From: Planctomycetaceae bacterium
GTDB taxonomy: Bacteria > Planctomycetota > Planctomycetia > Pirellulales > PALSA-1355
Length of the DNA: 64,000 nt
Assembly: GCA_003153375.1 (NCBI GenBank)
Contig: PLYM01000267.1
Coordinates: forward strand, 1 to 64,000
Direction of reading: 5' to 3'
Part shown: positions 1 to 64,000 of the stretch, piece after piece
How the letters are laid out: every line of letters begins with the position of its first letter
Position numbering within the stretch: position 1 is the first letter of the stretch
Made by a program: the position numbers and the translations under genes
Notes under the pieces: generated by a model
Database searches by the model: none
Told to the model about the DNA's origin: nothing
What the model saw: the letters and a program-made list of their open reading frames with translations, nothing else

Positions 1-219
1 AGGACGACCTGATTGGCTTGGCGACTGCGTCAGAGGCGTCGTGCCGTGACGGCCGGCATGGCACTGTGAATGCCGTACTGGCGGGCCACATAGTTGGCGG
101 CTGCCACGACACCACGCCCCCGGTGTGCCACCGACGATGACGGGCTGGCCGATCAGCTCGGGGCGATCTCGCTGCTCGACTGAGGCATAGAAGGCGTCCA
201 TATCGACGTGCAGGATCAT
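1..219 (-). pseudogene. dinB: DNA polymerase IV N-terminal remnant, frameshifted
   Basis: Read on the minus strand from the ATG at 219-217, the frame begins [18 protein letters not shown], the catalytic-aspartate start of Y-family polymerase DinB (translesion synthesis). It continues to VIVGGTPG and then shifts frame at a five-base G run (C run at 117-121 on the plus strand). In another frame [12 protein letters not shown] and [11 protein letters not shown] follow, both expected DinB sequence. A two-base loss restores the usual spacing. A stop (32-30) then falls where the family continues, and nothing after it looks like DinB. The window starts inside the gene, so the rest cannot be judged. 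A decayed gene is most likely; a homopolymer sequencing error could explain the shift but not also the stop. Confidence 0.75.
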
Positions 220-454
220 CGTGGGATTCTACACGATGCTGGCATCTTTGCGCCGGTCGTCGTTCACATGCTGCGTGGCGGTAGTCGGGCTTTAGACTCG
301 AAGAGGTGCCTTGCTGATGGACTTCGAGTCCGTTTTCAAAAACGGCTCAATTGTCCATTGCCATTCCGTCATTTGATTGTTTGCCACAGCTTGTTCGGAA
401 ACCCCACCTGCCAGACGCTCGGATGACCAGTCAGGGACCGGTGACCAGGATTCA

Positions 455-477
455 AGCGGGTGTCAGTGACACCCGCT
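455..477. repeat. Near-perfect palindrome, REP-like
   Basis: The sequence AGCGGGTGTCA, one central base, then TGACACCCGCT gives 11-bp perfect arms. No T run follows on either strand, so it is not an obvious terminator. Its form fits a dispersed REP-like palindrome, but only one copy was noticed in this window. Confidence 0.6.
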
Positions 478-594
478 ACTAGGTGTTTTTGGACTTTTCT
501 GGGTGTTCGCGACTGCGCTCGTGATGTGCCGTAACTGCCTATTAATCAATCGGTTGCGGCAAGTTTTAGGTGTTGGTGCTCGCGGCCCAGAATC

Positions 595-635
595 GTTTTC
601 AAGACTGCCGCCTTAGACCACTCGGCCACCCATCC
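595..635 (-). pseudogene. 5' half of a tRNA-Ser(TGA), truncated
   Basis: On the minus strand the sequence starts GGATGGG (acceptor 5' strand) TG, followed by a canonical serine/leucine D arm (GCCGAGTGGTCTAAGGC), then GGCAGT and the loop CTTGAAA with anticodon TGA. The expected 3' anticodon strand ACTGC is instead ACGAT. No variable arm, T arm (GGTTCGAATCC) or acceptor complement CCCATCC follows in the next 100 bases. The match therefore ends just past the anticodon loop, a usual crossover zone for tyrosine integrases. It is a fragment, not a working tRNA. Confidence 0.65.
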
Positions 636-742
636 GGTGCGGTGTCTGTCGTACCTTCAAGTTTACCAGAGCGACCGTTGCGGTACAGCCCGACACGTCG
701 ATCGCAGCATCTGCGGAAATGGCCAGTGAAAGCCAGTGTGTC

Positions 743-2524
743 TCACGGGACTTGTTTTGCCGACGCGGTACCGAATAGAGACTCCGGCAGGTTGACGAGT
801 CGGGAGCGAAGATATTCACCCAGACTCTTGGCCTGCGGATCAAAACGGGTCGACGAGGACACTCCTTCGCCCAAGAGGCCGACGACGACAAAGTTCAAGG
901 CCCTCAGGTTCGGAAATAGATATCTCTGAACGTCCAAACCCGCTGTCTCGAAAACAAGTTGTTGAAACCGCTCGATTGTCAGAAACGATTCGAGCCACGC
1001 ATAGCCTTGTTCATCGCGCGACCAGACGCCCACATTGGCGTTGCCTCCTTTATCTCCGGAGCGAGCACCAAACAAGTTGCCCAGCGGCATTAAGCGAGTT
1101 GGGCCTGTTGGTGTGGTTGGCTGGCGCGCTGTCTCCACGTGGATGTGATGGACGACAGGTCCAGAAGGTGCAGGCTCGATGGGAACGCGGGTGCCGTCTT
1201 CCAGAACCGTCACATGTTGGGGAACATCGGCGGCTACTAACGTGGGCCAATATACGCCAAAAGGGGTCGCGTCGGTTGGTGGTGTGGTGCAAAAGAAGCC
1301 GGGATAACTGGCCAAAGCCATTTCGATGATGGCGCCGGAGAAGTTTCGATCGACGCGTTTGGAGTCCTGGCTCTTGACCGTCACTTTAAGAAACGCAGCT
1401 GCCTGCTGGTTGGTGGCGGCGTCCGGCTTGTCGGTCCGTTCCAGATGCACGTCAAATTCGTCGAACTGCTCGGCTTTCATGGAATTGCGAAGAGTTCGCT
1501 CGACCAACGCGGCCTTATCCTCGATGTCCAGCCCGGTCAGCACGAATGTCGCCTGATTTCGGAATCCCCCCAGATAATTCAAGCAGACCTTGACGGTTTC
1601 CGGTGCCGGCTCACCCCGCGCGCCGGCGATGCGCACCCGGTCGCGACCTTCCTGAACCAGCCGGACCGTGTCGAAGCGGGCGACGACGTCGGGATTGAGA
1701 TACGACGGCTGGTCAATTTCATAGAGCAATTGTGCTGTCACCGTTCCGGTCGAAACGAGTCCACCGGTGCCAGCGTGCTTGGTAATCACGCTCGATCCGT
1801 CCGCGTGGATTTCAGCGATCGGAAAGCCGGGGTGCTCCAGCCCTGGCACTTCCTGAAAAAACGAATAATTTCCGCCGGTGCATTGGGTGCCGCACTCGAT
1901 GACGTGTCCGGCGACGACAGCCCCGGCCAGGCGATCCCAATCATCGCGCCGCCACTTGAAGTGCCAGGCTGCCGGACCGACGACGATCGATGCATCGGTC
2001 ACTCGCGGGCAGACCACGATTTGGGCCCCCTGGTTCAGGGCCTCGACGATTCCCCAAGCCCCGAGATACGCGTTGGCACTCAGGGGCTTCGCGCGTAATT
2101 CACGCAGCGGTTTGCCTGTATCCAGATGCCTCAAATCATGGCCCGCTTGCTGGATCGCCGCCAAATCGGGCAGAAGGTCATCGCCCTCGACGTGCAGGAT
2201 CTTTGCCTTCAGTCCTAATCGATCGCAAAGCGATCGCAATTCAACCGTCAAACCGATCGGGTTGAGTCCGCCGGCGTTTGCGACGATTTTGATTCCGCGA
2301 TCGAGCGCTTCACCCAGCACGTATTCCATCTGCTTGAGAAAGGTGACTGCATAGCCGCGCGTCGGATCCTTTTGCCGGGCCTTCCAAAGGATCATCATGG
2401 TGAGTTCGGCCAGGTAGTCGCCCGTTAGAAAATCGATCGGGCCGCCGGTTACCATTTCGCGCGCTGCCGAGAGCCGATCGCCATAGAATCCGGAGCAGTT
2501 TGCAATGCGGAGTGGAATTGACAT
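743..2524 (-). CDS. AtuA-family protein (DUF1446 plus C-terminal AtuA-like domain)
   Basis: 593 aa. The N-terminal part (about residues 1-440) has AtuA/DUF1446 hallmarks: IANCSGFYGDR at the start, the glycine-rich NAGGLNPIGL, and VCPRVTDASIVVGPAAW. The C-terminal part (about 480-590) carries GNLFGARSGDKGGNANVGVW, the separate AtuA-like domain. The family was first noted in acyclic terpene utilisation in pseudomonads; its biochemical activity is not established. I chose the ATG at 2524, because homologues begin just before the SGFYGDR motif, rather than an upstream in-frame start at 2590. It is the last gene of a minus-strand set with a carboxylase and an acyl-CoA dehydrogenase, which suggests a role in branched acyl-CoA breakdown. 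Confidence 0.85.
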   Translation of the reverse strand: MSIPLRIANCSGFYGDRLSAAREMVTGGPIDFLTGDYLAELTMMILWKARQKDPTRGYAVTFLKQMEYVLGEALDRGIKIVANAGGLNPIGLTVELRSLCDRLGLKAKILHVEGDDLLPDLAAIQQAGHDLRHLDTGKPLRELRAKPLSANAYLGAWGIVEALNQGAQIVVCPRVTDASIVVGPAAWHFKWRRDDWDRLAGAVVAGHVIECGTQCTGGNYSFFQEVPGLEHPGFPIAEIHADGSSVITKHAGTGGLVSTGTVTAQLLYEIDQPSYLNPDVVARFDTVRLVQEGRDRVRIAGARGEPAPETVKVCLNYLGGFRNQATFVLTGLDIEDKAALVERTLRNSMKAEQFDEFDVHLERTDKPDAATNQQAAAFLKVTVKSQDSKRVDRNFSGAIIEMALASYPGFFCTTPPTDATPFGVYWPTLVAADVPQHVTVLEDGTRVPIEPAPSGPVVHHIHVETARQPTTPTGPTRLMPLGNLFGARSGDKGGNANVGVWSRDEQGYAWLESFLTIERFQQLVFETAGLDVQRYLFPNLRALNFVVVGLLGEGVSSSTRFDPQAKSLGEYLRSRLVNLPESLFGTASAKQVP

Positions 2525-2612
2525 GAAGGCTATCTCGGTCTTTGCGATTGTCGACAACCGTGCCGGCCAGAGGCCATCCAGATGGTCCAATGACCAACTG
2601 TATCAGGCGACC

Positions 2613-4598
2613 TCAGGTGTCTTCAATAACGGCCAACACCGTGCCCGCTTCGACATGGTTGCCGCGCTCGACGCGAATCTCAACGACTCGTCCGGCAAGC
2701 GGGGCTGAAATCCAATGGAACACTTTCATGGAATCGATGACGAGCACGATGTCACCGGCAGCGACCGTATCACCCTGATGGACTCTCACTTCATTGACGA
2801 CGCCCGGCAGCGGGGCAACGAGGGAGCCGGGGACCGTTTCGTCCTTCGGCAACGGAAAGCGCGGAATCTCCACGAGCGTCGACGAGCCCAGCGAACTGTC
2901 GACGAACGACGTGCCGTCGATCCGATGAATCGAAAAGCTCCGCTCGATTCCATTCAGGCCGAGCCGGATTCGATCGGGTGCGATCGCCTCATAGCTGACT
3001 TGATCATATTCGTCAGCTCCCGCGCGAATTCGCAAGCCGTCACGAGAGAAGCAATAGTCAATGACGATTTCCGTTTCGCTGCCTTGGAACCGAACCTGCT
3101 GGAATTGCGATGGATTGTTTCGCCATCCGGAAGGGGCCTGACCGAGGATGGTTGCATGCTGTCGGCGGTCCGCCTGGGCCGCCAGCGCGGCGGCGATGGC
3201 GTGCACGTGCTCGACCTTCGTGTCGCCCAAGGGTGCCGACAGGGCCGCGACGTCGTGACGCTGGAGAAAGTGGGTGTCGATCTTCCCTTCCAGGAAATCT
3301 GGATGCTCGAGCGTGCGCACGAGCAACTCGCGGTTCGTCCTCAAGCCGTGCAGTTGGGCCTGTGCCAGACAGGTTCGGAGTCGAAGTGTGGCCTCGCGTC
3401 GGGTCGGAGCGTGCACGATGACCTTGGCCATCATGGAATCGTAATAGGGCGAGATCAAGGCCGCATCATCGATCGCCGTATCGACTCGCAAGCCGGCCAC
3501 TGGCGGAATTCGGAAGCGATGCAGCCGACCGGCGGATGGCAAATAATCTTGCCGAGGGTCCTCGGCGCACAACCGTGCCTCGACGGCATGACCTTGCATT
3601 TTGACTGAGTAGACTTCTGGCGGCAACGGTTGGCCCTGAGCTATCAGGATTTGCAACCGCACGAGGTCGAGTCCCGTAATGCATTCGGTCACCGGATGCT
3701 CGACCTGCAATCGGGTGTTAACCTCCAGAAAGTAGAAGTCCTTGTTCGGAGTGAGCAGGAATTCGACCGTTCCCGCGTTGACATAGCCGATCGCCTGGCC
3801 CGCTCGAACCGCCGCGGCGGTCATGGCGCCGCGAAGTTCATCATCGAGAGCGACGGAAGGCGATTCCTCGATGATCTTTTGATGCCTGCGCTGAATGGAA
3901 CACTCGCGCTCAAACAGGTGCACCACGTTGCCATGGTCGTCACCAAAGATCTGAATCTCGATGTGCCTGGCTGCTTCGCTGTAGGGCTCGACAAACAAAG
4001 TGCCATCGCCGAAGGCACTTTGCGCCTCGCGTTGCGCGGTCGCCAAAAGCGATGCAAACTCGTCCGAGCGCCGCACGATGCGCATGCCACGGCCACCTCC
4101 GCCGGCCGAAGCCTTGATGAGCAGCGGCCATCCCAAAGACTCCACTTGCTTGAGCACCTGAGAGGCCGACTGACTGCCGACGTTGACGCTGGGGAGAATC
4201 GGCACGTTGGCCGCTTTCATCAGTTTTTTGGCCTCGATCTTCGATCCCATCGCGGCGATCACGTCAGCGGGGGGGCCAATGAAGATGATTCCCGCCTCCT
4301 GGCACATGCGAGCAAATGCCGCGTTCTCCGAGAGAAATCCATAGCCGGGATGGATCGCGTCGCTGCCGGTTTTCTGCGCCGCCGCGATGATCGTCTCTCC
4401 GCGGAGGTACGATTCCGACGCCAGCAAGCCGCCCAGTCGCACGACCTCATCGGCTTCGTGAACAAACGGAGCGTCACGATCCGCGTCCGAGCAAACCGCG
4501 ACGGTGGCAATTCCCATTGCTCGGCAGGCGCGCATCACCCGCCGGGCAATTTCGCCGCGGTTCGCGATCAGGACTTTTTGAATCGAACGAGTCGTCAT
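2613..4598 (-). CDS. Acyl-CoA carboxylase alpha subunit (biotin carboxylase + biotin carrier)
   Basis: 661 aa, the normal length for the alpha chain of 3-methylcrotonyl-, propionyl- or geranyl-CoA carboxylases. In order: the BC N-domain (KVLIANRGEIARRVMRACR), the ATP-grasp domain with glycine-rich KASAGGGGRGM, the catalytic EVNTRLQVEHPVTE segment, and a C-terminal biotinyl domain with VIDSMKVF. The biotinylated lysine is about K625; the site is SMKV rather than the common AMKM. It carboxylates biotin with ATP and bicarbonate and passes CO2 to the beta subunit encoded 21 nt upstream. Together with the acyl-CoA dehydrogenase and a LiuC/AtuE-like hydratase, 3-methylcrotonyl-CoA (leucine) or geranyl-CoA (terpene) is a likelier substrate than acetyl-CoA. 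Confidence 0.92.
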   Translation of the reverse strand: MTTRSIQKVLIANRGEIARRVMRACRAMGIATVAVCSDADRDAPFVHEADEVVRLGGLLASESYLRGETIIAAAQKTGSDAIHPGYGFLSENAAFARMCQEAGIIFIGPPADVIAAMGSKIEAKKLMKAANVPILPSVNVGSQSASQVLKQVESLGWPLLIKASAGGGGRGMRIVRRSDEFASLLATAQREAQSAFGDGTLFVEPYSEAARHIEIQIFGDDHGNVVHLFERECSIQRRHQKIIEESPSVALDDELRGAMTAAAVRAGQAIGYVNAGTVEFLLTPNKDFYFLEVNTRLQVEHPVTECITGLDLVRLQILIAQGQPLPPEVYSVKMQGHAVEARLCAEDPRQDYLPSAGRLHRFRIPPVAGLRVDTAIDDAALISPYYDSMMAKVIVHAPTRREATLRLRTCLAQAQLHGLRTNRELLVRTLEHPDFLEGKIDTHFLQRHDVAALSAPLGDTKVEHVHAIAAALAAQADRRQHATILGQAPSGWRNNPSQFQQVRFQGSETEIVIDYCFSRDGLRIRAGADEYDQVSYEAIAPDRIRLGLNGIERSFSIHRIDGTSFVDSSLGSSTLVEIPRFPLPKDETVPGSLVAPLPGVVNEVRVHQGDTVAAGDIVLVIDSMKVFHWISAPLAGRVVEIRVERGNHVEAGTVLAVIEDT

Positions 4599-4619
4599 GT
4601 TTCGTTGCTGCCGGATGGC

Positions 4620-6224
4620 TCACATGCGGAAGACGCCAAAGCGATGCGTGCCATGGACCTCCGCGGAATGCGCGGCGGACAGTGCGATGCCCAAGACCGT
4701 GCGCGAATCGCGTGGATCGACGATTCCGTCGTCGAACACCTGGCCGCTGGTGAACGTGGCCAACGACTCCTTTTCGATCTGATCTTCAACCGCCTGGCGC
4801 ATCATCGCGTCGAGTGCTTCGTCAAAGGGCTTGCCCGACGCCTGCGCGGCCGCCCGCCGCACGATCGACATCACGCCCGCCAGTTGTTGGGGGCCCATCA
4901 CGGCCGTTTTGCTATTGGGCCACAGGAACAGGAACCGTGGGTTGTAGGCATAGCCGCACATGCCATAGTTTCCCGCTCCGTACGACGCGCCGATCTGCAG
5001 CGTGATGTGCGGCACGGTGCTGTTCGACACCGCGTTGATCATCTGGGCTCCGTGCTTGATGATGCCGCCTTGCTCGTACTTTTTGCCGACCATGTAGCCG
5101 GTAACGTTCTGAATAAAAATCAGCGGCACGGAATTCTGATTGGCGAGTTGGATGAATTGAGTGGCCTTCTGCGCCTCCGCTGAAAAGAGCACTCCCTGCT
5201 GATTGGCCAAAATGCCGACCTCGTAGCCATAGAGCGATGCCCAGCCCGTGATCAAATTGGCGCCATACGCCGGCTTGAACTCATGGAATCGTGATCCATC
5301 GACGATGCGTGCGATGATCTCGCGCATGTCGAGGGGCATCTTCAAATCGGCGGGTGCCAAGCCCAGCAACTCTTCGCTGTCGTAGAGCGGGTTCTCGACG
5401 TTCGCCGCCGGAAGCGGGCCGAGCTTTTTCCAATTCAAGTTGGCGACAATCTCGCGTCCAATGCGAATCGCGTCCAATTCGTCGGTGGCGAGATAATCCG
5501 ATAAGCCGGAAATCTTCGAGTGCATTTCCGCGCCGCCAAGTTCCTCGTCGTCCGACTCTTCGCCGGTCGCCATCTTGACGAGGGGCGGGCCCCCCAAAAA
5601 GACCTTTGCTCGTTTTTTGACGAACACCGTGTAATCGCACATGGCGGGCGTATAGGCTCCGCCCGCCGTCGAGTTGCCGAAGACGAGTGCGATCGTGGGG
5701 ATACCCATGGCCGACAATCGCGTCAGGTCGCGAAACGAAGCGCCACCGGGCAAGAAGATCTCTGACTGGCGCGGCAAGTCGGCTCCGCCCGATTCGGTCA
5801 GCGTAATCTGCGGCAGCCGATTCTTCATGCAGATTTCGAAGCCGCGCATTCCCTTTCGCATCGTGTAGGGATTGACCGAGCCACCGCGCACCGTGGGGTC
5901 GTTGCCGCTGATGTAGCACTCGACGCCCGAGACGACGCCAATGCCGGCGGTCGTCGAGGCGCCAACCTCATAGTCGGTACCGGCGGCCGCCAAGGGCGAG
6001 AGCTCGAGAAAGGGCGAATCGCGGTCGAGCAGGAGTTCGATACGCTCGCGGACCAGTAACTTGCCCCGTTGATGGTGCCGGGCGACCGATTTCTCGCCGC
6101 CGCCAGCCCGGGCCGCGGCCAACAGTTTGTTCAGTTCGTCCAACTGCTCGAGCACAGCCGCGCGGTTGGTCTGAAATTGGACTGACTTCGCATCAAGCTG
6201 CGTGGAAAGAGGCTGTCGCCGCAC
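4620..6224 (-). CDS. Acyl-CoA carboxylase beta subunit (carboxyltransferase)
   Basis: 534 aa with the biotin-dependent carboxyltransferase fold of MCC-beta/AtuC proteins: RGKLLVRERIELLLD near the N terminus, FGNSTAGGAYTPAMCDY (oxyanion/acyl-CoA side), and QNVTGYMVGKKYEQGG with GASYGAGNYGMCGYAY in the C-terminal half. It transfers carboxyl from biotin to an enoyl-CoA. The frame is open up to a TTG at 6290 that overlaps the preceding stop as TTGA. I prefer the GTG at 6224, because AGGAG lies 11 nt upstream and homologues start close to this point; the TTG remains possible. Adjacent to the alpha subunit, it forms one holoenzyme. The substrate (methylcrotonyl- versus geranyl-CoA) cannot be fixed from sequence alone. 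Confidence 0.9.
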   Translation of the reverse strand: MRRQPLSTQLDAKSVQFQTNRAAVLEQLDELNKLLAAARAGGGEKSVARHHQRGKLLVRERIELLLDRDSPFLELSPLAAAGTDYEVGASTTAGIGVVSGVECYISGNDPTVRGGSVNPYTMRKGMRGFEICMKNRLPQITLTESGGADLPRQSEIFLPGGASFRDLTRLSAMGIPTIALVFGNSTAGGAYTPAMCDYTVFVKKRAKVFLGGPPLVKMATGEESDDEELGGAEMHSKISGLSDYLATDELDAIRIGREIVANLNWKKLGPLPAANVENPLYDSEELLGLAPADLKMPLDMREIIARIVDGSRFHEFKPAYGANLITGWASLYGYEVGILANQQGVLFSAEAQKATQFIQLANQNSVPLIFIQNVTGYMVGKKYEQGGIIKHGAQMINAVSNSTVPHITLQIGASYGAGNYGMCGYAYNPRFLFLWPNSKTAVMGPQQLAGVMSIVRRAAAQASGKPFDEALDAMMRQAVEDQIEKESLATFTSGQVFDDGIVDPRDSRTVLGIALSAAHSAEVHGTHRFGVFRM

Positions 6225-6286
6225 CGTTCTTAATTCTCCTGGACGGAAGCGAGTACTCGTTTCGTCGCCACCGTGAATCTGTCCGG

Positions 6287-7486
6287 TCAACGCGGCGGAG
6301 CAATGCCTTCAAACCTGGCGATGATGCCCAGCATGATTTCATCGGCCCCCGCGCCAATGGAGAGCAAGCGCGAGTCGCGAAAATAGCGGGCCATCGGATA
6401 CTCTTCCATGTATCCCATTCCGCCATGGTATTGCAGGCAGGAGTCAGCGACTTCGCGAACCAGGCGACCAGCCTTTAATTTCGCCATCGATGCTTCACGG
6501 GTGTAGTCGTCGCCGCGATCCATCATGCGGCCACAGTGGTAGCACATTTGTCTAAGGAATTCGACCTCGGAAATCAGCTCGGTCAGCCGGAAATAGATCG
6601 CTTGATTCTCAATCAGCGGCTTGCCGAAAGTTTTTCGGCCCCGGCAGTATTCGATCGTCATCTTGAGAATCTTGTCGGCCCCAGCCGCGGCGCCCAAGGC
6701 GCTGACCAGCCGCTCATTCTGGAATTGCTGCATCTGATAGATGAAGCCCATTCCTTCTTCGCCAATCCGATTCGAAACGGGCACCCGCACATCGTCGAAA
6801 ACCAATTCGGCCGTATCGCTGGCCCAATTGCCCATCTTCTTCAACTTCTTGCTTACGGAAAATCCTTTGGCGTCCGTGGGCACGACGATTAAGGACATGC
6901 CTTTGTAGGTTGTGCCTGGCGTCGTGCGAGCCAACAAGCAGAGCCAGTCAGCCTGGGTGCCGTTGGTGATAAACATCTTGCTGCCGTTGATCACGTAGTC
7001 ATCGCCGACTCGCTCGGCCTTGGTGCGAATGGAAGCCACGTCGGATCCGCCGCCGGCCTCGGTCACGGCGATCGAACAAACCGCGTCGCCGCGGATCGCT
7101 GGCTCCAGATACTTTTTCTTGAGCTCATGCGTGCCATATTGATTGAGCGCAGGAGTGGCCATGTCGGTCTGGACCCCGATCGCCATGGGAATGGCGCCGC
7201 AGTTGATGCGCGCCAGCTCCTCGGCAAACGCCATGTTGTACCAATAATCGGCGCCCGCTCCGCCATACTCCTCGGGATAGGACAGTCCCAGGAATCCTTG
7301 ATCGCCGGCCTTTTTGAACAGGTCGTGGGCGGGAAAGGTTTCCGCCTCTTCCCACTGATCGACATAAGGATTGATTTCCTGGTCGATGAAGCGGCGAACC
7401 GTTTCACGAAAAAGCTGATGGGCCTTGGTGAAGCCGGTGCCTGGAATGGTGCCGGCTACGCCCGATTCACGAACCTCGATCGCCAT
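6287..7486 (-). CDS. Acyl-CoA dehydrogenase, isovaleryl/citronellyl-CoA type
   Basis: 399 aa, full length for the FAD-dependent acyl-CoA dehydrogenase family. Visible motifs are SIAVTEAGGGSDVASI (FAD/substrate signature), MFITNGTQADW, and QYHGGMGYMEEYP. Near the C terminus it has SIGAGADEI where medium-chain enzymes carry the catalytic Glu (IYEGT). Isovaleryl-CoA dehydrogenase also lacks that Glu and uses one in an LERL helix; here NERLVSALG fits that alternative base. I start at ATG 7486, preceded by GGAG about 10 nt away; an upstream extension in frame has no family similarity. First gene of the minus-strand operon, which diverges from the hydratase gene. Confidence 0.9.
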   Translation of the reverse strand: MAIEVRESGVAGTIPGTGFTKAHQLFRETVRRFIDQEINPYVDQWEEAETFPAHDLFKKAGDQGFLGLSYPEEYGGAGADYWYNMAFAEELARINCGAIPMAIGVQTDMATPALNQYGTHELKKKYLEPAIRGDAVCSIAVTEAGGGSDVASIRTKAERVGDDYVINGSKMFITNGTQADWLCLLARTTPGTTYKGMSLIVVPTDAKGFSVSKKLKKMGNWASDTAELVFDDVRVPVSNRIGEEGMGFIYQMQQFQNERLVSALGAAAGADKILKMTIEYCRGRKTFGKPLIENQAIYFRLTELISEVEFLRQMCYHCGRMMDRGDDYTREASMAKLKAGRLVREVADSCLQYHGGMGYMEEYPMARYFRDSRLLSIGAGADEIMLGIIARFEGIAPPR

Positions 7487-7738
7487 GACAAGGACACTCC
7501 CCGATTTTGGACAGTCTGCGTGTAGGCCGATTCTATCCCAGTTCATTTCGTGGTGCCAGATAGCAACTCGGCTACAATCCGCGCTAGTGCCGGCGTCCTG
7601 GCCCGATGCACGGAGGGCTCGTTTCCTCGTGGGTTCAACGGGCGGTCGCAAAGCGGTAGAATCGGACGCCGACCGGGGAAATGGCCGAGCCGACCGCGGC
7701 GATTCGAGTCCGAAGATGAAGATGCAGAGAGAACGATA
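7487..7738. promoter_or_regulatory. Divergent promoter region between dehydrogenase and hydratase genes
   Basis: This 252-bp gap separates the ATG of the acyl-CoA dehydrogenase (minus) from the ATG of the enoyl-CoA hydratase (plus). Promoters for both arms must lie here unless transcription enters from outside. I do not see a clear sigma-70 box pair or an operator palindrome, so this is assigned from gene arrangement only. Confidence 0.45.
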
Positions 7739-8530
7739 ATGAACAACTACGAGATGATCGACCTGGCGATCGATGGCCGCGGAGTCGCAGTACTCAAGCT
7801 CAATCGACCTGAAGCCAAGAACTCGATGTCGCAGCCCTTGATGCGCGAGCTGGGCGCCGCGACGAAGCAGTTGGCCGCCGATCCGAAGGTCAGGCTGATT
7901 GTTCTGACGGGAGCCGGCGAGGTGTTCAGCGCGGGCGGCGACCTGAAGGGCATGAGCCAGCAGGCTAAGAACACCCGCGAGGGCAGGATCGCCGACGCCC
8001 ACGAATTTGCGCTGACGCTGGCGGAGCTCGATCGGTTGCCCAAACCCCTCATCGGTCGCATCAATGGCTCTGCGTTTGGCGGTGGGGTGGGATTGATCTC
8101 GATCTGCGACATCGCGATTGGTCTGACAAGCTCGACGTTCCGCCTGACGGAAGTCACTCTCGGACTGATCCCGGCCACGATTTCGCCTTACGTGGTGGCC
8201 AAGATCGGCACGTCACACGCGCGCCGTATCATGCTCAACGCCTCGAAGCTCGATGGCACCAGCGCGGTGCGTTGGGGTTTGCTCGACGAAGCGGTTGCCA
8301 CGGTCGAGGAGCTGGACGCAGCCGTCGAACGCGAGGTTGCCGCGACGCTCCAATGCGCGCCGAACGCGGTGGCGCAATGCAAAGAGCTAATTCGCCGCGT
8401 CAGCGTCCAAGACTCCGAGGAGAACCTGGCCTACACCGTCGAGGCCCTGGCCGATGCCTGGGAGACCGCCGAGATCCGCGAAGGGATCGATGCCTTCTTC
8501 AGCAAGCGCAAGCCCAACTGGCAGACTTGA
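7739..8530 (+). CDS. Enoyl-CoA hydratase, methylglutaconyl-CoA / LiuC-AtuE-like
   Basis: 263 aa crotonase-fold protein. The oxyanion-hole segments are AGGDLKGM and SAFGGGVGLISICDIAI; the second catalytic region reads RLTEVTLGLIPATISPYV. The first classical Glu (GGGCE in mitochondrial hydratase) is Leu here, and the TEV Glu is present. This combination, with ISPYV following, is typical of the LiuC/AtuE branch that hydrates methylglutaconyl-CoA or isohexenyl-glutaconyl-CoA. That is the step after the carboxylase encoded in the divergent operon, which supports one shared pathway. The ATG at 7739 sits behind a purine-rich AGAGAGAAC. Confidence 0.85.
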   Translation: MNNYEMIDLAIDGRGVAVLKLNRPEAKNSMSQPLMRELGAATKQLAADPKVRLIVLTGAGEVFSAGGDLKGMSQQAKNTREGRIADAHEFALTLAELDRLPKPLIGRINGSAFGGGVGLISICDIAIGLTSSTFRLTEVTLGLIPATISPYVVAKIGTSHARRIMLNASKLDGTSAVRWGLLDEAVATVEELDAAVEREVAATLQCAPNAVAQCKELIRRVSVQDSEENLAYTVEALADAWETAEIREGIDAFFSKRKPNWQT

Positions 8531-8552
8531 AAAGTTAGCGGGCAACCCTTCT

Positions 8553-9773
8553 ATGCCACACGAATGGTCAAACTGGTCAGGATCGGTCACTTGCCATCCG
8601 GTGGAACTGCTGACGCCGGCCGATGAAGGTGACGTTGCGGCGATCGTGCGGCGTGCCGCCGACAGTGCGAGAACGGTGCGCGTCTGCGGGACCGGCCATT
8701 CCTTCACGCCGTTGTGTGCAACCGACGACGTTCTGCTGTCGCTCGATCGGCTCACGGGCATCGAATCGGTGGATGTCGACTCGCGACGAGCCTGGGTGCG
8801 AGCGGGCACGAAAATCCATCAAATGGGAGAGCCCCTCGCCCGGCACGGGCTTGCCTTGGCGAACCAGGGTGACGTCGATGTCCAGGCGATTGGTGGCGCG
8901 ATTTCGACTGGCACGCATGGCACTGGCCCCACCTTGGGCAGCATTTCCACGCAACTGTTCGGATTGCGAATCGTGACGGCCGCGGGGCAGGCCGTCGAAA
9001 TCTCGGCGGAGTCGAATCGAGAAATGTTTCGAGCCGCGCAGGTCGCACTCGGCTCGCTTGGTATCGTGGTCGCCGTGCAGTTGCAGTTGCTGCCGCTGTA
9101 CCGCCTGCACGAGCAGGTTCGCCGCGAGCCGCTCTCTGAGTGTCTGGATAACCTGGAACGGCGGATCAGCGAAAATCGGCATTTCGAATTCTTCTGGTAT
9201 CCCACCGACGACATGGCGTTCACCAAGACGCTCAATCCGACAGATCGACCGCCGACGGACCAGCCTGAGGCGACCTTGGGCACACCACAGCCGGCCGGCG
9301 GATTGTCGAGCTCGGAGCGCGATCGCGTGGCCGATAGCTGGCGGATATTCCCCACGGTCCGCGAGAACCGGTTCAACGAAATGGAATTCTCCGTGCCTGC
9401 CGAGCAAGGGGTCGAATGTTTTGGAGCGATCCGCGAATTGATGCGTACCCGGCACCAGAGCGTGGTCTGGCCGGTCGAGTATCGCACGCAGGCCGGCGAC
9501 GACATCTTCCTCAGCCCCGCCAGCGGTCGTGCGACCGTGGCCATCTCGATTCACCAGGCGGCTCAATTGCCGCATGCCGAGTTCTTTGCCGATGCCGAGC
9601 CGATCTTTCGTCGCCACGCCGGTCGCCCGCATTGGGCCAAAATGCACAGTCTTTCGCAGGCCGAGCTGCGGCCACTCTATCCACACTGGGACCGGTTTCA
9701 GGCCGTGCGCACTCAGCTTGATCCGGACGGTCGGTTCCTGAACGAGCACCTTCGTCGATTGTTTATCGCTTGA
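8553..9773 (+). CDS. FAD-linked sugar-1,4-lactone oxidase (ALO/gulonolactone oxidase family)
   Basis: 406 aa. An N-terminal FAD-binding PCMH domain (about 15-180) contains VCGTGHSFTPLCATDD and GGAISTGTHGTG, and the C-terminal ALO domain ends with HWAKMHSL and RFLNEHLRRLF; these are standard for L-gulono- and D-arabinono-lactone oxidases and related alditol oxidases. The usual histidyl-FAD motif (VGSGHS or VGAGHS) reads CGTGHS. The exact substrate is unknown. The gene starts 22 nt after the hydratase stop, so it may be co-transcribed, although its chemistry is unrelated. An earlier in-frame ATG inside the hydratase gene was rejected because the added residues do not fit the family. Confidence 0.85.
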   Translation: MPHEWSNWSGSVTCHPVELLTPADEGDVAAIVRRAADSARTVRVCGTGHSFTPLCATDDVLLSLDRLTGIESVDVDSRRAWVRAGTKIHQMGEPLARHGLALANQGDVDVQAIGGAISTGTHGTGPTLGSISTQLFGLRIVTAAGQAVEISAESNREMFRAAQVALGSLGIVVAVQLQLLPLYRLHEQVRREPLSECLDNLERRISENRHFEFFWYPTDDMAFTKTLNPTDRPPTDQPEATLGTPQPAGGLSSSERDRVADSWRIFPTVRENRFNEMEFSVPAEQGVECFGAIRELMRTRHQSVVWPVEYRTQAGDDIFLSPASGRATVAISIHQAAQLPHAEFFADAEPIFRRHAGRPHWAKMHSLSQAELRPLYPHWDRFQAVRTQLDPDGRFLNEHLRRLFIA

Positions 9774-9844
9774 TTTCTGGTTTTTCACGTTCGCTTGGTT
9801 TATCCTGAAACCTTCGAATCAGGCACGCTTCGGCGAGGAGATCC

Positions 9845-11407
9845 ATGGCGATCACGAATCTGGCGGAACTGGCGGAGTCTTCGGCCGAGCGGCTGGGCGA
9901 ACGGTCTTACTTTGAGATCGAGAACGAACGTTTCACGAACTGGCAATTGCTCGAACGGGGACAGCGACTTCAGGCGGCACTGGGCGAGTTGGGTTTTGGT
10001 CGGGGCGACAAGGCCGTCGTCTTGATGATGAACCACGCCTTGGTCTTTCCGGTGTTGCAGGGCATCTTCCGAACGGGTGGCACGGCCGTTCCCGTCATGC
10101 CCCAGGCGGCTGCCGCGGAATTGCGCTACGTGCTCGCCGACACGGAAGCCCGCATGGTGATCACCGACGTCGAGCGGCTGGCGACGGTGCGCGAGGCCGT
10201 GGCCGGGCTGCCGCATGTCCTGCACATCCTCGTGCAAGGCGGCGTCGACGACCCCTCGGCTTCGCCCCCGGAACTTCGGCTCGACGGCCTGTTGAGCTAT
10301 GCCCCACGAACTGCCTTTCCGCAGATCGCTTCCGACGACGTGGCCGTGATGCTCTACTCGTCTGGCACCACCGGCCGAGCCAAGGGGGTATTGCTGTCCC
10401 ATGCGAACCTGCTGGCGTGCGCCGAAGCGGTCTCCGACGCCTCGGTGCTCGACTCTTGGGAAGGCCCGCGCACTACGGTCAGTGCGATGCCCATCGCCCA
10501 CATCTTCGGCGTGGCCATCATGAACGACTTGCTGATGACGCCCACGCATCTGGCCGAAGCAACCCGGCTGGTGCAACTCCGCTGGTTCGACGCCGAGCGC
10601 TACATGGGCATCATCCAGCAGTACCGTTGCACGTCGACGGCTGCCGTGCCGACCGTGTTGGCCCTGCTCCTCCATCATCCGATCGCGGCTCAATTTGACC
10701 TCAGCTCCTTGGTGGAAATCATCTGTGGCGGCGCCCCCTTGCCGGTCGAACTGGCGCAGGCCTTCATGCGCCGCCATCCGTGCCGCATCCGCGAGGTCTA
10801 TGGCCTGACCGAGGCCGCCGGGCTGGGCACTGCCAACCGCCGCACCGAGCCGTTTCGCCCAGGCTCGGCCGGCCGAGCCTACTGCAACGTCGAATTGAAA
10901 ATTTTCGACGATGACGATCACCCCCTGCCAGCGGGCGAGCGGGGTGAAATCTGCTTGCGCGGTCCCGCGGTGATGCGTGGCTATCACAATCGACCGGACG
11001 AAACCGCTCAGATCCTGCGCAGCGGCTGGCTGCACACGGGCGACGTGGGCTATCTGGACGACGACGGCTTCTTGTTTGTCGTCGATCGGAAGAAGGACAT
11101 GATCATCCGCGGCGGCGAGAACATCTACCCGGCTGAACTCGAGGCCGTGCTGCACGAGCATCCCGGGGTGGCCGAGGCCGCCGTGGTCGGAGTGCCCGAT
11201 CCGGTCTATGGCGAAAATGTCGTGGCCTTTGTGGTTCCCAAGGCGGGCGTCGAGCTCGCCGAAGCGGATCTGATCAGCCACGTTTGCGGCCAGGTGGCAC
11301 GCTTCAAGGCTCCGTCGCGGGTCCACTTCCTGCCGGCACTGCCCAAGAGCAACATCGGCAAAATCCTGCGCCGTGTGCTCCGCGACAAGGCGGCCGAGAC
11401 CGCCTGA
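9845..11407 (+). CDS. AMP-dependent acyl-CoA synthetase (fatty-acid--CoA ligase)
   Basis: 520 aa ANL-superfamily enzyme. The P-loop signature YSSGTTGRAKGVLLSH is near residue 170, the A5 region VYGLTEAAG follows, and the hinge/A8 segment reads HTGDVGYLDDDGFLFVVDRK with MIIRGGENIYPAELE. The A10 lysine lies in PKSNIGKILRR near the C terminus. It activates a carboxylic acid to acyl-adenylate and then the CoA thioester. GAGGAG 5-7 nt before the ATG gives a strong start. It could feed acids into the upstream acyl-CoA pathway (isovalerate or citronellate ligase), which is inference from position only. Confidence 0.9.
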   Translation: MAITNLAELAESSAERLGERSYFEIENERFTNWQLLERGQRLQAALGELGFGRGDKAVVLMMNHALVFPVLQGIFRTGGTAVPVMPQAAAAELRYVLADTEARMVITDVERLATVREAVAGLPHVLHILVQGGVDDPSASPPELRLDGLLSYAPRTAFPQIASDDVAVMLYSSGTTGRAKGVLLSHANLLACAEAVSDASVLDSWEGPRTTVSAMPIAHIFGVAIMNDLLMTPTHLAEATRLVQLRWFDAERYMGIIQQYRCTSTAAVPTVLALLLHHPIAAQFDLSSLVEIICGGAPLPVELAQAFMRRHPCRIREVYGLTEAAGLGTANRRTEPFRPGSAGRAYCNVELKIFDDDDHPLPAGERGEICLRGPAVMRGYHNRPDETAQILRSGWLHTGDVGYLDDDGFLFVVDRKKDMIIRGGENIYPAELEAVLHEHPGVAEAAVVGVPDPVYGENVVAFVVPKAGVELAEADLISHVCGQVARFKAPSRVHFLPALPKSNIGKILRRVLRDKAAETA

Positions 11408-11604
11408 GCCACGACGGTTCTGGCAATCTGGGCTGAACCGCCGCGGACAGGACGCATCGCCGCAAGGAAAATGCTTGCACGAATTTGGCGCGCTGCGCGA
11501 TAATACCGGTGGCCGAGCAATCGCCCGGCGTAAGGTCTCCATTCCAAACATCTGCGACCGGAACCGCAGTGTGTCCCATGGACGTCTTGAGGAAGGGGTG
11601 AACC

Positions 11605-12969
11605 ATGTTGCCATTCGCGAGGTATTGTGCTGCGCGCCGAGAGATCCGGCAAGTTGATTTATCGGCCGCGCGGGTGTGTTGTCTGATGGCTGCATTGCTG
11701 GTCGGCTCGGCGGCTGCCTGGGCGGAAGATCCCAAAGGCGAGGGCCCGACAATCAGGCAAGGCCGCGAGCTGTTCGTCAAACAATGGCAGGAGCACGATC
11801 GGCAGTCGCCGGATGGCGATGGACTGGGGCCGATGTACAACGCCCGCTCGTGTGCCGAATGCCACAGCCAAGGCGGTGTCGGCGGCGGGGGCAAGGCCGA
11901 CCACAATGTCGAACTGTTGAACCTGATCGCGCCGGAGCGCAAGGAGGGCATCAGCCGGCAGACATTCATTGAGGCGGTCGGCAAGATTCATCCCACGCTG
12001 GTGCCCAACGCGTTCACGGTGCGGCCGAGCATTACGCTGCACCGGTTCGGCTCGAACCCGGCCTATGAGAAATGGCGGGTTGCCCTGGTGTTGCTCACGG
12101 CCTATCTGCCAGCTGGGCAGGTGCCCGATCGCATCGCGCTCGAGATCGCGCGGCGCAACACACCGGCGTTATTCGGCGCGGGCGTGATCGACGCGATCCC
12201 CGCCAGCGTGCTGGAGGACGTGGCCCGGCGCCAGCAAGCGCAACGTGGCGACGTGAAGGGTCGGGTGGCTGTGGCCGGAGGCGGAAAGCCCGGCAAGTTC
12301 GGCTGGCGCGGGCAGACCGCATCGCTCGAACAATTCGTGATGGGGGCCTGTGCCAATGAGTTGGGGCTGCAAGTGCCCGAGAATAACCAGCCGCAGGATC
12401 CGCTCGATCCGAGTAGCAAGGCGCCGGGGCTCGATCTGAAGCAGCAGCAATGCGACGCGCTCGTCGCCTTCGTGGCCAGCTTGCCGCCGCCGGCCGAGCG
12501 ACTGCCGCTGAGCCATCGGCAGAAGCAGCAGTGGGCTGCGGGCGGCCAGTTGTTCAAGCGAGTTGGCTGTGCCGATTGCCATTTGCCGAAGTTGGGCGAG
12601 GTGGCGGGCATTTACAGCGATCTGTTGCTGCACGACATGGGCCAGGACCTGGCCGATCAGGCCGGGGCCAACCCGCCGTCGGGTCCGACTCCGCTGGTGG
12701 CGGGGTTCGTCGCTTACTACGGCGGACCGCAGAGCATCTTTGTTGAGGTGCCGCCCATCACCAAGCGTCAGTGGCGCACGCCGCCATTGTGGGGCGTGGC
12801 CGAATCGCGGCCCTATCTGCACGACGGACGGGCCAGAACGCTCGAAGAAGCAATTCTGTTGCACGGCGGCGAAGCGGCGACTTCGAAGAAGAAGTTCGCC
12901 GAGTTGAAGGGCGAAAACCGGGCGAACTTGCTCGCTTATTTGGAAAGCCTTGGCCAGCCCGCGCGATGA
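11605..12969 (+). CDS. Di-haem oxidoreductase / thiol oxidoreductase-like c-type cytochrome
   Basis: 454 aa with a signal peptide (hydrophobic stretch about 26-40, cut after AWA). Two c-type haem sites are visible: CAECH (C83-H87) within NARSCAECHSQGG, and CADCH (C322-H326). This two-haem layout, with the first site directly after a GLGPMYNA segment, matches the DHOR/DUF1111 family of periplasmic di-haem proteins. The C-terminal part holds TPPLWGVAESRPYLHDGR, the conserved segment that carries the distal histidine in peroxidase-like cytochromes. GGAAGGGG precedes the ATG. It is convergent with the DUF1501 gene, 33 nt apart. Confidence 0.85.
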   Translation: MLPFARYCAARREIRQVDLSAARVCCLMAALLVGSAAAWAEDPKGEGPTIRQGRELFVKQWQEHDRQSPDGDGLGPMYNARSCAECHSQGGVGGGGKADHNVELLNLIAPERKEGISRQTFIEAVGKIHPTLVPNAFTVRPSITLHRFGSNPAYEKWRVALVLLTAYLPAGQVPDRIALEIARRNTPALFGAGVIDAIPASVLEDVARRQQAQRGDVKGRVAVAGGGKPGKFGWRGQTASLEQFVMGACANELGLQVPENNQPQDPLDPSSKAPGLDLKQQQCDALVAFVASLPPPAERLPLSHRQKQQWAAGGQLFKRVGCADCHLPKLGEVAGIYSDLLLHDMGQDLADQAGANPPSGPTPLVAGFVAYYGGPQSIFVEVPPITKRQWRTPPLWGVAESRPYLHDGRARTLEEAILLHGGEAATSKKKFAELKGENRANLLAYLESLGQPAR

Positions 12970-13002
12970 GGGCCGGGCTTCGGTAGTTCAAGTTGTCCCG
13001 GC

Positions 13003-14340
13003 TTAAACCAATTCCGGCAGCGGCGAGTGCTCGACCAGATACTGGGGTCGACCGGTCGGATCCTTGATCGTGGTCGTCGTGGTGTCGAGTCCCAGGTTGT
13101 GATAGAGCGTCGCCACGATTTCTTGCAGGTGAACCGGCCGGGATTGGGCGTGCTCGCCGAGACGGTTGGTTGAGCCGATGGCCTGGCCGGTCCGCATGCC
13201 GCCGCCGGCCAGCAGGGCGCAGCTGACTTGCGGCCAATGGTCGCGTCCGCCGCCAGCGTTGATGCGTGGCGTGCGGCCGAACTCGCCCCAGGCGATGATC
13301 GTCACGTCGTCGAGCATGCCGCGGCTGGCCAGGTCCTCGACCAAGGCGCTAAAGCCCTGATCGAGCTTCGAGCCATGATCGCGCACCAGGTCGCCGTTGG
13401 CGCCGTGGCTATCCCAGCGGCCATAGGTCATCGTGACGCAACGCACGCCGGCCTCGACCAGCCGTCGGGCGACCAGCAGATTCTCGTTGTTGGTCGCCGC
13501 GCCGTCGTACTGAAACTTGTAGGGCTGTCCGGTGCCATAGCGCTCACGCAGCTTGGGGTCTTCCTGCGACAGGTCGAGCGCGGCCAGCAGGCGGCTCGAG
13601 GTCAGCACGTCAAAGGCCCGTTCGGTGAAGGAATCCAGGGCGTTGGCCTTGCCTTCGGCGTCGACCACGCGGCGGAAGGCGTCAAAGCTGGCCCGCAGGT
13701 GCTTGCGGTCGTCCAGCCGTTCCAGGCTCACGCCGTTGAGTTTCATGTTCTCCATGCCCGGGCCGTCGGGCTGGAAGGGGGCGAACGCGGGGCCCAAATA
13801 GCCCGGCTGGCCGGGGTCTTTCCAGACGCCGTCGTTCAGCATGCCCACGAACGGCGGCACGGCCCGATCGACCGGACCTTGCAGGCGGGCCACCGCGGCG
13901 CCCAGGCAGGGGCGACCGCCCAGCGAGCCCAGGCTTTCGCGGGTCCAGCCGGTGTGGCATTGATAGGGCTCGTGGCGATCGACGCAGCCGACCACCGAGC
14001 GGATGACCACGCATTTGTCCATCACCGAGGCGATGCGCGGAAAAACCTCGCCGATCTGGATGCCGGGCACGTTGGTGGCAATCGGCTTGAACTCGCCACG
14101 GATCTCGCTGGGGGCTTCGGTCTTGATCTCCCACATGTCCTGATGCGGGGGGCCGCCGCCCAGGAAGATATGGATGACCGACTTGTGCCGCCCCGGGTTG
14201 GGCGAATGGGCTTCGGCCCGAAACACGTCAGCCAGTGACAGCGCGCCGGCTCCCAGGCCGAGTCCGCCGATGCGCAGGAAGCTGCGGCGCGACAGACCGT
14301 CACAGAATCGATGGCTGCCTCCCAGGATGTCGAGCATCAC
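13003..14340 (-). CDS. DUF1501 family protein with Tat signal
   Basis: 445 aa. The N terminus has a twin-arginine signal (SRRSFLRIGGLG, R18-R19) and ADVFRAEA before the mature part. DUF1501 proteins have a sulfatase/alkaline-phosphatase-like fold and are strongly expanded in Planctomycetes; their reaction is unknown. Conserved stretches are IHIFLGGGPPHQDMWE, VVRSVVGCVDRHEPYQCHTG, VTMTYGRWDSHG and IAWGEFGRTPRIN. These proteins commonly sit beside a DUF1549/DUF1553 cytochrome gene; here the convergent neighbour is instead the di-haem oxidoreductase. GGAGG 6 nt before the first ATG fixes the start. Confidence 0.9.
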   Translation of the reverse strand: MMLDILGGSHRFCDGLSRRSFLRIGGLGLGAGALSLADVFRAEAHSPNPGRHKSVIHIFLGGGPPHQDMWEIKTEAPSEIRGEFKPIATNVPGIQIGEVFPRIASVMDKCVVIRSVVGCVDRHEPYQCHTGWTRESLGSLGGRPCLGAAVARLQGPVDRAVPPFVGMLNDGVWKDPGQPGYLGPAFAPFQPDGPGMENMKLNGVSLERLDDRKHLRASFDAFRRVVDAEGKANALDSFTERAFDVLTSSRLLAALDLSQEDPKLRERYGTGQPYKFQYDGAATNNENLLVARRLVEAGVRCVTMTYGRWDSHGANGDLVRDHGSKLDQGFSALVEDLASRGMLDDVTIIAWGEFGRTPRINAGGGRDHWPQVSCALLAGGGMRTGQAIGSTNRLGEHAQSRPVHLQEIVATLYHNLGLDTTTTTIKDPTGRPQYLVEHSPLPELV

Positions 14341-15222
14341 GCACCTCCGTATCCGGCCAACTCGCCTCGCATCAACCTAGGTTTATGTTATCCGACTGCG
14401 CGGCCCTTGGCAATCCGAAGCACTCCGCATGCCAGCAGGGGCCAACTCGGCGAATTGTTTCACTTTCCCATGCCACAAAAAAACACGTGGCGAGCTTTTT
14501 GCCTGTTTTGGCCGGCTGAAAGGGAAAGAAAGAGGCCGGAGGCGGGAGGCTGGAGGGGGAAACACGGACGAAGCGAAGGAGCCACAGAGTACACAGAGAG
14601 AAAAGGAACAGCAGAGACAGGAGAAATCGTGAACGGATACAAATGCGCATGGCCCGTTCATGGCTTGCTCCTTTCGTCTCCGTCTCGGCGTCCTCTGTGA
14701 CCTCGGTGGCTAAGAAGAATTTCGCGGAAGAGATGGCCCCAGGAGACCGCTCGCGCTGGGCGCGCAGCGGTGCGCGCAGAAAAAAATTTGGGCGGCGCTG
14801 CCGGCTCTGGTCGAGGCGGGGTCGCTTTTGTTGATTAAAAAAAAGACCTGACTGATCGTCCGACAGCGTCGCCAACGGGTTGACGCCGGGAGCTATTCGC
14901 CTCGCGGCCGCTTGTTACCAGGAGGCGTCAACCTGACCCCTGGCAGCCGCCGCGGACTTAGGAACGTTGTCGCGAGCTCCCTCCGCTTCGATTCCGACGG
15001 CTCGCGCGTGCTCTTGGGAAGGTACCGTTCCCTCACACGCCGTCCGAACGCCGGGTCGCGGAGCCAACCTCCGCCGATTGTGCGCATCTCGTCGGCCAAC
15101 AACAACCCGGCCACGCAACCGTTCTTCAACCCGACTACCGTCAGGCAATCGAAACTGGCTAAAGGCCACTATGGCAGAGTGGCTGGCCTGATTTCAAGAT
15201 GGCCAAATTTTTTGTAGTGGAT
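14341..15222. other. Gene-free accessory stretch
   Basis: No ORF here resembles a protein family. The stretch contains the inverted CCACAGAG-type repeat (14581-14713), purine-rich sequence (about 14520-14560), A-runs near 14790 and 14840, and a GGGAAGGTACCGTTCCC near-palindrome around 15018-15034. It appears to be a mosaic of dispersed repeats ahead of the REP/RAYT/IS region. Confidence 0.5.
14581..14713. repeat. Inverted CCACAGAG-type dispersed repeat
   Basis: The left arm GCCACAGAGTACACAGAGAG (14581-14600) is mirrored imperfectly by CCTCTGTGACCTCGGTGGC (14692-14710) on the other strand. Sequences built from 'CACAGAG' and 'CTCTGTG' words are familiar as dispersed repeats in several bacterial groups. 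The paired arms about 90 bp apart suggest a MITE-like or foldback unit. No ORF inside looks real. Confidence 0.4.
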
Positions 15223-15275
15223 GGGGGACAGGGGACAGGGGATAGACGTGGGAATAGGGGATAGGGGCGCGGGGG
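15223..15275 (+). repeat. G-quadruplex-capable tract
   Basis: Seven runs of 3-5 G (15223-15227, 15231-15234, 15238-15241, 15250-15252, 15257-15260, 15264-15267, 15271-15275) are separated by loops of 3-8 nt built from ACA and ATA units (GGGGACAGGGGATAG). Any four neighbouring runs meet the usual G4 rule. It lies in a gene-free region just ahead of the REP-like hairpins. Confidence 0.6.
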
Positions 15276-15348
15276 TTCGAAAAATTGGGCGCCGTGCCGC
15301 CGCTCGTCGTGGGCAGGCGATTGCGGTTTCCCTTTGGTCGTACCTTCC

Positions 15349-15436
15349 CGCCCCGACGGGGCGGCGCGTCAATAGCCAGGGGGCGCCAGCCCCTGGGATG
15401 GAATGGATCGTTCACCGAGTGAGCCCCAACCGGGGC
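15349..15436. repeat. Cluster of three REP-like hairpins
   Basis: Three GC-rich palindromes occur within 88 bp: CGCCCCG-A-CGGGGCG (15349-15363), CCAGGGG...CCCCTGG (15376-15396) and GCCCC-AACC-GGGGC (15423-15436). They lie directly downstream of the stop codon of the transposase remnant at 15465-15545 (minus strand), the usual place for REP sequences moved by RAYT transposases. The linkage is therefore plausible but not proven here. Confidence 0.55.
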
Positions 15437-15464
15437 GACCGTGTCCTCGGTCGGTGGGAAGTCA

Positions 15465-15545
15465 TCAGTCCCAGACGTAGCGTTCGTCCCACTCGAGGTC
15501 GTGCCGCCGCAGGAATTCGAGAAACTCGTCTTGGAATGAGGCGCG
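15465..15545 (-). pseudogene. C-terminal remnant of an IS200-like (RAYT/Y1) transposase
   Basis: Read on the minus strand, the frame ending at the TGA (15467-15465) gives RRASFQDEFLEFLRRHDL followed by EWDERYVWD and stop. This is the typical tail of REP-associated Y1 transposases (family pattern: FQ/KEEF...L..HG.E.DERYLW). Upstream the frame runs into the left inverted repeat of the DDE insertion sequence, and the catalytic HUH and Tyr parts are absent. I did not find the 5' part on the far side of that element. Confidence 0.6.
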
Positions 15546-16758
15546 GCGGGTGGCCCCGACAACTTGTTGAGTCTGTCCGGGAATTGGGTTGCTCTAAGCC
15601 AGGGAATCTCCGTGGGTTATTGTTTCGGCTGCGAACTGAACAACAAACCCAACGGAGATTCCAAGGATGGGATCGCGCGCTTGCCAGCGCGCGTCGTTGG
15701 TCGAATTGGCTAAGCCGCTGTTGCAGCGAGCCGAGCGTGAGTGCCCACGAACGGGTCCCGGTCGCCGGCCCACCATCCCGGATTGGGTGTTGGGTGTGCT
15801 AATTATGGTCGCCGTGCTGAAACGGCGGAAGAGCAAGTCGGCGCAGTATGCTTTTTTGCAGCAGCACCAGGGCGAATTGCTCGATCGGCTAGGCATCGAC
15901 AAATTGCCTGCTCGCAGCACCTATTTCGATCGATACCGACGCGCGCATCACCTGTTTCGAACTGCCGTACGATTGCAAGGTCGCCAGGCCCTTCGGGACG
16001 GGTTGGCGGATGCGACGTGCGTGGCCGTCGATAAGAGCCTGGTTTCGGCGCGTGGCCCCGTTTGGCATCAACGGCAACGCCGACGCGGCATCGCGTCTCC
16101 GGGAGTCGACCGCGACAGCTCCTGGAGTTACTCCGAGCACCATGGCTGGGTGTACGGCTATGGCTTCGAAGTGGTCGTAACGGCCGCAAAAGACGGCATC
16201 GTCTTCCCCTTGCTCGTCGGTGTGGAAACCGCGGGCATCCGCGAGATGAGGACCTTCCTCGAGAAGATTCCCCACCTGCCCGCAAAAACCAAGTACGTCT
16301 TGGCAGACAGCGGCTATGACAGCAACGACATCGGCGAAGCGATCGAGTGGACGAGCGACGGCCGGACAACCGGCTGTCGTTTCTTGTGTCGCCAGGTCAA
16401 GACGCGCCGCGCTGCACGAAAACAGTGGCGAGAAACGCATCATCGCCGAAAACGCCGGGAGCGACGCGAGGCCCGCGCGAAACACTTTCAATCAGCCAAG
16501 GCCAAACGGCTCTATCGACGGCGTGGCAAATGCGTGGAACCGTTCCATCAGTGGTTCAAACACCTGTTCGATCTCCACGAGTCCGTCTGGCACCGTGGAC
16601 TCGATAACAACCGCACGCAAATCGCCGCCGCCACGTTCTGCTACCAACTGCTGCTACGCTATAACCGCCGACGCCGTCTTCAAAACGCACAACTCCAATG
16701 GGCCCTCGACGGCCTCTGAATTCCCGGACAGACTCAACTTGTTGTCGGTGCCACCCGC
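15546..16758 (+). mobile_element. Insertion sequence, DDE type, about 1.2 kb, with about 40-bp inverted ends
   Basis: The left end (15546-15585) and the reverse complement of the right end (16719-16758) match over 40 positions with three mismatches; the core reads CCGACAAC..GTTGAGTCTGTCCGGG. One intact transposase ORF fills the interior, and its stop overlaps the right repeat. The element cuts into the tail of an older RAYT transposase remnant on its left. No clear target duplication is seen (left flank GCGCG, right flank ATGCT), so the exact ends may be a few bases inside. Intact ends and an intact ORF suggest a recent, possibly active copy. Confidence 0.8.
15667..16719 (+). CDS. IS transposase, DDE (IS4/IS5-like)
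   Basis: 350 aa. The DDE triad can be placed at D122 (ATCVAVDKSL), D214 (VLADSGYDSN) and E291 (KCVEPFHQWFKHLF). The spacing, with a beta-rich insertion around YGYGFEVVVTAAKDG, fits the RNase H-like transposases of the IS4/IS5 superfamily. The N-terminal part (ELAKPLLQRAERECPRTGPGRRP...) is the presumed DNA-binding region, and an Arg/Lys-rich stretch (about 245-285) lies between the second D and the E. The ATG follows GGAGATTCCAAGG. It has no frameshift, so the element may be transposition-competent. I cannot name the IS family with certainty. Confidence 0.88.
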   Translation: MGSRACQRASLVELAKPLLQRAERECPRTGPGRRPTIPDWVLGVLIMVAVLKRRKSKSAQYAFLQQHQGELLDRLGIDKLPARSTYFDRYRRAHHLFRTAVRLQGRQALRDGLADATCVAVDKSLVSARGPVWHQRQRRRGIASPGVDRDSSWSYSEHHGWVYGYGFEVVVTAAKDGIVFPLLVGVETAGIREMRTFLEKIPHLPAKTKYVLADSGYDSNDIGEAIEWTSDGRTTGCRFLCRQVKTRRAARKQWRETHHRRKRRERREARAKHFQSAKAKRLYRRRGKCVEPFHQWFKHLFDLHESVWHRGLDNNRTQIAAATFCYQLLLRYNRRRRLQNAQLQWALDGL

Positions 16759-16885
16759 ATGCTCCGTTTCGGGCGCTGATTGCCTGCGCTGGGCGATGTA
16801 ACATGAAGGGATTCGCACGCGTGGCCAGCGGTCATCCCTAGCGGGACCGGGCACCCGGCGTTCGAGAGGAATCGGGGGGCTCGTC

Positions 16886-18493
16886 ATGTCCGCGAATGGT
16901 CAGGTCGGAACGCAGCTAAAGGCTGTCGCGGAGCGCAGGGCGTCGCAGGCGATGCGGCGCTGGCGGCCGGCGAACTATCGGCACTATGTGATCACGGCGC
17001 TGATCGTGGTGCTGTGCGGATTGATTGGCTCGGTGACCCACGCGCTGAAGCTCACCGAGGCCAATATCGTGATGATCTTCCTGGCGGGGGTCGCTTTTGT
17101 CGCGGTGCGGTTTGGGCAGGGGCCGGCCATCTTTGCCGCGGTGTTCGGCGTGCTGGTGTTCGATTACTTTTTCGTGGCGCCGTTCATGTCGTTCGCGCCC
17201 AGCGACGCCCAGTATTTCGTCACGTTTGGCGTGATGCTGGGATATGGATTGCTAGTCAGTACGTTGGCCTCGCGGTTGCACAATCAACTGCACGCCTCGC
17301 AAGAGCAGGAACATCGCACCTCGCAGCTGTATACCATGACGCGCGAACTGAGCACGCTGTCGGGATCGCACAATCTGCTGCAAACCGCCAGCCGGTTGCT
17401 GGGCGACATCTTTGCCGGCGAAGTGTTCATGTTTTATCGCGAAGCCGATGGCACGCTGCAGATCCTGGATCGAGAAGCGATGCAAGCAGCCGAGCAGGCA
17501 GCCGATCCGTCGGCCGTGCAATGGGTGCTGGAGAATAATCGCTCGGCCGGATTGGGGACCGATCGACATGCCACGGCGACCGCGCTGTTCGTGCCGATGA
17601 TCGGCTCGTTGCGCACGGTGGGAATCGTGGGCATCCAGCCGCAAGACCCGGCGTGCTTCGACGATCCGGAGAACGTTCGCATGCTGGAAACCTGCGCCAG
17701 CCTGATTGCGCTGTCGATCGAACGCGATCAATTGTTTGTCGAGGCCCAGCAGGCGCAGGTGCTGGTGCAAACCGAGCAGTTGCGCAACTCGCTGCTGAGC
17801 GCCGTTTCGCACGACCTGCGCACGCCGCTGGCCACGATTGCCGTGACGGCCTCGAGCCTGCTGGAGAATCCCGGAGAATCGAACTCCGCGACCAAGGAAG
17901 AGATCGTGCAGACCGTGGTCGACGAGTCACGCCGCGCGGCCCGGCAGGTCGACAATCTGCTGGGCATGGCGCGCCTGAATGCGGGCGCCGTGGTGCTGCA
18001 CCGTGACTGGGAGGTGTTGGAGGAGCTGGTGGGCGTGGCCCTGTCGCGTCTGCGGCGCGAGCTGACCGGCCGCACGGTGCAGGTGCGCATCCCCGATAAC
18101 TTTCCGCTGCTGTGGGTCGCCGGCGATCTGTTCGAGCACGTGCTGGTGAATTTGTTGGAGAATGTGATTCGCTACACGCCCGCCGACAGCGGCGTCGCGA
18201 TCTCGGCCACGACCAGCGGCGCTGCCAGCCAAATCGTTGTCGCCGACCAGGGGCCCGGGCTGCCGGCCGGAAGCGAATCGAAAGTATTCGACAAATTCTT
18301 TCGGGCTGGCACCGTGGTTGCTGATGGGCAGCGAGGCATCGGTTTGGGACTGGCGATCTGCCGGGCCATCATCGACGCGCACGGGGGACGGATTTCGGCC
18401 GAGAATCAGCCTGGCGGTGGGGCCGCGTTTACGATCGAATTGCCCCGCGCGAACGAATCTCCTGAGTCGGATCAAGTCAACCACGTTCAGTAG
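16886..18493 (+). CDS. KdpD-like sensor histidine kinase lacking the N-terminal KdpD/Usp domains
   Basis: 535 aa membrane histidine kinase. Order: a short cytoplasmic N terminus, four predicted membrane segments (about 33-135; DUF4118, as in KdpD), a GAF domain (about 150-290), HisKA with phosphoacceptor H309 (AVSHDLRTPLATIAV), and HATPase_c with N box LVNLLENVIRYTP, G1 ADQGPGLPAG and G2 GIGLGLAICRAI. Full KdpD proteins are about 900 aa with an N-terminal Walker-type KdpD domain and a Usp domain; both are missing, and the upstream DNA does not encode them. The kdpE-like regulator follows 36 nt later, so the two form a pair. No kdpFABC pump genes are in the window. Confidence 0.88.
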   Translation: MSANGQVGTQLKAVAERRASQAMRRWRPANYRHYVITALIVVLCGLIGSVTHALKLTEANIVMIFLAGVAFVAVRFGQGPAIFAAVFGVLVFDYFFVAPFMSFAPSDAQYFVTFGVMLGYGLLVSTLASRLHNQLHASQEQEHRTSQLYTMTRELSTLSGSHNLLQTASRLLGDIFAGEVFMFYREADGTLQILDREAMQAAEQAADPSAVQWVLENNRSAGLGTDRHATATALFVPMIGSLRTVGIVGIQPQDPACFDDPENVRMLETCASLIALSIERDQLFVEAQQAQVLVQTEQLRNSLLSAVSHDLRTPLATIAVTASSLLENPGESNSATKEEIVQTVVDESRRAARQVDNLLGMARLNAGAVVLHRDWEVLEELVGVALSRLRRELTGRTVQVRIPDNFPLLWVAGDLFEHVLVNLLENVIRYTPADSGVAISATTSGAASQIVVADQGPGLPAGSESKVFDKFFRAGTVVADGQRGIGLGLAICRAIIDAHGGRISAENQPGGGAAFTIELPRANESPESDQVNHVQ

Positions 18494-18529
18494 CTAATAG
18501 GCAATAGCGAACACCCCGTAGCGAACATC

Positions 18530-19243
18530 ATGTCAAACGCACCGACTCCGCCGCTGGCTCCGCTGGTCATGATTGTCGAGGACGAGGGGCCGATGCGTCG
18601 CTTCTTACGCTCGTTCCTGAGCGGATCAGGTTATCGTTTGCAAGAGGCGGCGTCGGGCGCGGCGGCGTTGCAACTCGCGGCCGAAAAGGCGCCCGACATC
18701 ACGCTGCTCGACTTGGGTTTGCCGGATATGGATGGGCAGGACGTGCTGATCAAGCTACGAAGCTGGTTGAAGACGCCGATCGTGGTGTTGTCGGTGCGCG
18801 ATCAGGACACGCAGAAAATCACGGCGCTGGACCATGGAGCGGACGATTATTTGATCAAACCGTTCAGCACCGGCGAGCTCTTGGCGCGCATTCGCGTGGC
18901 GCTGCGCCATGCCGCCGAGCAGCGGAGCGGCGTCGAGTCCTCGGTCTTCGAATCGGCGGACTTGAAGGTCGACCTGGCGGCGCGACGGGTTTTCGTGCGG
19001 CAGACCGAGGTACACCTGACGCCGATCGAATTCAAACTCTTGTCGATCCTCGTACACCACTGCGGCCGCGTGTTGACGCATCAGCATTTGCTGCAAGAAG
19101 TCTGGGGACCAAAACGGTCGCAGAGCCCGCAGCACTTGCGGGTGTTCATGGCCGGCTTGCGTCGCAAGATCGAGCCCGACCCCGCGCAGCCCAAATATCT
19201 GGTGACGGAACAGGGGGTCGGCTACCGTCTGGCGATGGAGTGA
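18530..19243 (+). CDS. OmpR/KdpE-type response regulator
   Basis: 237 aa. Receiver domain (about 10-125) with acidic pocket EDE near residue 17, phosphorylation site D61 (TLLDLGLPDMDG), the conserved Ser/Thr region VVLSVRD and Lys in LIKPFSTGELLARI. The C-terminal winged helix (about 140-235) has LTPIEFKLLSILVHHCGRVL and HLRVFMAGLRRKIEPDP, giving a DNA-binding transcription factor of the OmpR class most like KdpE. It is encoded just after its likely kinase. Targets are unknown; the next gene downstream on the same strand is amt, after 376 bp. Confidence 0.9.
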   Translation: MSNAPTPPLAPLVMIVEDEGPMRRFLRSFLSGSGYRLQEAASGAAALQLAAEKAPDITLLDLGLPDMDGQDVLIKLRSWLKTPIVVLSVRDQDTQKITALDHGADDYLIKPFSTGELLARIRVALRHAAEQRSGVESSVFESADLKVDLAARRVFVRQTEVHLTPIEFKLLSILVHHCGRVLTHQHLLQEVWGPKRSQSPQHLRVFMAGLRRKIEPDPAQPKYLVTEQGVGYRLAME

Positions 19244-19619
19244 CGCGCTCAAATCAGCCCTATTTTGTCTGCCGCGGTGACGCGCATTAAGAAATCATTA
19301 AAATCATAAAAACCCCATAAAAATGCCGGGATTTGAGGCTTTGCTTGCGGCTCCAGCATGCAAATGCCGTGGCTGCGTCAGAACGCCGGCGATGCCCGAG
19401 CATTTATCTTTTCTGCCGCGTTAAGTTGCTTGTCAGAACCAATTAACGTCGTCCCAGTGATCGTCCGCGGGTGTGGACGTGCGCGCGGCATGTGGTTTGC
19501 GATGCGGCGCGTTGCCAGTCGCGGCTGTTCAAGGTCAGAGGATCGCGAGTGTCCTCGAGCGCGCAGGGTGCGCCAGAAACCGTCGACGGCAAAGTCCTTT
19601 CTGAAAAGCGGAGATTGCT
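19244..19619. promoter_or_regulatory. Upstream region of the ammonium transporter gene
   Basis: 376 bp without a gene. The first part is unusually AT-rich for this genome (around 19285-19325, with AAATCATTAAAATCATAAAA and CCCCATAAAA), which fits a promoter or regulator-binding zone. GGAGATTGCT stands directly before the amt ATG. I found no convincing sigma-54 (GG-N10-GC) pair and no terminator after the response-regulator gene. Confidence 0.4.
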
Positions 19620-21299
19620 ATGAGATCGAAGACAGTTCCAGTGGCGGAGAGGTTGACGTTTTCGGAAAAGTGCGCGCAATTGAGGGTGCGACTGAAAGAT
19701 CCTCAGTGGCGGCGGTACGGCAGGCTGTTGTTCCTGGGAAAACTGATCGGCGTGGCACTGGTGTTCGCCACGATGGGAGTCGTCGCGGTCGCACCCGAGT
19801 TGCCGTCCTTGTTCGTGGGCTCGGTGCACGCCGCCGGGCAAGAGAGTGCGGCTCCGGACGCATCGGCGAACTCTGCCGAGGCGCCCGCAGCCACGGCCGA
19901 GGCCGCCGCTCCGGCCCCGCCCGATCCTTACGCGACGGTGACCGCGAAGGACATTGTCAATCCTCTCAATACGTTGTGGGTGTTGCTGGCCGCATTCTTG
20001 GTGTTCGGAATGCAGGTCGGTTTCACGATGCTCGAGGCGGGCTTTTGTCGATCGCGTGAAACCGTGAACGTGCTCATGGAGTGCATCGTCGATACCTGTC
20101 TGTGCGGCATCTTGTTTTGGGCGTTTGGCTTCTCGTTCATGTTCAGCCACGGCAACGGTTTCATCGGACAGGAGTGGTTCTTCCTGCAGGGTATTCCGGC
20201 CACCTACGAAGCCACGGGAGTCGCCTTCCTCGCCTACTGGCTGTTCCAGTTTGCTTTTGCCGATACCTGCTCGACGATCACGTCGGGTGCCATGATCGGC
20301 CGGACGGGCTTCGTTGGCGATCTGCTCTACAGCTTCGCGGTTTCGGGTTTCATCTACCCGATCATCGGCCACTGGGCTTGGGGGCCGGACGGCTTCTTGG
20401 CCACGATGGGCACCCCGGACGGTTTCTTGCCGGCGCTGGGCATGAACTTTCATGACTTCGCGGGTTCGACCGTCGTACACACGATCGGCGGGTTCGTCGC
20501 CTTGGCTGGGGCGATCGTGCTGGGACCACGCTTGGGACGAAAGTTCAAGCGCGATGGCGGCGGCCCGATGTTGCCGCACGATTTGACGATCGCCGCCAGC
20601 GGCGGTTTGTTGCTGTGGTTTGGCTGGTACGGTTTCAATCCCGGCAGCACGCTTTCGGCCATGGATCTGGAAGGCACGGGCCGGGTCGCTGCCAACACCA
20701 CGCTGGCCGCCTGCGCGGCCGGTTTGACCTCGTTGTTCTACGCCTACATCAAGAACCGGACGTGGGACGTGAGCTATACCGTGAACGGATTCTTGGCCGG
20801 CCTGGTGGCCGTCACTTGTCCGTGCTATTGGGTGAGCCCGGCCGGGGCCGTAACGCTCGGTGGCATCGCGGGCGTCATTGTTGTCATAGGCATCGAGTTG
20901 CTCGAATGGTTACGGATCGATGATCCGATCGGCGCGGTGCCGGTCCACGGCCTGAACGGCATTTGGGGAACTCTTTCGCTGGGTCTGTTCGCCAGCGGGC
21001 AGTACGGAGCGACCGGGGTGGTTGCGCCCGATCACTCCGCGCCACTGACCGGCCTGCTGTATGGAGGCGGGACGCAAGTTCTTCAGGCGCAGGCGATTGG
21101 CAGTGCGATCGTGACCGCCGCCACGTTTGGCGTGGCGTTGGTGGTCATGTATCTCATCAATGCCGCCGGCCACTTGCGCGTGTCCAAAGAGGGCGAGTTG
21201 CACGGACTGGACTTGTTCGAGCATGGTATCTCGGCTTACCCCGAATACGTCATCACCTCGGCCGGTTCGCCGCAAGGCATGTTCGCCGACAAGCATTAG
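19620..21299 (+). CDS. amt: Ammonium transporter (Amt family)
   Basis: 559 aa, longer than the usual 400-450 aa because of an N-terminal extension: about 45 basic and hydrophobic residues, then an Ala/Glu/Pro-rich linker (about 78-105). The extension includes one membrane segment (about 38-60) that may be a signal peptide or anchor. The Amt core of about 11 helices begins near residue 115 (LNTLWVLLAAFLVFGMQVGF). Family motifs are MLEAGFCRSR, the pore segment FADTCSTITSGAM, DFAGSTVVHTIGGF, LLWFGWYGFNPGS and DPIGAVPVHGLNGIWGTL, including the conserved histidine pair. No glnK/PII gene is adjacent. Transcription ends at the terminator at 21385. Confidence 0.95.
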   Translation: MRSKTVPVAERLTFSEKCAQLRVRLKDPQWRRYGRLLFLGKLIGVALVFATMGVVAVAPELPSLFVGSVHAAGQESAAPDASANSAEAPAATAEAAAPAPPDPYATVTAKDIVNPLNTLWVLLAAFLVFGMQVGFTMLEAGFCRSRETVNVLMECIVDTCLCGILFWAFGFSFMFSHGNGFIGQEWFFLQGIPATYEATGVAFLAYWLFQFAFADTCSTITSGAMIGRTGFVGDLLYSFAVSGFIYPIIGHWAWGPDGFLATMGTPDGFLPALGMNFHDFAGSTVVHTIGGFVALAGAIVLGPRLGRKFKRDGGGPMLPHDLTIAASGGLLLWFGWYGFNPGSTLSAMDLEGTGRVAANTTLAACAAGLTSLFYAYIKNRTWDVSYTVNGFLAGLVAVTCPCYWVSPAGAVTLGGIAGVIVVIGIELLEWLRIDDPIGAVPVHGLNGIWGTLSLGLFASGQYGATGVVAPDHSAPLTGLLYGGGTQVLQAQAIGSAIVTAATFGVALVVMYLINAAGHLRVSKEGELHGLDLFEHGISAYPEYVITSAGSPQGMFADKH

Positions 21300-21384
21300 A
21301 AGTCCACAAGGGCGAGCCAGAGTGGACGAAGGTCCGGCTCGCGCAATAAAAATTTGACCAGGTCTCCGCTTGGTCAAAGGGACG

Positions 21385-21429
21385 CCTTGGCTTGGGTAGT
21401 TCGCTTCTACCCAGGCCAAGGTTTTTTTT
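21385..21429 (+). terminator. Rho-independent terminator after amt
   Basis: CCTTGGC-T-TGGGTAG, a short loop, then CTACCCA-G-GCCAAGG, followed by eight T. A strong 15-bp stem with one mismatch about 85 nt after the amt stop codon. Confidence 0.9.
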
Positions 21430-21623
21430 GCTCCACGGACTTTCTGCCTGATCGGTTTTGGTTAGCCGAAATTGTTAGCGATAGCCCATCGGTTCGATAA
21501 CTGTTTGTTAGCGGGTCAGATGGATCCATATTTTTATTTGACAGGTCGCCTGATTCCCCATAGGCTGGCCGCCATCGAAGAGTGTGTTCCGCAGGTGACG
21601 CGTTTTTATTGGGAGTGCCGCTA

Positions 21624-22148
21624 ATGACTCGATTTCGATTTTTGAGCGCGATCGGATTCGCGCTGGTGCTCTGCGTTTCAACGGCCAACGCACAAACTTC
21701 TTTTCAGGCCAATCTGGACGGCTTGCAGGAAGTTCCGCCGAACGCTTCGCCCGCCTTCGGCGCCGCGGACTTTTCGCTGAGCGGCGCCATTCTGTCGATC
21801 GTGGCCAGCACCGGCACGTATGCAGACTTGCTGGGTGGTTCGACGGCGGTCACGCTCAATGATGCAGCCGTCGGCGTGAACGGTCCGGTGATCTCGGTTC
21901 TGACGCTCGACACCCCTGGCGCGAATAGCGGTACGTTCAGCGGCAGCGCCACCTTGACGGTCGGACAACTCGCCGACCTGGTCGCGGGCAACACCTACGT
22001 CAACATCCGCAGCAACGTGTTCCCCAGCGGCGAGATTCGCGGGCAGCTGTTCGTCACGCCCGAGCCGGGCAGCGCCGTGTTGCTGGCGCTCGGCGGCTTG
22101 AGCGGGCTGGCTGTCGGCTTGCGACGCCGCAAGCGATCAGCGGCCTGA
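21624..22148 (+). CDS. CHRD-domain protein with PEP-CTERM sorting signal
   Basis: 174 aa, secreted. Signal peptide about 1-23 (hydrophobic, cut after ANAQ). The mature part is a single CHRD domain (about 25-145) with FQANLDGLQEVPP near its start and NTYVNIRSNVFPSGEIRGQL at its end, the standard termini of this domain, first described in chordin. The C terminus is a PEP-CTERM tripartite signal: VTPEPGS, a hydrophobic helix, then RRRKR, for exosortase-dependent export. I chose the ATG at 21624 behind GGGAG rather than an upstream in-frame ATG at 21582. The function of bacterial CHRD proteins is unknown. Confidence 0.88.
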   Translation: MTRFRFLSAIGFALVLCVSTANAQTSFQANLDGLQEVPPNASPAFGAADFSLSGAILSIVASTGTYADLLGGSTAVTLNDAAVGVNGPVISVLTLDTPGANSGTFSGSATLTVGQLADLVAGNTYVNIRSNVFPSGEIRGQLFVTPEPGSAVLLALGGLSGLAVGLRRRKRSAA

Positions 22149-22179
22149 GAGAGTGCACTCCAGCAGCGATTCGATACCA

Positions 22180-22203
22180 CCCGCCGCGCACGGCGGGTTT
22201 TTT
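22180..22203 (+). terminator. Rho-independent terminator after the CHRD gene
   Basis: Stem CCCGCCG / CGGCGGG with the 4-nt loop CGCA and six T, about 30 nt after the stop codon. A T run is present only for plus-strand transcription, so it does not serve the convergent gene. Confidence 0.9.
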
Positions 22204-22224
22204 ATTGGCCTGGGGGAGAATCGG

Positions 22225-23349
22225 TCACCCCGTTTCCGCCGCCGGGAAATGGCGACGCCTCGCCTTGCGCCATCGCGCGAAAGACAATCCCGCGAGGGCA
22301 AAGAGGCTTAGGGTCAGTCCAGCCGGCTCCGGGACCGTGAGTGCGGCGCTTTGCGTGCCGGTAATGAAGTTGCCGCCCGTAATGACGAGATCGTTTCCGG
22401 CAATGAGGTCTCCGTTGACGGTGCTGAGTCCAAGGACTTGGATGTCTCCGGAAGGGGCATACACGGTTCCCAACAAGTTGCCGTCGAGACGGAAATTGCC
22501 GTGCGTCTCCCAGTAAACCTGACTCGTGGCGGCGGACGAGACGTTGCTGACCGCGATACCGTTGAGATTCATGCTGGGACCATTCAGATAGACAGACCCC
22601 GTAACGTAGATATTGATCGGGCCCTGTGTCGTGTTGAAATTGAACGTCGCGCCGCCGGTCATGGTGATGTCGCTGAAATAGTAATTGCCAGCGGTCAAAT
22701 TGAGCGTGGCGCCGTTCAGCACGAGTCCGCCATAGCTGGCCGGTGCCAGCGATTGTGTTGAGGTCAGCGTGAGGCTGGTGCCGCCGGAGCTGAACGCGTG
22801 GGCGGCCGGCAAGGCCACGTTCGAAAAAGCTGTCGGATTGGCCGCGGTGAATGGATTCGTGCTGCCACTGACAGTGCCCGTCGAGGTGATCGAACCCCCG
22901 GCGAAGATGCTACCGGTGGTATTGCCGCTCGTGGTCACGTTGTTACCGGCCCGTATATTGCCGGCCACGTTCGCCGAAGTGTATGCATTCTGCCCAACGT
23001 TCAGGTTTCCGCCGATGCCGCCAAAAAATGTCAATTGCGCGTTCCCGTTCACGGTGACGTCTCCGGTCGTGGTGACGCCGCCGAAGACATCGAATATCGA
23101 TCCGCCGCCGCGCACGGTTTGAGCGGTTGCGCCGTTCAAGTACATGTCACCATTGCTGCCGATGACGCCAGCCGTCGCGGTGATGCCGCCCGTGGCCTGA
23201 ATCGCATGACCGGCAAAAAGAGTGTACGTGCCAATCGAGTCGGCGCGAGCGGGAATGGCCATCGCAAGCGCGATCAAGATGGCGCCGCAGAGGCCTCGGA
23301 TGGATTCTTGATAACGAGCGACGCCGGCGAACCGAATCGAAGTAGTCAT
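22225..23349 (-). CDS. PEP-CTERM secreted beta-repeat protein
   Basis: 374 aa. Signal peptide about 8-36 (GAILIALAMAIPARA). The body is rich in Gly/Thr/Asn/Ser and shows irregular short beta-helix-like repeats (GGITATAGVIGSNGDMYLNG, GDVTVNGNAQLTF, GNLNVGQNAYTSANV, AGNIRAGNNVTTSGN), a pattern seen in cell-surface polymers and adhesin-like proteins. The C-terminal VPEPAG, a hydrophobic helix and RWRKARRR form a PEP-CTERM signal. The ATG at 23349 has GGAG 10 nt upstream, and the longer frame upstream of it lacks a plausible signal. It lies tail-to-tail with the CHRD gene. Its exact role is unknown; extracellular matrix is a reasonable guess. Confidence 0.85.
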   Translation of the reverse strand: MTTSIRFAGVARYQESIRGLCGAILIALAMAIPARADSIGTYTLFAGHAIQATGGITATAGVIGSNGDMYLNGATAQTVRGGGSIFDVFGGVTTTGDVTVNGNAQLTFFGGIGGNLNVGQNAYTSANVAGNIRAGNNVTTSGNTTGSIFAGGSITSTGTVSGSTNPFTAANPTAFSNVALPAAHAFSSGGTSLTLTSTQSLAPASYGGLVLNGATLNLTAGNYYFSDITMTGGATFNFNTTQGPINIYVTGSVYLNGPSMNLNGIAVSNVSSAATSQVYWETHGNFRLDGNLLGTVYAPSGDIQVLGLSTVNGDLIAGNDLVITGGNFITGTQSAALTVPEPAGLTLSLFALAGLSFARWRKARRRHFPAAETG

Positions 23350-24132
23350 AGGCACGTAGCTCCAGCTTGAATCTTGAATGTCGGCAAGTGATGCGAAATA
23401 GATGGCGATCTGCGATTCGGCAGGCGTGCTCGATGCACTGCGAGGTCCGAAGCGCCCGCAAGATTGCTCGCGCGCGTAGTCGCACACACGAGAGCAAACG
23501 GAAGAAGAGTCCGATCGCGACGGCCGAGGATCTATCGCCTTAGCGGCTTGATGGCGTCGTCGTTATCGGCGGGATGGCATTAGCAGTTGCCGTTGCTGGA
23601 GATCATGGCTGAATGGTGTTTGGCAGTCTAAACGGCATTCCCATCAGAAACGCATTTAGGACCAACTCAGTCTCATCGGACTCGCGAGCCAATTATAAAA
23701 CGGGCTACTGCACGCGCCTAGCGAATTATTCGCCATTTTTTCCAGCAGACGACGGTGATTGGGGGCCGCCTCCAGGGGCTGTTCACGTTGATGCCTTCCC
23801 TTGAATGCCGGCTACAACTCACGTCGTCGACGGGTAGCTTTCGAAACGGCAGTTCATCACTACGGATTGCCCTCGCGGAACCGGAGATTTCGCACCGGAA
23901 GTAGATCCGGCGCAATCGGGCGGGCCCTTGCGGCGATTTTCGATGTCGCCGTGGTTGCCATTCGTTAGGGCGGCCCTAGAGCGGATTGTGACCTAGGATT
24001 TCGTTGCTAGTTCCGGGCACATCTCTGATCTCTGCTCCTTTGACTGTTGTGTTCTAGCTCGCAACGGGTCCCGCTCGCCGACGCGTCGCACTTCGCACGC
24101 GTCGCGGCATTCATCTACCAAGGAGACTCCTT
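23350..24132. other. Long intergenic region between divergent secreted-protein genes
   Basis: 783 bp with no ORF that resembles a protein family. It must hold the promoters of the minus-strand PEP-CTERM gene and of the plus-strand gene at 24133. GCGAATTATTCGC around 23718-23730 is a short palindrome in an AT-richer patch. A sigma-54-like string near 23615 (TTGGCAGTCTAAACGGCA) has the wrong GG-to-GC spacing by one base, so I do not call it. Confidence 0.5.
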
Positions 24133-24879
24133 ATGAGTTCGTGGAATAGCGGTTCGTCGGCCGCCGTGAAAAACTTGTCGTGCCTGCTGCTGGGCGTGGT
24201 GGTGTTCGCCGGTTGCGCTCATGCCGCCGACGAGGCCACCCGGCAGACCAGGGGGAACGACAATCGTTCGGACGCGATCAGCGTGCGAACGGGCGGCAGC
24301 GAAGAGGGGGCCGAGGCTCAGAACGCAACGGCCAAGACCATTCAGTTGAGCGGCCGTGGTCGGCAGGCTTCGGAGAAGTTCGTGCTCGAGCCCGGCTTGA
24401 GCGTGTTTACGATTCATCATGACGGTGATTCGAACGTGGTCGTACACCTGTTGGATCGCGAGGGCAAGTCGGTCGATACGCTGTTCAACCAGATCGGCGC
24501 GTTCGACGGCGAGCGTGGTTTTGCCATCGCCGAAGGGGGCCAATACCTGCTCGACGTGGCGGCCGACGGCCAGTGGACGATCGGCATTCGTCAGCCTCGC
24601 GCGACGGAAGGCCAGGCGATTCCGCGCAGCCTCGAGGGCCGGGGCTACGGCGTCACGGAGTTCATCCACCTCGACAAGGGCCTGGCCGTCTTCAAGATGA
24701 AGCACCAGGGCCAAGGCCGGTTCACGGTGAACCTGGTCGACCGCGACGGTCACAAGGTCGAGGCGCTGGTCAACGAGCTCGGCAAGTTCGACGGCTCGAA
24801 GCCGATCAACGTCGACAAGCCCGGCACCTATTTCCTGAATGTCGCCGGCGACGGCAATTGGACGATCGACGTCCAATAG
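24133..24879 (+). CDS. Secreted/lipoprotein-like protein with two tandem copies of one domain
   Basis: 248 aa. The N terminus has a hydrophobic signal ending VVVFAGC-AHA, compatible with a lipobox or ordinary cleavage after AHA. A low-complexity linker (about 35-65) is followed by two homologous units of about 80 aa. Unit 1 contains EKFVLEPGLSVFTIHHDG, HLLDREGKSVDTLFNQIG and LLDVAADGQWTI; unit 2 contains TEFIHLDKGLAVFKMKHQG, NLVDRDGHKVEALVNELG and FLNVAGDGNWTI. This is an internal duplication of a probable beta-sandwich. I do not recognise a named family. AAGGAG before the ATG supports the start. Confidence 0.82.
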   Translation: MSSWNSGSSAAVKNLSCLLLGVVVFAGCAHAADEATRQTRGNDNRSDAISVRTGGSEEGAEAQNATAKTIQLSGRGRQASEKFVLEPGLSVFTIHHDGDSNVVVHLLDREGKSVDTLFNQIGAFDGERGFAIAEGGQYLLDVAADGQWTIGIRQPRATEGQAIPRSLEGRGYGVTEFIHLDKGLAVFKMKHQGQGRFTVNLVDRDGHKVEALVNELGKFDGSKPINVDKPGTYFLNVAGDGNWTIDVQ

Positions 24880-24922
24880 TCGGCCGCACGGCCTGGCCCA
24901 CGCGCCAGGCCATCAGGCAAGT

Positions 24923-26515
24923 TCACGACCGCTGTGCAGACGGATCGGCCGAGTCGCCGTTCCGCTCCGCGCAGCGCTTTTTTTTGCGCGAGCTCGCCGA
25001 GCGCCGCCAGGTGCTACATCCCAGCAAGCTTGCAACGCCCAGCGCTGCCAGCAGCAGGCTGCTGGGCTCGGGCACGGCGGAGATGAAGATGCCGGAAGTG
25101 GAGTCGGTGAAGTTCAGGGTGTAGGCGAGGTAGCTTTGATCGGTCCAGGCAGACTCTGCCCCGTTCGATTGAGAGGAATCGACGAACGAAATCGAGCGCA
25201 CCGTGCGGAAAACGCCTGGCGAAACTTGCACCTGCTCTCCTTCGCGGACGACGAGAACCAGGTTGCCGTTCTTATCGGTCGCCCAGATGCCTGAGTCATT
25301 GTTGGTGCTGGCACCGTTAATGGTGGCCAGAAAAGCGATCTGGTTGGTGTGATTCATCTGAAACGGCACGCCGATAAAGTCGCCGAATTGTGCCCCAGAA
25401 ACGCCCGGCACGCTATTTCCAGCGCGAGCGATTTCATGGATCGTCCCAAAGGTGTCGATGGTCCAGAGGGCCTCAAGTCCGGTGTTCAGGGGCACGGAGA
25501 AGGCATCGAGATAGCCCGTGAAGGCCAAGATGCCGGCCTGGTTGATGACGGGATCGCTCAGGCCATCCAATTTGGCGCCGGCCGGGCCGGGCATCGGCGA
25601 GCCGTTGCCAATGACGAATTTCGGTCCACTGCCCAGATCACGAAAGATGGCGTTGAAAACGTCGCCATTGGAGAGGCCGGCGCGAAACGCCACTTGACCG
25701 GCGTTGTTGGCCACCGGGTCGCTGAAAGAACTATAGGTCTCCGTGGGCAGATTCGGAGCGGGTTGGCCCTGCAAAGCGATAACCTGCGGAGCGCTGCCGC
25801 CGGCTTGCCGTACGATCGCATTGAGGTTGCCCGGTCCAACGGTGGCCGCGAAGGTCGTCGCGCCATTGCCGGCCGCCGGCGGCGCAAAGCTGTCGGTATT
25901 CGTGATCGATTGGCTAGATGAAATACTCTGACCATCGATGGCCACGGGCGCGACTAAGGTCGTGGTTGCGCGCCAGACTCCAAAGCTTGCCGGGCCGCCT
26001 TGCACTTGCCCGCGAAACGAGATTTCTCCGTTGGACGTGTAGGACAAGTCCTGGAAACCAAAGAATGTTCCGCTTGTGCCGGGCGCCGTGTCGCCGGTCT
26101 TGGCAACGGAGACCAGGCCGGTGGGCGTTTCGATCGTCAAGCCTTGGAACGTGGAGAACGCGGCCAATCCTTGACTATTGGCCGTGAACTCATTCGGTGA
26201 CAAGAAGCTCGAGCCGGAGACGCCTGGAATCGGATCGCCTGCATAAATGATCTTCGATAGCGCGCCGCCTTGCCAGCGCCACAGCCCATAGTTGAAGTCC
26301 GTGGTCTGGGCTTCAAAGACGATGGAGCCGCCATTGGCCACGGGCCGATAGGGTAGCACGCTGGAATAAAAGGTCTTGCCGCCCGTGCCGGGAGCGACGA
26401 TGCCCGCATACTCGATTGCCAGCGGCTGGGCCCAAGTCACGGCCGTGGCGCTGAGCAGGAAAGCCATGCCGGGTAGAACGGCACATAACGATACTAGGAA
26501 ACGCTGCGTGAACAC
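24923..26515 (-). CDS. PEP-CTERM protein with repeated NxxGxxAF-type propeller-like motifs
   Basis: 530 aa. Signal peptide (about 5-30). The middle part repeats a short pattern of about 50 aa in which phrases such as ANSQGLAAFSTF, TSNGEISFRGQV, NNAGQVAFRAGL, NQAGILAFTGYL and NHTNQIAFLATI recur, each with a preceding small-residue PG(V/T)SG stretch (PGVSGSSF, PGTSGTFF, PGVSGAQF). This pattern is common in planctomycete and Verrucomicrobia exported proteins. The C-terminal AVPEPSSLLLAALG and an RR/K-rich tail form the PEP-CTERM signal; the tail (about 30 aa after the helix) is longer than usual. The GTG start has GAGGAG at 8-nt spacing. Function unknown. Confidence 0.83.
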   Translation of the reverse strand: MFTQRFLVSLCAVLPGMAFLLSATAVTWAQPLAIEYAGIVAPGTGGKTFYSSVLPYRPVANGGSIVFEAQTTDFNYGLWRWQGGALSKIIYAGDPIPGVSGSSFLSPNEFTANSQGLAAFSTFQGLTIETPTGLVSVAKTGDTAPGTSGTFFGFQDLSYTSNGEISFRGQVQGGPASFGVWRATTTLVAPVAIDGQSISSSQSITNTDSFAPPAAGNGATTFAATVGPGNLNAIVRQAGGSAPQVIALQGQPAPNLPTETYSSFSDPVANNAGQVAFRAGLSNGDVFNAIFRDLGSGPKFVIGNGSPMPGPAGAKLDGLSDPVINQAGILAFTGYLDAFSVPLNTGLEALWTIDTFGTIHEIARAGNSVPGVSGAQFGDFIGVPFQMNHTNQIAFLATINGASTNNDSGIWATDKNGNLVLVVREGEQVQVSPGVFRTVRSISFVDSSQSNGAESAWTDQSYLAYTLNFTDSTSGIFISAVPEPSSLLLAALGVASLLGCSTWRRSASSRKKKRCAERNGDSADPSAQRS

Positions 26516-26808
26516 TCAGATACTCCTCGGACCCGACATGGTTCAATGGGCGGCGACAATACGGAACAGTGCCAAGGGTGTCGCAATCGGCGCGTGAAGT
26601 TGCCCAGAAGGCCACGCACGGAAGGGACCGGCACCGCGGAAAGAAGCTCAAACGCCTGAGGCAGGTTTGGCCAGCGATACCATAGTAAGTGAGGCACGGA
26701 TCAGCTTTCGCAGCACATGTTAGTTTGGCTGCCAAGGGCGTGCAAGGGAAATCATGGCGATTTTGACTGGCTGGTGCTTGGTCACGCTCCGTCCGAGCAG
26801 GATTCGAC
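26516..26808. other. Upstream region of the minus-strand PEP-CTERM gene
   Basis: About 290 bp between the start of the gene at 26515 and the terminator of the next minus-strand gene. Apart from the GAGGAG ribosome site beside 26515 I see no definite promoter box, ORF or repeat. Confidence 0.4.
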
Positions 26809-26847
26809 GAAAACACCCTGGCCTCGAATGGAGCGAGGTCCAGGGTG
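26809..26847 (-). terminator. Rho-independent terminator after the Gly/His-rich TPR gene
   Basis: On the minus strand, CACCCTGGaCCTCG, a loop of about 7 nt, then CGAGGcCAGGGTG, followed by TTTTCG. A 13-bp stem with one mismatch, just downstream of the stop codon at 26870. Confidence 0.85.
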
Positions 26848-26869
26848 CTGACGAAAACCGCGAACGTGG

Positions 26870-28123
26870 TTATTGCGTGGTCGCCGCGGGTTGCGGAGGC
26901 GCATTGATGCCGGCCGGGGGCGCTGCCGCATCGGCCGGGGTGGCCGTGTGGGCTCGCGCGGGCAGGCCGGCTTGCGCGGCAAACAGGTCACGCAGCTTCT
27001 GGGCGCCGAGATCCTTGGGTTGCAGATCAAGCGCCTTGTCGAGCTCGCGCGTGGCTTCCTTGGGATAGCCGAGGTAGCCGAAGTGATAACCGAGCAGGAA
27101 ACGCAGCGCCGGGTCGTCGGGCTTGGCCGTGCGGGCGTTCTCGAGCGCCTTGATCTCGTCGTTGTAGTCCTGCCGGTTGCCGTACAACTGGCTGAAGTTC
27201 TTCACGACGTTGCCCCACTCGTTCTCGGGCAGGCCTTGCATGGCCAGCTGCACGCCGTTGGCGGCCGATTCATACTGTCCCTGGGCCAATAGCGCCTGCG
27301 ACATCATCAGCAGCAGGGCGGCGTTGTTAGGATTGTCGAGCATCGCGTGCTGCCAATCGCGAAAGGCGGTCTGGTATTGCCCGGCACGAAACGCCTGCTC
27401 ACCGGCCTCGGTGAATTGATCGCTGGCGGCCCTCCCCGAAAGAGGTTGCGGCGCCGTGTTGGCATCGGGCGTCGTGGTCGAGCTATAGGCGGCGGTGTTG
27501 CCGTATCCGTTGTTGTAACCAGCGCCGTAGCCGCCGTAACCTCCACCATAGCCACCGTACCCGCCATAGCCGCCATACCCACCATAGCCACCGAACAGGC
27601 CGCCGACGCCGAGGCCGAGGCCAAACAGGCCGAACGGAGCGAAGCCGTAGCCGCCCCAACCGCCATAGCCGTAGCCCATGCCGCCATAGCCCATGCCACC
27701 GCGGCCGACACCGCCATTGAAGTTATTCGCGACGCCGCGATTGCCGGATGCGAAGTTTCGGTTTGCGAAACTCGATCCGCCCGTCGTGCCCCGACCGCTC
27801 ATCGCGCCGGTTCTTGCCGACGAGTTCGACGAGAAGTTGCGCGAAGCAAAGTTGGAGTGGGCCGCGCCCGCGGCGCCGGCATGGCCCGCTGCGCCGCTAC
27901 CTCCAGCGTGTCCACCGCCGCCACTGACGTGGCCGCCACCGCCACCGCCTCCACTACTAACATGTCCGCCCCCACCGCCGCCCCCGCCATGACCGCCGCC
28001 CCCGCCTCCGCCGTGGCCTCCACCACCTCCACCACCGCCCCCGCGGGCAAAAGCCGCCGTGCATGGCAGGCACATCGTTATGGCCAACAGCCCCGCTAGA
28101 AATTTTTTACTGCGAAGTCTCAT
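26870..28123 (-). CDS. Secreted Gly/His-rich protein with C-terminal TPR domain
   Basis: 417 aa. Signal peptide about 1-28 (ending TAAFA). Residues about 29-85 are almost only Gly with regular His, Val and Ser (GGHGGGGGGGH...), and about 150-210 is a (GGY)n tract of tyrosine-glycine repeats; both are low-complexity, flexible and possibly metal-binding or phase-separating. The C-terminal half (about 235-395) has TPR-like helix pairs: AGEQAFRAGQYQTAFRDWQHA, ALLLMMSQALLAQGQYESAA and LGYHFGYLGYPKEATRELDKAL. The ATG at 28123 follows GGGAGAGGG. A Gly-rich domain joined to TPRs is recurrent in Planctomycetes, but its function is unknown to me. Confidence 0.82.
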   Translation of the reverse strand: MRLRSKKFLAGLLAITMCLPCTAAFARGGGGGGGGGHGGGGGGGHGGGGGGGGHVSSGGGGGGGHVSGGGGHAGGSGAAGHAGAAGAAHSNFASRNFSSNSSARTGAMSGRGTTGGSSFANRNFASGNRGVANNFNGGVGRGGMGYGGMGYGYGGWGGYGFAPFGLFGLGLGVGGLFGGYGGYGGYGGYGGYGGGYGGYGAGYNNGYGNTAAYSSTTTPDANTAPQPLSGRAASDQFTEAGEQAFRAGQYQTAFRDWQHAMLDNPNNAALLLMMSQALLAQGQYESAANGVQLAMQGLPENEWGNVVKNFSQLYGNRQDYNDEIKALENARTAKPDDPALRFLLGYHFGYLGYPKEATRELDKALDLQPKDLGAQKLRDLFAAQAGLPARAHTATPADAAAPPAGINAPPQPAATTQ

Positions 28124-28424
28124 GATTCCCTCTCCCTGTAAATCTCGCGTCAATCGCTGGTAATCGTTGCCAGGAGATCAAAGCAAAGGGTATGCCAGCG
28201 TTCGGTGTATTCTGTCTAAACTGCCGAAATTGCCCGCGAAATCGTTTTGATTTTGCGCGCCAGGAAGGGCTTCGTGGCAGGGCTCAATCCAGGTGGGATT
28301 GAGGACCCGCAGCGCTGACCGGCTTGACTTTCGCGAACTGCGATTCGGTTGGGCAGGCATTTCGAGCGCGCGAAGTCGGGGTTCGCGCGGCATCCAGGGG
28401 GCAGCAAGTTAGCCTCTCAAGCAA
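28124..28424. other. Intergenic region with one perfect hairpin
   Basis: No gene seen. CTCAATCC-AGGTG-GGATTGAG (28283-28303) forms an 8-bp perfect stem without a T run. The segment is upstream of the Gly/His-rich gene and downstream of the LEPLESR gene, both on the minus strand. Confidence 0.4.
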
Positions 28425-28455
28425 CGAGCCCCAGGGTTTTCGGCCCCGGGGCTCG
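28425..28455 (-). terminator. Possible terminator hairpin after the LEPLESR protein gene
   Basis: CGAGCCCC-A-GGG, a TTTTCGG loop, then CCC-C-GGGGCTCG makes a long GC stem about 30 nt after the stop codon. A proper T run is missing on the minus strand, so termination is likely but not certain. Confidence 0.45.
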
Positions 28456-28484
28456 TGCGGCGACAATCGTTTGATCGCCTGCGA

Positions 28485-29912
28485 TCAGGTGAAGTTGGTT
28501 TTGTTCAGCGTCGTGATCGTCACGTTCTTGCCCTGCACGTAAGTGTTGGGGCCGGGCGTGCCGCCATCGAAGTTGGCGGTCGTGATCGTCGAGTTGTTCA
28601 CCTTGAGCGTGTTCTGTCCGCTTCCCATGGTGACGTTGACGGTGTTGAACGTGTTGGCACTCGAGCTGGAGTTGCCGTGATTCCACCAGCTGCGCTCCCA
28701 GCGGTCGTCAGCGCCCAAGATTACCTTGTCGTTGGCGGTGTCGCCCGAGGTGTCGATGTTGAGCGTGCCGTCGACGGAGACGCCCTGGAGTTGGATCGTG
28801 GCGCCGCTGCCGCCGGCCGTGGTTTTCTGGATGTTCAAGTCGCCGCCCACGGTCGTGTCGTAAACATTGACGTTGTCGCGGCCCGTGCCGAGCGAGACCA
28901 GCATGCTGCCGGTGACGTTGATGCCGTTGTCTGCGCCGCGGCGATTGTCGCCACCGCCGCACCAGCCGTTGCCGCCGCTGGAGCCGTCGAGGTCCACGTC
29001 ATTGTTGCCATTGCCGAGGCTGACGGCAAAGCCCTGACCGCCAGTGACGTTGGCGTCGTCGATGCTGACATGGTTGTTGCCGTTACCCATCATGACGCCG
29101 AATCCCGCCAAGCCGGCGACGGCGCCGGACAACGAGACGGTAATGCCCGAGGCTTCGAAGTGGTTGTTGCCGTTGCCCAGCAAGAAGCCCAGGCCTTGAC
29201 GGCCGGAGACGGTGCCATCGGTGGTGACGCTGATGTTGTCGAGCCCGACGTGGTCGTTGCCATCGCCCATCTGCACGCCGAACCCCTGGTCGCCGGTGAT
29301 GGGCGCGACGCCCGTGGCCGAAACCGTCACGTTCTCGGCGTCGAACTTGTCGTTTCCATTGCCCATCGTGACCAAAAAACCCTGCGTGGTGGTGACGGAG
29401 AAGTTTTTGACGTCCACATCGTCATTGCCCCCGCCAAGCGTTACTTGCACGTCGCCATTGACCTGGGTGGTCACGTTGGTGGAGCTTTGGCGCCAGCCGT
29501 GCCCGCCTTCCTTGCCGAGGACCACCTGGTCGTTGCCATCGCCCATCGTGATCGACAAGCCGCCGGCCAGGCCGGTGGCGTTGTTGTCGGTGAAGCCCAG
29601 GAAATCGCGGCCGTCGCCCCAGCCGCTGGTGGCGATGGACGTGACGCCGGTTTCGGTCACCGAGCCGTTGGCGACGCCGTTGATCAGGGTGCCGCGCAGG
29701 CCTTGGATTTTGAACGTTCCCGAGTCCGCCGTGACGCCGGAGATTTGCACCGCGTCGTCGTTCGCGTCGCCCGTGAGCGTCAGCACGCCGGCGGTCACCG
29801 ACACGGCCACGCTGCCGGCCGACAGGAGGTGACGTGACTCGAGCGGCTCCAACCCCAACCGCCTTTTGGGGAAACCTCGTCCGATAACTTTTCGACTAGC
29901 TTGAGCGCGCAT
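28485..29912 (-). CDS. Large extracellular protein with LEPLESRHLLSA start and beta-roll-like GNGN repeats
   Basis: 475 aa. The basic N terminus is followed by LGLEPLESRHLLSAG, a signature at the start of many large planctomycete exported proteins. The rest is built of repeats of about 25-45 aa centred on a turn such as MGDGNDQV, LGGGNDDVDV, MGNGNDKFDA, MGDGNDHVGL, LGNGNNHFEA, MGNGNNHVSI and LGNGNNDVDL, alternating with GNVTVS-like strands. These resemble RTX-type or right-handed beta-helix turns and may bind calcium through the Asp/Asn-Gly loops. I chose the ATG at 29912 (AGGAGG, 8 nt) over a GTG three bases earlier. Likely a cell-surface structural protein; partner unknown. Confidence 0.83.
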   Translation of the reverse strand: MRAQASRKVIGRGFPKRRLGLEPLESRHLLSAGSVAVSVTAGVLTLTGDANDDAVQISGVTADSGTFKIQGLRGTLINGVANGSVTETGVTSIATSGWGDGRDFLGFTDNNATGLAGGLSITMGDGNDQVVLGKEGGHGWRQSSTNVTTQVNGDVQVTLGGGNDDVDVKNFSVTTTQGFLVTMGNGNDKFDAENVTVSATGVAPITGDQGFGVQMGDGNDHVGLDNISVTTDGTVSGRQGLGFLLGNGNNHFEASGITVSLSGAVAGLAGFGVMMGNGNNHVSIDDANVTGGQGFAVSLGNGNNDVDLDGSSGGNGWCGGGDNRRGADNGINVTGSMLVSLGTGRDNVNVYDTTVGGDLNIQKTTAGGSGATIQLQGVSVDGTLNIDTSGDTANDKVILGADDRWERSWWNHGNSSSSANTFNTVNVTMGSGQNTLKVNNSTITTANFDGGTPGPNTYVQGKNVTITTLNKTNFT

Positions 29913-30335
29913 CACTCGGTCCTCCTGGTAGAATCCTGCCCCTTGCCCCGATCACTGTCGCACGTGCACTGCAAAATGCGCACCGGCCTGCAACGATTTG
30001 ACGGATCAATGGTCGTCAATATCTTGGTGGCGGTTCGCGACGCTCAATGCCGCTGGGGGCCGGTGGCCGCGAAGAATGTCTCGCCGGCGGCTTCTGATCG
30101 CTCACGCGGGCGGCGGCCGCAGCGGGGAAATTGCTTGACAAACCGGTGAGGACGGGAATACTCAGAGACTCATTCGTTGCGGTGCAGGGAAGAGGCTACT
30201 CTCTTGGGTAGCGCGGCATTTTGGGCGAGTGGGCCGGCGGCGATTCGACCGCTGGCAAGAACTGAAAATCGGGGGCGCTGGTCGCGACGAGCTGTCGCGA
30301 GAGATCCGGCCGAACATGGAGCAAGGAGCCGCACC
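29913..30335. other. Intergenic region carrying a candidate promoter
   Basis: 423 bp with no believable gene. It separates the minus-strand LEPLESR gene from a small plus-strand gene and carries the TTGACA element listed at 30135. Confidence 0.4.
30135..30162 (+). promoter_or_regulatory. Candidate sigma-70 promoter for the gene at 30336
   Basis: A perfect -35 TTGACA (30135-30140) is followed after 16 bp by AATACT (30157-30162), four of six matches to TATAAT. The distance to the GTG start is about 170 nt, so the leader would be long. Confidence 0.35.
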
Positions 30336-30536
30336 GTGCCGAACGACGTGATTGAAGCCATTAAGATGGGGCTGTGGGATTTTGAGCCCGAGGACCGGGA
30401 AGGCGAGGAATTCGACGCCTGCGGCGCCATGCCCGGAACCGCGGCCAAGCTGGTCGCCCTGGCGGAGCGCGTGCGGCGAGGATTGCCACTGTGGCACCCG
30501 GCCGACCGACAGGACTGCGAAGAGGTGGTCGAATAA
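30336..30536 (+). CDS. Small conserved hypothetical protein
   Basis: 66 aa, acidic, starting at a GTG that has AAGGAG 8 nt upstream. The product contains VIEAIKMGLWDFEPED, then AMPGTAAKLVALAERVRRGLPLWHPADR. The pattern of a short acidic start, one amphipathic helix and a WHP turn is familiar from small planctomycete proteins of unknown function. The open frame extends 53 codons upstream, but that part has no protein-like character. It may be a regulatory or adaptor peptide; no evidence decides. Confidence 0.65.
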   Translation: MPNDVIEAIKMGLWDFEPEDREGEEFDACGAMPGTAAKLVALAERVRRGLPLWHPADRQDCEEVVE

Positions 30537-30713
30537 TCAGTTGGATAATCGAGCGGCTGCTGAATCGAGCGTTTGGCGGCTGATGGCGGACGCTTTGCAG
30601 CCAAGTTAGAGTAGAAGCTTTCCCGCTCGTGCCGACGGCGCCTTGGCCTGCTACAATCGTTGGTCGGCCCATCGGGGAGTCCCCTTGCGATCCATCTTTA
30701 GGAACCTCTTGTC

Positions 30714-31016
30714 ATGCCCAGCTTGACCATTACTGCTCCGCATTCTCTCGGCACGGAAGAAGCCACGAACCGCTTGAAGCGATTCTTCGAAAAGCTCAAG
30801 GAACGTCATCAGGACAAGATGAGCAACCTCGAGGAGCAGTGGAACGACAACCGTCTCGAGTATGCCTTCTCCACCTTTGGCTTCAACATCAAGGGCGACG
30901 TGCAGGTCGAGCCGAACGAAGTCAAGGTGAACGGCGCGCTGCCTTTTGCCGCCATGATGTTCAAAGGCAAGATCGAGCAGAGTGTCAAGGAAGAGCTCGA
31001 AAAGCTGCTGGCCTGA
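30714..31016 (+). CDS. Polyhydroxyalkanoic acid system family protein
   Basis: 100 aa, full length for this small family (PHA_gran_rgn type). It runs from SLTITAPHSLGTEEATNRLK through LEYAFSTFGFNIKGDVQVEPNEV to MMFKGKIEQSVKEELEKLL, the usual beta-alpha-beta pattern. Members were first noted beside PHA synthesis genes, but many organisms carry them elsewhere, so a granule role here is unproven; no phaC or phasin gene is nearby. AGGAACC precedes the ATG. It converges with the STN-domain gene, only 8 nt away. Confidence 0.8.
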   Translation: MPSLTITAPHSLGTEEATNRLKRFFEKLKERHQDKMSNLEEQWNDNRLEYAFSTFGFNIKGDVQVEPNEVKVNGALPFAAMMFKGKIEQSVKEELEKLLA

Positions 31017-31024
31017 ACCGCCGG

Positions 31025-32155
31025 TCACTTGGCGATCGGTGCAACCGAGATCACACGGTCCGCGCGCTGATAGGTGAGGCCGGTGTCCTTGAGCACGGCC
31101 TTGAGCAGGTCGTCGAGGCTGGCGTGCTGCACGTTGACCGAGATGATCTGGTCGAGCGAGATGCCGGCGGCCTCGATCGCGGGCGTGTCCCAGCGGAATT
31201 CGAGATTCAGCCGCTGGCTGAGTTGCTGCGCAACCCGGTTGAGCGCCCCGTTCTCAATCGATAGCTGAAAGAACTCCTGGCCCGCGGTGACGGCGGGCCG
31301 ATCCGTCGGCTTGCCTCGAAAGCGCTGCTCGACCAGCTCGTGGTCTTCCACGCGGCCGGCCAGGCGAATCTTGTTGCCCTCCAGCGTGAGCTGCGCCTTG
31401 GGCAGCGCCTTGGCCCAGCGCTTTTCGAGGGTCTTGGCGTTCTTGCCCACGTCGTAGGTGCGTGTCACGACCGGATCGGCCGGCGCCGGCACCAGTTCAA
31501 TGGCGCGGCCGCTGTCGGTGATGTTGAAGGCCAAGTCAAACTGCGCCAACAGGATCGTCATGCGGTCGAGCCAGGTCATCTGCGGCCAATCGGCGGCGGG
31601 CCACAGGTCGTGCGGAATCTGCTCGGCGCCGACCACCTGCACTCCGGCCTCGGCGGCCAGTTCGCGCAATAACTGTCGCGGTTCGGCCAGGTCATCCCAA
31701 TGGCTGTCGCGCAGGATCAACAGCTTGCGCGAGCCGGCCACGCCCAGCAGCCGGATCGCTTCGAGGTGTTGCGCCGCCAGGGTTCGCAGTCGCGCGGCCA
31801 TGGCGGGCGGGCCCAGATAGGCGATCGGGCCTAACTGGCAATAGCCCAGGTGCAAGTGCTCGGCGATGCGGGCGAGGCTGGCGCGCAGCGGCTCTTGAGA
31901 GAGCAGCAACTGCACGCTTTGGTCTGGATCGACGCGGCGATCGAGCACGATCGCCAGGTGTTGCGACGTGCTCAGGCTGGCGAGCGCTTGCCCCAGCGGC
32001 GTGTTCGACCAGGAAACGCTCACCGGCGCGGCCAGCCGCTCCTCGAGCGCGCTGCCGGTGGCGAAGGCGTTGGGTTCGGCCGCCGGCATCAAACTGCCGC
32101 ATGCCAGCCAACACGAGATGACCGCGACAGAAAATTTCAAGTGGGTGCAGGCCAT
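31025..32155 (-). CDS. Exported STN-domain protein
   Basis: 376 aa. Hydrophobic signal (about 8-28, SVAVISCWLACGSLMPAAEP). A first STN-like unit (about 45-100) reads VSVSWSNTPLGQALASLS...LAIVLDRRVDPDQ; a middle region with NITDSGRAIELVP follows, and a last unit near the C terminus (about 305-370) is NLEFRWDTPAIEAAGISLDQ...VSVNVQHASLDDLLKAVLKDTGL. STN domains normally form the periplasmic plug of secretins or TonB receptors, but no outer-membrane channel follows here. Planctomycetes have many stand-alone STN proteins. The start was chosen at ATG 32155 because it opens the signal peptide; 28 codons upstream are also open. Confidence 0.72.
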   Translation of the reverse strand: MACTHLKFSVAVISCWLACGSLMPAAEPNAFATGSALEERLAAPVSVSWSNTPLGQALASLSTSQHLAIVLDRRVDPDQSVQLLLSQEPLRASLARIAEHLHLGYCQLGPIAYLGPPAMAARLRTLAAQHLEAIRLLGVAGSRKLLILRDSHWDDLAEPRQLLRELAAEAGVQVVGAEQIPHDLWPAADWPQMTWLDRMTILLAQFDLAFNITDSGRAIELVPAPADPVVTRTYDVGKNAKTLEKRWAKALPKAQLTLEGNKIRLAGRVEDHELVEQRFRGKPTDRPAVTAGQEFFQLSIENGALNRVAQQLSQRLNLEFRWDTPAIEAAGISLDQIISVNVQHASLDDLLKAVLKDTGLTYQRADRVISVAPIAK

Positions 32156-32337
32156 AAATCTGGCTTCGGAGAGCCCCGGAACAACTCGTACAGTCCCTGT
32201 ATTTTCCGCGAAAGGGGCGCCCATGAGAAGACAAATCACGGGGATCTGGCGGAGAAGGTTTGAAGCGGCGCGCTCCTTCTGATTAGACTAGCTTAATCGG
32301 CCCTTCGAACCGTCGCTGCACCTGGATTCTGTTGGCA

Positions 32338-33000
32338 ATGAGCAAACGCACTCGCAACCCGCTATTGCAAGGACAGTATCACCAGTATCTGGCCGACCAG
32401 GATTCCGCCGCCTATGCCGCCGCGGTTTCCGAGCGCTACTCGGTTGGCACCTTGCAGCGGCTGGCAGTCACGGGCGATCGCATGGCTCGTCGGGCCGCGG
32501 TGTTCGCCCTGGGCCTGGTGGCCGATTATCAAGCCAATGCCACGCTCGGCCGGGCGATGAACGACGACGATCGGGGCGTGCGGCTGCTGGCCGAAAACGG
32601 CATTCGCACCCTGTGGTGCCGCGCCGGCAACGAACGGCAGCAGCGAACGCTCGAGGCGATTATCGCCCTGAACGGCGAACGCCGCTTTCAGGACGCCATC
32701 GACCAGGCCACCCGGCTGATCGACGAAATTCCCTGGCTGGCCGAAGCCTGGAACCAGCGGGCGATCGCGCTATTCAGCATCGGCCGTTTTGTCGAGTCGA
32801 TCCACGACTGCGAACAGACGCTGGAGATCAACCCCTACCACTTCGGCGCGGCCTCGGGCATGGCCCAGTCGCATCTGCAACTCAGCAATCGCACGGCGGC
32901 CTTGGAATGTTTTCGCCGGGCGTTGAAGCTGAATCCGAACCTGGAAGGCGTGCGGGCCCACGTGCTCTACTTGCAGCGCACGCTGAAAAGCCAAGAATAG
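32338..33000 (+). CDS. HEAT-like plus TPR repeat protein
   Basis: 220 aa, soluble. The first part (about 25-100) is alpha-helical with HEAT-like character (RMARRAAVFALGLVADYQANATLGRAMNDDDRGVRLLAENGIRTLW). The second part (about 105-215) has three TPR-like pairs: ALNGERRFQDAIDQATRLID, AWNQRAIALFSIGRFVESIHDCEQTLEINP and GMAQSHLQLSNRTAALECFRRALKLNP. Probably a protein-interaction module. Start taken at ATG 32338; a TTG two codons earlier is also in frame. Followed 78 nt later by glpD, with no evident functional link. Confidence 0.78.
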   Translation: MSKRTRNPLLQGQYHQYLADQDSAAYAAAVSERYSVGTLQRLAVTGDRMARRAAVFALGLVADYQANATLGRAMNDDDRGVRLLAENGIRTLWCRAGNERQQRTLEAIIALNGERRFQDAIDQATRLIDEIPWLAEAWNQRAIALFSIGRFVESIHDCEQTLEINPYHFGAASGMAQSHLQLSNRTAALECFRRALKLNPNLEGVRAHVLYLQRTLKSQE

Positions 33001-33078
33001 TCTTGGCGCTTCCCCGCTCGTGTCGACCGCGGCCCGGGAAGGCGACCGCGCTCGCTTCTCGGCCTGACAGGGACGTTC

Positions 33079-34776
33079 ATGACAACTGGCCCCGACACCG
33101 TGCTCATTCTGGGCGCCGGCATCAACGGTTGTGCGTTGGCGCGCGAACTGACGCTCAACGGTCTTTCGGTCTGGCTGGTCGACACGGCCGACATTGCCTC
33201 CGGTGCCACGGCCGGCTCGTCGCACCTGATTCATGGCGGGCTGCGCTATCTGGAATATGGCGATTTCGAACTGGTCAAGGAGTCGCTGGCAGAGCGCGGA
33301 CGACTGCTGCGTTTGGCCCCGCAGTTCGTGCGGCCGTTGAGACTGTGGATTCCCTCGATCGATCGTTTCGGTGGCATGATGAGCGCCGTGGGGCGCTTCT
33401 GGGGCTGGAAGCGATGGTCCGACGTGCGGCCTAAGAACGGCCGCGGCTCGTGGCTGGTGCGAGCCGGGCTGGCGTTCTACGACACCTATGCCCGCGATCC
33501 GCTGGTGCCGCGCCATCGCGTGATGCGTGTGAACGCGGCCGGCGCGCCGCCGGTCGATCCAAATCGCTATCATTGGATCAGCTCGTACTACGACGCGCAG
33601 GTGATCTACCCCGAGCGGTTGACGATGGCGCTGGTCGAAGATGCCCGTCGCCACGCCGAGCAGCAGCAGCTCGACTTTCGCGTCTTCACCTATCACCGGG
33701 CTATCTTGCGCGGCACGTCGGTCGAGATCGTGCCGATCGGCAGCGGCGCCGCAATATCGCCCACGGTGCTTGAACCGGCGATGATCGTCAATGCGACCGG
33801 CGCTTGGGTTGACGAGACGCTACAGCGGCTGCAAGTGCCGTCGGGTCGGCTGATGGGTGGAACCAAGGGGAGCCACCTGTTCACGTTTCATGCCCGGCTG
33901 CGCGAGTTATTGGGTGACGATGGCATTTATGCCGAAGCCCCGGATGGACGGCCGATCTTCATCACCCCGCTGGGCGAGGCCGTGCTGATCGGCACCACCG
34001 ACGAGCGTTTCGAGGGTCCGCCGGAGCAGGCCAGGGCCAGCGACGGCGAGATCGAGTATCTGCTGGCCGCGGTCAACGAGATCCTGCCCGCCGCCGTGCT
34101 GACGCGGGCCGATATCGATTTTCACTACAGCGCCGTGCGCCCGTTGCCGCACGCCAATGCCGCGACCACCGCGGCCATCTCGCGGCGGCATGCCGTGGTG
34201 AAGCACGAAGGCACGGTGGTGCCGATGATTTCGCTGGTGGGCGGCAAGTTGACCACCATGCGCTCGCTGGCCGAAACCGCGGCCGACGTGGTGCTGACGC
34301 AACTCGGGCGGCCGATTGCCGAGAACTCGCGCGAGTCGTATCTGCCCGGCGCGGCCGATGGCAAGTATCCGGCGCCCGACGCGCTGGCAAAGACCTGGGC
34401 TGAAATCGCCGAGCGGACGGGGTATCCGGCGACGAGCGTGGCGGCGGCCTGGAAGTTGTGTGGCACCTTGGCAGCTTGCATTCTTGAGGCGCCGCCCAAG
34501 GACGGGCATCCGCCGGACAAATCCCTGCTCGATGACACGCCGTTGCCCTACGCGATGGTGCGCTGGTCGATCGAGCATGAGCACGCGCGGACGCTGGCGG
34601 ATTTGGTTGAAAGGCGGTTGATGCTTCTCTACCATCAGCGGCTGACGCGGGCGACGCTGCGCGGGCTGGGCCAGGCCTTGGCCGAGGCGGGGCATCTGGG
34701 CGTCAGCGAGATCGGCGCGGCCGTCGAGGCCGAAATCGCGCGACTGCTCGAGCACTATGGGCGACGCGTCTCGTGA
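33079..34776 (+). CDS. glpD: Aerobic glycerol-3-phosphate dehydrogenase
   Basis: 565 aa, the size of membrane-associated FAD G3P dehydrogenases. The N-terminal FAD site is VLILGAGINGCALARELTLNG, followed by ASGATAGSSHLIHGGLRYLE, a GlpD hallmark; MGGTKGSHL, FITPLGEAVLIGTTDE and a C-terminal GlpD-specific helical domain follow. It oxidises glycerol-3-phosphate to dihydroxyacetone phosphate and passes electrons to quinone at the inner membrane. glpK lies 70 nt downstream on the same strand, which makes a glycerol-use operon. No glpF facilitator or glpR repressor is seen next to it. Confidence 0.93.
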   Translation: MTTGPDTVLILGAGINGCALARELTLNGLSVWLVDTADIASGATAGSSHLIHGGLRYLEYGDFELVKESLAERGRLLRLAPQFVRPLRLWIPSIDRFGGMMSAVGRFWGWKRWSDVRPKNGRGSWLVRAGLAFYDTYARDPLVPRHRVMRVNAAGAPPVDPNRYHWISSYYDAQVIYPERLTMALVEDARRHAEQQQLDFRVFTYHRAILRGTSVEIVPIGSGAAISPTVLEPAMIVNATGAWVDETLQRLQVPSGRLMGGTKGSHLFTFHARLRELLGDDGIYAEAPDGRPIFITPLGEAVLIGTTDERFEGPPEQARASDGEIEYLLAAVNEILPAAVLTRADIDFHYSAVRPLPHANAATTAAISRRHAVVKHEGTVVPMISLVGGKLTTMRSLAETAADVVLTQLGRPIAENSRESYLPGAADGKYPAPDALAKTWAEIAERTGYPATSVAAAWKLCGTLAACILEAPPKDGHPPDKSLLDDTPLPYAMVRWSIEHEHARTLADLVERRLMLLYHQRLTRATLRGLGQALAEAGHLGVSEIGAAVEAEIARLLEHYGRRVS

Positions 34777-34846
34777 GCTTCGCTCTCCCTTGGCTTCGAG
34801 ATTTGTGACGGACCTTTGAACAGACCTTCGGACCAGGCAAACCATC

Positions 34847-36343
34847 ATGGCAAAGCAGTACATTCTGGCGCTCGACCAAGGGACGACTTCCAGCCGGGCG
34901 ATCGTGTTCGGGCATGACGGGCAGTCGGTGGCGGTGGCGCAGCAGGAGTTTCCCCAGATCCTGCCCGCACCGGGCATTGTCGAGCACGATCCCGAGGCCA
35001 TCTGGTCGTCGCAGTTGGCCGTGGCCCGCGAGGCGCTCAAGAAGGCGAAGCTGACGGCAACCGACATCGCGGCGATTGGCATCACGAATCAGCGCGAGAC
35101 GACGGTCCTCTGGGAGCGCGCGACCGGCCGGCCAGTGGCCAATGCCATCGTATGGCAAAGCCGCGTGACGGCGCCGATCTGCGATCGCCTGAAGGCCGAC
35201 GGCCATGAGCAGGTGTTTCGCGATAAGACCGGGCTGGTGGTCGACGCGTATTTCTCGGGCACCAAGATCAAGCATCTGCTCGACACGGTCAGCGGGCTGC
35301 GGCAGCGGGCCGAGGCCGGCGAAATCCTCTTCGGTACGGTCGATAGTTGGCTGTTGTGGCGGCTCACGGGCGGCCGGCGGCACGCGACCGACGTCAGCAA
35401 TGCCAGCCGCACGCTCATCTTCAACATCCACACGCTCGATTGGGATGACGAGCTGCTGAATATTCTGGGCATTCCCCGCGCCATGCTGCCCGAGGTGTGC
35501 CCTTCGAGCGGGCTGCTGGGGCAGGCGGCGGCCGAGTGGTTCGGCGCGGAGATTCCGATCACCGGCTGTGCGGGCGATCAGCAGGCGGCCACGTTTGGCC
35601 AGGCGTGTTTCGAGCCCGGCAGCGCCAAGAACACCTATGGCACCGGCTGCTTCCTGCTCTTGAATACCGGCGAGAAGGCCGTGGCGTCGCAAAACAAGTT
35701 GCTGACCACGATCGGCTGGCAACTGGGCGACAAAGTGACCTATTGCCTCGAAGGCTCGGTGTTCATCGGCGGCGCGGTCGTGCAATGGCTGCGCGACGGG
35801 CTGGGCATCATCGCAAAGTCCGTCGACGTCGAAGCCCTGGCCAACAGCGTCGCCGACTCCGACGGCGTGTACCTGGTGCCCGCGTTCGTGGGTCTGGGCG
35901 CGCCGTATTGGGATCCTTACGCACGGGGAACGATCGTGGGCATCACGCGCGGCACGACCGCCGCGCACATCGCGCACGCCGCGATCGAGTCGATGGCCTT
36001 CCAATCGCGCGACCTGCTCGAAGCCATGGAGCGCGACTCCGGCGTCCCGCTCAAGGCCCTCAAGGTCGACGGCGGCGCCAGCGTGAACGATCGCCTGATG
36101 CAATTTCAAGCCGACATCCTGGGCACGCCCGTGCGTCGCCCCCAAGTTTCCGAAACCACCGCTCTGGGCGCCGCCTATCTCGCCGGCTTGGCCGTCGGCT
36201 ACTGGCAAAGCCAAGCCGAGATCGCCCAAAACTGGGCCCTCGACCGCGAGTTCACGCCAGAGATGCAGAAGAGCGATCGCGAGCGGCGCTACGGCGTGTG
36301 GCGCAAGGCGGTGGAGCGGGCGTTGGATTGGGAAGGGCATTGA
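34847..36343 (+). CDS. glpK: Glycerol kinase
   Basis: 498 aa, full length FGGY-family kinase. It starts [17 protein letters not shown] (phosphate 1), has [54 protein letters not shown], and [22 protein letters not shown] with [18 protein letters not shown] near the C terminus, as expected for GlpK. It phosphorylates glycerol with ATP to feed the glpD product just upstream. The fructose-1,6-bisphosphate regulatory site cannot be judged from sequence reading. Confidence 0.95.
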
Positions 36344-36485
36344 AAGGATGAAGGCGGAAGGATGAAGACGGCTGCGAGTTTTTGTTCCAACAAGGAATGG
36401 CATGCAAGCATCCTCGGCTGATTCCGAAGGACCTTGAGCGCGGCATAATGTTTGGATGGCCGCGGGGCGTTGGTAGAATGTGTGG

Positions 36486-36821
36486 ATGGACGAAGAAGCA
36501 AATAAGCCGATCCGATCAGTTTTGAAAAGGCTAGAGTCGCGCAGGCAGCATTTGGCGATACGGAAGGAGATGCACGACTCGCTCCCTCTAACCAGGAAGC
36601 GACTGGATGCACAAGTTCAGGCCGGAACTTTATCGAAGGAAATGGCGGACGAAATCTTCGCAGCCAATGAGCTCATCTGTAATGCTCCGCCTGGACTAAC
36701 TACAGAGGAACTCGATGTTCTGGCCTTTATGGATCGACTGAAAGTCCGCCAAGGCAACATCGAACCAGACTTCGGCGCCCTTTACAAACGCAAGGCGGAA
36801 CTTGAACAAGATTCGCCATGA
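36486..36821 (+). CDS. Small hypothetical protein, helical
   Basis: 111 aa, mostly alpha-helical and charged, without signal or membrane segment (KRLESRRQHLAIRKEMHD, RLDAQVQAGTLSKEMADEIF, LTTEELDVLAFMDRLKV). I do not recognise a family. Start uncertain: ATG 36486 is preferred; an in-frame GTG lies six bases upstream, and no clear ribosome site is visible. Its stop overlaps the next gene's ATG as ATGA, so the two are probably translated together. Confidence 0.6.
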   Translation: MDEEANKPIRSVLKRLESRRQHLAIRKEMHDSLPLTRKRLDAQVQAGTLSKEMADEIFAANELICNAPPGLTTEELDVLAFMDRLKVRQGNIEPDFGALYKRKAELEQDSP

Positions 36822-37243
36822 CCGCCGCCCCGAAACGCCGCTGGTTCCTCTTTGGCCTGTCGGCCTTGCTCGCCGTGGCGGGCATTGCGTGTTGGCTTGG
36901 GTACGAATTGAATTGGATTCGGCAGCGACAAGAATTATTCGCGACAGGACGTGTCGCGTGCGAAGACGATTCGGGTCTCGGGTCGTCGATCGCGGCTGGC
37001 GGTGTGCGAGCGCCCGGTTTACTTGGGCTGCTGGGCGAGCGGGGCTATGAATTCCTTGTTATCAAGTTTCCGAACAGAACGAAATCGAACGGAGTTGAGA
37101 TTTTTACTCCGGTCGAGAAGGCCGAAATCGAAGACGTGCAGCGGCTGTTTCCCGAATCCGTGATACAGAGCTACGAATGGGCCGACCCCATCGAACCAGC
37201 AGACTTTGTGGTTGGGCCGCCCTACGACGGGTTCAAGTTGTGA
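36818..37243 (+). CDS. Small membrane-anchored 'KRRWF' protein
   Basis: 141 aa. The N terminus PKRRWFLFGLSALLAVAGIACWLGYELNWIRQRQE has a positive patch, one membrane helix (about 10-30), then a charged helix. This architecture (KRRWF/RRFQFSLR, helix, WLG.E...RQR) marks a small planctomycete family of unknown function that recurs at 44046 and, truncated, at 37538. The C-terminal half (about 60-141) is probably globular (EFLVIKFPNRTKSNG). ATGA overlap with the preceding gene. Confidence 0.7.
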   Translation: MTAAPKRRWFLFGLSALLAVAGIACWLGYELNWIRQRQELFATGRVACEDDSGLGSSIAAGGVRAPGLLGLLGERGYEFLVIKFPNRTKSNGVEIFTPVEKAEIEDVQRLFPESVIQSYEWADPIEPADFVVGPPYDGFKL

Positions 37244-37289
37244 CGCTCGGGCTATGTGACGTGCAGACCGAAGACCGGGAGGCTCAAAC

Positions 37290-37541
37290 ATGCTCGGACT
37301 TGGATGGCTTGAAGTCATCATCATTACAGCAACCATCATTGCCCTCTTCGGCTGGCAGTTGCCAGAAGTAGGGCGATCGCTTGAACGTGGCCTGCGGGAC
37401 GCCGAGCGGCTAAGGATTATTCATCCACGCCGACCGCTTTACGAAGATGGCGGCGGGAAATGGGGTGCCGTCGCTTTGGGTTTGATTCTGTTTTTGTTGC
37501 TGGCTCTCACCGCGTGCATCAAGCTTGGTCTCTGGCGATGA
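37290..37541 (+). CDS. TatA/B-like small protein with an extra C-terminal membrane helix
   Basis: 83 aa. The first half has the TatA/TatB plan: MLGLGWLEVIIITATIIALFG (short N-terminal membrane helix after a GLGW start), then WQLPEVGRSLERGLRDAER, an amphipathic helix that matches the family FGxxxLPELGRSLGxGxxxF pattern. A basic/proline linker (IHPRRPLYEDGGGK) follows, and then a second hydrophobic segment (GAVALGLILFLLLALTACIKLGLW), which classical TatA/B proteins lack. No tatC is nearby. It may be a divergent TatA/B or an unrelated protein that looks like it. Its stop overlaps a following ATG as ATGA. Confidence 0.6.
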   Translation: MLGLGWLEVIIITATIIALFGWQLPEVGRSLERGLRDAERLRIIHPRRPLYEDGGGKWGAVALGLILFLLLALTACIKLGLWR

Positions 37542-37669
37542 CCACCACCCCCAAACGTCGCTGCTCGCTGCTCTTTTTGCGGCGAAGCCTTGAAGTCGCG
37601 GTCGTGCTATTTTCACGAGGCGCGCATGTCCGCGTCCGTTGCAGCAAGCCGCCGCGCGGTGAGCATTGA
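37538..37669 (+). pseudogene. Truncated copy of the 'KRRWF' family
   Basis: The frame from the ATG overlapping the TatA-like stop encodes 43 aa starting MTTTPKRRCSLLFLRRSLEVAVVLF, a close echo of MTAAPKRRWFLFGLSALLAVAG at 36818, then a basic tail and stop. The globular part is missing and the 3' end overlaps the MFS gene on the other strand, so it looks like a decayed paralogue. It could still be translated because of the ATGA coupling. Confidence 0.4.
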
Positions 37670-38992
37670 GGCCACGACCAGCAGAAACGCGATGCCGATG
37701 TAAATCGCCACCGTCGACGAGAGAACCTTGCTATCCGGGTAACCCCAATCCAGCGCGATGCCGAAACCGGTGGTTCCCAGCGCGGCGCCGAGCCAGCCAA
37801 CCATGTTGGTTGTGCCCACGGCGGTGGCCCGTTTTTCGGCCGGCACGACGTCATAGAGCGAGGCCCAAATGTTCGAATCATAAATTCCCTTGGCAAACCC
37901 GAAGCAGGTCATGGCGATGAGCACGTTGTTCAGTTCCGTCGTAGAGCCGCACCAGTAGATGAAGGGGCAACTGCCGACGACCCCCAGCGCTTGCACCAAA
38001 GACCGACCGCCGAGATACACCTTGCGCACCTGGTCGGCCAGCACTCCACCCACGAGCGAGCCGACCATGCTCGCCACCTGCATATAGACCGTGGCCGAAA
38101 AGCCGGCCTCGGCCAGGTTCAAGTTGTAATTGTCGTGCAGATAGCTGGGCATCCACGTAATGAAAATGAACGCCACGATGTTGGCGCCGCAAAACGCCGT
38201 CACCAGAAACATGGCCGGCGGATTGCGTAGCAACAAACCAAAGAAACCGAGAACCTCGACGACCGTGCTGGTGATGAACGCGAGGCCGCCGGCGCGGTTT
38301 GCCGCGACGGGCGCCGCGTGCAGGCCGATGTCGTCATCAATCTCACCGCGATCGCGCCGCTCCGCTTCGTTGCGCATCGGCTCGCGAATGAACAGCATCA
38401 GCACCAGGCCCAGCAGCACGCCGGCCCCTCCCAGAATCACGAACGGATAGCGCCAGTCGTAGTGCAGCGCCATCCAGCCGGCAAACCAGGCACCGCCAAT
38501 CGTGCCCGCATAGACGCTGGTCTGATGCAAACCCATCGCCCGCGAACGGGTGCGCTTGCCGTGATAGTCGCTGATCAGCGACATCGACGCCGGAAAATAA
38601 AAGGTCTCGCCAAGTCCCTCCGAGCCGCGTACGAAGACGAACTGCCAAAACCGGGTGCAGCCCGCGGTGAAGCCGGTGATGATGCTCCAGACGAACAGAC
38701 CGCCAATGATCAGAATCTTGCGCGAGACGCGGTCGCCCGTGCCGCCGGCAAACGGGGCCGTAATCGCGTAAACATACATGAAGGCCGCGCTGATCCAGCC
38801 GAGCTCGGTTTTCGAGAACTGAAACTCGTCTCCCAAGGCTGGCAGAATGGCGGCGATCGCCTGGCGGTCGGCATAGTTGAAAAAGCAGATGAACCACAGC
38901 ATGCCGACCACGGCCCAGCTATACCACGAGCGGCTGGCCACTTGAGCGATCAGACCAGCGTTGGGCGGAGGCTGAGAATCAGAGCGTTGCAT
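37613..38992 (-). CDS. MFS transporter
   Basis: 459 aa with about 12 membrane helices. Helix 1 region reads FICFFNYADRQAIAAILP (D-R in the first helix, as in the anion:cation symporter and related families), the loop 2-3 motif is GTGDRVSRKILI, and helix 4-5 shows RGSEGLGETFYFPASMSLISDYHG with RSRAMGLHQTSVYAGTIGG. The central loop (about 210-240) is charged. Closest in style to hexuronate/phosphosugar-type MFS members; the substrate is unknown. The gene converges with the small plus-strand genes, and its last codons overlap the truncated KRRWF frame. Confidence 0.85.
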   Translation of the reverse strand: MQRSDSQPPPNAGLIAQVASRSWYSWAVVGMLWFICFFNYADRQAIAAILPALGDEFQFSKTELGWISAAFMYVYAITAPFAGGTGDRVSRKILIIGGLFVWSIITGFTAGCTRFWQFVFVRGSEGLGETFYFPASMSLISDYHGKRTRSRAMGLHQTSVYAGTIGGAWFAGWMALHYDWRYPFVILGGAGVLLGLVLMLFIREPMRNEAERRDRGEIDDDIGLHAAPVAANRAGGLAFITSTVVEVLGFFGLLLRNPPAMFLVTAFCGANIVAFIFITWMPSYLHDNYNLNLAEAGFSATVYMQVASMVGSLVGGVLADQVRKVYLGGRSLVQALGVVGSCPFIYWCGSTTELNNVLIAMTCFGFAKGIYDSNIWASLYDVVPAEKRATAVGTTNMVGWLGAALGTTGFGIALDWGYPDSKVLSSTVAIYIGIAFLLVVASMLTARRLAATDADMRAS

Positions 38993-39141
38993 GATGGGGT
39001 CGAGCAGGGGCCGGGGCGTGAGGTGCGGAACGGGCCAAGATTAATGCGAAAACATGCCTGCCGCAAGAGACCGCCCTCATGGCTTGGGCGAGACGACCGC
39101 TAGGGCACGATCGCCCCTGGCGGCTTAGCCCAGCGGAGCGG

Positions 39142-40563
39142 CTAGTTGCGTTCCTTGACCAGGAACCAACCGTTGTCGGCGACATTGAACATCGGCCGGT
39201 AAGGATTGAAGGGGGCGCAGGGCGATTTGTAGCCGACGAAGCAGACCATGCACAGCGAGATGTTCCAGGTTTCCTTGATCGAGTTGGTGATCATCGGATC
39301 GAGGCTCGGCAACAAGTAGTTGTACGAGGCCTGAATCGCCCACCGCTCCGACATGTGGGCCGTGACGTCGCCGCCGAAGATCACGTCGTGGAACGGACTG
39401 AGGCCGATCCACATGCGGCCCTGCGAGCCGTTGCGAAAGTGACGGCGATAGAACAGGTTGAATTGGTTGTTGGCCACCCAGGTGACCGTCGGCTGCCCAA
39501 ACGCCGCGGGCGCGGGCCGCGTGTCGCTGTTGGCTTGCTGAGCCGACCAGATGCCGACTTCGTTCTGCTGGGCCCGATAGGCAATTTCCCAGCGAACCTG
39601 CAACAGGTTCATCCGCACGTAGAAACTGTCGTAGAGATAGTCGACCACGGCTCCGGCCTGAAAGCCCTGGTTGCCCTCGGCGCGGCGGAAGATGCCGGTG
39701 GTGGCAAAGAACTGGTCGCGGCCGTGATTGACCAGCCCGGCGCCGCCTTCGAAATCGCTGAGCGAGATCACGCCGCCCAGTTGATAGCCGATGCCCATCT
39801 CGTCCCACAGCGGGCGGGCCCAGTTCAAACCCTTCTGGATGCCGAAGTTGCCATTCACGCCGCGATCGACCGGTCCCTTGAAGGCTTGCACGCCGCCGAA
39901 GCTGGCAAAGTTCTCGCTATTGACCGGGCTGAACAGGCAGCAGTTTCGTTTCCAATTGTGGAACCAGCCGCCATCGCCGGGATCGCCATTGGGATCGTCG
40001 GGGCAGGTGGCGCAGGGACCGACGTTGTCGGGACCATAGCCGGTTTGTGCGTAGGGCTGCTGAATGAACTGCTGCTGACCATAGGGTGCCGCGCCATATT
40101 GCGGTTGAGCATATTGCGGTTGGCCGGCCATCGGCGCGCCGTAGGCGCCGCTGCCAGGCTGATCCAGCGTGGTCACGGGCCCGGCTTGTTCGAAGACCGG
40201 TGCGCCGTCGTCGCTGGTCTGCTGTTCGGCGACGGTTTGCTGTTGCGGATAGTATCGGGCTCGATATTGAGCGTAGCGCTCATCGAAATTGGCGGGCACG
40301 GGGTCTTGGGCGTACTGCATCTGCCCGCTGTCGGCATAGCGCATCGTGGGCGACCCGGAATATTGCGTCGCCGAATAGGGCGATGTGTTCGAAGCGACCA
40401 GCAACTCGTTGGCCGGCATCATGCGCGGGGCCGGTTCGGGATCGCGCACGTCGGAACGCCATGAGCGTGCGCTCTGGGCGTGAGCCTCGGTCAATAGGCC
40501 CAGGCCGACGCACAGGCTGGCCAGCGCGGCCAGATGGCTGATGACGTGCCCGCGAAAGTTCAT
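39142..40563 (-). CDS. Exported planctomycete protein, probable outer-membrane beta-barrel
   Basis: 473 aa. Signal peptide about 5-29 (ends EAHA). Residues about 30-160 are Gln/Pro/Tyr-rich and repetitive (PQYAQPQYGAAPYGQQQ). A Cys-containing linker follows (CATCPDD, RNCCLFS), and then a C-terminal region from about 200 with alternating hydrophobic strands typical of a barrel (GIGYQLGGVISLSDFEGG, DQFFATTGIFRRAEG, VRMNLLQVRWEIAYRA, NNQFNLFYRRHFRNG, WAIQASYNYLLPS). The family recurs in Pirellula-type genomes (DUF6666-like, from memory). Function unknown. Confidence 0.7.
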   Translation of the reverse strand: MNFRGHVISHLAALASLCVGLGLLTEAHAQSARSWRSDVRDPEPAPRMMPANELLVASNTSPYSATQYSGSPTMRYADSGQMQYAQDPVPANFDERYAQYRARYYPQQQTVAEQQTSDDGAPVFEQAGPVTTLDQPGSGAYGAPMAGQPQYAQPQYGAAPYGQQQFIQQPYAQTGYGPDNVGPCATCPDDPNGDPGDGGWFHNWKRNCCLFSPVNSENFASFGGVQAFKGPVDRGVNGNFGIQKGLNWARPLWDEMGIGYQLGGVISLSDFEGGAGLVNHGRDQFFATTGIFRRAEGNQGFQAGAVVDYLYDSFYVRMNLLQVRWEIAYRAQQNEVGIWSAQQANSDTRPAPAAFGQPTVTWVANNQFNLFYRRHFRNGSQGRMWIGLSPFHDVIFGGDVTAHMSERWAIQASYNYLLPSLDPMITNSIKETWNISLCMVCFVGYKSPCAPFNPYRPMFNVADNGWFLVKERN

Positions 40564-40594
40564 GAGGGAGTAGATCCAATTGACGGCCCCCCGT

Positions 40595-40624
40595 CACTTC
40601 CGCGCACTGCACTTCCGCGCACTG
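40595..40624 (+). repeat. 15-bp tandem direct repeat, two copies
   Basis: CACTTCCGCGCACTG occurs twice back to back, 32 nt upstream of the start of the beta-barrel gene on the minus strand. It may be a slippage product or a repeated regulator site. Confidence 0.6.
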
Positions 40625-40800
40625 CCATACCACGAATCTGCCTTTCGGCTGGTCCTGTTATCGGGATACCGTCGTCGGAACTTTCGGCGAATTCGGAAAA
40701 GTCTTCGCGAACGTTCCAAATTCCGCATGATGGCAATGCCAGCGCAAGCACGCGGCGGATTCGCGCATCTTGCGCCCAACTGCCGTGATACGGCCAACTT

Positions 40801-41961
40801 CTAGCGCGAACCCAGCGCGCGGGTGAGGGCCGCGTCGAGGTCGGCCCGCAGATCGTCGAACGCTTCGAGACCGACCGAGAGGCGGATCAGGCCGTCGGTG
40901 ATGCCGTAGGCCAGCCGATCCTCGCCGCTGTAGCTAGCATGCGACATCGAAGCCGGCTGTTCGATCAGCGATTCGACGGCGCCCAGGCTGACGGCCAGTT
41001 GGAACAGCCGCGTCGACTCGGCCACCAACTTGGCCGCGGCGAAATCGCCGGCGATCTCGAAGCTGAGCATGGCGCCGAACGCGCCGTCCATCTGCCGCCT
41101 GGCCAGCTCGTGGCCGGGGTGCGTGGCCAGGCCGGGATAGTAGACCCGCACCACGCGCGGATCGGACTCGAGCCACTCGGCAATCTGCCGGGCGGTGCGC
41201 GATTGTTCACGCACGCGCAGCTCGAGGGTTTTCAGGCCGCGCGAGCAGAGGTAGGACTCGAGCGGGGCCATCACGCCTCCCGTGGCGTTTTGCAGGAAGT
41301 ACAACTCGCCAAACAACGTCGGATCTTTCACCACCAACGCGCCGCCCAGCACGTCGCTGTGGCCGCCAATGTATTTGGTGGCCGAGTGCATCACGATGTC
41401 GGCGCCCAGCTCGAGCGGGCGCGTCAGGGCCGGCGTGGCGAACGTGTTGTCGACGGCCAGCAGCGCCCCGTGCCGCCGTGCGATCTCGGCGCAGCCGGCC
41501 AGGTCGGTGATTGACATCAGCGGATTGCCGGGCGATTCGATCCACACCATCTTGGTCTCCGGGCGCATCGCAGCCGCCAGGGCCTTCAGGTCGCTGGCCG
41601 TGGGCACCAGCGAAACCTCGACGCCTGCTCGAGTGGTCACGCGGTGCAGCAAGCGATAGGTGCCGCCGTAAATATCGGTGCCGGCCACGACGTGCTGGCC
41701 GCTGGAGAGCAGCATGATGGCGCAATGCGTGGCGGCCATGCCCGAGCTGAAGGCCAGGGCTCCGGTTCCGCCTTCGAGCGAAGCCAGGGTCGACTCGAAC
41801 GCCTTGCGCGTGGGATTGCCGCTGCGCGAGTAGTCGAACTCGGCGCCTTCGCCGGCGCCGGGCTGAACAAACGTGGTGGCCAGGTGCAGGGGACGGACGA
41901 CGGCTCCGGTCTGGGGATCGGGCTCGTTGCCGACGTGGATGGCACGCGTGCGAAATTGCAA
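40801..41961 (-). CDS. Trans-sulfuration enzyme (cystathionine synthase/lyase family, PLP)
   Basis: 386 aa from the chosen start. Type-I fold Cys/Met-metabolism enzyme: TRAIHVGNEPDPQTGAVV start, YSRSGNPTRKAFE, SSGMAATHCAI, the PLP-phosphate region GTDIYGGTYRL, VDNTFATPALTRP, and the Schiff-base lysine in MHSATKYIGGHSDVLGG. It fits cystathionine gamma-synthase, beta/gamma-lyase or a related sulfhydrylase. The start is unusual: no ATG lies near the expected position. I take a TTG at 41961; a TTG at 41967 and a GTG at 42045 are also open, the last inside the MITE-like repeat. It follows a second enzyme of the same family, probably in one transcript. Confidence 0.88.
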   Translation of the reverse strand: MQFRTRAIHVGNEPDPQTGAVVRPLHLATTFVQPGAGEGAEFDYSRSGNPTRKAFESTLASLEGGTGALAFSSGMAATHCAIMLLSSGQHVVAGTDIYGGTYRLLHRVTTRAGVEVSLVPTASDLKALAAAMRPETKMVWIESPGNPLMSITDLAGCAEIARRHGALLAVDNTFATPALTRPLELGADIVMHSATKYIGGHSDVLGGALVVKDPTLFGELYFLQNATGGVMAPLESYLCSRGLKTLELRVREQSRTARQIAEWLESDPRVVRVYYPGLATHPGHELARRQMDGAFGAMLSFEIAGDFAAAKLVAESTRLFQLAVSLGAVESLIEQPASMSHASYSGEDRLAYGITDGLIRLSVGLEAFDDLRADLDAALTRALGSR

Positions 41962-42014
41962 AGCCAAGCGCCTTGTGTTGGGTGCGCTGCGGGCGCACCG
42001 CCAGGGGGTTAGGG

Positions 42015-42107
42015 ACGACTCAAAAATAACTTCGCCCGCAAACACCTCTCCCTCTGGGAGAGGGCAGGGTGAGGGAAATCATCATGCCGAAGTTATTTTT
42101 GAGTCGT
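42015..42107. repeat. MITE-like element with 20-bp perfect inverted ends
   Basis: The outer arms ACGACTCAAAAATAACTTCG (42015-42034) and its exact complement (42088-42107) enclose 53 bp that contain CTCTCCCTCTGGGAGAGG, a boilerplate often seen in intergenic repeats. Imperfect pairing continues a few bases further out on each side. The element sits between two PLP genes, 4 bases from the stop of the upstream one, and it supplies the possible 5' extension of the downstream one. Confidence 0.7.
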
Positions 42108-42110
42108 TCC

Positions 42111-43319
42111 TTAGTGCCGCAATGCCTGTTCGAGATCGGCCACGAGGTCTTCGTGATTTTCGATGCCGCAGGCCAGGCGGATCATGTTGTCGGGAATGCC
42201 GTAGCGCTTTCGCTCCTCGGGCGTACACTCATAATAGCTCATCACCAGCGGCTGCTCGATCAGCGACTCGACGCCGCCCAGGCTGGGAGCGATGCGGGCG
42301 ATGCGGGTGGCGTCGACCACCGCGGCGGTCTGCCGCCAGTCGGCGTTCTTGACCAGAAACGTCACCAGCCCGCCGAAGCCGCGCATGGTGCGCTTCGCGA
42401 CGTCGTAATAAGGATGCGTTTCGAGGCCCGGATAAAAGACCCGTTCGATGCGCGGGTGGGCCGCCAGAAAGCGGGCCACGGCCAGCCCGTTCTCGTTGTG
42501 CCGCTGCATCCGCAGCTCGAAGGTCTTGAGGCCGCGGGCCAGCAGAAAGATGTTGTGGGGCGAGCTGACACTGCCCATGATGCCGCGCAGCTTGCGCACC
42601 GGGGCGGTTTTTTCCTCGGAGCCGACGATCACGCCGGCCAGCAGGTCGTTGTGGCCCGCCAGGTACTTGGTGGCCGAGTGCAGCACGTAGTCGATGCCCG
42701 CGGCGATGGGCCGCAGGTTGTAGGGCGTGCCCAGCGTGGCGTCGATCAGCGTTTCGACGTTGTGTTTGGCGCCCAGGGCGGCGAAGCGATCGAGATCGAC
42801 CACGCTGAGGTGCGGATTCGTCGGCGACTCACTCACCAGCAACTTGGTGCGCGGCGTGATCGCGGCTTCCATGGCGGCGTAATCGCAAGCGGCCACTTCG
42901 CGCGTCACGACGCCGAACCGCGCCAGGTGCTTGGTGCAAAACTCGCGGCTGCGATGATAACACTCGTTGAAGAACACGACCTCGTCGCCGGCGCTCAGCC
43001 TGGTCATCAGCAGGCCGACGATGGCGGCCATGCCGCTGGAGAAGAGCACGGCCGACTCGCCCCCTTCCAGCTCGGCCAGCTTGCGTTCGACGACGCGCTC
43101 GCTGGGGTTGCCATAGCGGCCGTATTCCTCGCGCGGCAGCTTCTGCTCGATGAACTCGATGACCGACGCCGTGTCGGGAAAGGTGTAGGTCGAGGCGCAG
43201 AACATCGGATCGGTGATTGCGTTGGCAAATTTTTGCCGATCCTCGCCGGCGTGTACCGCCAGGGTCGAGAACCCGCGCTGCCGCGCCGCGTCGTGCGCTG
43301 ACTTGTCGTTGTCGCTCAT
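42111..43319 (-). CDS. Second trans-sulfuration enzyme (cystathionine gamma-synthase-like, PLP)
   Basis: 402 aa. Same fold as its neighbour but clearly a different paralogue: FSTLAVHAGEDRQKFANAIT, EEYGRYGNPSERVVERKLA, LFSSGMAAIVGLLM, FFNECYHRSREFC, ATLGTPYNLRP, and the PLP lysine in LHSATKYLAGHNDLLAGV. Conserved Tyr/Arg residues of the substrate site are present (EYGRYGNP). Start at ATG 43319 with GAGGT 7 nt upstream. It is the first gene of the pair, so it could make cystathionine that the second enzyme cleaves, or they may use different acceptors; sequence does not decide. Confidence 0.88.
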   Translation of the reverse strand: MSDNDKSAHDAARQRGFSTLAVHAGEDRQKFANAITDPMFCASTYTFPDTASVIEFIEQKLPREEYGRYGNPSERVVERKLAELEGGESAVLFSSGMAAIVGLLMTRLSAGDEVVFFNECYHRSREFCTKHLARFGVVTREVAACDYAAMEAAITPRTKLLVSESPTNPHLSVVDLDRFAALGAKHNVETLIDATLGTPYNLRPIAAGIDYVLHSATKYLAGHNDLLAGVIVGSEEKTAPVRKLRGIMGSVSSPHNIFLLARGLKTFELRMQRHNENGLAVARFLAAHPRIERVFYPGLETHPYYDVAKRTMRGFGGLVTFLVKNADWRQTAAVVDATRIARIAPSLGGVESLIEQPLVMSYYECTPEERKRYGIPDNMIRLACGIENHEDLVADLEQALRH

Positions 43320-43620
43320 CGTACGGACCTCATGTTCAGGAGACATCTCGACCAATGGCCGGCCCGCTTGGCGGGAGAAATCATCTCGAGATCCGTTCAA
43401 CCCAGGCAAAAAAAAACCGCGACTCTGCCCCCCGGACAGTCGCGGCTCCTTTTGCAAGTTGAATCGTTTTCCAGCGCGTGGGCACCGAAGAACGATGGCA
43501 CTTTAGCAGTCAGGCTGCAAGCGGCCGCAAATCCCACGCAGGCATTCTATCGTGGGGAAAACGGGAACGCAAGCAGCGGGTTTTTGGGGTGGGTCAGTCT
43601 GAAATCAGATTTCTCGAAAT
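43320..43620 (-). promoter_or_regulatory. Structured leader of the trans-sulfuration genes
   Basis: About 300 nt between the KRRWF-type gene and the PLP gene, both on the minus strand. It contains the terminator at 43409-43444 and, before it, a GCGTGGG element (about 43532-43538) that can pair either with an upstream CCCACG (about 43552-43557) or with a downstream CCCACGC (about 43475-43481). Mutually exclusive helices ahead of a terminator are the layout of an attenuator or riboswitch. It could equally be just the terminator of the upstream gene. Confidence 0.4.
43409..43444 (-). terminator. Rho-independent terminator or attenuator ahead of the PLP gene pair
   Basis: On the minus strand CCGCGACT, a loop of about 13 nt, then AGTCGCGG and nine T. 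It stands about 90 nt before the ATG of the first PLP gene and about 175 nt after the stop of the preceding minus-strand gene, so it can either end that gene or act as an attenuator. Confidence 0.85.
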
Positions 43621-44046
43621 CTAGGGCTTGGGCTGAGACTTCCGAGCGGGCCGCGAGTCGCGATAGACCAAGATCGTTGCTTCGGGAAATAATCGCGTGG
43701 CCAGTTCGATTTCATCCCGCGCCGGCCCATCACCATTCTTGCTTTTGGCCATAAAGAGCTTCAATTCTGGTACGTCCTGCTCACCCATGATTCGCAAACC
43801 ATAGCCGATCGTTTTGGTCGTCGGGGGGATGGTGCAAAATGGCATTGGTTCTGGTGGAAATACGCTTTCAAGTCCAGGCGGCGCTCGCCGTGCAATGTGA
43901 TGGGCCTGCAACGCATGCCGTTGCAGAATCGTTTGCCGACTTGAGATAAGCCACCCGCTGATCGCCACAGCCGCTGTCAGGGCGACGAACATCCCCCTGA
44001 GACTGAACTGAAACCTGCGACGACGTTTGGCAGTGTCTTCGCTCAT
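43621..44046 (-). CDS. Small membrane-anchored 'RRFQFSLR' protein
   Basis: 141 aa. AKRRRRFQFSLRGMFVALTAAVAISGWLI gives a basic N terminus and one membrane helix, the same plan as the proteins at 36818 and 37538 and the known planctomycete RFQFSLRTLL-type family. The remainder is soluble, with TRLFPEATILVYRDSRP near the C terminus, similar to QRLFPESVIQSY in the 36818 protein, which supports real homology. Function unknown. The ATG at 44046 is preferred; eight further codons are open upstream. The gene begins 7 nt after the stop of the small membrane protein before it. Confidence 0.68.
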   Translation of the reverse strand: MSEDTAKRRRRFQFSLRGMFVALTAAVAISGWLISSRQTILQRHALQAHHIARRAPPGLESVFPPEPMPFCTIPPTTKTIGYGLRIMGEQDVPELKLFMAKSKNGDGPARDEIELATRLFPEATILVYRDSRPARKSQPKP

Positions 44047-44053
44047 CGGCCCA

Positions 44054-44209
44054 TTATAGAGGCTTGCCACAGTGCGGGCAGTTCTTTGGAGTGGGCGGAG
44101 TCGAGAGGTAGAAGGTCCGCACGATGATCCAGCAAAATAGGCCTACCGCGCAAGTAGCCACTGTCGTCACGGCGAGGATGATCCAGAGGACGAAATCCAT
44201 GAGGCCCAT
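44054..44209 (-). CDS. Very small membrane protein with CPHCG end
   Basis: 51 aa: MGLMDFVLWIILAVTTVATC..., one long hydrophobic helix (about 5-35), then LSTPPTPKNCPHCGKPL. The terminal CPHCG is half of a zinc ribbon or a redox CxxC. The start could be 44209 or the ATG at 44200. I do not know the family; pairing with the next gene (7-nt gap) suggests a two-gene unit. Confidence 0.55.
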   Translation of the reverse strand: MGLMDFVLWIILAVTTVATCAVGLFCWIIVRTFYLSTPPTPKNCPHCGKPL

Positions 44210-44328
44210 TGTAGGGCAAGAGGAGCCCAAGCCGAGACTCTTTTCCCTTACTGTCCGTCCACAAACCGCGACGTAGACTATATTAAAATCCCGCGGGGGT
44301 GGCATTCTTTCAGTCGGAGCAGGGCAGC

Positions 44329-46650
44329 ATGGATTCCGCGAGGGTTCTCTCGCCGACGACGGTCTCGCGCGATTTGACGGCGGGGCTCGTGGTCTTTCTG
44401 GTGGCGCTGCCGTTGTGCCTGGGCGTGGCGCTGGCCTCGGGCGCGCCGTTGATCTCGGGGGTTGTGGCGGGCGTGCTCGGCGGCGTGGTCGTCGGGCTGT
44501 TGAGCGGTTCGCAGGTGAGCGTCAGCGGGCCGGCGGCGGGCATCACGGCGGTCGTGACCGCGCAGGTCGCGCAGCTCGGCTCGTTCGAGGCCTTTCTGCT
44601 GGCCCTGATCGTCGGCGGGGTGATTCAGGTCCTGCTGGGCGTCGCCCGGGTGGGGTTCATCGCGGCGTTCATTCCCTCGAGCGTGATCAAGGGATTGCTG
44701 GCCGCGATCGGCGTGATCCTGATTCTCAAGCAGCTTCCGCATCTGGTCGGACACGACACCGACCCGGAAGGCGAAATGCAGTTCTTGCAGCCGGACGATC
44801 ACAATACGTTTTCGGAACTCGGGCTGTTGGGCGATATGCACCTGGGCGCCGCAGCGATCGGCCTGGCGTCGATCGTGGTGCTGGTGCTGTGGGACCGCTC
44901 GCAGCGGCTCAAAGGCTCGGTCGTGCCCGCGCCGCTGGCCGTGGTGCTGCTGGGCGTGGTGCTGAGTCTGTTGTTCAAGCAGGTGGGGGGCTTGTGGGAG
45001 ATTCCGGCCAGCCACCTGGTGCAGATGCCGGTGGCCGAATCGCTGGGTGGTTTTTTCAGCTTTCTGACGCGGCCCGATTTTTCGCACTGGTCGAATCCGG
45101 CCATTTACCTGGGCGGCCTGACGATCGCCATGGTCGCGTCGCTCGACACGTTGTTGAATCTCGAAGCCACGGACAAGCTCGACCGCCGGCAGCGCGTCTC
45201 GCCTCCCAGTCGTGAGTTGATTGCCCAGGGCGTGGCCAATATCGCGGCGGGCCTGATCGGCGGCATTCCGGTCACGGCCGGCGTCATTCGCGGGTCGGTC
45301 AACATCAACGCCGGCGCCGAAACCCGGCTGGCCACGATCGTTCACGGGCTGTTGCTGCTGGTCTGCGTGGTGCTGCTGCCGACCTATTTGAACCTGATTC
45401 CCTTGTCGTGCCTGGCCGCGATTCTGCTGGTGACCGGCATCAAGCTGGTCAGCCCCTCGCTGATTCGCCAGATGTGGCTCGACGGCCGCTATCAATTCAT
45501 TCCGTTTGCCGCCACGCTGGTGGCCATTGTGTTCACCGATCTGGTGACTGGCATCCTGATTGGCTTGGGCGTGAGCCTGGCGTTCATCCTGAACAGCAAT
45601 CTCCGCCGGCCGGTGCGGCGCATCGTCGAAAAACACCTGGGCGGCGAGGTGCTGCACATTGAACTGGCCAACCAGGTCAGCTTTTTGAATCGGGCCTCGC
45701 TCGAAAAAGCCTTGCGCAGCGCGCCGCGCGGCACGCACGTGCTGCTCGATGCCCATGGAACCGACTACATCGATCCCGACATCCTGGCGTTGATTCGCGA
45801 ATTCAAGGACCGTACGGCGCCGGTGCGCGGGGTACAAGTGAGCCTGCGCGGCTTTCGCACCAAGTATCAGTTGCAAGATCAGATTCAATATGTCGATTAC
45901 TCGACGCGCGAGTTGCAGGACCAGGTGACGCCCACCCAGGTGCTGCACATCCTGCGCGAGGGCAATCAACGCTTCCGCCAAGGGCGACGGCTCACTCGCG
46001 ATCTGGGTCGGCAGCTCGACGCCAGTGCCCGCGGGCAGCATCCGTTGGCCGTGGTGCTCAGTTGCATCGATTCGCGCACGCCGGGCGAGTTGATTTTCGA
46101 CCTGGGCCTGGGCGATATCTTCAGCGTCCGCGTGGCGGGCAACATCATCAGCCCCAAGATGCTGGGCAGCCTGGAGTATGGCTGCGCCGTGGCCGGGGCC
46201 AAGTTGATCCTGGTGATGGGGCACACGCGCTGCGGGGCCGTGTCGGCCTCGGTCAAGTTGGCCAGCTCGCACCAGAACGTCGCCGAGGCAACCGGCTGTC
46301 AGCACCTGGCGCCGATCGTCGACGATATCCAGCGCTCGATCGACGCCGCCTCGCTGGCGCGCTTTGAGCAGGCCGGCGAGCTGGAACAGGCTGCGGTGAT
46401 CGATGCCGTGGCCCGCCGCAACGTGCTGCGGTCGGTGCGGGCGATCGTCGAACGCAGCGACACGATTTCCGGCCTGGTTCGGCAGGGAAAGGTGGCGGTC
46501 GTGGGCGCGGTGTATGACGTCACGACCGGCGAGATCGAGTTCATGACCGGCGAGGCCTTTGGTCTGACGGACGTCGGAGCGATCGCCCCAGCGGCCGGAA
46601 CGACCCACGAACAGCGGCCGGCGGGTGAAGCGAACCCCCGATCGAGCTAG
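44329..46650 (+). CDS. SulP-family anion transporter fused to STAS and beta-carbonic anhydrase
   Basis: 773 aa, three parts. (1) SulP membrane domain (about 15-430, 11-14 helices) with LTAGLVVFLVALPLCLGVAL, GPAAGITAVVTAQVAQLG and ETRLATIVHG. (2) STAS-like cytoplasmic domain (about 445-540) including LLDAHGTDYIDPDILALIREF. (3) Beta-carbonic anhydrase (about 550-755) with zinc ligands C579, H632, C635 and the D581-R583 dyad (SCIDSRTPGE, GHTRCGAVSA). Such fusions probably couple bicarbonate transport to CO2/HCO3- interconversion. The ATG at 44329 (GGAG, 9 nt) was preferred over a GTG ten codons earlier. All key anhydrase residues are intact. Confidence 0.93.
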   Translation: MDSARVLSPTTVSRDLTAGLVVFLVALPLCLGVALASGAPLISGVVAGVLGGVVVGLLSGSQVSVSGPAAGITAVVTAQVAQLGSFEAFLLALIVGGVIQVLLGVARVGFIAAFIPSSVIKGLLAAIGVILILKQLPHLVGHDTDPEGEMQFLQPDDHNTFSELGLLGDMHLGAAAIGLASIVVLVLWDRSQRLKGSVVPAPLAVVLLGVVLSLLFKQVGGLWEIPASHLVQMPVAESLGGFFSFLTRPDFSHWSNPAIYLGGLTIAMVASLDTLLNLEATDKLDRRQRVSPPSRELIAQGVANIAAGLIGGIPVTAGVIRGSVNINAGAETRLATIVHGLLLLVCVVLLPTYLNLIPLSCLAAILLVTGIKLVSPSLIRQMWLDGRYQFIPFAATLVAIVFTDLVTGILIGLGVSLAFILNSNLRRPVRRIVEKHLGGEVLHIELANQVSFLNRASLEKALRSAPRGTHVLLDAHGTDYIDPDILALIREFKDRTAPVRGVQVSLRGFRTKYQLQDQIQYVDYSTRELQDQVTPTQVLHILREGNQRFRQGRRLTRDLGRQLDASARGQHPLAVVLSCIDSRTPGELIFDLGLGDIFSVRVAGNIISPKMLGSLEYGCAVAGAKLILVMGHTRCGAVSASVKLASSHQNVAEATGCQHLAPIVDDIQRSIDAASLARFEQAGELEQAAVIDAVARRNVLRSVRAIVERSDTISGLVRQGKVAVVGAVYDVTTGEIEFMTGEAFGLTDVGAIAPAAGTTHEQRPAGEANPRSS

Positions 46651-46695
46651 ACCGGGTATAGATTGGCGGGGTAGAATAACGCGTGCAGCCTTGGC

Positions 46696-46734
46696 ATGCC
46701 CGTGCATTCCGCGGAGATGCCCGTGCATTTCGCG
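46696..46734 (+). repeat. 21-bp tandem direct repeat, two copies
   Basis: ATGCCCGTGCATTCCGCG GAG is followed at once by ATGCCCGTGCATTTCGCG, one mismatch over 18 bp, immediately upstream of the gene at 46750. Possible repeated regulator site or slippage duplication. Confidence 0.55.
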
Positions 46735-46749
46735 AAGAGGAATCGAGCA

Positions 46750-47970
46750 ATGGGAAGTGGAAGACGCCTGTTCGCTCTGGGCCTGATGATCGTGGGCGTG
46801 TCGTTGTCGGCACGCCTCGCCTGGGCCACCGACGTTCCGATGCCACAGCGGCCGGCCGCCACGGCGGCTGCGTCCGACGAAGCGGTATCGGAGGCGGCCC
46901 TGTCGGAATCGATTGCCGAGAGCATTCGCGCTCTGGGCTCGGGTTCGTTCGCCGCTCGCGAGCAGGCCGGCCACCGGTTGATCGAACTGGGAATTGCCGC
47001 CCGCGAGGCCCTGCTGGCCGCCGGCTCGGGCCCCGACGCCGAGGTGCGCGTGCGGGCGCGGGCCATTCTGGCCACGGTGTTCGAAGCCGATTTTCGCAGC
47101 CGGCTCGAAGCGTTCGCGGCCGACTACGACGGCAGCCGTGGCAAGACGTTGCCGGGTTGGGAGCCGTTCTCGGCCAACTTCGGCAGCACCGGGCCAGCGC
47201 GTCAGTTGTTCGTCGAGATGCAACGCGCCGAGCCCGAGTTGCTCGAGGCGCTGGTCAAGGGCGACAAGCAGGCCAGCGAAGCCCTCGACGCCCGTTGCCG
47301 CATGGTGGTGCAACAGGCGATTCAAAACCCGCCGGGCACACAGATTTCGCTGGGCACCGCGACCAGCTTGCTGCTGGTGGGCTCGAGCGCGGGCGTGACC
47401 ATCGACGAGCAGGTGGGCAGTCAGTTGTTTCCCTGGATCATCTATCAGCCGGCTTTTCAGAAAGCGGTCCGCGAGACGAACCGCGCGGCGATGTTGAAGA
47501 AGATGCTGGGCCAGTGGATCCAAAAGGACTTGGGACCGGCCTCCTCGGCCGAGAACTTGAAGTTTGCCGCGCAGTTCGACCTCAAGGCCGAAGGCCTGTC
47601 GCTGGCGACGCGGTTGCTCAACGATGACGACTCGCCGCCGACCAGCAAGGCCAGCGCGTTGCTGCTGGTGGGCAAGGTGGGCGGGCACGAGCATTTGCCG
47701 CTGGTCGAGAAATCGCTGATCGACAAAGCGAACTGCGGCGTCGGACAACTGGCCAACATGCAGCGCCAGGCCGAGCTGCAAGTGCGCGACGTGGCGCTGG
47801 CCGTGGCGGTGCGACTGACCGATCAGAAGTTGCGAGACTTCGGCTTTCTCAACGCGCAACCGCACCCCACGACCCTCTATCAGGTGGCAAGCCTGACGTT
47901 CGCCTCGCCCGAGGTGCGCGAAGTGGCGTTCAGAAAATGGGGCCGCTGGCGCGCCGAACATCCGAACTAA
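46750..47970 (+). CDS. Exported helical-repeat protein of unknown function
   Basis: 406 aa. Signal peptide about 1-27 (LFALGLMIVGVSLSARLAWA). The mature part begins with HEAT-like helices: SESIAESIRALGSGSFAAREQAGHRLIELG, ALLAAGSGPDAEVRVRARAIL. Later segments (TSKASALLLVGKVGGHEHLPLVEKSLID) are again HEAT-like. This plan (signal, AREQA..L..LG...PLL...DPEVR.RA) is frequent in planctomycete periplasmic proteins that count as HEAT-repeat proteins. No catalytic motif seen. ATG 46750 follows GAGGAATCGAGCA; the frame is open 18 codons upstream through the direct repeat. Confidence 0.75.
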   Translation: MGSGRRLFALGLMIVGVSLSARLAWATDVPMPQRPAATAAASDEAVSEAALSESIAESIRALGSGSFAAREQAGHRLIELGIAAREALLAAGSGPDAEVRVRARAILATVFEADFRSRLEAFAADYDGSRGKTLPGWEPFSANFGSTGPARQLFVEMQRAEPELLEALVKGDKQASEALDARCRMVVQQAIQNPPGTQISLGTATSLLLVGSSAGVTIDEQVGSQLFPWIIYQPAFQKAVRETNRAAMLKKMLGQWIQKDLGPASSAENLKFAAQFDLKAEGLSLATRLLNDDDSPPTSKASALLLVGKVGGHEHLPLVEKSLIDKANCGVGQLANMQRQAELQVRDVALAVAVRLTDQKLRDFGFLNAQPHPTTLYQVASLTFASPEVREVAFRKWGRWRAEHPN

Positions 47971-48236
47971 CCAGGGTTTGGCCTGTCGTTGTGTGCGGCG
48001 TTGCGGGTGGGATACCGCCGCATCAGTTGCGTGCTACCAGCACTAGCAGAGGCGGCCGCCGCGAACTTCTCTTGACCGGTGCGGGCAATTGTCCGAACAT
48101 CCGGCCCCTGGTTTTGACGCCGTGCTGGATCGACGCGGCGCCAGCGGACGGACCCCGATTCCTGCCTCCCGATTCCCTCATCGATCCGCAATCCTTGGCG
48201 ACAAGCACCCTGGGCACTGCCTGACGAAGGTGTTCT

Positions 48237-48845
48237 ATGAATGGTTCCCGCCGGTTTCTGCTGGCCGCGTTGTTGTTTGGTGTTGGGGCTGCTGGCTGCG
48301 CATCGCCCTATCGCTCGGATCAAGGCGCCTTGGTGGGCGGCCTGGGTGGCGCGGGGTTGGGCGCGATCGTGGGCAACGCGGTCGGGCATCCCGGCGCTGG
48401 CGCCGCGATTGGCGCGGGAGTGGGTGCCTTGAGCGGGGCCGCGGTGGGCGGCGCCTTGGATAACATTGATGCCAAGAACCAGGCCGAGATCGCCGCGCGA
48501 CTCGGCCGGCCGGCGCCTGGCGCCGTGACGATTCCCGACGTGATCGGCATGAGCCGCGCCGGCGTGCCCGAGGATGTGATCATCAATCACATTCAAAATC
48601 ACGGGCTGGTCAGTCCCTTGCAGGCCGCCGATCTGATCACGCTGCAACAACAAGGGGTCAGCTCGCGGATCGTGCAAGCCATGCAGGCTCCGCCGCCCGC
48701 CCCCATGGCCGCGGCGCCGCAGCCGGTGATGATGCCGGCTCCCTATCCGCCGCCGTACTGGGGACCGCCGTACCCCTATCCTTATCCCTACTATTACCGC
48801 CCGCGTCCGGTCGTTGGCTGGTCGGTGGCCGTCGGCGGTCGCTAG
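48237..48845 (+). CDS. Glycine-zipper lipoprotein
   Basis: 202 aa. Lipoprotein signal with lipobox AAGC at about residue 21. Residues about 30-75 form a glycine-zipper segment (GALVGGLGGAGLGAIVGNAVG, GAAIGAGVGALSGAAVGGAL), typical of membrane-inserting envelope proteins. A short helical domain (about 95-150) reads VIGMSRAGVPEDVIINHIQNHG...ITLQQQGVSSRIVQAMQ, similar to SHOCT-like or 'short C-terminal' helical pairs. The C terminus is Pro/Tyr-rich (PYPPPYWGPPYPYPYPYYYR). GAAGGTG before the ATG. Probably envelope-associated; function unknown. Confidence 0.75.
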   Translation: MNGSRRFLLAALLFGVGAAGCASPYRSDQGALVGGLGGAGLGAIVGNAVGHPGAGAAIGAGVGALSGAAVGGALDNIDAKNQAEIAARLGRPAPGAVTIPDVIGMSRAGVPEDVIINHIQNHGLVSPLQAADLITLQQQGVSSRIVQAMQAPPPAPMAAAPQPVMMPAPYPPPYWGPPYPYPYPYYYRPRPVVGWSVAVGGR

Positions 48846-48964
48846 GAATTGGCGGCCGAGCGGCGTGACGTGAGGGTCGGCGGGCAATTGTCCTGTCGCG
48901 GATGGCGAGATAGCATGGACGTGTCGTGCGTCCGCCCTGCTATGCCCCTCCCGAGATTTCGCGC

Positions 48965-51900
48965 ATGTCCCGCTGGTTCGCTTTGGCTTTCCTGGTCGCT
49001 GTTTTCGGTTCCTGCTGCGCGCCGGGGGCGACAGCCGACGATTTGGGGTTGCGAGTGCCCGAGGGTTTTGATGTCTCGCTGTTTGCCGACGATACGTTGG
49101 CGCACGACATTTATTCGATGACCGTCGATGCCCAGGGGCGCGTGGTGGTGGCGGGGGCCGGCTATGTCAAAACGCTGCACGACAGCGACGGCGACGGCCG
49201 AGCCGACCGGGCCACGCTGTTCTCGCCGCTGCCGGCCAGCGGTGCGCACGGCATGGTCTTCGACGGGCCCGATCTGATCTGCACAGGCGACAACTCGGTC
49301 ATGCGTTTGCGCGACGCTGACGGCGATGGCGTGGCCGACGGCGCCCCGGAAGTCTGGACGGAGCTACGCAACCCCGAGCATGGGGCCAACGGCCTGGTGC
49401 GCGGTCCCGACGGTTGCTACTACTTGATCTGCGGCAACGATGCCGGCGTCGGCGAAAAGCAGATCACGACCGACTCCTCGCCGGTGCGCCATCCGCGCTG
49501 CGGCGGCGTGGTGCGATTTTCGGCCGAGGGCAAGCCGCTGGACGTGGCCGCACACGGCTTTCGCAATCCTTACGATCTCGACTTCGACGCGGCCGGTCAT
49601 TTGCTCACCGTCGACTCGGACGGCGAACGCGATCATCATCTTCCCTGGTATGCCCCGACGCGGCTGTTCGATATCGCGCCCGGCATGGAACACGGCTGGC
49701 TGCTGCAAGGCTGGACGCGGGGCTGGAACCGCCCGGCATCGTTCACTGACAATGTCGATCGGATGGTCGAGATTGGCCGCGGCTCGCCGACGGGCGTGGC
49801 GGCCTATCGCCATCGCGGTTTTCCGGCCCATTATCGGGGCGGCGTGTTTTCGGCCTGTTGGACGCTGGGACGGGTTTATTATTTTCCGCTCGAGCCGGCC
49901 GGCGCGACGTGTCGCAGCCAATTGGAAGTCTTCCTGCAGACCACGGGCGACGTTGGTTTCGCCCCCTGCGATCTGGCCGTGGGGCCGCAGGGGGAGTTGT
50001 ACGTGGCCATCGGCGGGCGGCGCACGCTGGGCAGCGTGTTCCGTGTGCGCTGGACCGGAAACAAAGACGCTGGTGAAGCTCCGCCGGCCGGTTCGCTGAC
50101 CGACGTGCTCTCGGCCGATCAACCGCTGGCCAGTTGGTCGCGAGCCCGTTGGGTGCCGGCGGCAAAAGTGTTGGGAAAAGCGGCGTTTGAACAGGCCATT
50201 GGGGACGAGACGTTGCCCTCGGAGCAACGCGTGCGGGCCGTCGAAGTGCTCGTGGAACTGTGGGGTCCTTTAGACGCGGTTCAGGCTGCGGGCTGGGCGC
50301 AGGCCGCGGATGCCGCAACGCGGGCCCGCGTTGCTTGGGCGCTGGGACGCGGCGCGGCCACGCTGGAAACCCGACAGACGGTGGCGCGGTTGACTGCCGA
50401 CGCCGAACCGGCGGTGCAGAGGGCGGCTTGGGAAGCGCTGGCCACGTTGGGACCGATCGAAGCCGACGCGGAGGATCAGCCGGCCTGGTCGCAGGGATTG
50501 GCCAGTCGCGAGCGGCGGGTGCGGGCGGCGGCGATTCTGGCGGCGCGGCAAAACGGTCAGGCGAGCTACCGCAATTTTATGTCCAAGGTTCGTCTCGGCG
50601 CGGGCGCCTCGACGTTACGCTTGGCGAGTGTCTGGATCAAGCTGCCCGACCCGTCGTCGGCCGAGTATCGCGCCGAGTTCGCAGCCCCGGATTTGCTCTC
50701 CATCGTGGAGCTGCTGACGGCTCCCAGCGCGGATGTCGCCACGCAGCTCGAAGCGGTGCGGCTATTGCAGATTGGCTTGGGCGATTTGAGCGCCACGAAG
50801 GATCAGCCCGAGGTGTATACCGGTTATGTCGGCAACGCGACTGCGAATTTGGACACGACCACGCGCGAGGAACTGGTGCGACACGTCGCGCCTTTGTTTC
50901 CCAGCAGCGATGCCGAGTTGAATCGCGAGCTGGCCCGGCTGTTGGGAATGCTGGGCGCCAATCACCCGACCTTGTTGCCCGCGGTTGCCCGGCAGTGGAC
51001 GGCGAGCAGCACGGTGGAAGACGACTTGCACTATTTGATCGTCGCCTCGCTGCTCACCGGCAGTCGCACGCCGGACGTGACCGCGGCCACGGCACAGGCC
51101 TTGTTGGGATTGCACAAGAAGCTCGAGGACTTGGGGCAATTCACCAGCCGCAACTGGCCCGATCGCGTCGGCGAGATGTTTGACGAGCTGGCGCGTCGCG
51201 ATCCGGCGCTGGCGCCGAGCGTCGTGGCGAATCGTGGTTTCGGCCATCCGGCTCAGGCGCTATTCGTCGAACGGCTGCCCAAGGAGATGCGCCAGCAGGG
51301 GACGCGCCGGTTGTGGGCGGCGGTTGCCGTGCGGGGCGAAGAGCCGACCGCGGAGTTGATCGCGCTGGCGGGCCGGCAGCCGGCCGGCGAGGCCGTGGCG
51401 CTGCTCGATGCGCAGTGGGAACACGCCGGGCTGCGCGATTCGATCGTGGTGGCCCTGGCCAAACACCCGCGGCCGGATGATCGGGCGAAGTTTGTCGAAG
51501 CCCTGGCTTCGCCCCAGCCTGACGTTGTGCAGAAGGCGGCCGAGGCGCTGTTGGCACTGGGCATCGATAATACGCCGGAGGAAATGGCCCAGGCGCTGCG
51601 GGCCTTGAAGCAAGCCTGCGCGCTGGTCAAGCGGACTGAGCCTCGCGGCGCGCTGGTGCGGCTGCTCGAGTTCTGGACCGAGGGGAGCGCGGACGTCGAG
51701 GAGCGGCCCGACCCGACGAAATATTATGAGGGTTGGTATGAGATGTTCGAGCAGAACTACCCGAGCCACGCGGAACTGCTCAAGAGCCGCGCCGACGGGG
51801 CCGCGCTCAAGACGTGGCAACAACGCCTGGCGAACGTCAATTGGGCCGCCAGTGACGCGACGCGCGGGCGGGGCATCTTCGAACGCCGCACCTGCCATCG

Positions 51901-52258
51901 CTGCCATCAGGTGAGCGGGCACCTGGGACCGGAGCTGAAGGGGGCGGTTTCGCGGATGTCGCGCGAGGATTTGCTGACGGCCATCGTCGATCCGAACCTC
52001 GAAGTGTCGCCGGCTTTCCAGACGACTGTTATCGCCACCAACTCGGGCCAGGTGTATCATGGTGTCATCGTTTACGAGTCGCCCGAAAGCACGTTGTTGC
52101 AGACGGGGCCCGACACCACGGTGCGCATTACCAACACCGAAGCGTCTTCGCAGCGCAAGAGTAATCAATCGCTGATGCCGACCGGATTGCTCGACCCGCT
52201 TTCCGACGGCGAACTGGGCGATCTGTTTGCCTATCTGAAGACGCTGGGCGTGAAGTAG
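48965..52258 (+). CDS. PVC-type membrane-bound dehydrogenase with HEAT repeats and cytochrome c domain
   Basis: 1097 aa. Signal peptide about 1-25. The N-terminal propeller (about 28-370) reads LGLRVPEGFDVSLFADD, AHDIYSMTVDAQGRVVVAGAGY, HDSDGDGRADRATLF and GANGLVRGPDGCYYLICGND, as in the large planctomycete and verrucomicrobial membrane-bound-dehydrogenase family. The middle (about 430-930) is helical and HEAT-like. The C-terminal cytochrome c domain has CHRCH at residues 977-981 and a downstream Met region (SLMPTGLLDPLSDGELGDLFAYL). The natural substrate is unknown; carbohydrate or alcohol oxidation is often proposed. I chose ATG 48965; a GTG at 48926 is also open but weakens the signal peptide. 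Confidence 0.88.
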   Translation: MSRWFALAFLVAVFGSCCAPGATADDLGLRVPEGFDVSLFADDTLAHDIYSMTVDAQGRVVVAGAGYVKTLHDSDGDGRADRATLFSPLPASGAHGMVFDGPDLICTGDNSVMRLRDADGDGVADGAPEVWTELRNPEHGANGLVRGPDGCYYLICGNDAGVGEKQITTDSSPVRHPRCGGVVRFSAEGKPLDVAAHGFRNPYDLDFDAAGHLLTVDSDGERDHHLPWYAPTRLFDIAPGMEHGWLLQGWTRGWNRPASFTDNVDRMVEIGRGSPTGVAAYRHRGFPAHYRGGVFSACWTLGRVYYFPLEPAGATCRSQLEVFLQTTGDVGFAPCDLAVGPQGELYVAIGGRRTLGSVFRVRWTGNKDAGEAPPAGSLTDVLSADQPLASWSRARWVPAAKVLGKAAFEQAIGDETLPSEQRVRAVEVLVELWGPLDAVQAAGWAQAADAATRARVAWALGRGAATLETRQTVARLTADAEPAVQRAAWEALATLGPIEADAEDQPAWSQGLASRERRVRAAAILAARQNGQASYRNFMSKVRLGAGASTLRLASVWIKLPDPSSAEYRAEFAAPDLLSIVELLTAPSADVATQLEAVRLLQIGLGDLSATKDQPEVYTGYVGNATANLDTTTREELVRHVAPLFPSSDAELNRELARLLGMLGANHPTLLPAVARQWTASSTVEDDLHYLIVASLLTGSRTPDVTAATAQALLGLHKKLEDLGQFTSRNWPDRVGEMFDELARRDPALAPSVVANRGFGHPAQALFVERLPKEMRQQGTRRLWAAVAVRGEEPTAELIALAGRQPAGEAVALLDAQWEHAGLRDSIVVALAKHPRPDDRAKFVEALASPQPDVVQKAAEALLALGIDNTPEEMAQALRALKQACALVKRTEPRGALVRLLEFWTEGSADVEERPDPTKYYEGWYEMFEQNYPSHAELLKSRADGAALKTWQQRLANVNWAASDATRGRGIFERRTCHRCHQVSGHLGPELKGAVSRMSREDLLTAIVDPNLEVSPAFQTTVIATNSGQVYHGVIVYESPESTLLQTGPDTTVRITNTEASSQRKSNQSLMPTGLLDPLSDGELGDLFAYLKTLGVK

Positions 52259-52302
52259 CTCGCGCACGTGGCGATCACGTTCCCCGATGGATCGGAGTCG
52301 CC

Positions 52303-53910
52303 ATGCCTGACGCCCACGAGTCCTCCGCCGCCTCGCCTTCCACGTGGCGCAGTCGCCTGGCCCGGCCGTTGGTTCCCCGCCTGATCGCGCTGGCGGCGGT
52401 GGTGATCTGGGTCGTGTCCAAGGTCCTGGAAGGGGCCGAGCTGGCGCCGCCGGCCGAGGCGTTTCTGGCGCGCATCGCCGGCGTGGCCCTGGCCGCGGCG
52501 TTGATCTTCGTCTGGTTCGTGTTGCTCAGCTCGGCTCCGCGACGGGCGCGGACCATCGTGGGCATGCTGGGAGTAGGAGGCTTGCTGGCCCTGGTGGCCA
52601 CGGTGCAAGTCGACAATGTCAGCGGCGACATCATGCCGAAGTTCAAGCTGCGCTGGGCGCCGCGGGCCGACGAGACTCTGCCGAACGTATCGGACCGATC
52701 GGCCGCTGATACGGCTGTGGACCTGACGCAGACCACGCCGGAAGATTATCCACAGTTCCTGGGTCCTGGCCGGCTGGCGACGCTGCCGGAATTCCCGTTT
52801 GCTCGCGATTGGTCGGCGCAGCCTCCGCGCCTGCTGTGGCGGCAGCCGATTGGCGCCGGCTGGGCCAGCTTTGCCGTGGTGGGCCATTTCGGGGTGACGC
52901 AAGAGCAACGCGGCGAAGATGAATTGATCAGCTGCTACGACATCGACACTGGCAAGCTCGAGTGGGCCCAGGCCACTCCCGTGCGGTTTGCCGAGACCGT
53001 CGCCGGCATTGGCCCGCGTTCGACGCCCACGATCGACGAGGGCCGCGTCTATGCGATGGGCGCGCTGGGGAATCTAGCTTGCCTCGACGGGGCCACCGGC
53101 AAGCCGCTGTGGCAGCACGACGTGATCAAGGACAACGACGCAGTGGTGCCCAAGTGGGGCAAAAGCTGCTCGCCGCTGGTTTATGAGAACCTGGTGATCG
53201 TCAGCGCGGGCGGCCCCAAGGGGCACTCGCTGGTGGCATACGACAAGCAAACGGGTGACGTGGTCTGGAACGCCGGCGATGACGCTTCGTCGTACAGTTC
53301 GCCCACCGCGCTCACCCTGCACGGCCAGAAGCAGATCGTGATCGTGAATCAAAAGATGGTCACCGCGCACGATCCGAGCGATGGGCACATTCTCTGGCAA
53401 CACGCCTGGCCCGAGGCGCTGGCCGAGTCGCCCAACGTCTCGCAGCCGCTGGCCGTGGGCGACGACCGGGTGTTGTTGACCAAGGGCTATGGCGTCGGCA
53501 GCGCTTTGTGGCAGATCGAGCGCGACGGCGACACCTGGTCGGTCGAGCCCTTGTGGAAGAATCGCAACCTGAAGACCAAGTTTACCAACGCGGTCGTGCG
53601 CGATGGGCATGCCTATGGGCTCGATGAGAACGTGCTGTGCTGCATCGAGATTGCCACGGGCAAGCGCAAGTGGATCGAGGGGCGCTACAACCACGGCCAG
53701 GTGCTGCTGGCCGGCGATCTGCTGGTGGTGCAGTCGGAAACGGGGGACGTGGCCCTGGTCGAGGCTTCGCCCGAGGGCTATCGCGAGTTGACGCGATTCA
53801 CGGCCGTCGAGGGGCAGAGTTGGAACTATCCGGTCATCAGCGGCCGGAAGCTGCTGGTGCGCACCGAGCTGGAAGCCGCCTGCTATGAGTTGCCGATGGC
53901 TTCGCCGTGA
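52303..53910 (+). CDS. Membrane-anchored PQQ-like beta-propeller protein
   Basis: 535 aa. Two membrane helices near the N terminus (about 25-45 and 50-75) plus a third segment (about 85-105), then a periplasmic eight-bladed PQQ-like propeller. Blades show the usual W/A-x-D-x-x-T/K-G pattern: CYDIDTGKLEWAQ, CLDGATGKPLWQHD, AYDKQTGDVVWNAG, AHDPSDGHILWQHAW and CIEIATGKRKWIEG. A PQQ dehydrogenase would need further cofactor residues that I cannot confirm; many planctomycete members are non-enzymatic. Start at ATG 52303 (GGAG upstream), 44 nt after the large cytochrome gene, so the two may form an operon. The 3' end overlaps the convergent acyltransferase gene by 28 bp. Confidence 0.85.
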   Translation: MPDAHESSAASPSTWRSRLARPLVPRLIALAAVVIWVVSKVLEGAELAPPAEAFLARIAGVALAAALIFVWFVLLSSAPRRARTIVGMLGVGGLLALVATVQVDNVSGDIMPKFKLRWAPRADETLPNVSDRSAADTAVDLTQTTPEDYPQFLGPGRLATLPEFPFARDWSAQPPRLLWRQPIGAGWASFAVVGHFGVTQEQRGEDELISCYDIDTGKLEWAQATPVRFAETVAGIGPRSTPTIDEGRVYAMGALGNLACLDGATGKPLWQHDVIKDNDAVVPKWGKSCSPLVYENLVIVSAGGPKGHSLVAYDKQTGDVVWNAGDDASSYSSPTALTLHGQKQIVIVNQKMVTAHDPSDGHILWQHAWPEALAESPNVSQPLAVGDDRVLLTKGYGVGSALWQIERDGDTWSVEPLWKNRNLKTKFTNAVVRDGHAYGLDENVLCCIEIATGKRKWIEGRYNHGQVLLAGDLLVVQSETGDVALVEASPEGYRELTRFTAVEGQSWNYPVISGRKLLVRTELEAACYELPMASP

Positions 53911-55073
53911 GGCGCAACCGTCGTGCGTCGCTCGGCCGGCTGTTCGAGCAGCCAGTCTTCGAGAATGATGTGCTCGACCATCGGCGCCCGCAGCAGGGCC
54001 GTGCGCGAGGGAAGCAGCGCCGTCAGCCAGGGCCGCCGCACCGCCCGGGCCATGGCCCGCAGCCCCAGGCTATTGAGCGAATTGCCGCTGAGTTGGGCCT
54101 GCACATTTTCGCGCAACCGGCTGTAGGTGGCCGGAATCAGGTTGGGCGAGGGGCCGACGTGGATCACGGTTTCGATGCCCGTGGCCAGTGTCTCATAGAC
54201 CGCGTCCCACAGGCGCTGCGGATGATCGATCCATTGGATCAGGATCTCGCGGCTGTTGAATTCGTTGTAGCTGGCTTTGCCGGTGACCAGCGAAAAGACC
54301 GGCGGGTGTGGCTTGGTGAATCCGCCCGGCAAGGTGTGGGTGAGCACGCCGACTCGATTGGGAATGTTGCGCTGCCAGACCAGGGGCGTATGGACCGGCG
54401 GCCAGTGTTCGTTGTTCTTGCGCAGGTAGACGCGCGCGGGGAACACGTCGTGCATCAAGCGGGCGAAGCGGTCGATCGTGCCGTTCTGGCCCAGCAGCAG
54501 CACGGTGTTGGGGGCCAGGATCGCCGAGATGGCGATCACGCCCTGTCCTTCGGCGCTAATGGTCAGGCAAAGTTTCTTGACCGTTTCGACGTTCAACAGC
54601 GGCCCGCGCGAGAAGAGCACGCCCATCGTCACGCCTTCGGCCATGGCGATGCAATCCTCGGCGATCGAGAGCGGAATGCGCAAGGCGTCTTCGACTTTGT
54701 AGACGCCAGCCGCGCACAGCGCCGCCAGCTCGCCCAGGCTATAGCCGAAAATCATCCGCGCGCGGGTGAGGTGGATGTCGTGAAACTCGGCCAGCATTTC
54801 GAGCTGGGCCATTTCGGCCGCCACGATCAGGGCGATGGCCTCGTGGTAGGTTTCGAGCGTGGTTTCCTCGTTGCGCCGCACGCGGTCGACGAGGTCAACC
54901 TTTTTTTGGGTGGCGTCGGCGCAAACTTCGCCGATCTCGGTCAGATGCCGGTGAAAGATGGGCCCGTAGAGCGGATGCGCCAGAAGTTCGGTGCTGCGGC
55001 CCACGTTCGTGGTGTTGTAACCGCGGAAGGCGAAGGCGGTATAGCCCAGGCGGTCCATGGGGTTGCTTGCCAT
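53883..55073 (-). CDS. FabD-like acyltransferase domain protein
   Basis: 396 aa. The fold and motifs resemble malonyl-CoA:ACP transacylases: AFAFRGYNTTNVGRSTELLAHPLYGPIF at the N terminus, the nucleophile elbow FGYSLGELAALCAAGVY with Ser112 (GxSxGE), VYLRKNNEHWPPVHTPLVW around the expected catalytic His, and VIHVGPSPNLIPATY near the end. FabD is usually about 310 aa and clusters with fab genes; this one is longer and stands alone. It could load an unusual polyketide or fatty-acid synthase elsewhere in the genome. It is divergent from the H4MPT operon, 200 bp away. The start was chosen at ATG 55073; upstream residues are not family-like. Confidence 0.8.
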   Translation of the reverse strand: MASNPMDRLGYTAFAFRGYNTTNVGRSTELLAHPLYGPIFHRHLTEIGEVCADATQKKVDLVDRVRRNEETTLETYHEAIALIVAAEMAQLEMLAEFHDIHLTRARMIFGYSLGELAALCAAGVYKVEDALRIPLSIAEDCIAMAEGVTMGVLFSRGPLLNVETVKKLCLTISAEGQGVIAISAILAPNTVLLLGQNGTIDRFARLMHDVFPARVYLRKNNEHWPPVHTPLVWQRNIPNRVGVLTHTLPGGFTKPHPPVFSLVTGKASYNEFNSREILIQWIDHPQRLWDAVYETLATGIETVIHVGPSPNLIPATYSRLRENVQAQLSGNSLNSLGLRAMARAVRRPWLTALLPSRTALLRAPMVEHIILEDWLLEQPAERRTTVAPHGEAIGNS

Positions 55074-55273
55074 CGAAGAGTCTAACCTGGCGATCCGAAG
55101 GGGGGGCCGTTCCGAGGTGCGTGATACTCTAATACTACGATGCGGGCAAGCGAAACGTCTATGCGCCGGCGCGGCCATTTGGCTAGCGGACGATCGCTTG
55201 TGGGGTGTCTGGGGGCCGGATACAACGAATAGTGCGGGTGGTGCTTGCAAGTGCATGTCCTAGACCGATTTTC

Positions 55274-56047
55274 ATGCCTCCAAAATCGTTCGCTCAGCTC
55301 AGCGGATTGACCGCCGTGGTCACCGGTTCGTCGACCGGAATCGGTCGGGCGATCGCGCTCGAACTGGCATCGGCCGGGGCCCATTGTCTCATCCACGCCC
55401 GGCACAGCCGCGCGGACGCCGAAGCCGTGGCCCGCTCGGTGCTCGATCGCGGCGTCGAGTCGCACGTGGTGCTGTGCGACCTAGCCGATGCCGCGACCCA
55501 CGAGGAGCTGGTCGAGAGTGCCTGGAAGTGGCGCGGAGCGGTCGACATCTGGGTCAATAACGCGGGCGCCGACGTGTTGACCGGCGAGGCGGCCCAATGG
55601 CCCTTCGGCCGCAAGCTCGAAGAGCTGGTTCGGGTCGATGTCGTGGCCACGGCCAACCTGTCGCGGGGTGTGGGCGCGCGGATGAAGGAGCGCGGGTCGG
55701 GCGTGATCGTCAACGTCGGCTGGGATCAGGCCGAACACGGCATGGCGGGCGACAGTGGACAGTTCTTTGCCGCGACCAAGGGCGCGGTGATGAGCTTCAC
55801 TAAGAGCCTGGCCTGCTCGCTGGCTCCCGAGGTGCGGGCCAACTGCGTGGCGCCCGGTTGGATTCAGACCGAGTGGGGCGCCGGCGCCTCCGAGGCCTGG
55901 CAAGAGCGGGCCCGCAACGAATCGCTGATGGCTCGCTGGGGGACGCCCGAGGACGTGGCCGCCGCCGTGCGATTTTTGGTTTCTCCGGCGGCGGCGTTCA
56001 TCACGGCGCAGACGATCAACGTCAACGGCGGGCTCAAGCAGTCGTAA
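55274..56047 (+). CDS. SDR-family protein lacking the catalytic Ser/Tyr, first gene of the H4MPT operon
   Basis: 257 aa short-chain dehydrogenase fold. The NAD(P) site is intact (TAVVTGSSTGIGRAIALEL) and WVNNAGAD is present, and the C-terminal VAPGWIQTEWG and FITAQTINVNGGL are canonical. In the active site, however, the YxxxK Tyr is replaced by Phe (QFFAATKGAV, F155/K159) and the usual Ser of the preceding strand end is absent (IVNVGWDQAEHG). It should bind nucleotide but may not do standard Tyr-based reduction. It lies 15 nt before the DHPS-like gene. A pterin or dihydropterin role is inferred from that context only. Start at ATG 55274; an upstream extension to 55205 is not SDR-like. Confidence 0.82.
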   Translation: MPPKSFAQLSGLTAVVTGSSTGIGRAIALELASAGAHCLIHARHSRADAEAVARSVLDRGVESHVVLCDLADAATHEELVESAWKWRGAVDIWVNNAGADVLTGEAAQWPFGRKLEELVRVDVVATANLSRGVGARMKERGSGVIVNVGWDQAEHGMAGDSGQFFAATKGAVMSFTKSLACSLAPEVRANCVAPGWIQTEWGAGASEAWQERARNESLMARWGTPEDVAAAVRFLVSPAAAFITAQTINVNGGLKQS

Positions 56048-56062
56048 CGTGGCGGCGGTCGC

Positions 56063-57496
56063 ATGCAAGAACACATTCACTTCGTCACCGGACGCCTGGC
56101 CGAATTCTCGCTGCGCAATCTGTTGGCCGAGTTGGCTCCCCGCGCGGGTTTCGACTACTCGGTCGACGTGCTGGGCATCACCGTGGCGGCGCTGATGACC
56201 ACCGACTGGGTGGCGCGGCGCATTCACCCTCCCCAGGGCACGTCGCGCGTGTTGTTGCCGGGTTATTGCCAGGGCGAGTTGGACGTCGTCACGCGGGCCG
56301 TGGGGGTTCCGGTGGAGCGCGGGCCGCGCGACTTGCGACGCTTGCCTGATTATTTCGGCGCATCGGCAGTGGCCGAAGATTACGGGGCCTATGACATCGA
56401 GATCGTGGCTGAGATCAATCATTGTCCACGCTTGAGTCTGGCCGAGATCCTTTCGACCGCCGACGCCTTGCGAGCCGACGGGGCCGACGTGATCGACGTG
56501 GGCTGCGATCCCGGCGAGCCGTGGAACGGCGTGGAGCCGACGGTGCGGGCCCTGGTCGATGCGGGGCATCGGGTGTCGATCGACAGCATGAACGTCGTCG
56601 AAATCGCCGCCGCGGCAAAGGCGGGAGCTCGACTGGTGCTCTCGGTCAACAGCCAGAATCGCCACGCGGCTTCCGACTGGGGCTGCACCGTGGTGGCCGT
56701 GCCGGATGATCCGGCGAACCTGACGACATTGCACGAGACGGTCGAGTTTCTGGCCGAGCGGCGCGTGCCCTTGGTGCTCGATCCGATTCTGGAGCCGATC
56801 GGTTTTGGCTTCGCAGCGAGCTTGGCGCGCTATGTGGAAACGCGGCGGCAATTTCCCGACGCCGAGATGCTGATGGGCATCGGCAACTTGACCGAGTTGA
56901 CCGATGCCGATTCGGCGCCGATCAACGTGCTGCTGCTGGGCTTTTGCCAGGAGCTGGGCATTCGCAACGTGCTGACGACGCAGGTGATCAACTGGGCCCG
57001 CACGTCGGTGCGCGAGTGCGACCTGGCCCGCCGCCTGGCGTTCTATGCCAGCCGGCACCGGGCCTTGCCCAAACGCGTCGAGCCGGGGCTGGTGATGCTG
57101 CGCGACACGAAGCTGCTGCCCTTTGGCCGGGAGACCTTTGAACGGCTGGCCGGCGAGATCAAGGATCACAATGTGCGCTTGTTCGCCGAAGACGGGGCGC
57201 TGCACGCGATTACGGCGGGGGTGCACGCGACCGATGCGGACCCGTTTGCGCTGTTCGCTCGCTTGCAGGCCGAGTCAGCGCGTGCGATCGACGCGAGCCA
57301 CGCGTTTTATTTGGGCTACGAAATGGCCAAGGCGGTGACGGCATTGACCTTGGACAAAGAATATCGGCAGGACGAAGCCCTGGATTGGGGTTTTTTGACG
57401 CGGCCCGAGAATCATCATCGCTTGCCGCGTGCTCGTCCTTCGTTGGGGGGCGACGAATCGTCGGCTGGAAATGCATCCGGAGATAACCCGAGTTGA
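56063..57496 (+). CDS. DUF6513 / dihydropteroate-synthase-like protein (H4MPT biosynthesis)
   Basis: 477 aa. The N-terminal part (about 1-120) is the DUF6513-type region (HIHFVTGRLAEFSLRNLLAEL, IHPPQGTSRVLLPGYCQGEL). From about 125 a pterin-binding TIM-barrel follows with DHPS-like motifs: VAEINHCPRLSLAEIL, ADGADVIDVGCDPGEPW, HRVSIDSMNVVEI, LVLDPILEPIGFG and LMGIGNLTEL. Proteins with this architecture are encoded with tetrahydromethanopterin genes in methylotrophs, planctomycetes and archaea and are thought to act on the pterin side of the cofactor. Its stop overlaps the TTG start of pabB (TTGA), which indicates translational coupling. Confidence 0.83.
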   Translation: MQEHIHFVTGRLAEFSLRNLLAELAPRAGFDYSVDVLGITVAALMTTDWVARRIHPPQGTSRVLLPGYCQGELDVVTRAVGVPVERGPRDLRRLPDYFGASAVAEDYGAYDIEIVAEINHCPRLSLAEILSTADALRADGADVIDVGCDPGEPWNGVEPTVRALVDAGHRVSIDSMNVVEIAAAAKAGARLVLSVNSQNRHAASDWGCTVVAVPDDPANLTTLHETVEFLAERRVPLVLDPILEPIGFGFAASLARYVETRRQFPDAEMLMGIGNLTELTDADSAPINVLLLGFCQELGIRNVLTTQVINWARTSVRECDLARRLAFYASRHRALPKRVEPGLVMLRDTKLLPFGRETFERLAGEIKDHNVRLFAEDGALHAITAGVHATDADPFALFARLQAESARAIDASHAFYLGYEMAKAVTALTLDKEYRQDEALDWGFLTRPENHHRLPRARPSLGGDESSAGNASGDNPS

Positions 57497-58932
57497 AGGT
57501 CGACCCGCGCGAGCCGTTCGAAACCGCCGAAGGTTGCCTGGTCGAGCCCGTCGACGCGGCGATCGACGTCGAAGCCGCGCTCCAGCGGCTGTCGCGGTTG
57601 CCGCACGTCGTGTTTTTCGACAGCGCTCGGCGCGATCCGGTGTTGGGGCGCTATTCCTTTCTCACGGCCGATCCGTTCGATTACTTCGAGTTTCCGGCCG
57701 ACGGTTCCGATGCGCTGGCGGAGTTGGCGCGGCGGCTGGCGGCGTGGCCGATGCCGACCATTGCCGGTCTGCCGCCGTTTCAAGGCGGAGCGGCCGGGTT
57801 GTTTGGCTACGAATTGGGACGCTCGCTGGAACGAATTCCCACGGCGGCGATCGACGAGTTTCAGATTCCGGCCCTAGCGATCGGTTTGTATGACGTCGTG
57901 CTGGCGTTCGATCACCTGGAGAATCGGGCTTGGCTCATTTCGCAGGGCTTTCCGGCCGAGGGGCCAGTCGCACGACGGCGGCGAGCTGGCGAACGACTCT
58001 CGCAGTTTCGCGCGGTGATCGAAGAGCCTGCGACTGCGCGCCATGATCGCGACCTGGCCGATGTGGATCGTCTGCCGATTGAACAGCTCGCGCGGCAGTT
58101 CATAGTGCCGGGGCCGGTGGGGCTAACGAGCAACTTCTCGGGCGAGACCTATCTGGCGGCTGTGCGGCGGGCCATCGAATACATTCACGCGGGCGACGTG
58201 TTCCAGGTGAACATCGCCCAGCGGTTGCTGTATCCGGCGCACGATGATGCATTGTCGCTGTACGTGCGGTTGCGGCGGCGCAATCCCGCTACGTTTGCCG
58301 GCTATTTCGATTTGGGAAGCGCGCAAATCGCCAGTGCCTCGCCCGAGCGGTTTCTCAAGGTGGTCGATCGCGAGGTCGAGGCCCGGCCGATCAAGGGAAC
58401 GCGGCAGCGAACCACCTGGGCCGAGGCCGATCTGTATGCCGGCGACGAGCTGCTGGAGAACGAAAAAGATCGGGCGGAGAACGTGATGATCGTCGATCTG
58501 CTGCGCAACGATCTGGCACGCGTCTGCCGGGCCGACAGCGTGCGGGTGACGCAGTTGTGCCGGCTTGAGATTTATGAATATGTGCAGCACCTGGTTTCGG
58601 CCGTGTGTGGCACGTTGCGTGAGGGGCACAGCGCCCTCGATTTGCTGCGGGCATCGTTTCCCGGCGGATCGATCACCGGGGCGCCGAAGGTGCGGGCGAT
58701 GGAGATCGTCGCCGAGTTGGAACCGACCGCGCGCGGCGCCTATTGCGGGTCGTTGGGTTATTTGGGATTTGATGGCACGATGGACACGAGCATCTTGATT
58801 CGCACGTTCACCGCGGCGCGGGGATGGTGGCAGGCTCCGGTAGGGGGTGGTATCGTGGCCCAATCGACCGCCGAGCGCGAATATGAAGAAACCTGGCACA
58901 AGGCAACCGGCCTGCTGCGGGCCCTGCGATAG
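57493..58932 (+). CDS. pabB: Aminodeoxychorismate synthase component I
   Basis: 479 aa of the chorismate-binding family, with HVVFFDSARRDPVLGRYSFL in the N-terminal domain, VFQVNIAQRL, the chorismate/Mg motifs PERFLKVVDREVEARPIKGT, DLLRNDLARVCR, and SFPGGSITGAPKVRAMEIV at the C-terminal end. It converts chorismate plus ammonia (from PabA) to aminodeoxychorismate. It is assigned to PabB rather than TrpE because of the gene context and the PIKGT variant typical of PabB. TTG start with GGAG 10 nt upstream; TTGA overlap with the preceding gene. No pabC lyase gene is adjacent; it may lie elsewhere. Confidence 0.88.
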   Translation: MKVDPREPFETAEGCLVEPVDAAIDVEAALQRLSRLPHVVFFDSARRDPVLGRYSFLTADPFDYFEFPADGSDALAELARRLAAWPMPTIAGLPPFQGGAAGLFGYELGRSLERIPTAAIDEFQIPALAIGLYDVVLAFDHLENRAWLISQGFPAEGPVARRRRAGERLSQFRAVIEEPATARHDRDLADVDRLPIEQLARQFIVPGPVGLTSNFSGETYLAAVRRAIEYIHAGDVFQVNIAQRLLYPAHDDALSLYVRLRRRNPATFAGYFDLGSAQIASASPERFLKVVDREVEARPIKGTRQRTTWAEADLYAGDELLENEKDRAENVMIVDLLRNDLARVCRADSVRVTQLCRLEIYEYVQHLVSAVCGTLREGHSALDLLRASFPGGSITGAPKVRAMEIVAELEPTARGAYCGSLGYLGFDGTMDTSILIRTFTAARGWWQAPVGGGIVAQSTAEREYEETWHKATGLLRALR

Positions 58933-58935
58933 CCG

Positions 58936-59598
58936 ATGATTCTGTTGATCGACAACTACGACAGTTTTGTGTTCAACCTGGCCCGCTATTTCGAGCGGCT
59001 GGGGCAGCCGACGCACGTGGTGCGCAACGACGCAATCGACGTGGCGGGCGTTGAGCGTTTGGCCCCCTCGGCGATTGTGCTGTCGCCTGGTCCGCGTACG
59101 CCTGCCGAGGCCGGCTGCTCGCTCGATCTTGTCCGCAATCTGGCGGCCCGAGTGCCGATGTTGGGAATTTGTCTGGGGCATCAGGCGATCGGGGCGGCGC
59201 TGGGGGGCCGTGTGGTGCGCGCTGGCGAACCGGTACACGGCCGTGCGTCGCGCATCCTGCACGAGGGCAAGTCGGTGTTTGCCGGGTTGCCGAGTCCGCT
59301 GACCGCGGGGCGCTATCACTCGCTGGTGGTCGAACGCGACTCGCTGCCCGAGACGCTCGAGATCACGGCCTGGACCGACGACGGCACGATCATGGGGCTG
59401 GCACACCGCGAGTGGCCGTTGGTCGGATTGCAGTTTCATCCCGAGTCGATTCTGACCGAAGCGGGTTATGACTTGCTTGCCGGTTTTCTGAGGCGGGCCG
59501 GCATCGAGGTGGCTGCCGAGGTGCCGCGGTTCGCCAGCGAGCGCGTGCAGACGCCAGAGTCCGAGTCGCCGCTGCCGACTTCTCCGGTCACGTTCTGA
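58936..59598 (+). CDS. pabA: Aminodeoxychorismate/anthranilate synthase component II (glutaminase)
   Basis: 220 aa class-I glutamine amidotransferase. MILLIDNYDSFVFNLARYF start, VLSPGPRTPAEAG, nucleophile Cys79 in LGICLGHQAIG, and the His-Glu pair in LQFHPESILTEAG. It releases ammonia from glutamine for PabB, whose gene ends 3 nt upstream. After the conserved end (about residue 195) there is a Ser/Pro/Glu-rich tail of about 25 aa without family similarity. TrpG function cannot be excluded because one subunit often serves both pathways, but no trp gene is nearby. Confidence 0.88.
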   Translation: MILLIDNYDSFVFNLARYFERLGQPTHVVRNDAIDVAGVERLAPSAIVLSPGPRTPAEAGCSLDLVRNLAARVPMLGICLGHQAIGAALGGRVVRAGEPVHGRASRILHEGKSVFAGLPSPLTAGRYHSLVVERDSLPETLEITAWTDDGTIMGLAHREWPLVGLQFHPESILTEAGYDLLAGFLRRAGIEVAAEVPRFASERVQTPESESPLPTSPVTF

Positions 59599-59613
59599 GC
59601 AGGAGCGCATGCG

Positions 59614-60198
59614 TTGATTCTGGAAGGCATTGTCACCACGTTGAACGCCGACGGCTCGGTGAATATCTCGCCGATGGGGCCGCAGGTCGATGACGGGATG
59701 CATTGCCTGGTGCTGAAGCCGTATCAGACTTCGACCACGTTCCAGAACCTGAAACGCACCGGCGAGGGGGTGTTTCACGTGACCGATGACGTGGAATTGA
59801 TCGCGCAGGCCGCGGTCGGCGCGCCTGATCCGCTGCCCGCCCTCGAGCCGGCGCGGGGCGTGACCGGAAAAATCATCTCCGGAGCGTGCCGCTGGTACGC
59901 CTTGCGCGTGCGTTCGCTCGACGACAGTCAGGAGCGGACCGAAATTGTTTGTGACGTGGTCGACCGCGGCCACCTGCGCGATTTCGTCGGACTCAACCGG
60001 GCCAAGCACGCGGTCTTGGAAGCGGCCATCCTGGCCACGCGGATCGAGTTTCTGCCGGCTGACGACATCCGCACGCAACTCGAACGGCTGCGGCCATTGG
60101 TCGACAAGACCGGGGGCGCCGCCGAGCAGCGGGCCTTCGCGTTCTTGACCGATTTCGTTCGCGATAAACTGGCCGCGCAGGGCCACAACGAAAACTGA
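59614..60198 (+). CDS. DUF447 family protein
   Basis: 194 aa: MILEGIVTTLNADGSVNISPMGP start, PYQTSTTFQNLKRTGEGVFHV and FVGLNRAKHAVLEAAILATR, the DUF447 pattern of a flavin-reductase-like split barrel with a C-terminal helical part. The family is found mostly in methanogens and in bacteria that use H4MPT, usually beside the genes seen here; its reaction is unknown. The start is TTG (59614) with AGGAG about 12 nt upstream; the nearby ATG leads to an immediate stop, which excludes it. Confidence 0.85.
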   Translation: MILEGIVTTLNADGSVNISPMGPQVDDGMHCLVLKPYQTSTTFQNLKRTGEGVFHVTDDVELIAQAAVGAPDPLPALEPARGVTGKIISGACRWYALRVRSLDDSQERTEIVCDVVDRGHLRDFVGLNRAKHAVLEAAILATRIEFLPADDIRTQLERLRPLVDKTGGAAEQRAFAFLTDFVRDKLAAQGHNEN

Positions 60199-60203
60199 AC
60201 GCC

Positions 60204-61175
60204 ATGTGTCCCAGCCCCGTCATCGAGGTTGTCGCTCCCAGCCGTTTGCACTTCGGCATGTTCGCCTTCGGCGGTCATGTCGGGCGACAGTTTGGCGGCG
60301 TGGGCACGATGGTCGAGCAACCCGGGGTGCGGCTGCGAGTAATCGCCGCCGAGCGATTCGCGTCTGGCGGTCCGCTAAGCGAACGCGTGCAACGGGTTGC
60401 CCAGCGCGTGGCCGAGGCTTGGGGCACGCCCGAGTTGCCGCACTGCACGATCGAAGTGCTGCACGCGGCGCCGGAGCATGTCGGGCTTGGCACCGGCACG
60501 CAACTGGCGCTGGCGGTCGCGGCGGGCTTGCAAGCGTTTTCGGGCGGTACGCCGTTGCCGCCGGAACAGCTGGCCGAACTGGCCGGACGTGGCGAGCGCT
60601 CGGCGATTGGCACGCACGGCTTTGCGCACGGCGGCTTGATCGTCGAAGGAGGCAAGTTGCCCGGCGAGGCCGTGTCACCGCTCGAAGAACGGATCGAACT
60701 GCCCGCGGCGTGGCGTTTCGTGTTGATCTGGCCGGCGGGAGAACGCGGTCTCTCGGGCGAGGTCGAGCGGACGGCGTTTCGCGAATTGCCGCCCGTCGAC
60801 GAGCAGACGACCGCCCGCCTGCGCCAGGAAGTTGCCAGTGAATTGTTGCCGGCGGCGCGCGAGGGCTCGTTCGGGCGGTTCAGCGAAAGCCTCTATCGCT
60901 TCGGCCATCAGGCGGGCATGTGCTTCGCCGCGCGGCAGGGTGGACCCTTTGCCAGCTCGAAGGTCGAACGACTCGTGCAGGCGATTCGCGAGCTGGGCGT
61001 GTGCGGCGTCGGCCAAAGCTCGTGGGGGCCGGCGATTTTTGCCGTGCTCGAGAATGAAGTGACGGCCGCCGATTTTGTCGCGCGGATTCATGCGCAACTC
61101 GATCCGGGCGCTACGCTGCTGGTGACCGAGCCCAATTCGCGTGGCGCACGGGTTACCTCGGGGTCGGCACCATGA
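60204..61175 (+). CDS. Beta-ribofuranosylaminobenzene 5'-phosphate synthase
   Basis: 323 aa of the GHMP-kinase-like beta-RFAP synthase family. VVAPSRLHFGMFAFGG start, phosphate loop EHVGLGTGTQLALAVAAG, and SRLHFGMF/GERSAIGTHGFAHGGLIVEGG are typical. It condenses p-aminobenzoate with phosphoribosyl pyrophosphate, releasing CO2 and PPi, and so forms the C-riboside link of tetrahydromethanopterin. With pabB and pabA in the same operon, the substrate source is encoded alongside. It is the clearest sign that this planctomycete makes H4MPT-type cofactor. The stop overlaps the next start as ATGA. Confidence 0.9.
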   Translation: MCPSPVIEVVAPSRLHFGMFAFGGHVGRQFGGVGTMVEQPGVRLRVIAAERFASGGPLSERVQRVAQRVAEAWGTPELPHCTIEVLHAAPEHVGLGTGTQLALAVAAGLQAFSGGTPLPPEQLAELAGRGERSAIGTHGFAHGGLIVEGGKLPGEAVSPLEERIELPAAWRFVLIWPAGERGLSGEVERTAFRELPPVDEQTTARLRQEVASELLPAAREGSFGRFSESLYRFGHQAGMCFAARQGGPFASSKVERLVQAIRELGVCGVGQSSWGPAIFAVLENEVTAADFVARIHAQLDPGATLLVTEPNSRGARVTSGSAP

Positions 61176-61588
61176 AGACCATGAAAGAATCGGCCGGCAC
61201 GTTGTTGTATCGACGTGGCGCCGAGGGCCTCGAGGTGCTGCTGGTGCACCCTTCGGGCAATTACAATCGTCACAAGCCGTGGAGCATTCCCAAGGGCCTG
61301 CCCGATCCGGGCGAAACGCTGGAAGACGCGGCCCGGCGCGAAACGCTGGAAGAGGCCGGCGTCATGGCTGGCACGCTGACGGAATTAGGGTCGATCGTCT
61401 ATACGAAGAGCCGCAAGCGGGTGCATGCTTTTGCGGGCACGGTGGCCGAAGGCGAGCCAACATGCGCATCGTGGGAGGTCGATCGGGCGGAGTATGTAAC
61501 GCTCGAGCGAGCTCGCGAGCTGCTGCACCCCGAGCAGCAGCCGTTTCTGGACCGGCTGGTAGAAATGCTGCAAGCGATGGAATCCTAG
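61172..61588 (+). CDS. Nudix hydrolase
   Basis: 138 aa, one Nudix domain. The Nudix box is intact: GLPDPGETLEDAARRE followed by TLEEAGV, with all metal-binding Glu residues (GX5EX7REUXEEXGU). ESAGTLLYRRGAEGLEVLLVHP and WSIPKG are typical of the diadenosine-tetraphosphate or general NTP-type branch. ATGA overlap with the beta-RFAP synthase gene suggests co-translation, so a pterin-triphosphate or PRPP-related substrate is conceivable. That is inference; such enzymes are often promiscuous. Confidence 0.88.
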   Translation: MKTMKESAGTLLYRRGAEGLEVLLVHPSGNYNRHKPWSIPKGLPDPGETLEDAARRETLEEAGVMAGTLTELGSIVYTKSRKRVHAFAGTVAEGEPTCASWEVDRAEYVTLERARELLHPEQQPFLDRLVEMLQAMES

Positions 61589-61622
61589 GCAGCGCGGCAA
61601 ATAGCTCCCACCCAGGCAAGCT

Positions 61623-62312
61623 CTACTTTGGACTTTCGGCGCCGAGACGGCGGACCTTGATGTCGCGCAGGGCGGCGGTCGTGGCGTAGCAGGCGATGCC
61701 CAGGGGGCGCGAGAGTTCGACTTCGCCGCGGATCGAGATCTTGCGATCCTTGAGCGGCAGGTCGACCATCTGCTTCTTGTCGAGCCAGGCTTCGATTTTC
61801 TCTTTGCCGACGCGGACGCGGATGGTGTACCAGCGGTTGCTCTCGAAATCCTGGTAGCGGGTGGTTTCGTTTTCCGAGGCGTCGCTGCCGTCGATGCTCG
61901 AGAGGCCGACCACGCCGCCACCCCAACCGCCGACGATGAAGCTGCACGGCGAATCGCCCACCGGGAACGTCAGGCCGCAAAAGAAATCGCTGCCGCCAAC
62001 CCGCATGGCCTCGAGCGAGACTTCGTAATCGGTCTTGGGAAAGTCCTGGGTGAGCGTGATGCCCGACATCGGGGCGCCGGCCGCGATGATGATCCGGGCG
62101 TCTTTTACTTCGACGTCGCCCTCGCCGCCAAAGGCGGTCTTCTTCCAGCCCTTGAGCGACTTGCCGTCGAACAGCGCCTTCCAGGCCAGTGGAGCTGCCG
62201 GCTGCTCGGCACGTGCCGTCGAAAACGGGCCAAAGCCCGCGAAAAGCGCGCAGGCGACGACCAGATAGAGGGCCCCATGGAGGATATTGCCGCGAAAAAT
62301 GTCTGCTGACAT
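61623..62312 (-). CDS. Secreted DUF1080 (3-keto-disaccharide hydrolase-type) protein
   Basis: 229 aa. Signal region about 8-35 (LYLVVACALFAGF... ending TARA). The mature part is one concanavalin-like DUF1080 domain: WKALFDGKSLKGWKKTAFGG at the start, DARIIIAAGAPMSGITLT, DYEVSLEAMRVGGSDFFCGLTFPVG, and NRWYTIRVRVGKEKIEAWLDKKQMVD, ending IACYATTAALRDIKVR. The family is very abundant in Planctomycetes; a few members act on sugars. Start at ATG 62312; 38 codons upstream are open but precede the signal. Converges with the Nudix gene. Confidence 0.85.
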   Translation of the reverse strand: MSADIFRGNILHGALYLVVACALFAGFGPFSTARAEQPAAPLAWKALFDGKSLKGWKKTAFGGEGDVEVKDARIIIAAGAPMSGITLTQDFPKTDYEVSLEAMRVGGSDFFCGLTFPVGDSPCSFIVGGWGGGVVGLSSIDGSDASENETTRYQDFESNRWYTIRVRVGKEKIEAWLDKKQMVDLPLKDRKISIRGEVELSRPLGIACYATTAALRDIKVRRLGAESPK

Positions 62313-62557
62313 GCGATGGAAACCTTGGGGTCGGAAGTGCGAAACGGCCACCGGCGGTTGCCCTGGGGCCGCTGGATTGTGGAAGATGCCGACCGCTAAA
62401 ATACTGCCCAAGCACCAGACCGGCAAGGAATTTACGATTAAAAGGCAAAACCACTTGGTCGGCGGGCGTGGGCGATTAAAATGGAGCGGTCATCCCGCCG
62501 AGATCGCAGCCCGCCGCGAACGAAACTCCCGAGACGCAGCAGCAAGGAAATTCTCTC

Positions 62558-63403
62558 ATGTCGAATCAAGTGGCCTGGTCGTTGAAGATCGCCGTCGTGG
62601 CCGTGGCCCTGGTGGGCTTTGCCCGGCAGCAAGCCTTTGGCGTCGTGTTTCCCGACAAGAACCTGGAAGCCGCGCTACGGGCGCTGGTTTTTGAGAAGCG
62701 GGACAAGCCCGACGAGTTGACCGACGACGATCTGCGCAAGATTTCGACGCTGGAGGCCAAGGGCAAGAAGATTCAGAACCTCTCTGGCCTGGAAAAGTGT
62801 ACGAACCTGCTGTTGATCGATCTGTCGAACAACGAGATCAGCGATTTGTCGCCGATCAAGAGCCTGGCGAGCTTGCAATCGCTAAGCCTGGCGCAGAACA
62901 AGATCAGCGACCTGACGCCGCTGATGGAACTGAACAAGTTGCAGTATCTGAACCTGTCGAACAACGACATCCGCGCCTTGCAGCCGTTGAGCGCCATGAC
63001 CAAGCTGTCGGCGCTTTACCTGGCCGAGAACAAGATCGTCGAGCTGGCGCCGCTGGCTGGCCTGGCGGGTCTGTCGTCGTTGGACCTGGCCAAGAATCAG
63101 GTGGTCGACATCAAGCCGTTGGGCAACATCGCGCGGCTCTCGGTGCTTAAACTGAGCGACAACGCGATCGAAGACATCACGCCGGCCACCCAGCACCCGC
63201 CGCAAAGCATGCTGCTGATCGAGCGCAACAAGATCGCCGACCTGACGGCGCTGGTGACCGTGGCCAAGGCCGATGCCGACGGACGGAAGAACTTTGCCCC
63301 CTTCCTGCGGCTCTACCTGACCGGCAACCCGCTGTCGGACGCGGCCAAGAACGATCAATTGGCCGCGCTGAAGACCGCCGGCGTGCGGGTCGAGAATCAG
63401 TAG
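62558..63403 (+). CDS. Exported leucine-rich repeat protein (SDS22/internalin-like)
   Basis: 281 aa. Signal peptide about 1-28. A cap (VVFPDKNLEAALRALVFEKRD, LTDDDLRKISTLEAKGKKIQNLSGLE) is followed by about seven repeats of 22 aa with consensus LxxLxLxxNxIxDLxPL (LLLIDLSNNEISDLSPIKSL, LQSLSLAQNKISDLTPLMEL, LQYLNLSNNDIRALQPLSAM, LSALYLAENKIVELAPLAGL, LSSLDLAKNQVVDIKPLGNI, LSVLKLSDNAIEDIT). The layout equals the internalin/SDS22 LRR class, a protein-binding scaffold. AAGGA before ATG. The partner is unknown. Confidence 0.88.
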   Translation: MSNQVAWSLKIAVVAVALVGFARQQAFGVVFPDKNLEAALRALVFEKRDKPDELTDDDLRKISTLEAKGKKIQNLSGLEKCTNLLLIDLSNNEISDLSPIKSLASLQSLSLAQNKISDLTPLMELNKLQYLNLSNNDIRALQPLSAMTKLSALYLAENKIVELAPLAGLAGLSSLDLAKNQVVDIKPLGNIARLSVLKLSDNAIEDITPATQHPPQSMLLIERNKIADLTALVTVAKADADGRKNFAPFLRLYLTGNPLSDAAKNDQLAALKTAGVRVENQ

Positions 63404-63413
63404 TCGCCTGACG

Positions 63414-64000
63414 ATGATCATCGACGTCCACAGTCATGCCTGGCACTTTCCCGACCATTTTGGCGAGGACTTCGTGGCCGAAGCGCGGCGGGCCAAGGCC
63501 GGGGGCGAAGTCGACCTGACGGTGCGCTACGAGGACTATCGTCGGCAAGCGCCCGCCGAGACGCGCACGATCGTTTTCGGCGGCAAGGCCCGGCTGTGTG
63601 GGCTGTGGGTCGATGACGCTTACGTGGCCGAGTACGTCGCGGCGCATCCCGACACGTTGATCGGCTTTCTGTCGGTCGATCCGACGCAAGCCGGTTGGGA
63701 GCGCGAGCTGCACGTCGGACACCAGGAGCTGGGGCTGCGTGGCATCAAGCTGATGCCGATGTATGCCGGGTTTCGGCCCGATGATACGCTGCTCGATCCG
63801 CTGTGGAACTATGCCACGCGCCATGCGCTGCCGGTGTTGCTGCACACGGGCACGACATTTTTGTCGCGGGCGCCGCTGGAGTACACGCTGCCCCGGCACT
63901 TGGATCGCGTGGCGATTCGCTTTCCCGAGGTGAAGATCATCATGGCCCATCTGGGCCATCCGTTCGAAGGCGAGTGCGTGGTCGTGGCGCGAAAGCATCC
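63414..64000 (+). CDS. Amidohydrolase family protein, 3' end beyond the window
   Basis: 195 codons are visible. It begins MIIDVHSHAWHFPDHFGED, with the first metal motif HxH; then IGFLSVDPTQAGWERELH, ELGLRGIKLMPMYAGFRPDD (the family 'GxxGxKLxP' segment), LPVLLHTGTTF (metal His) and VKIIMAHLGHPFEGECV (second metal His). This is the amidohydrolase-2 type, often decarboxylases or hydrolases acting on aromatic or keto acids. The substrate is unknown. The ATG at 63414 lies 10 nt after the LRR stop, so the two may be co-transcribed. The reading frame is unbroken to the window end. Confidence 0.88.
   Translation, partial: MIIDVHSHAWHFPDHFGEDFVAEARRAKAGGEVDLTVRYEDYRRQAPAETRTIVFGGKARLCGLWVDDAYVAEYVAAHPDTLIGFLSVDPTQAGWERELHVGHQELGLRGIKLMPMYAGFRPDDTLLDPLWNYATRHALPVLLHTGTTFLSRAPLEYTLPRHLDRVAIRFPEVKIIMAHLGHPFEGECVVVARKH

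Follow-up and report, generated by a model that had tools for sequence, protein, structure and literature searches.

The question raised by this locus is whether the short inverted-repeat unit lying between two adjacent genes for PLP-dependent enzymes is a mobile element, and whether its arrival deprived the downstream gene of its start, as had been proposed in an earlier, sequence-only reading of the window (the whole 64,000-nt stretch of Planctomycetaceae DNA analysed here). The available evidence indicates that the unit is very probably a 99-bp non-autonomous, IS-derived MITE which sits on the upstream gene's TAA stop codon and carries an intrastrand triplex motif (TM) between IS-type ends, the TTG start of the downstream gene being, in the same explanation, a base change of an ancestral ATG.

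The inverted-repeat arms at 42011-42034 and 42088-42111 are 24 nt long and 96% complementary, and include the perfect 20-bp stretch that the sequence-only reading had recognised around a core. The element proper, which has no strand, spans 42012-42110 (GGGACGACTC...GAGTCGTTCC) and thus reaches slightly beyond the limits of 42015-42107 given previously. It is short, non-coding and bounded by 23-bp terminal inverted repeats, the left one (42012-42034, plus strand) reading GGGACGACTCAAAAATAACTTCG and the right one (42088-42110) reading GGAACGACTCAAAAATAACTTCG on the minus strand, with one mismatch between them. On either side stands the triplet TTA (42009-42011 and 42111-42113, no strand), representing the two copies of a target-site duplication. 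The core at 42045-42075 (plus strand) has the form CCTCTCCC-TCT-GGGAGAGG-GCA-GGGTGAGGG, that is, a pyrimidine stem, a complementary purine stem and a mirror-repeat third strand GGGTGAGGG joined by short loops, which is the architecture of a TM of the TM/PIT/BoxC type and is similar to published TMs, as far as those in Table 1 of PMC4666352 are concerned. Its segment CCTCTCCCTCTGGGAGAGGGC at 42045-42065 had no match with up to three mismatches when the window was shuffled 100 times with its dinucleotides preserved. The unit at 42012-42110 is far beyond chance and recurs in full 19 times in a second genome of the genus.

A search for further copies, which had been suggested along with the original proposal, returned no additional full copy in the window's own genome (a 6.7-Mb draft in 291 contigs), where ends and core occur together once and a single end is found elsewhere with three mismatches. 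The 19 full copies, together with two that are cut by contig ends, belong to the Planctomycetia MAG JACQFF01 (G001), so that the family is multicopy and dispersed. The hits in G001 coincide, coordinates included, with those in G442, the genome that bears the name JACQFF01. When the genome collection was scanned for the exact 19-nt end, 22 stretches were retrieved, 20 of them from JACQFF01, one from a Bacteroidetes MAG and one from a Deltaproteobacteria MAG; the same end matched nothing in viral contigs, the element had no plasmid match at E 1e-5, and its end sequence was found in no paper of the literature searched. In two genomes of the same family (G002 and G003), a 14-nt end pattern allowing at most one mismatch was not matched. 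A 17-nt end with at most one mismatch was present in 13 of 392 genomes of the phylum, a sample that includes the window's genome and leaves out JACQFF01, and the exact matches were confined to the window's genome.

The spacing of the ends was identical in all 20 end pairs found within 600 bp of each other, that of the window included, indicating that the element is 99 bp long every time. Identity to the consensus ranged from 93.9 to 100% among the copies, with the window copy at 93.9%. Identical 3-bp flanks (TTA, TAA or, once, CAA) were observed in 16 of the 20 copies, 15 of which are among the 19 in JACQFF01, compared with 7.75 on average and at most 14 in 2000 re-pairings of the flanks. The four copies with unequal flanks read TAA/TTA, TAG/TAA, TTA/TTG and TAT/TAA, and many of the target sites may, by eye, be read as CTWAG. 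The earlier description of the unit as MITE-like is therefore borne out by its terminal inverted repeats, its target duplications and its membership of a dispersed family of constant length.

The element separates two genes that run head to tail on the minus strand, both of which encode PLP-dependent enzymes of Cys/Met metabolism (PF01053): the upstream gene at 42111-43319, with an ATG start and a TAA stop, and the downstream gene at 40801-41961. They had been named as two trans-sulfuration genes. Their assignment to the PF01053 enzymes stands, and the best NCBIfam models for both proteins are indeed of trans-sulfuration and related enzymes (cystathionine gamma-synthase for the downstream protein), although all 25 models shown per protein stay below their cut-offs. 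Read on the minus strand, the TTA to the right of the element is TAA and serves as the stop codon of the upstream gene; this stop has therefore been both duplicated and kept, and the encoded protein is intact. Between stop and start codon there are now 149 nt, a distance that by arithmetic would have been 47 nt before the element and one TTA were added. JACQFF01 possesses the same gene pair with a gap of 4 nt and without the element, its intergenic region being too divergent to give the exact pre-insertion sequence.

For comparison, 56 relatives were searched, 45 matched at the chosen threshold and the loci of 29 were fetched and examined. In these loci, 116 kb altogether, neither the ends (up to three mismatches) nor the core (up to two) occurred in any of the 29 relatives. 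Within a limited flank, 18 of the 29 carry, upstream and on the same strand, a relative of the upstream gene. Four of the 20 copies coincide exactly with a TAA that ends an open frame of at least 100 codons. A preference of the element for stop codons was considered and is not claimed, because 132 of the 1078 TAA sites (12%) in the examined loci also close such a frame. An insertion of this type, which targets TTA/TAA, can stay silent when it falls on a stop codon, because the duplication restores the codon.

Two features of the downstream gene had led to the suggestion that the insertion took away its original start or leader, with the element now supplying the N terminus: the open frame runs into the element, and there is no ATG near the expected N terminus. 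Both observations were confirmed, and the gene does have TTG (41961-41959) where its relatives have ATG. The conclusion drawn from them was not upheld, and the replacement of the start by the element is highly improbable. The codon aligned with this TTG is ATG in 27 of the 29 relatives, against which no N-terminal residues are missing; in the other two, ATG occurs in frame a few codons further upstream. The finding named beforehand as refuting the proposal, relatives that likewise start at TTG, was not made among the 29, TTG at this position being confined to the window. Because the relatives have ATG at this very codon, the start has been altered in place rather than removed. Furthermore, the TTG lies 50 bp from the element, which itself lies behind the stop of the upstream gene, and between target duplication and start there remains a non-element leader of 47 nt. 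This leader contains AAGG (41971-41974, minus strand), a Shine-Dalgarno-like motif whose letters were checked, 9 nt before the TTG and putatively serving as ribosome-binding site, as well as a hairpin with a 7-bp stem (41981-41999, minus strand) that was read from the sequence and is absent from the minimum-energy fold of the region. The starts of the relatives show nothing that visibly corresponds to the residues encoded by the element. The downstream gene thus has a full N terminus; its TTG is a one-base change of an ancestral ATG or, conceivably, an assembly error, and the continuation of the frame into the element is accidental. In annotation, the gene should not be extended into the element.

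Two further explanations concern the nature of the unit itself. It could be a cis-acting regulatory RNA hairpin of the operon (an attenuator, an mRNA stabiliser or a terminator) that is not mobile at all, and the very stable fold predicted for it (-52.1 kcal/mol, z -7.27), placed between two co-oriented PLP-enzyme genes, speaks for this. Such a role instead of mobility is extremely unlikely given that ends and core are missing from all 29 relatives' loci and that the same 99-bp unit occupies 19 other places in JACQFF01, with identical 3-bp flanks in 15 cases; in addition, no Rfam family reaches its gathering threshold anywhere in the window, and no terminator-like site was found at the element. 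For the transcript, a strong hairpin between the two cistrons is predicted; as no promoter-like site was found at the element either, it would have little promoter or terminator role, and may possibly alter the coupling of the genes or the stability of the mRNA. It is very unlikely that the unit is a TM- or REP-type repeat spread by a REP-like (RAYT/TnpA-REP) mechanism, to which the terminal inverted repeats would be incidental. In favour of such a mechanism, JACQFF01 holds about 80 further TMs outside the family, many of them in inverted pairs as in the E. coli examples described in the accessible text of PMC4666352. The core is, moreover, the part of the element that is shared across the phylum. 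Against it stand the invariable spacing of the ends, seen in all 20 pairs, and the 3-bp duplications found in 16 of the 20 copies. Neither feature would be expected from single-strand REP transposition, and REP and BIME sequences, which resemble the present repeats in being palindromic and, in JACQFF01, in the inverted pairing of TMs, are not known to have terminal inverted repeats at fixed ends or a target duplication.

The explanation that accommodates these observations is thus the insertion of an IS-derived MITE, for which the following course may be envisaged. A DDE-type transposase acting in trans would have recognised the ends of the MITE and inserted it at the TAA stop of the upstream PLP-enzyme gene, duplicating a 3-bp triplet of the TTA/TAA type; the duplicated TAA would have preserved the stop, leaving both proteins unchanged, and the spacer would have grown from the calculated 47 nt to its present length. 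The element is modular: IS-type ends enclose a TM, a motif that is elsewhere dispersed without such ends. While this mechanism of insertion is an ordinary one for a MITE, the cargo is unusual. Duplications of 3 bp of the form TNA are typical of the IS5-like/PIF-Harbinger-like group. The present element shares with bacterial MITEs of that group a length below 200 bp, the lack of coding capacity, long terminal inverted repeats and a short AT-rich target duplication; as no partner transposase was found, any family assignment would be based on the target duplication alone.

Regarding the cargo, the accessible text of PMC4666352 (Holder et al. 2015) lists in its Table 1 E. coli TM sequences very like the 42045-42075 core, with the same order of CCTCTCCC, loop, GGGAGAGG, loop and GGGTGAGGG. 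In that text, triplex formation is reported in vitro for the E. coli sequence and was without support from in vivo footprinting, and earlier work is cited according to which the TM has no promoter or terminator activity. It is also stated there that no association of E. coli TMs with transposons, phages or plasmids was found, nor any transposase or integrase remnants around them, whereas the TM of the window forms the centre of an element with terminal inverted repeats and target duplications. Literature searches on intrastrand triplexes and MITEs returned PMC4666352 alone, and it was also the only paper relevant by title when GGGAGAGGG was combined with MITE and inverted repeat.

A strict TM pattern was matched once in the window's genome, by the MITE core, and 102 times in JACQFF01; the reversed pattern, used as a control, was matched in none of the 14 genomes searched, 13 of which had been chosen for matching beforehand. 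Across the phylum, matches were listed in 40 of 392 genomes (the window's own included), with at most two candidates scored per genome, and the core accounts for the majority of them. Throughout the JACQFF01 genome, many TMs are arranged in inverted pairs, separated in most cases by 15-25 bp. When the loci of its 102 TMs were fetched, with five near contig ends left out, those outside the MITE family were seen from their flanks to be single or in inverted pairs and to have no shared ends. Among 163 TM places with 70-bp flanks, which were the loci at hand rather than a random sample, 18 belonged to the 99-bp family and 145 did not. The latter had no clear flanking inverted repeats, their longest perfect inverted match being 11 bp once, 10 bp twice and at most 9 bp otherwise; re-paired flanks gave at most 9 bp except for one match of 16 and one of 23 bp, in a test that would miss imperfect repeats. 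The TM is thus not, as a rule, the core of a MITE; the 99-bp family has captured one.

It is an unlikely, broader proposition that elements with terminal inverted repeats are a general vehicle bringing TMs into genomes that have none, the TM perhaps being kept because its hairpin or triplex aids transposition or replication-coupled spread, and TMs without such repeats being decayed or secondarily multiplied descendants. The sole strict-pattern TM of the window's genome did come inside such an element. A TM-cored MITE whose target duplications are still visible provides one concrete and testable route of TM movement.

The search for a partner covered the transposase families PF01609, PF13340 and PF13359 as well as end patterns, and in the incomplete assemblies searched no IS or transposase with GGRACGACTCAAAAATAACTTCG ends was found. 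No pair of MITE ends was present at 28 transposase loci of 1.9-3.7 kb, some of them cut by contig ends (25 PF01609 places in G001 and G000, and three PF13340 places in G000); the nearest matches were single and weak, with four mismatches to the 19-mer at L132 and one mismatch to a 12-mer at L144. Neither PF13340 nor PF13359 had any match in JACQFF01 or in the Deltaproteobacteria MAG JAABSF01 (G443). Within the window itself, a DDE_Tnp_1 (PF01609) match at 16012-16647, in an open frame of 359 aa, lies in a locus (L140) without ends resembling those of the 99-bp MITE.

Related ends do exist in JAABSF01, where elements with GGGCTGACTCAAAAATAACTTC ends and, in several cases, flanks of the TTA/TAA type were found. 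Their ends are nearly the same as those of the window MITE, whereas their core is different and the copies seen have no TM; the ends common to both are likely to be the sites at which a transposase would act. An apparent 1.26-kb element of the same MAG was rejected, as it consists of two element ends around a sigma-70-type gene. At this place (L102, 250-1519), opposite MITE-type ends with the signature GACTCAAAAATAA flank the gene (PF04542, PF04545, PF00140), as if a host gene had come between the halves of an element or had been captured by them. In JACQFF01, two single-ended matches, C216 and C262, do not resemble element ends. At about position 2048 of locus L120 (C271), a solo end GGGACGACTCAAAAATAAC stands beside an unrelated interior, no transposase being seen alongside, and is probably the relic of a related element. 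Further along in the window, at 44299-46650, a sulfate permease-type transporter (PF00916) and a carbonic anhydrase (PF00484) are joined in one open frame.
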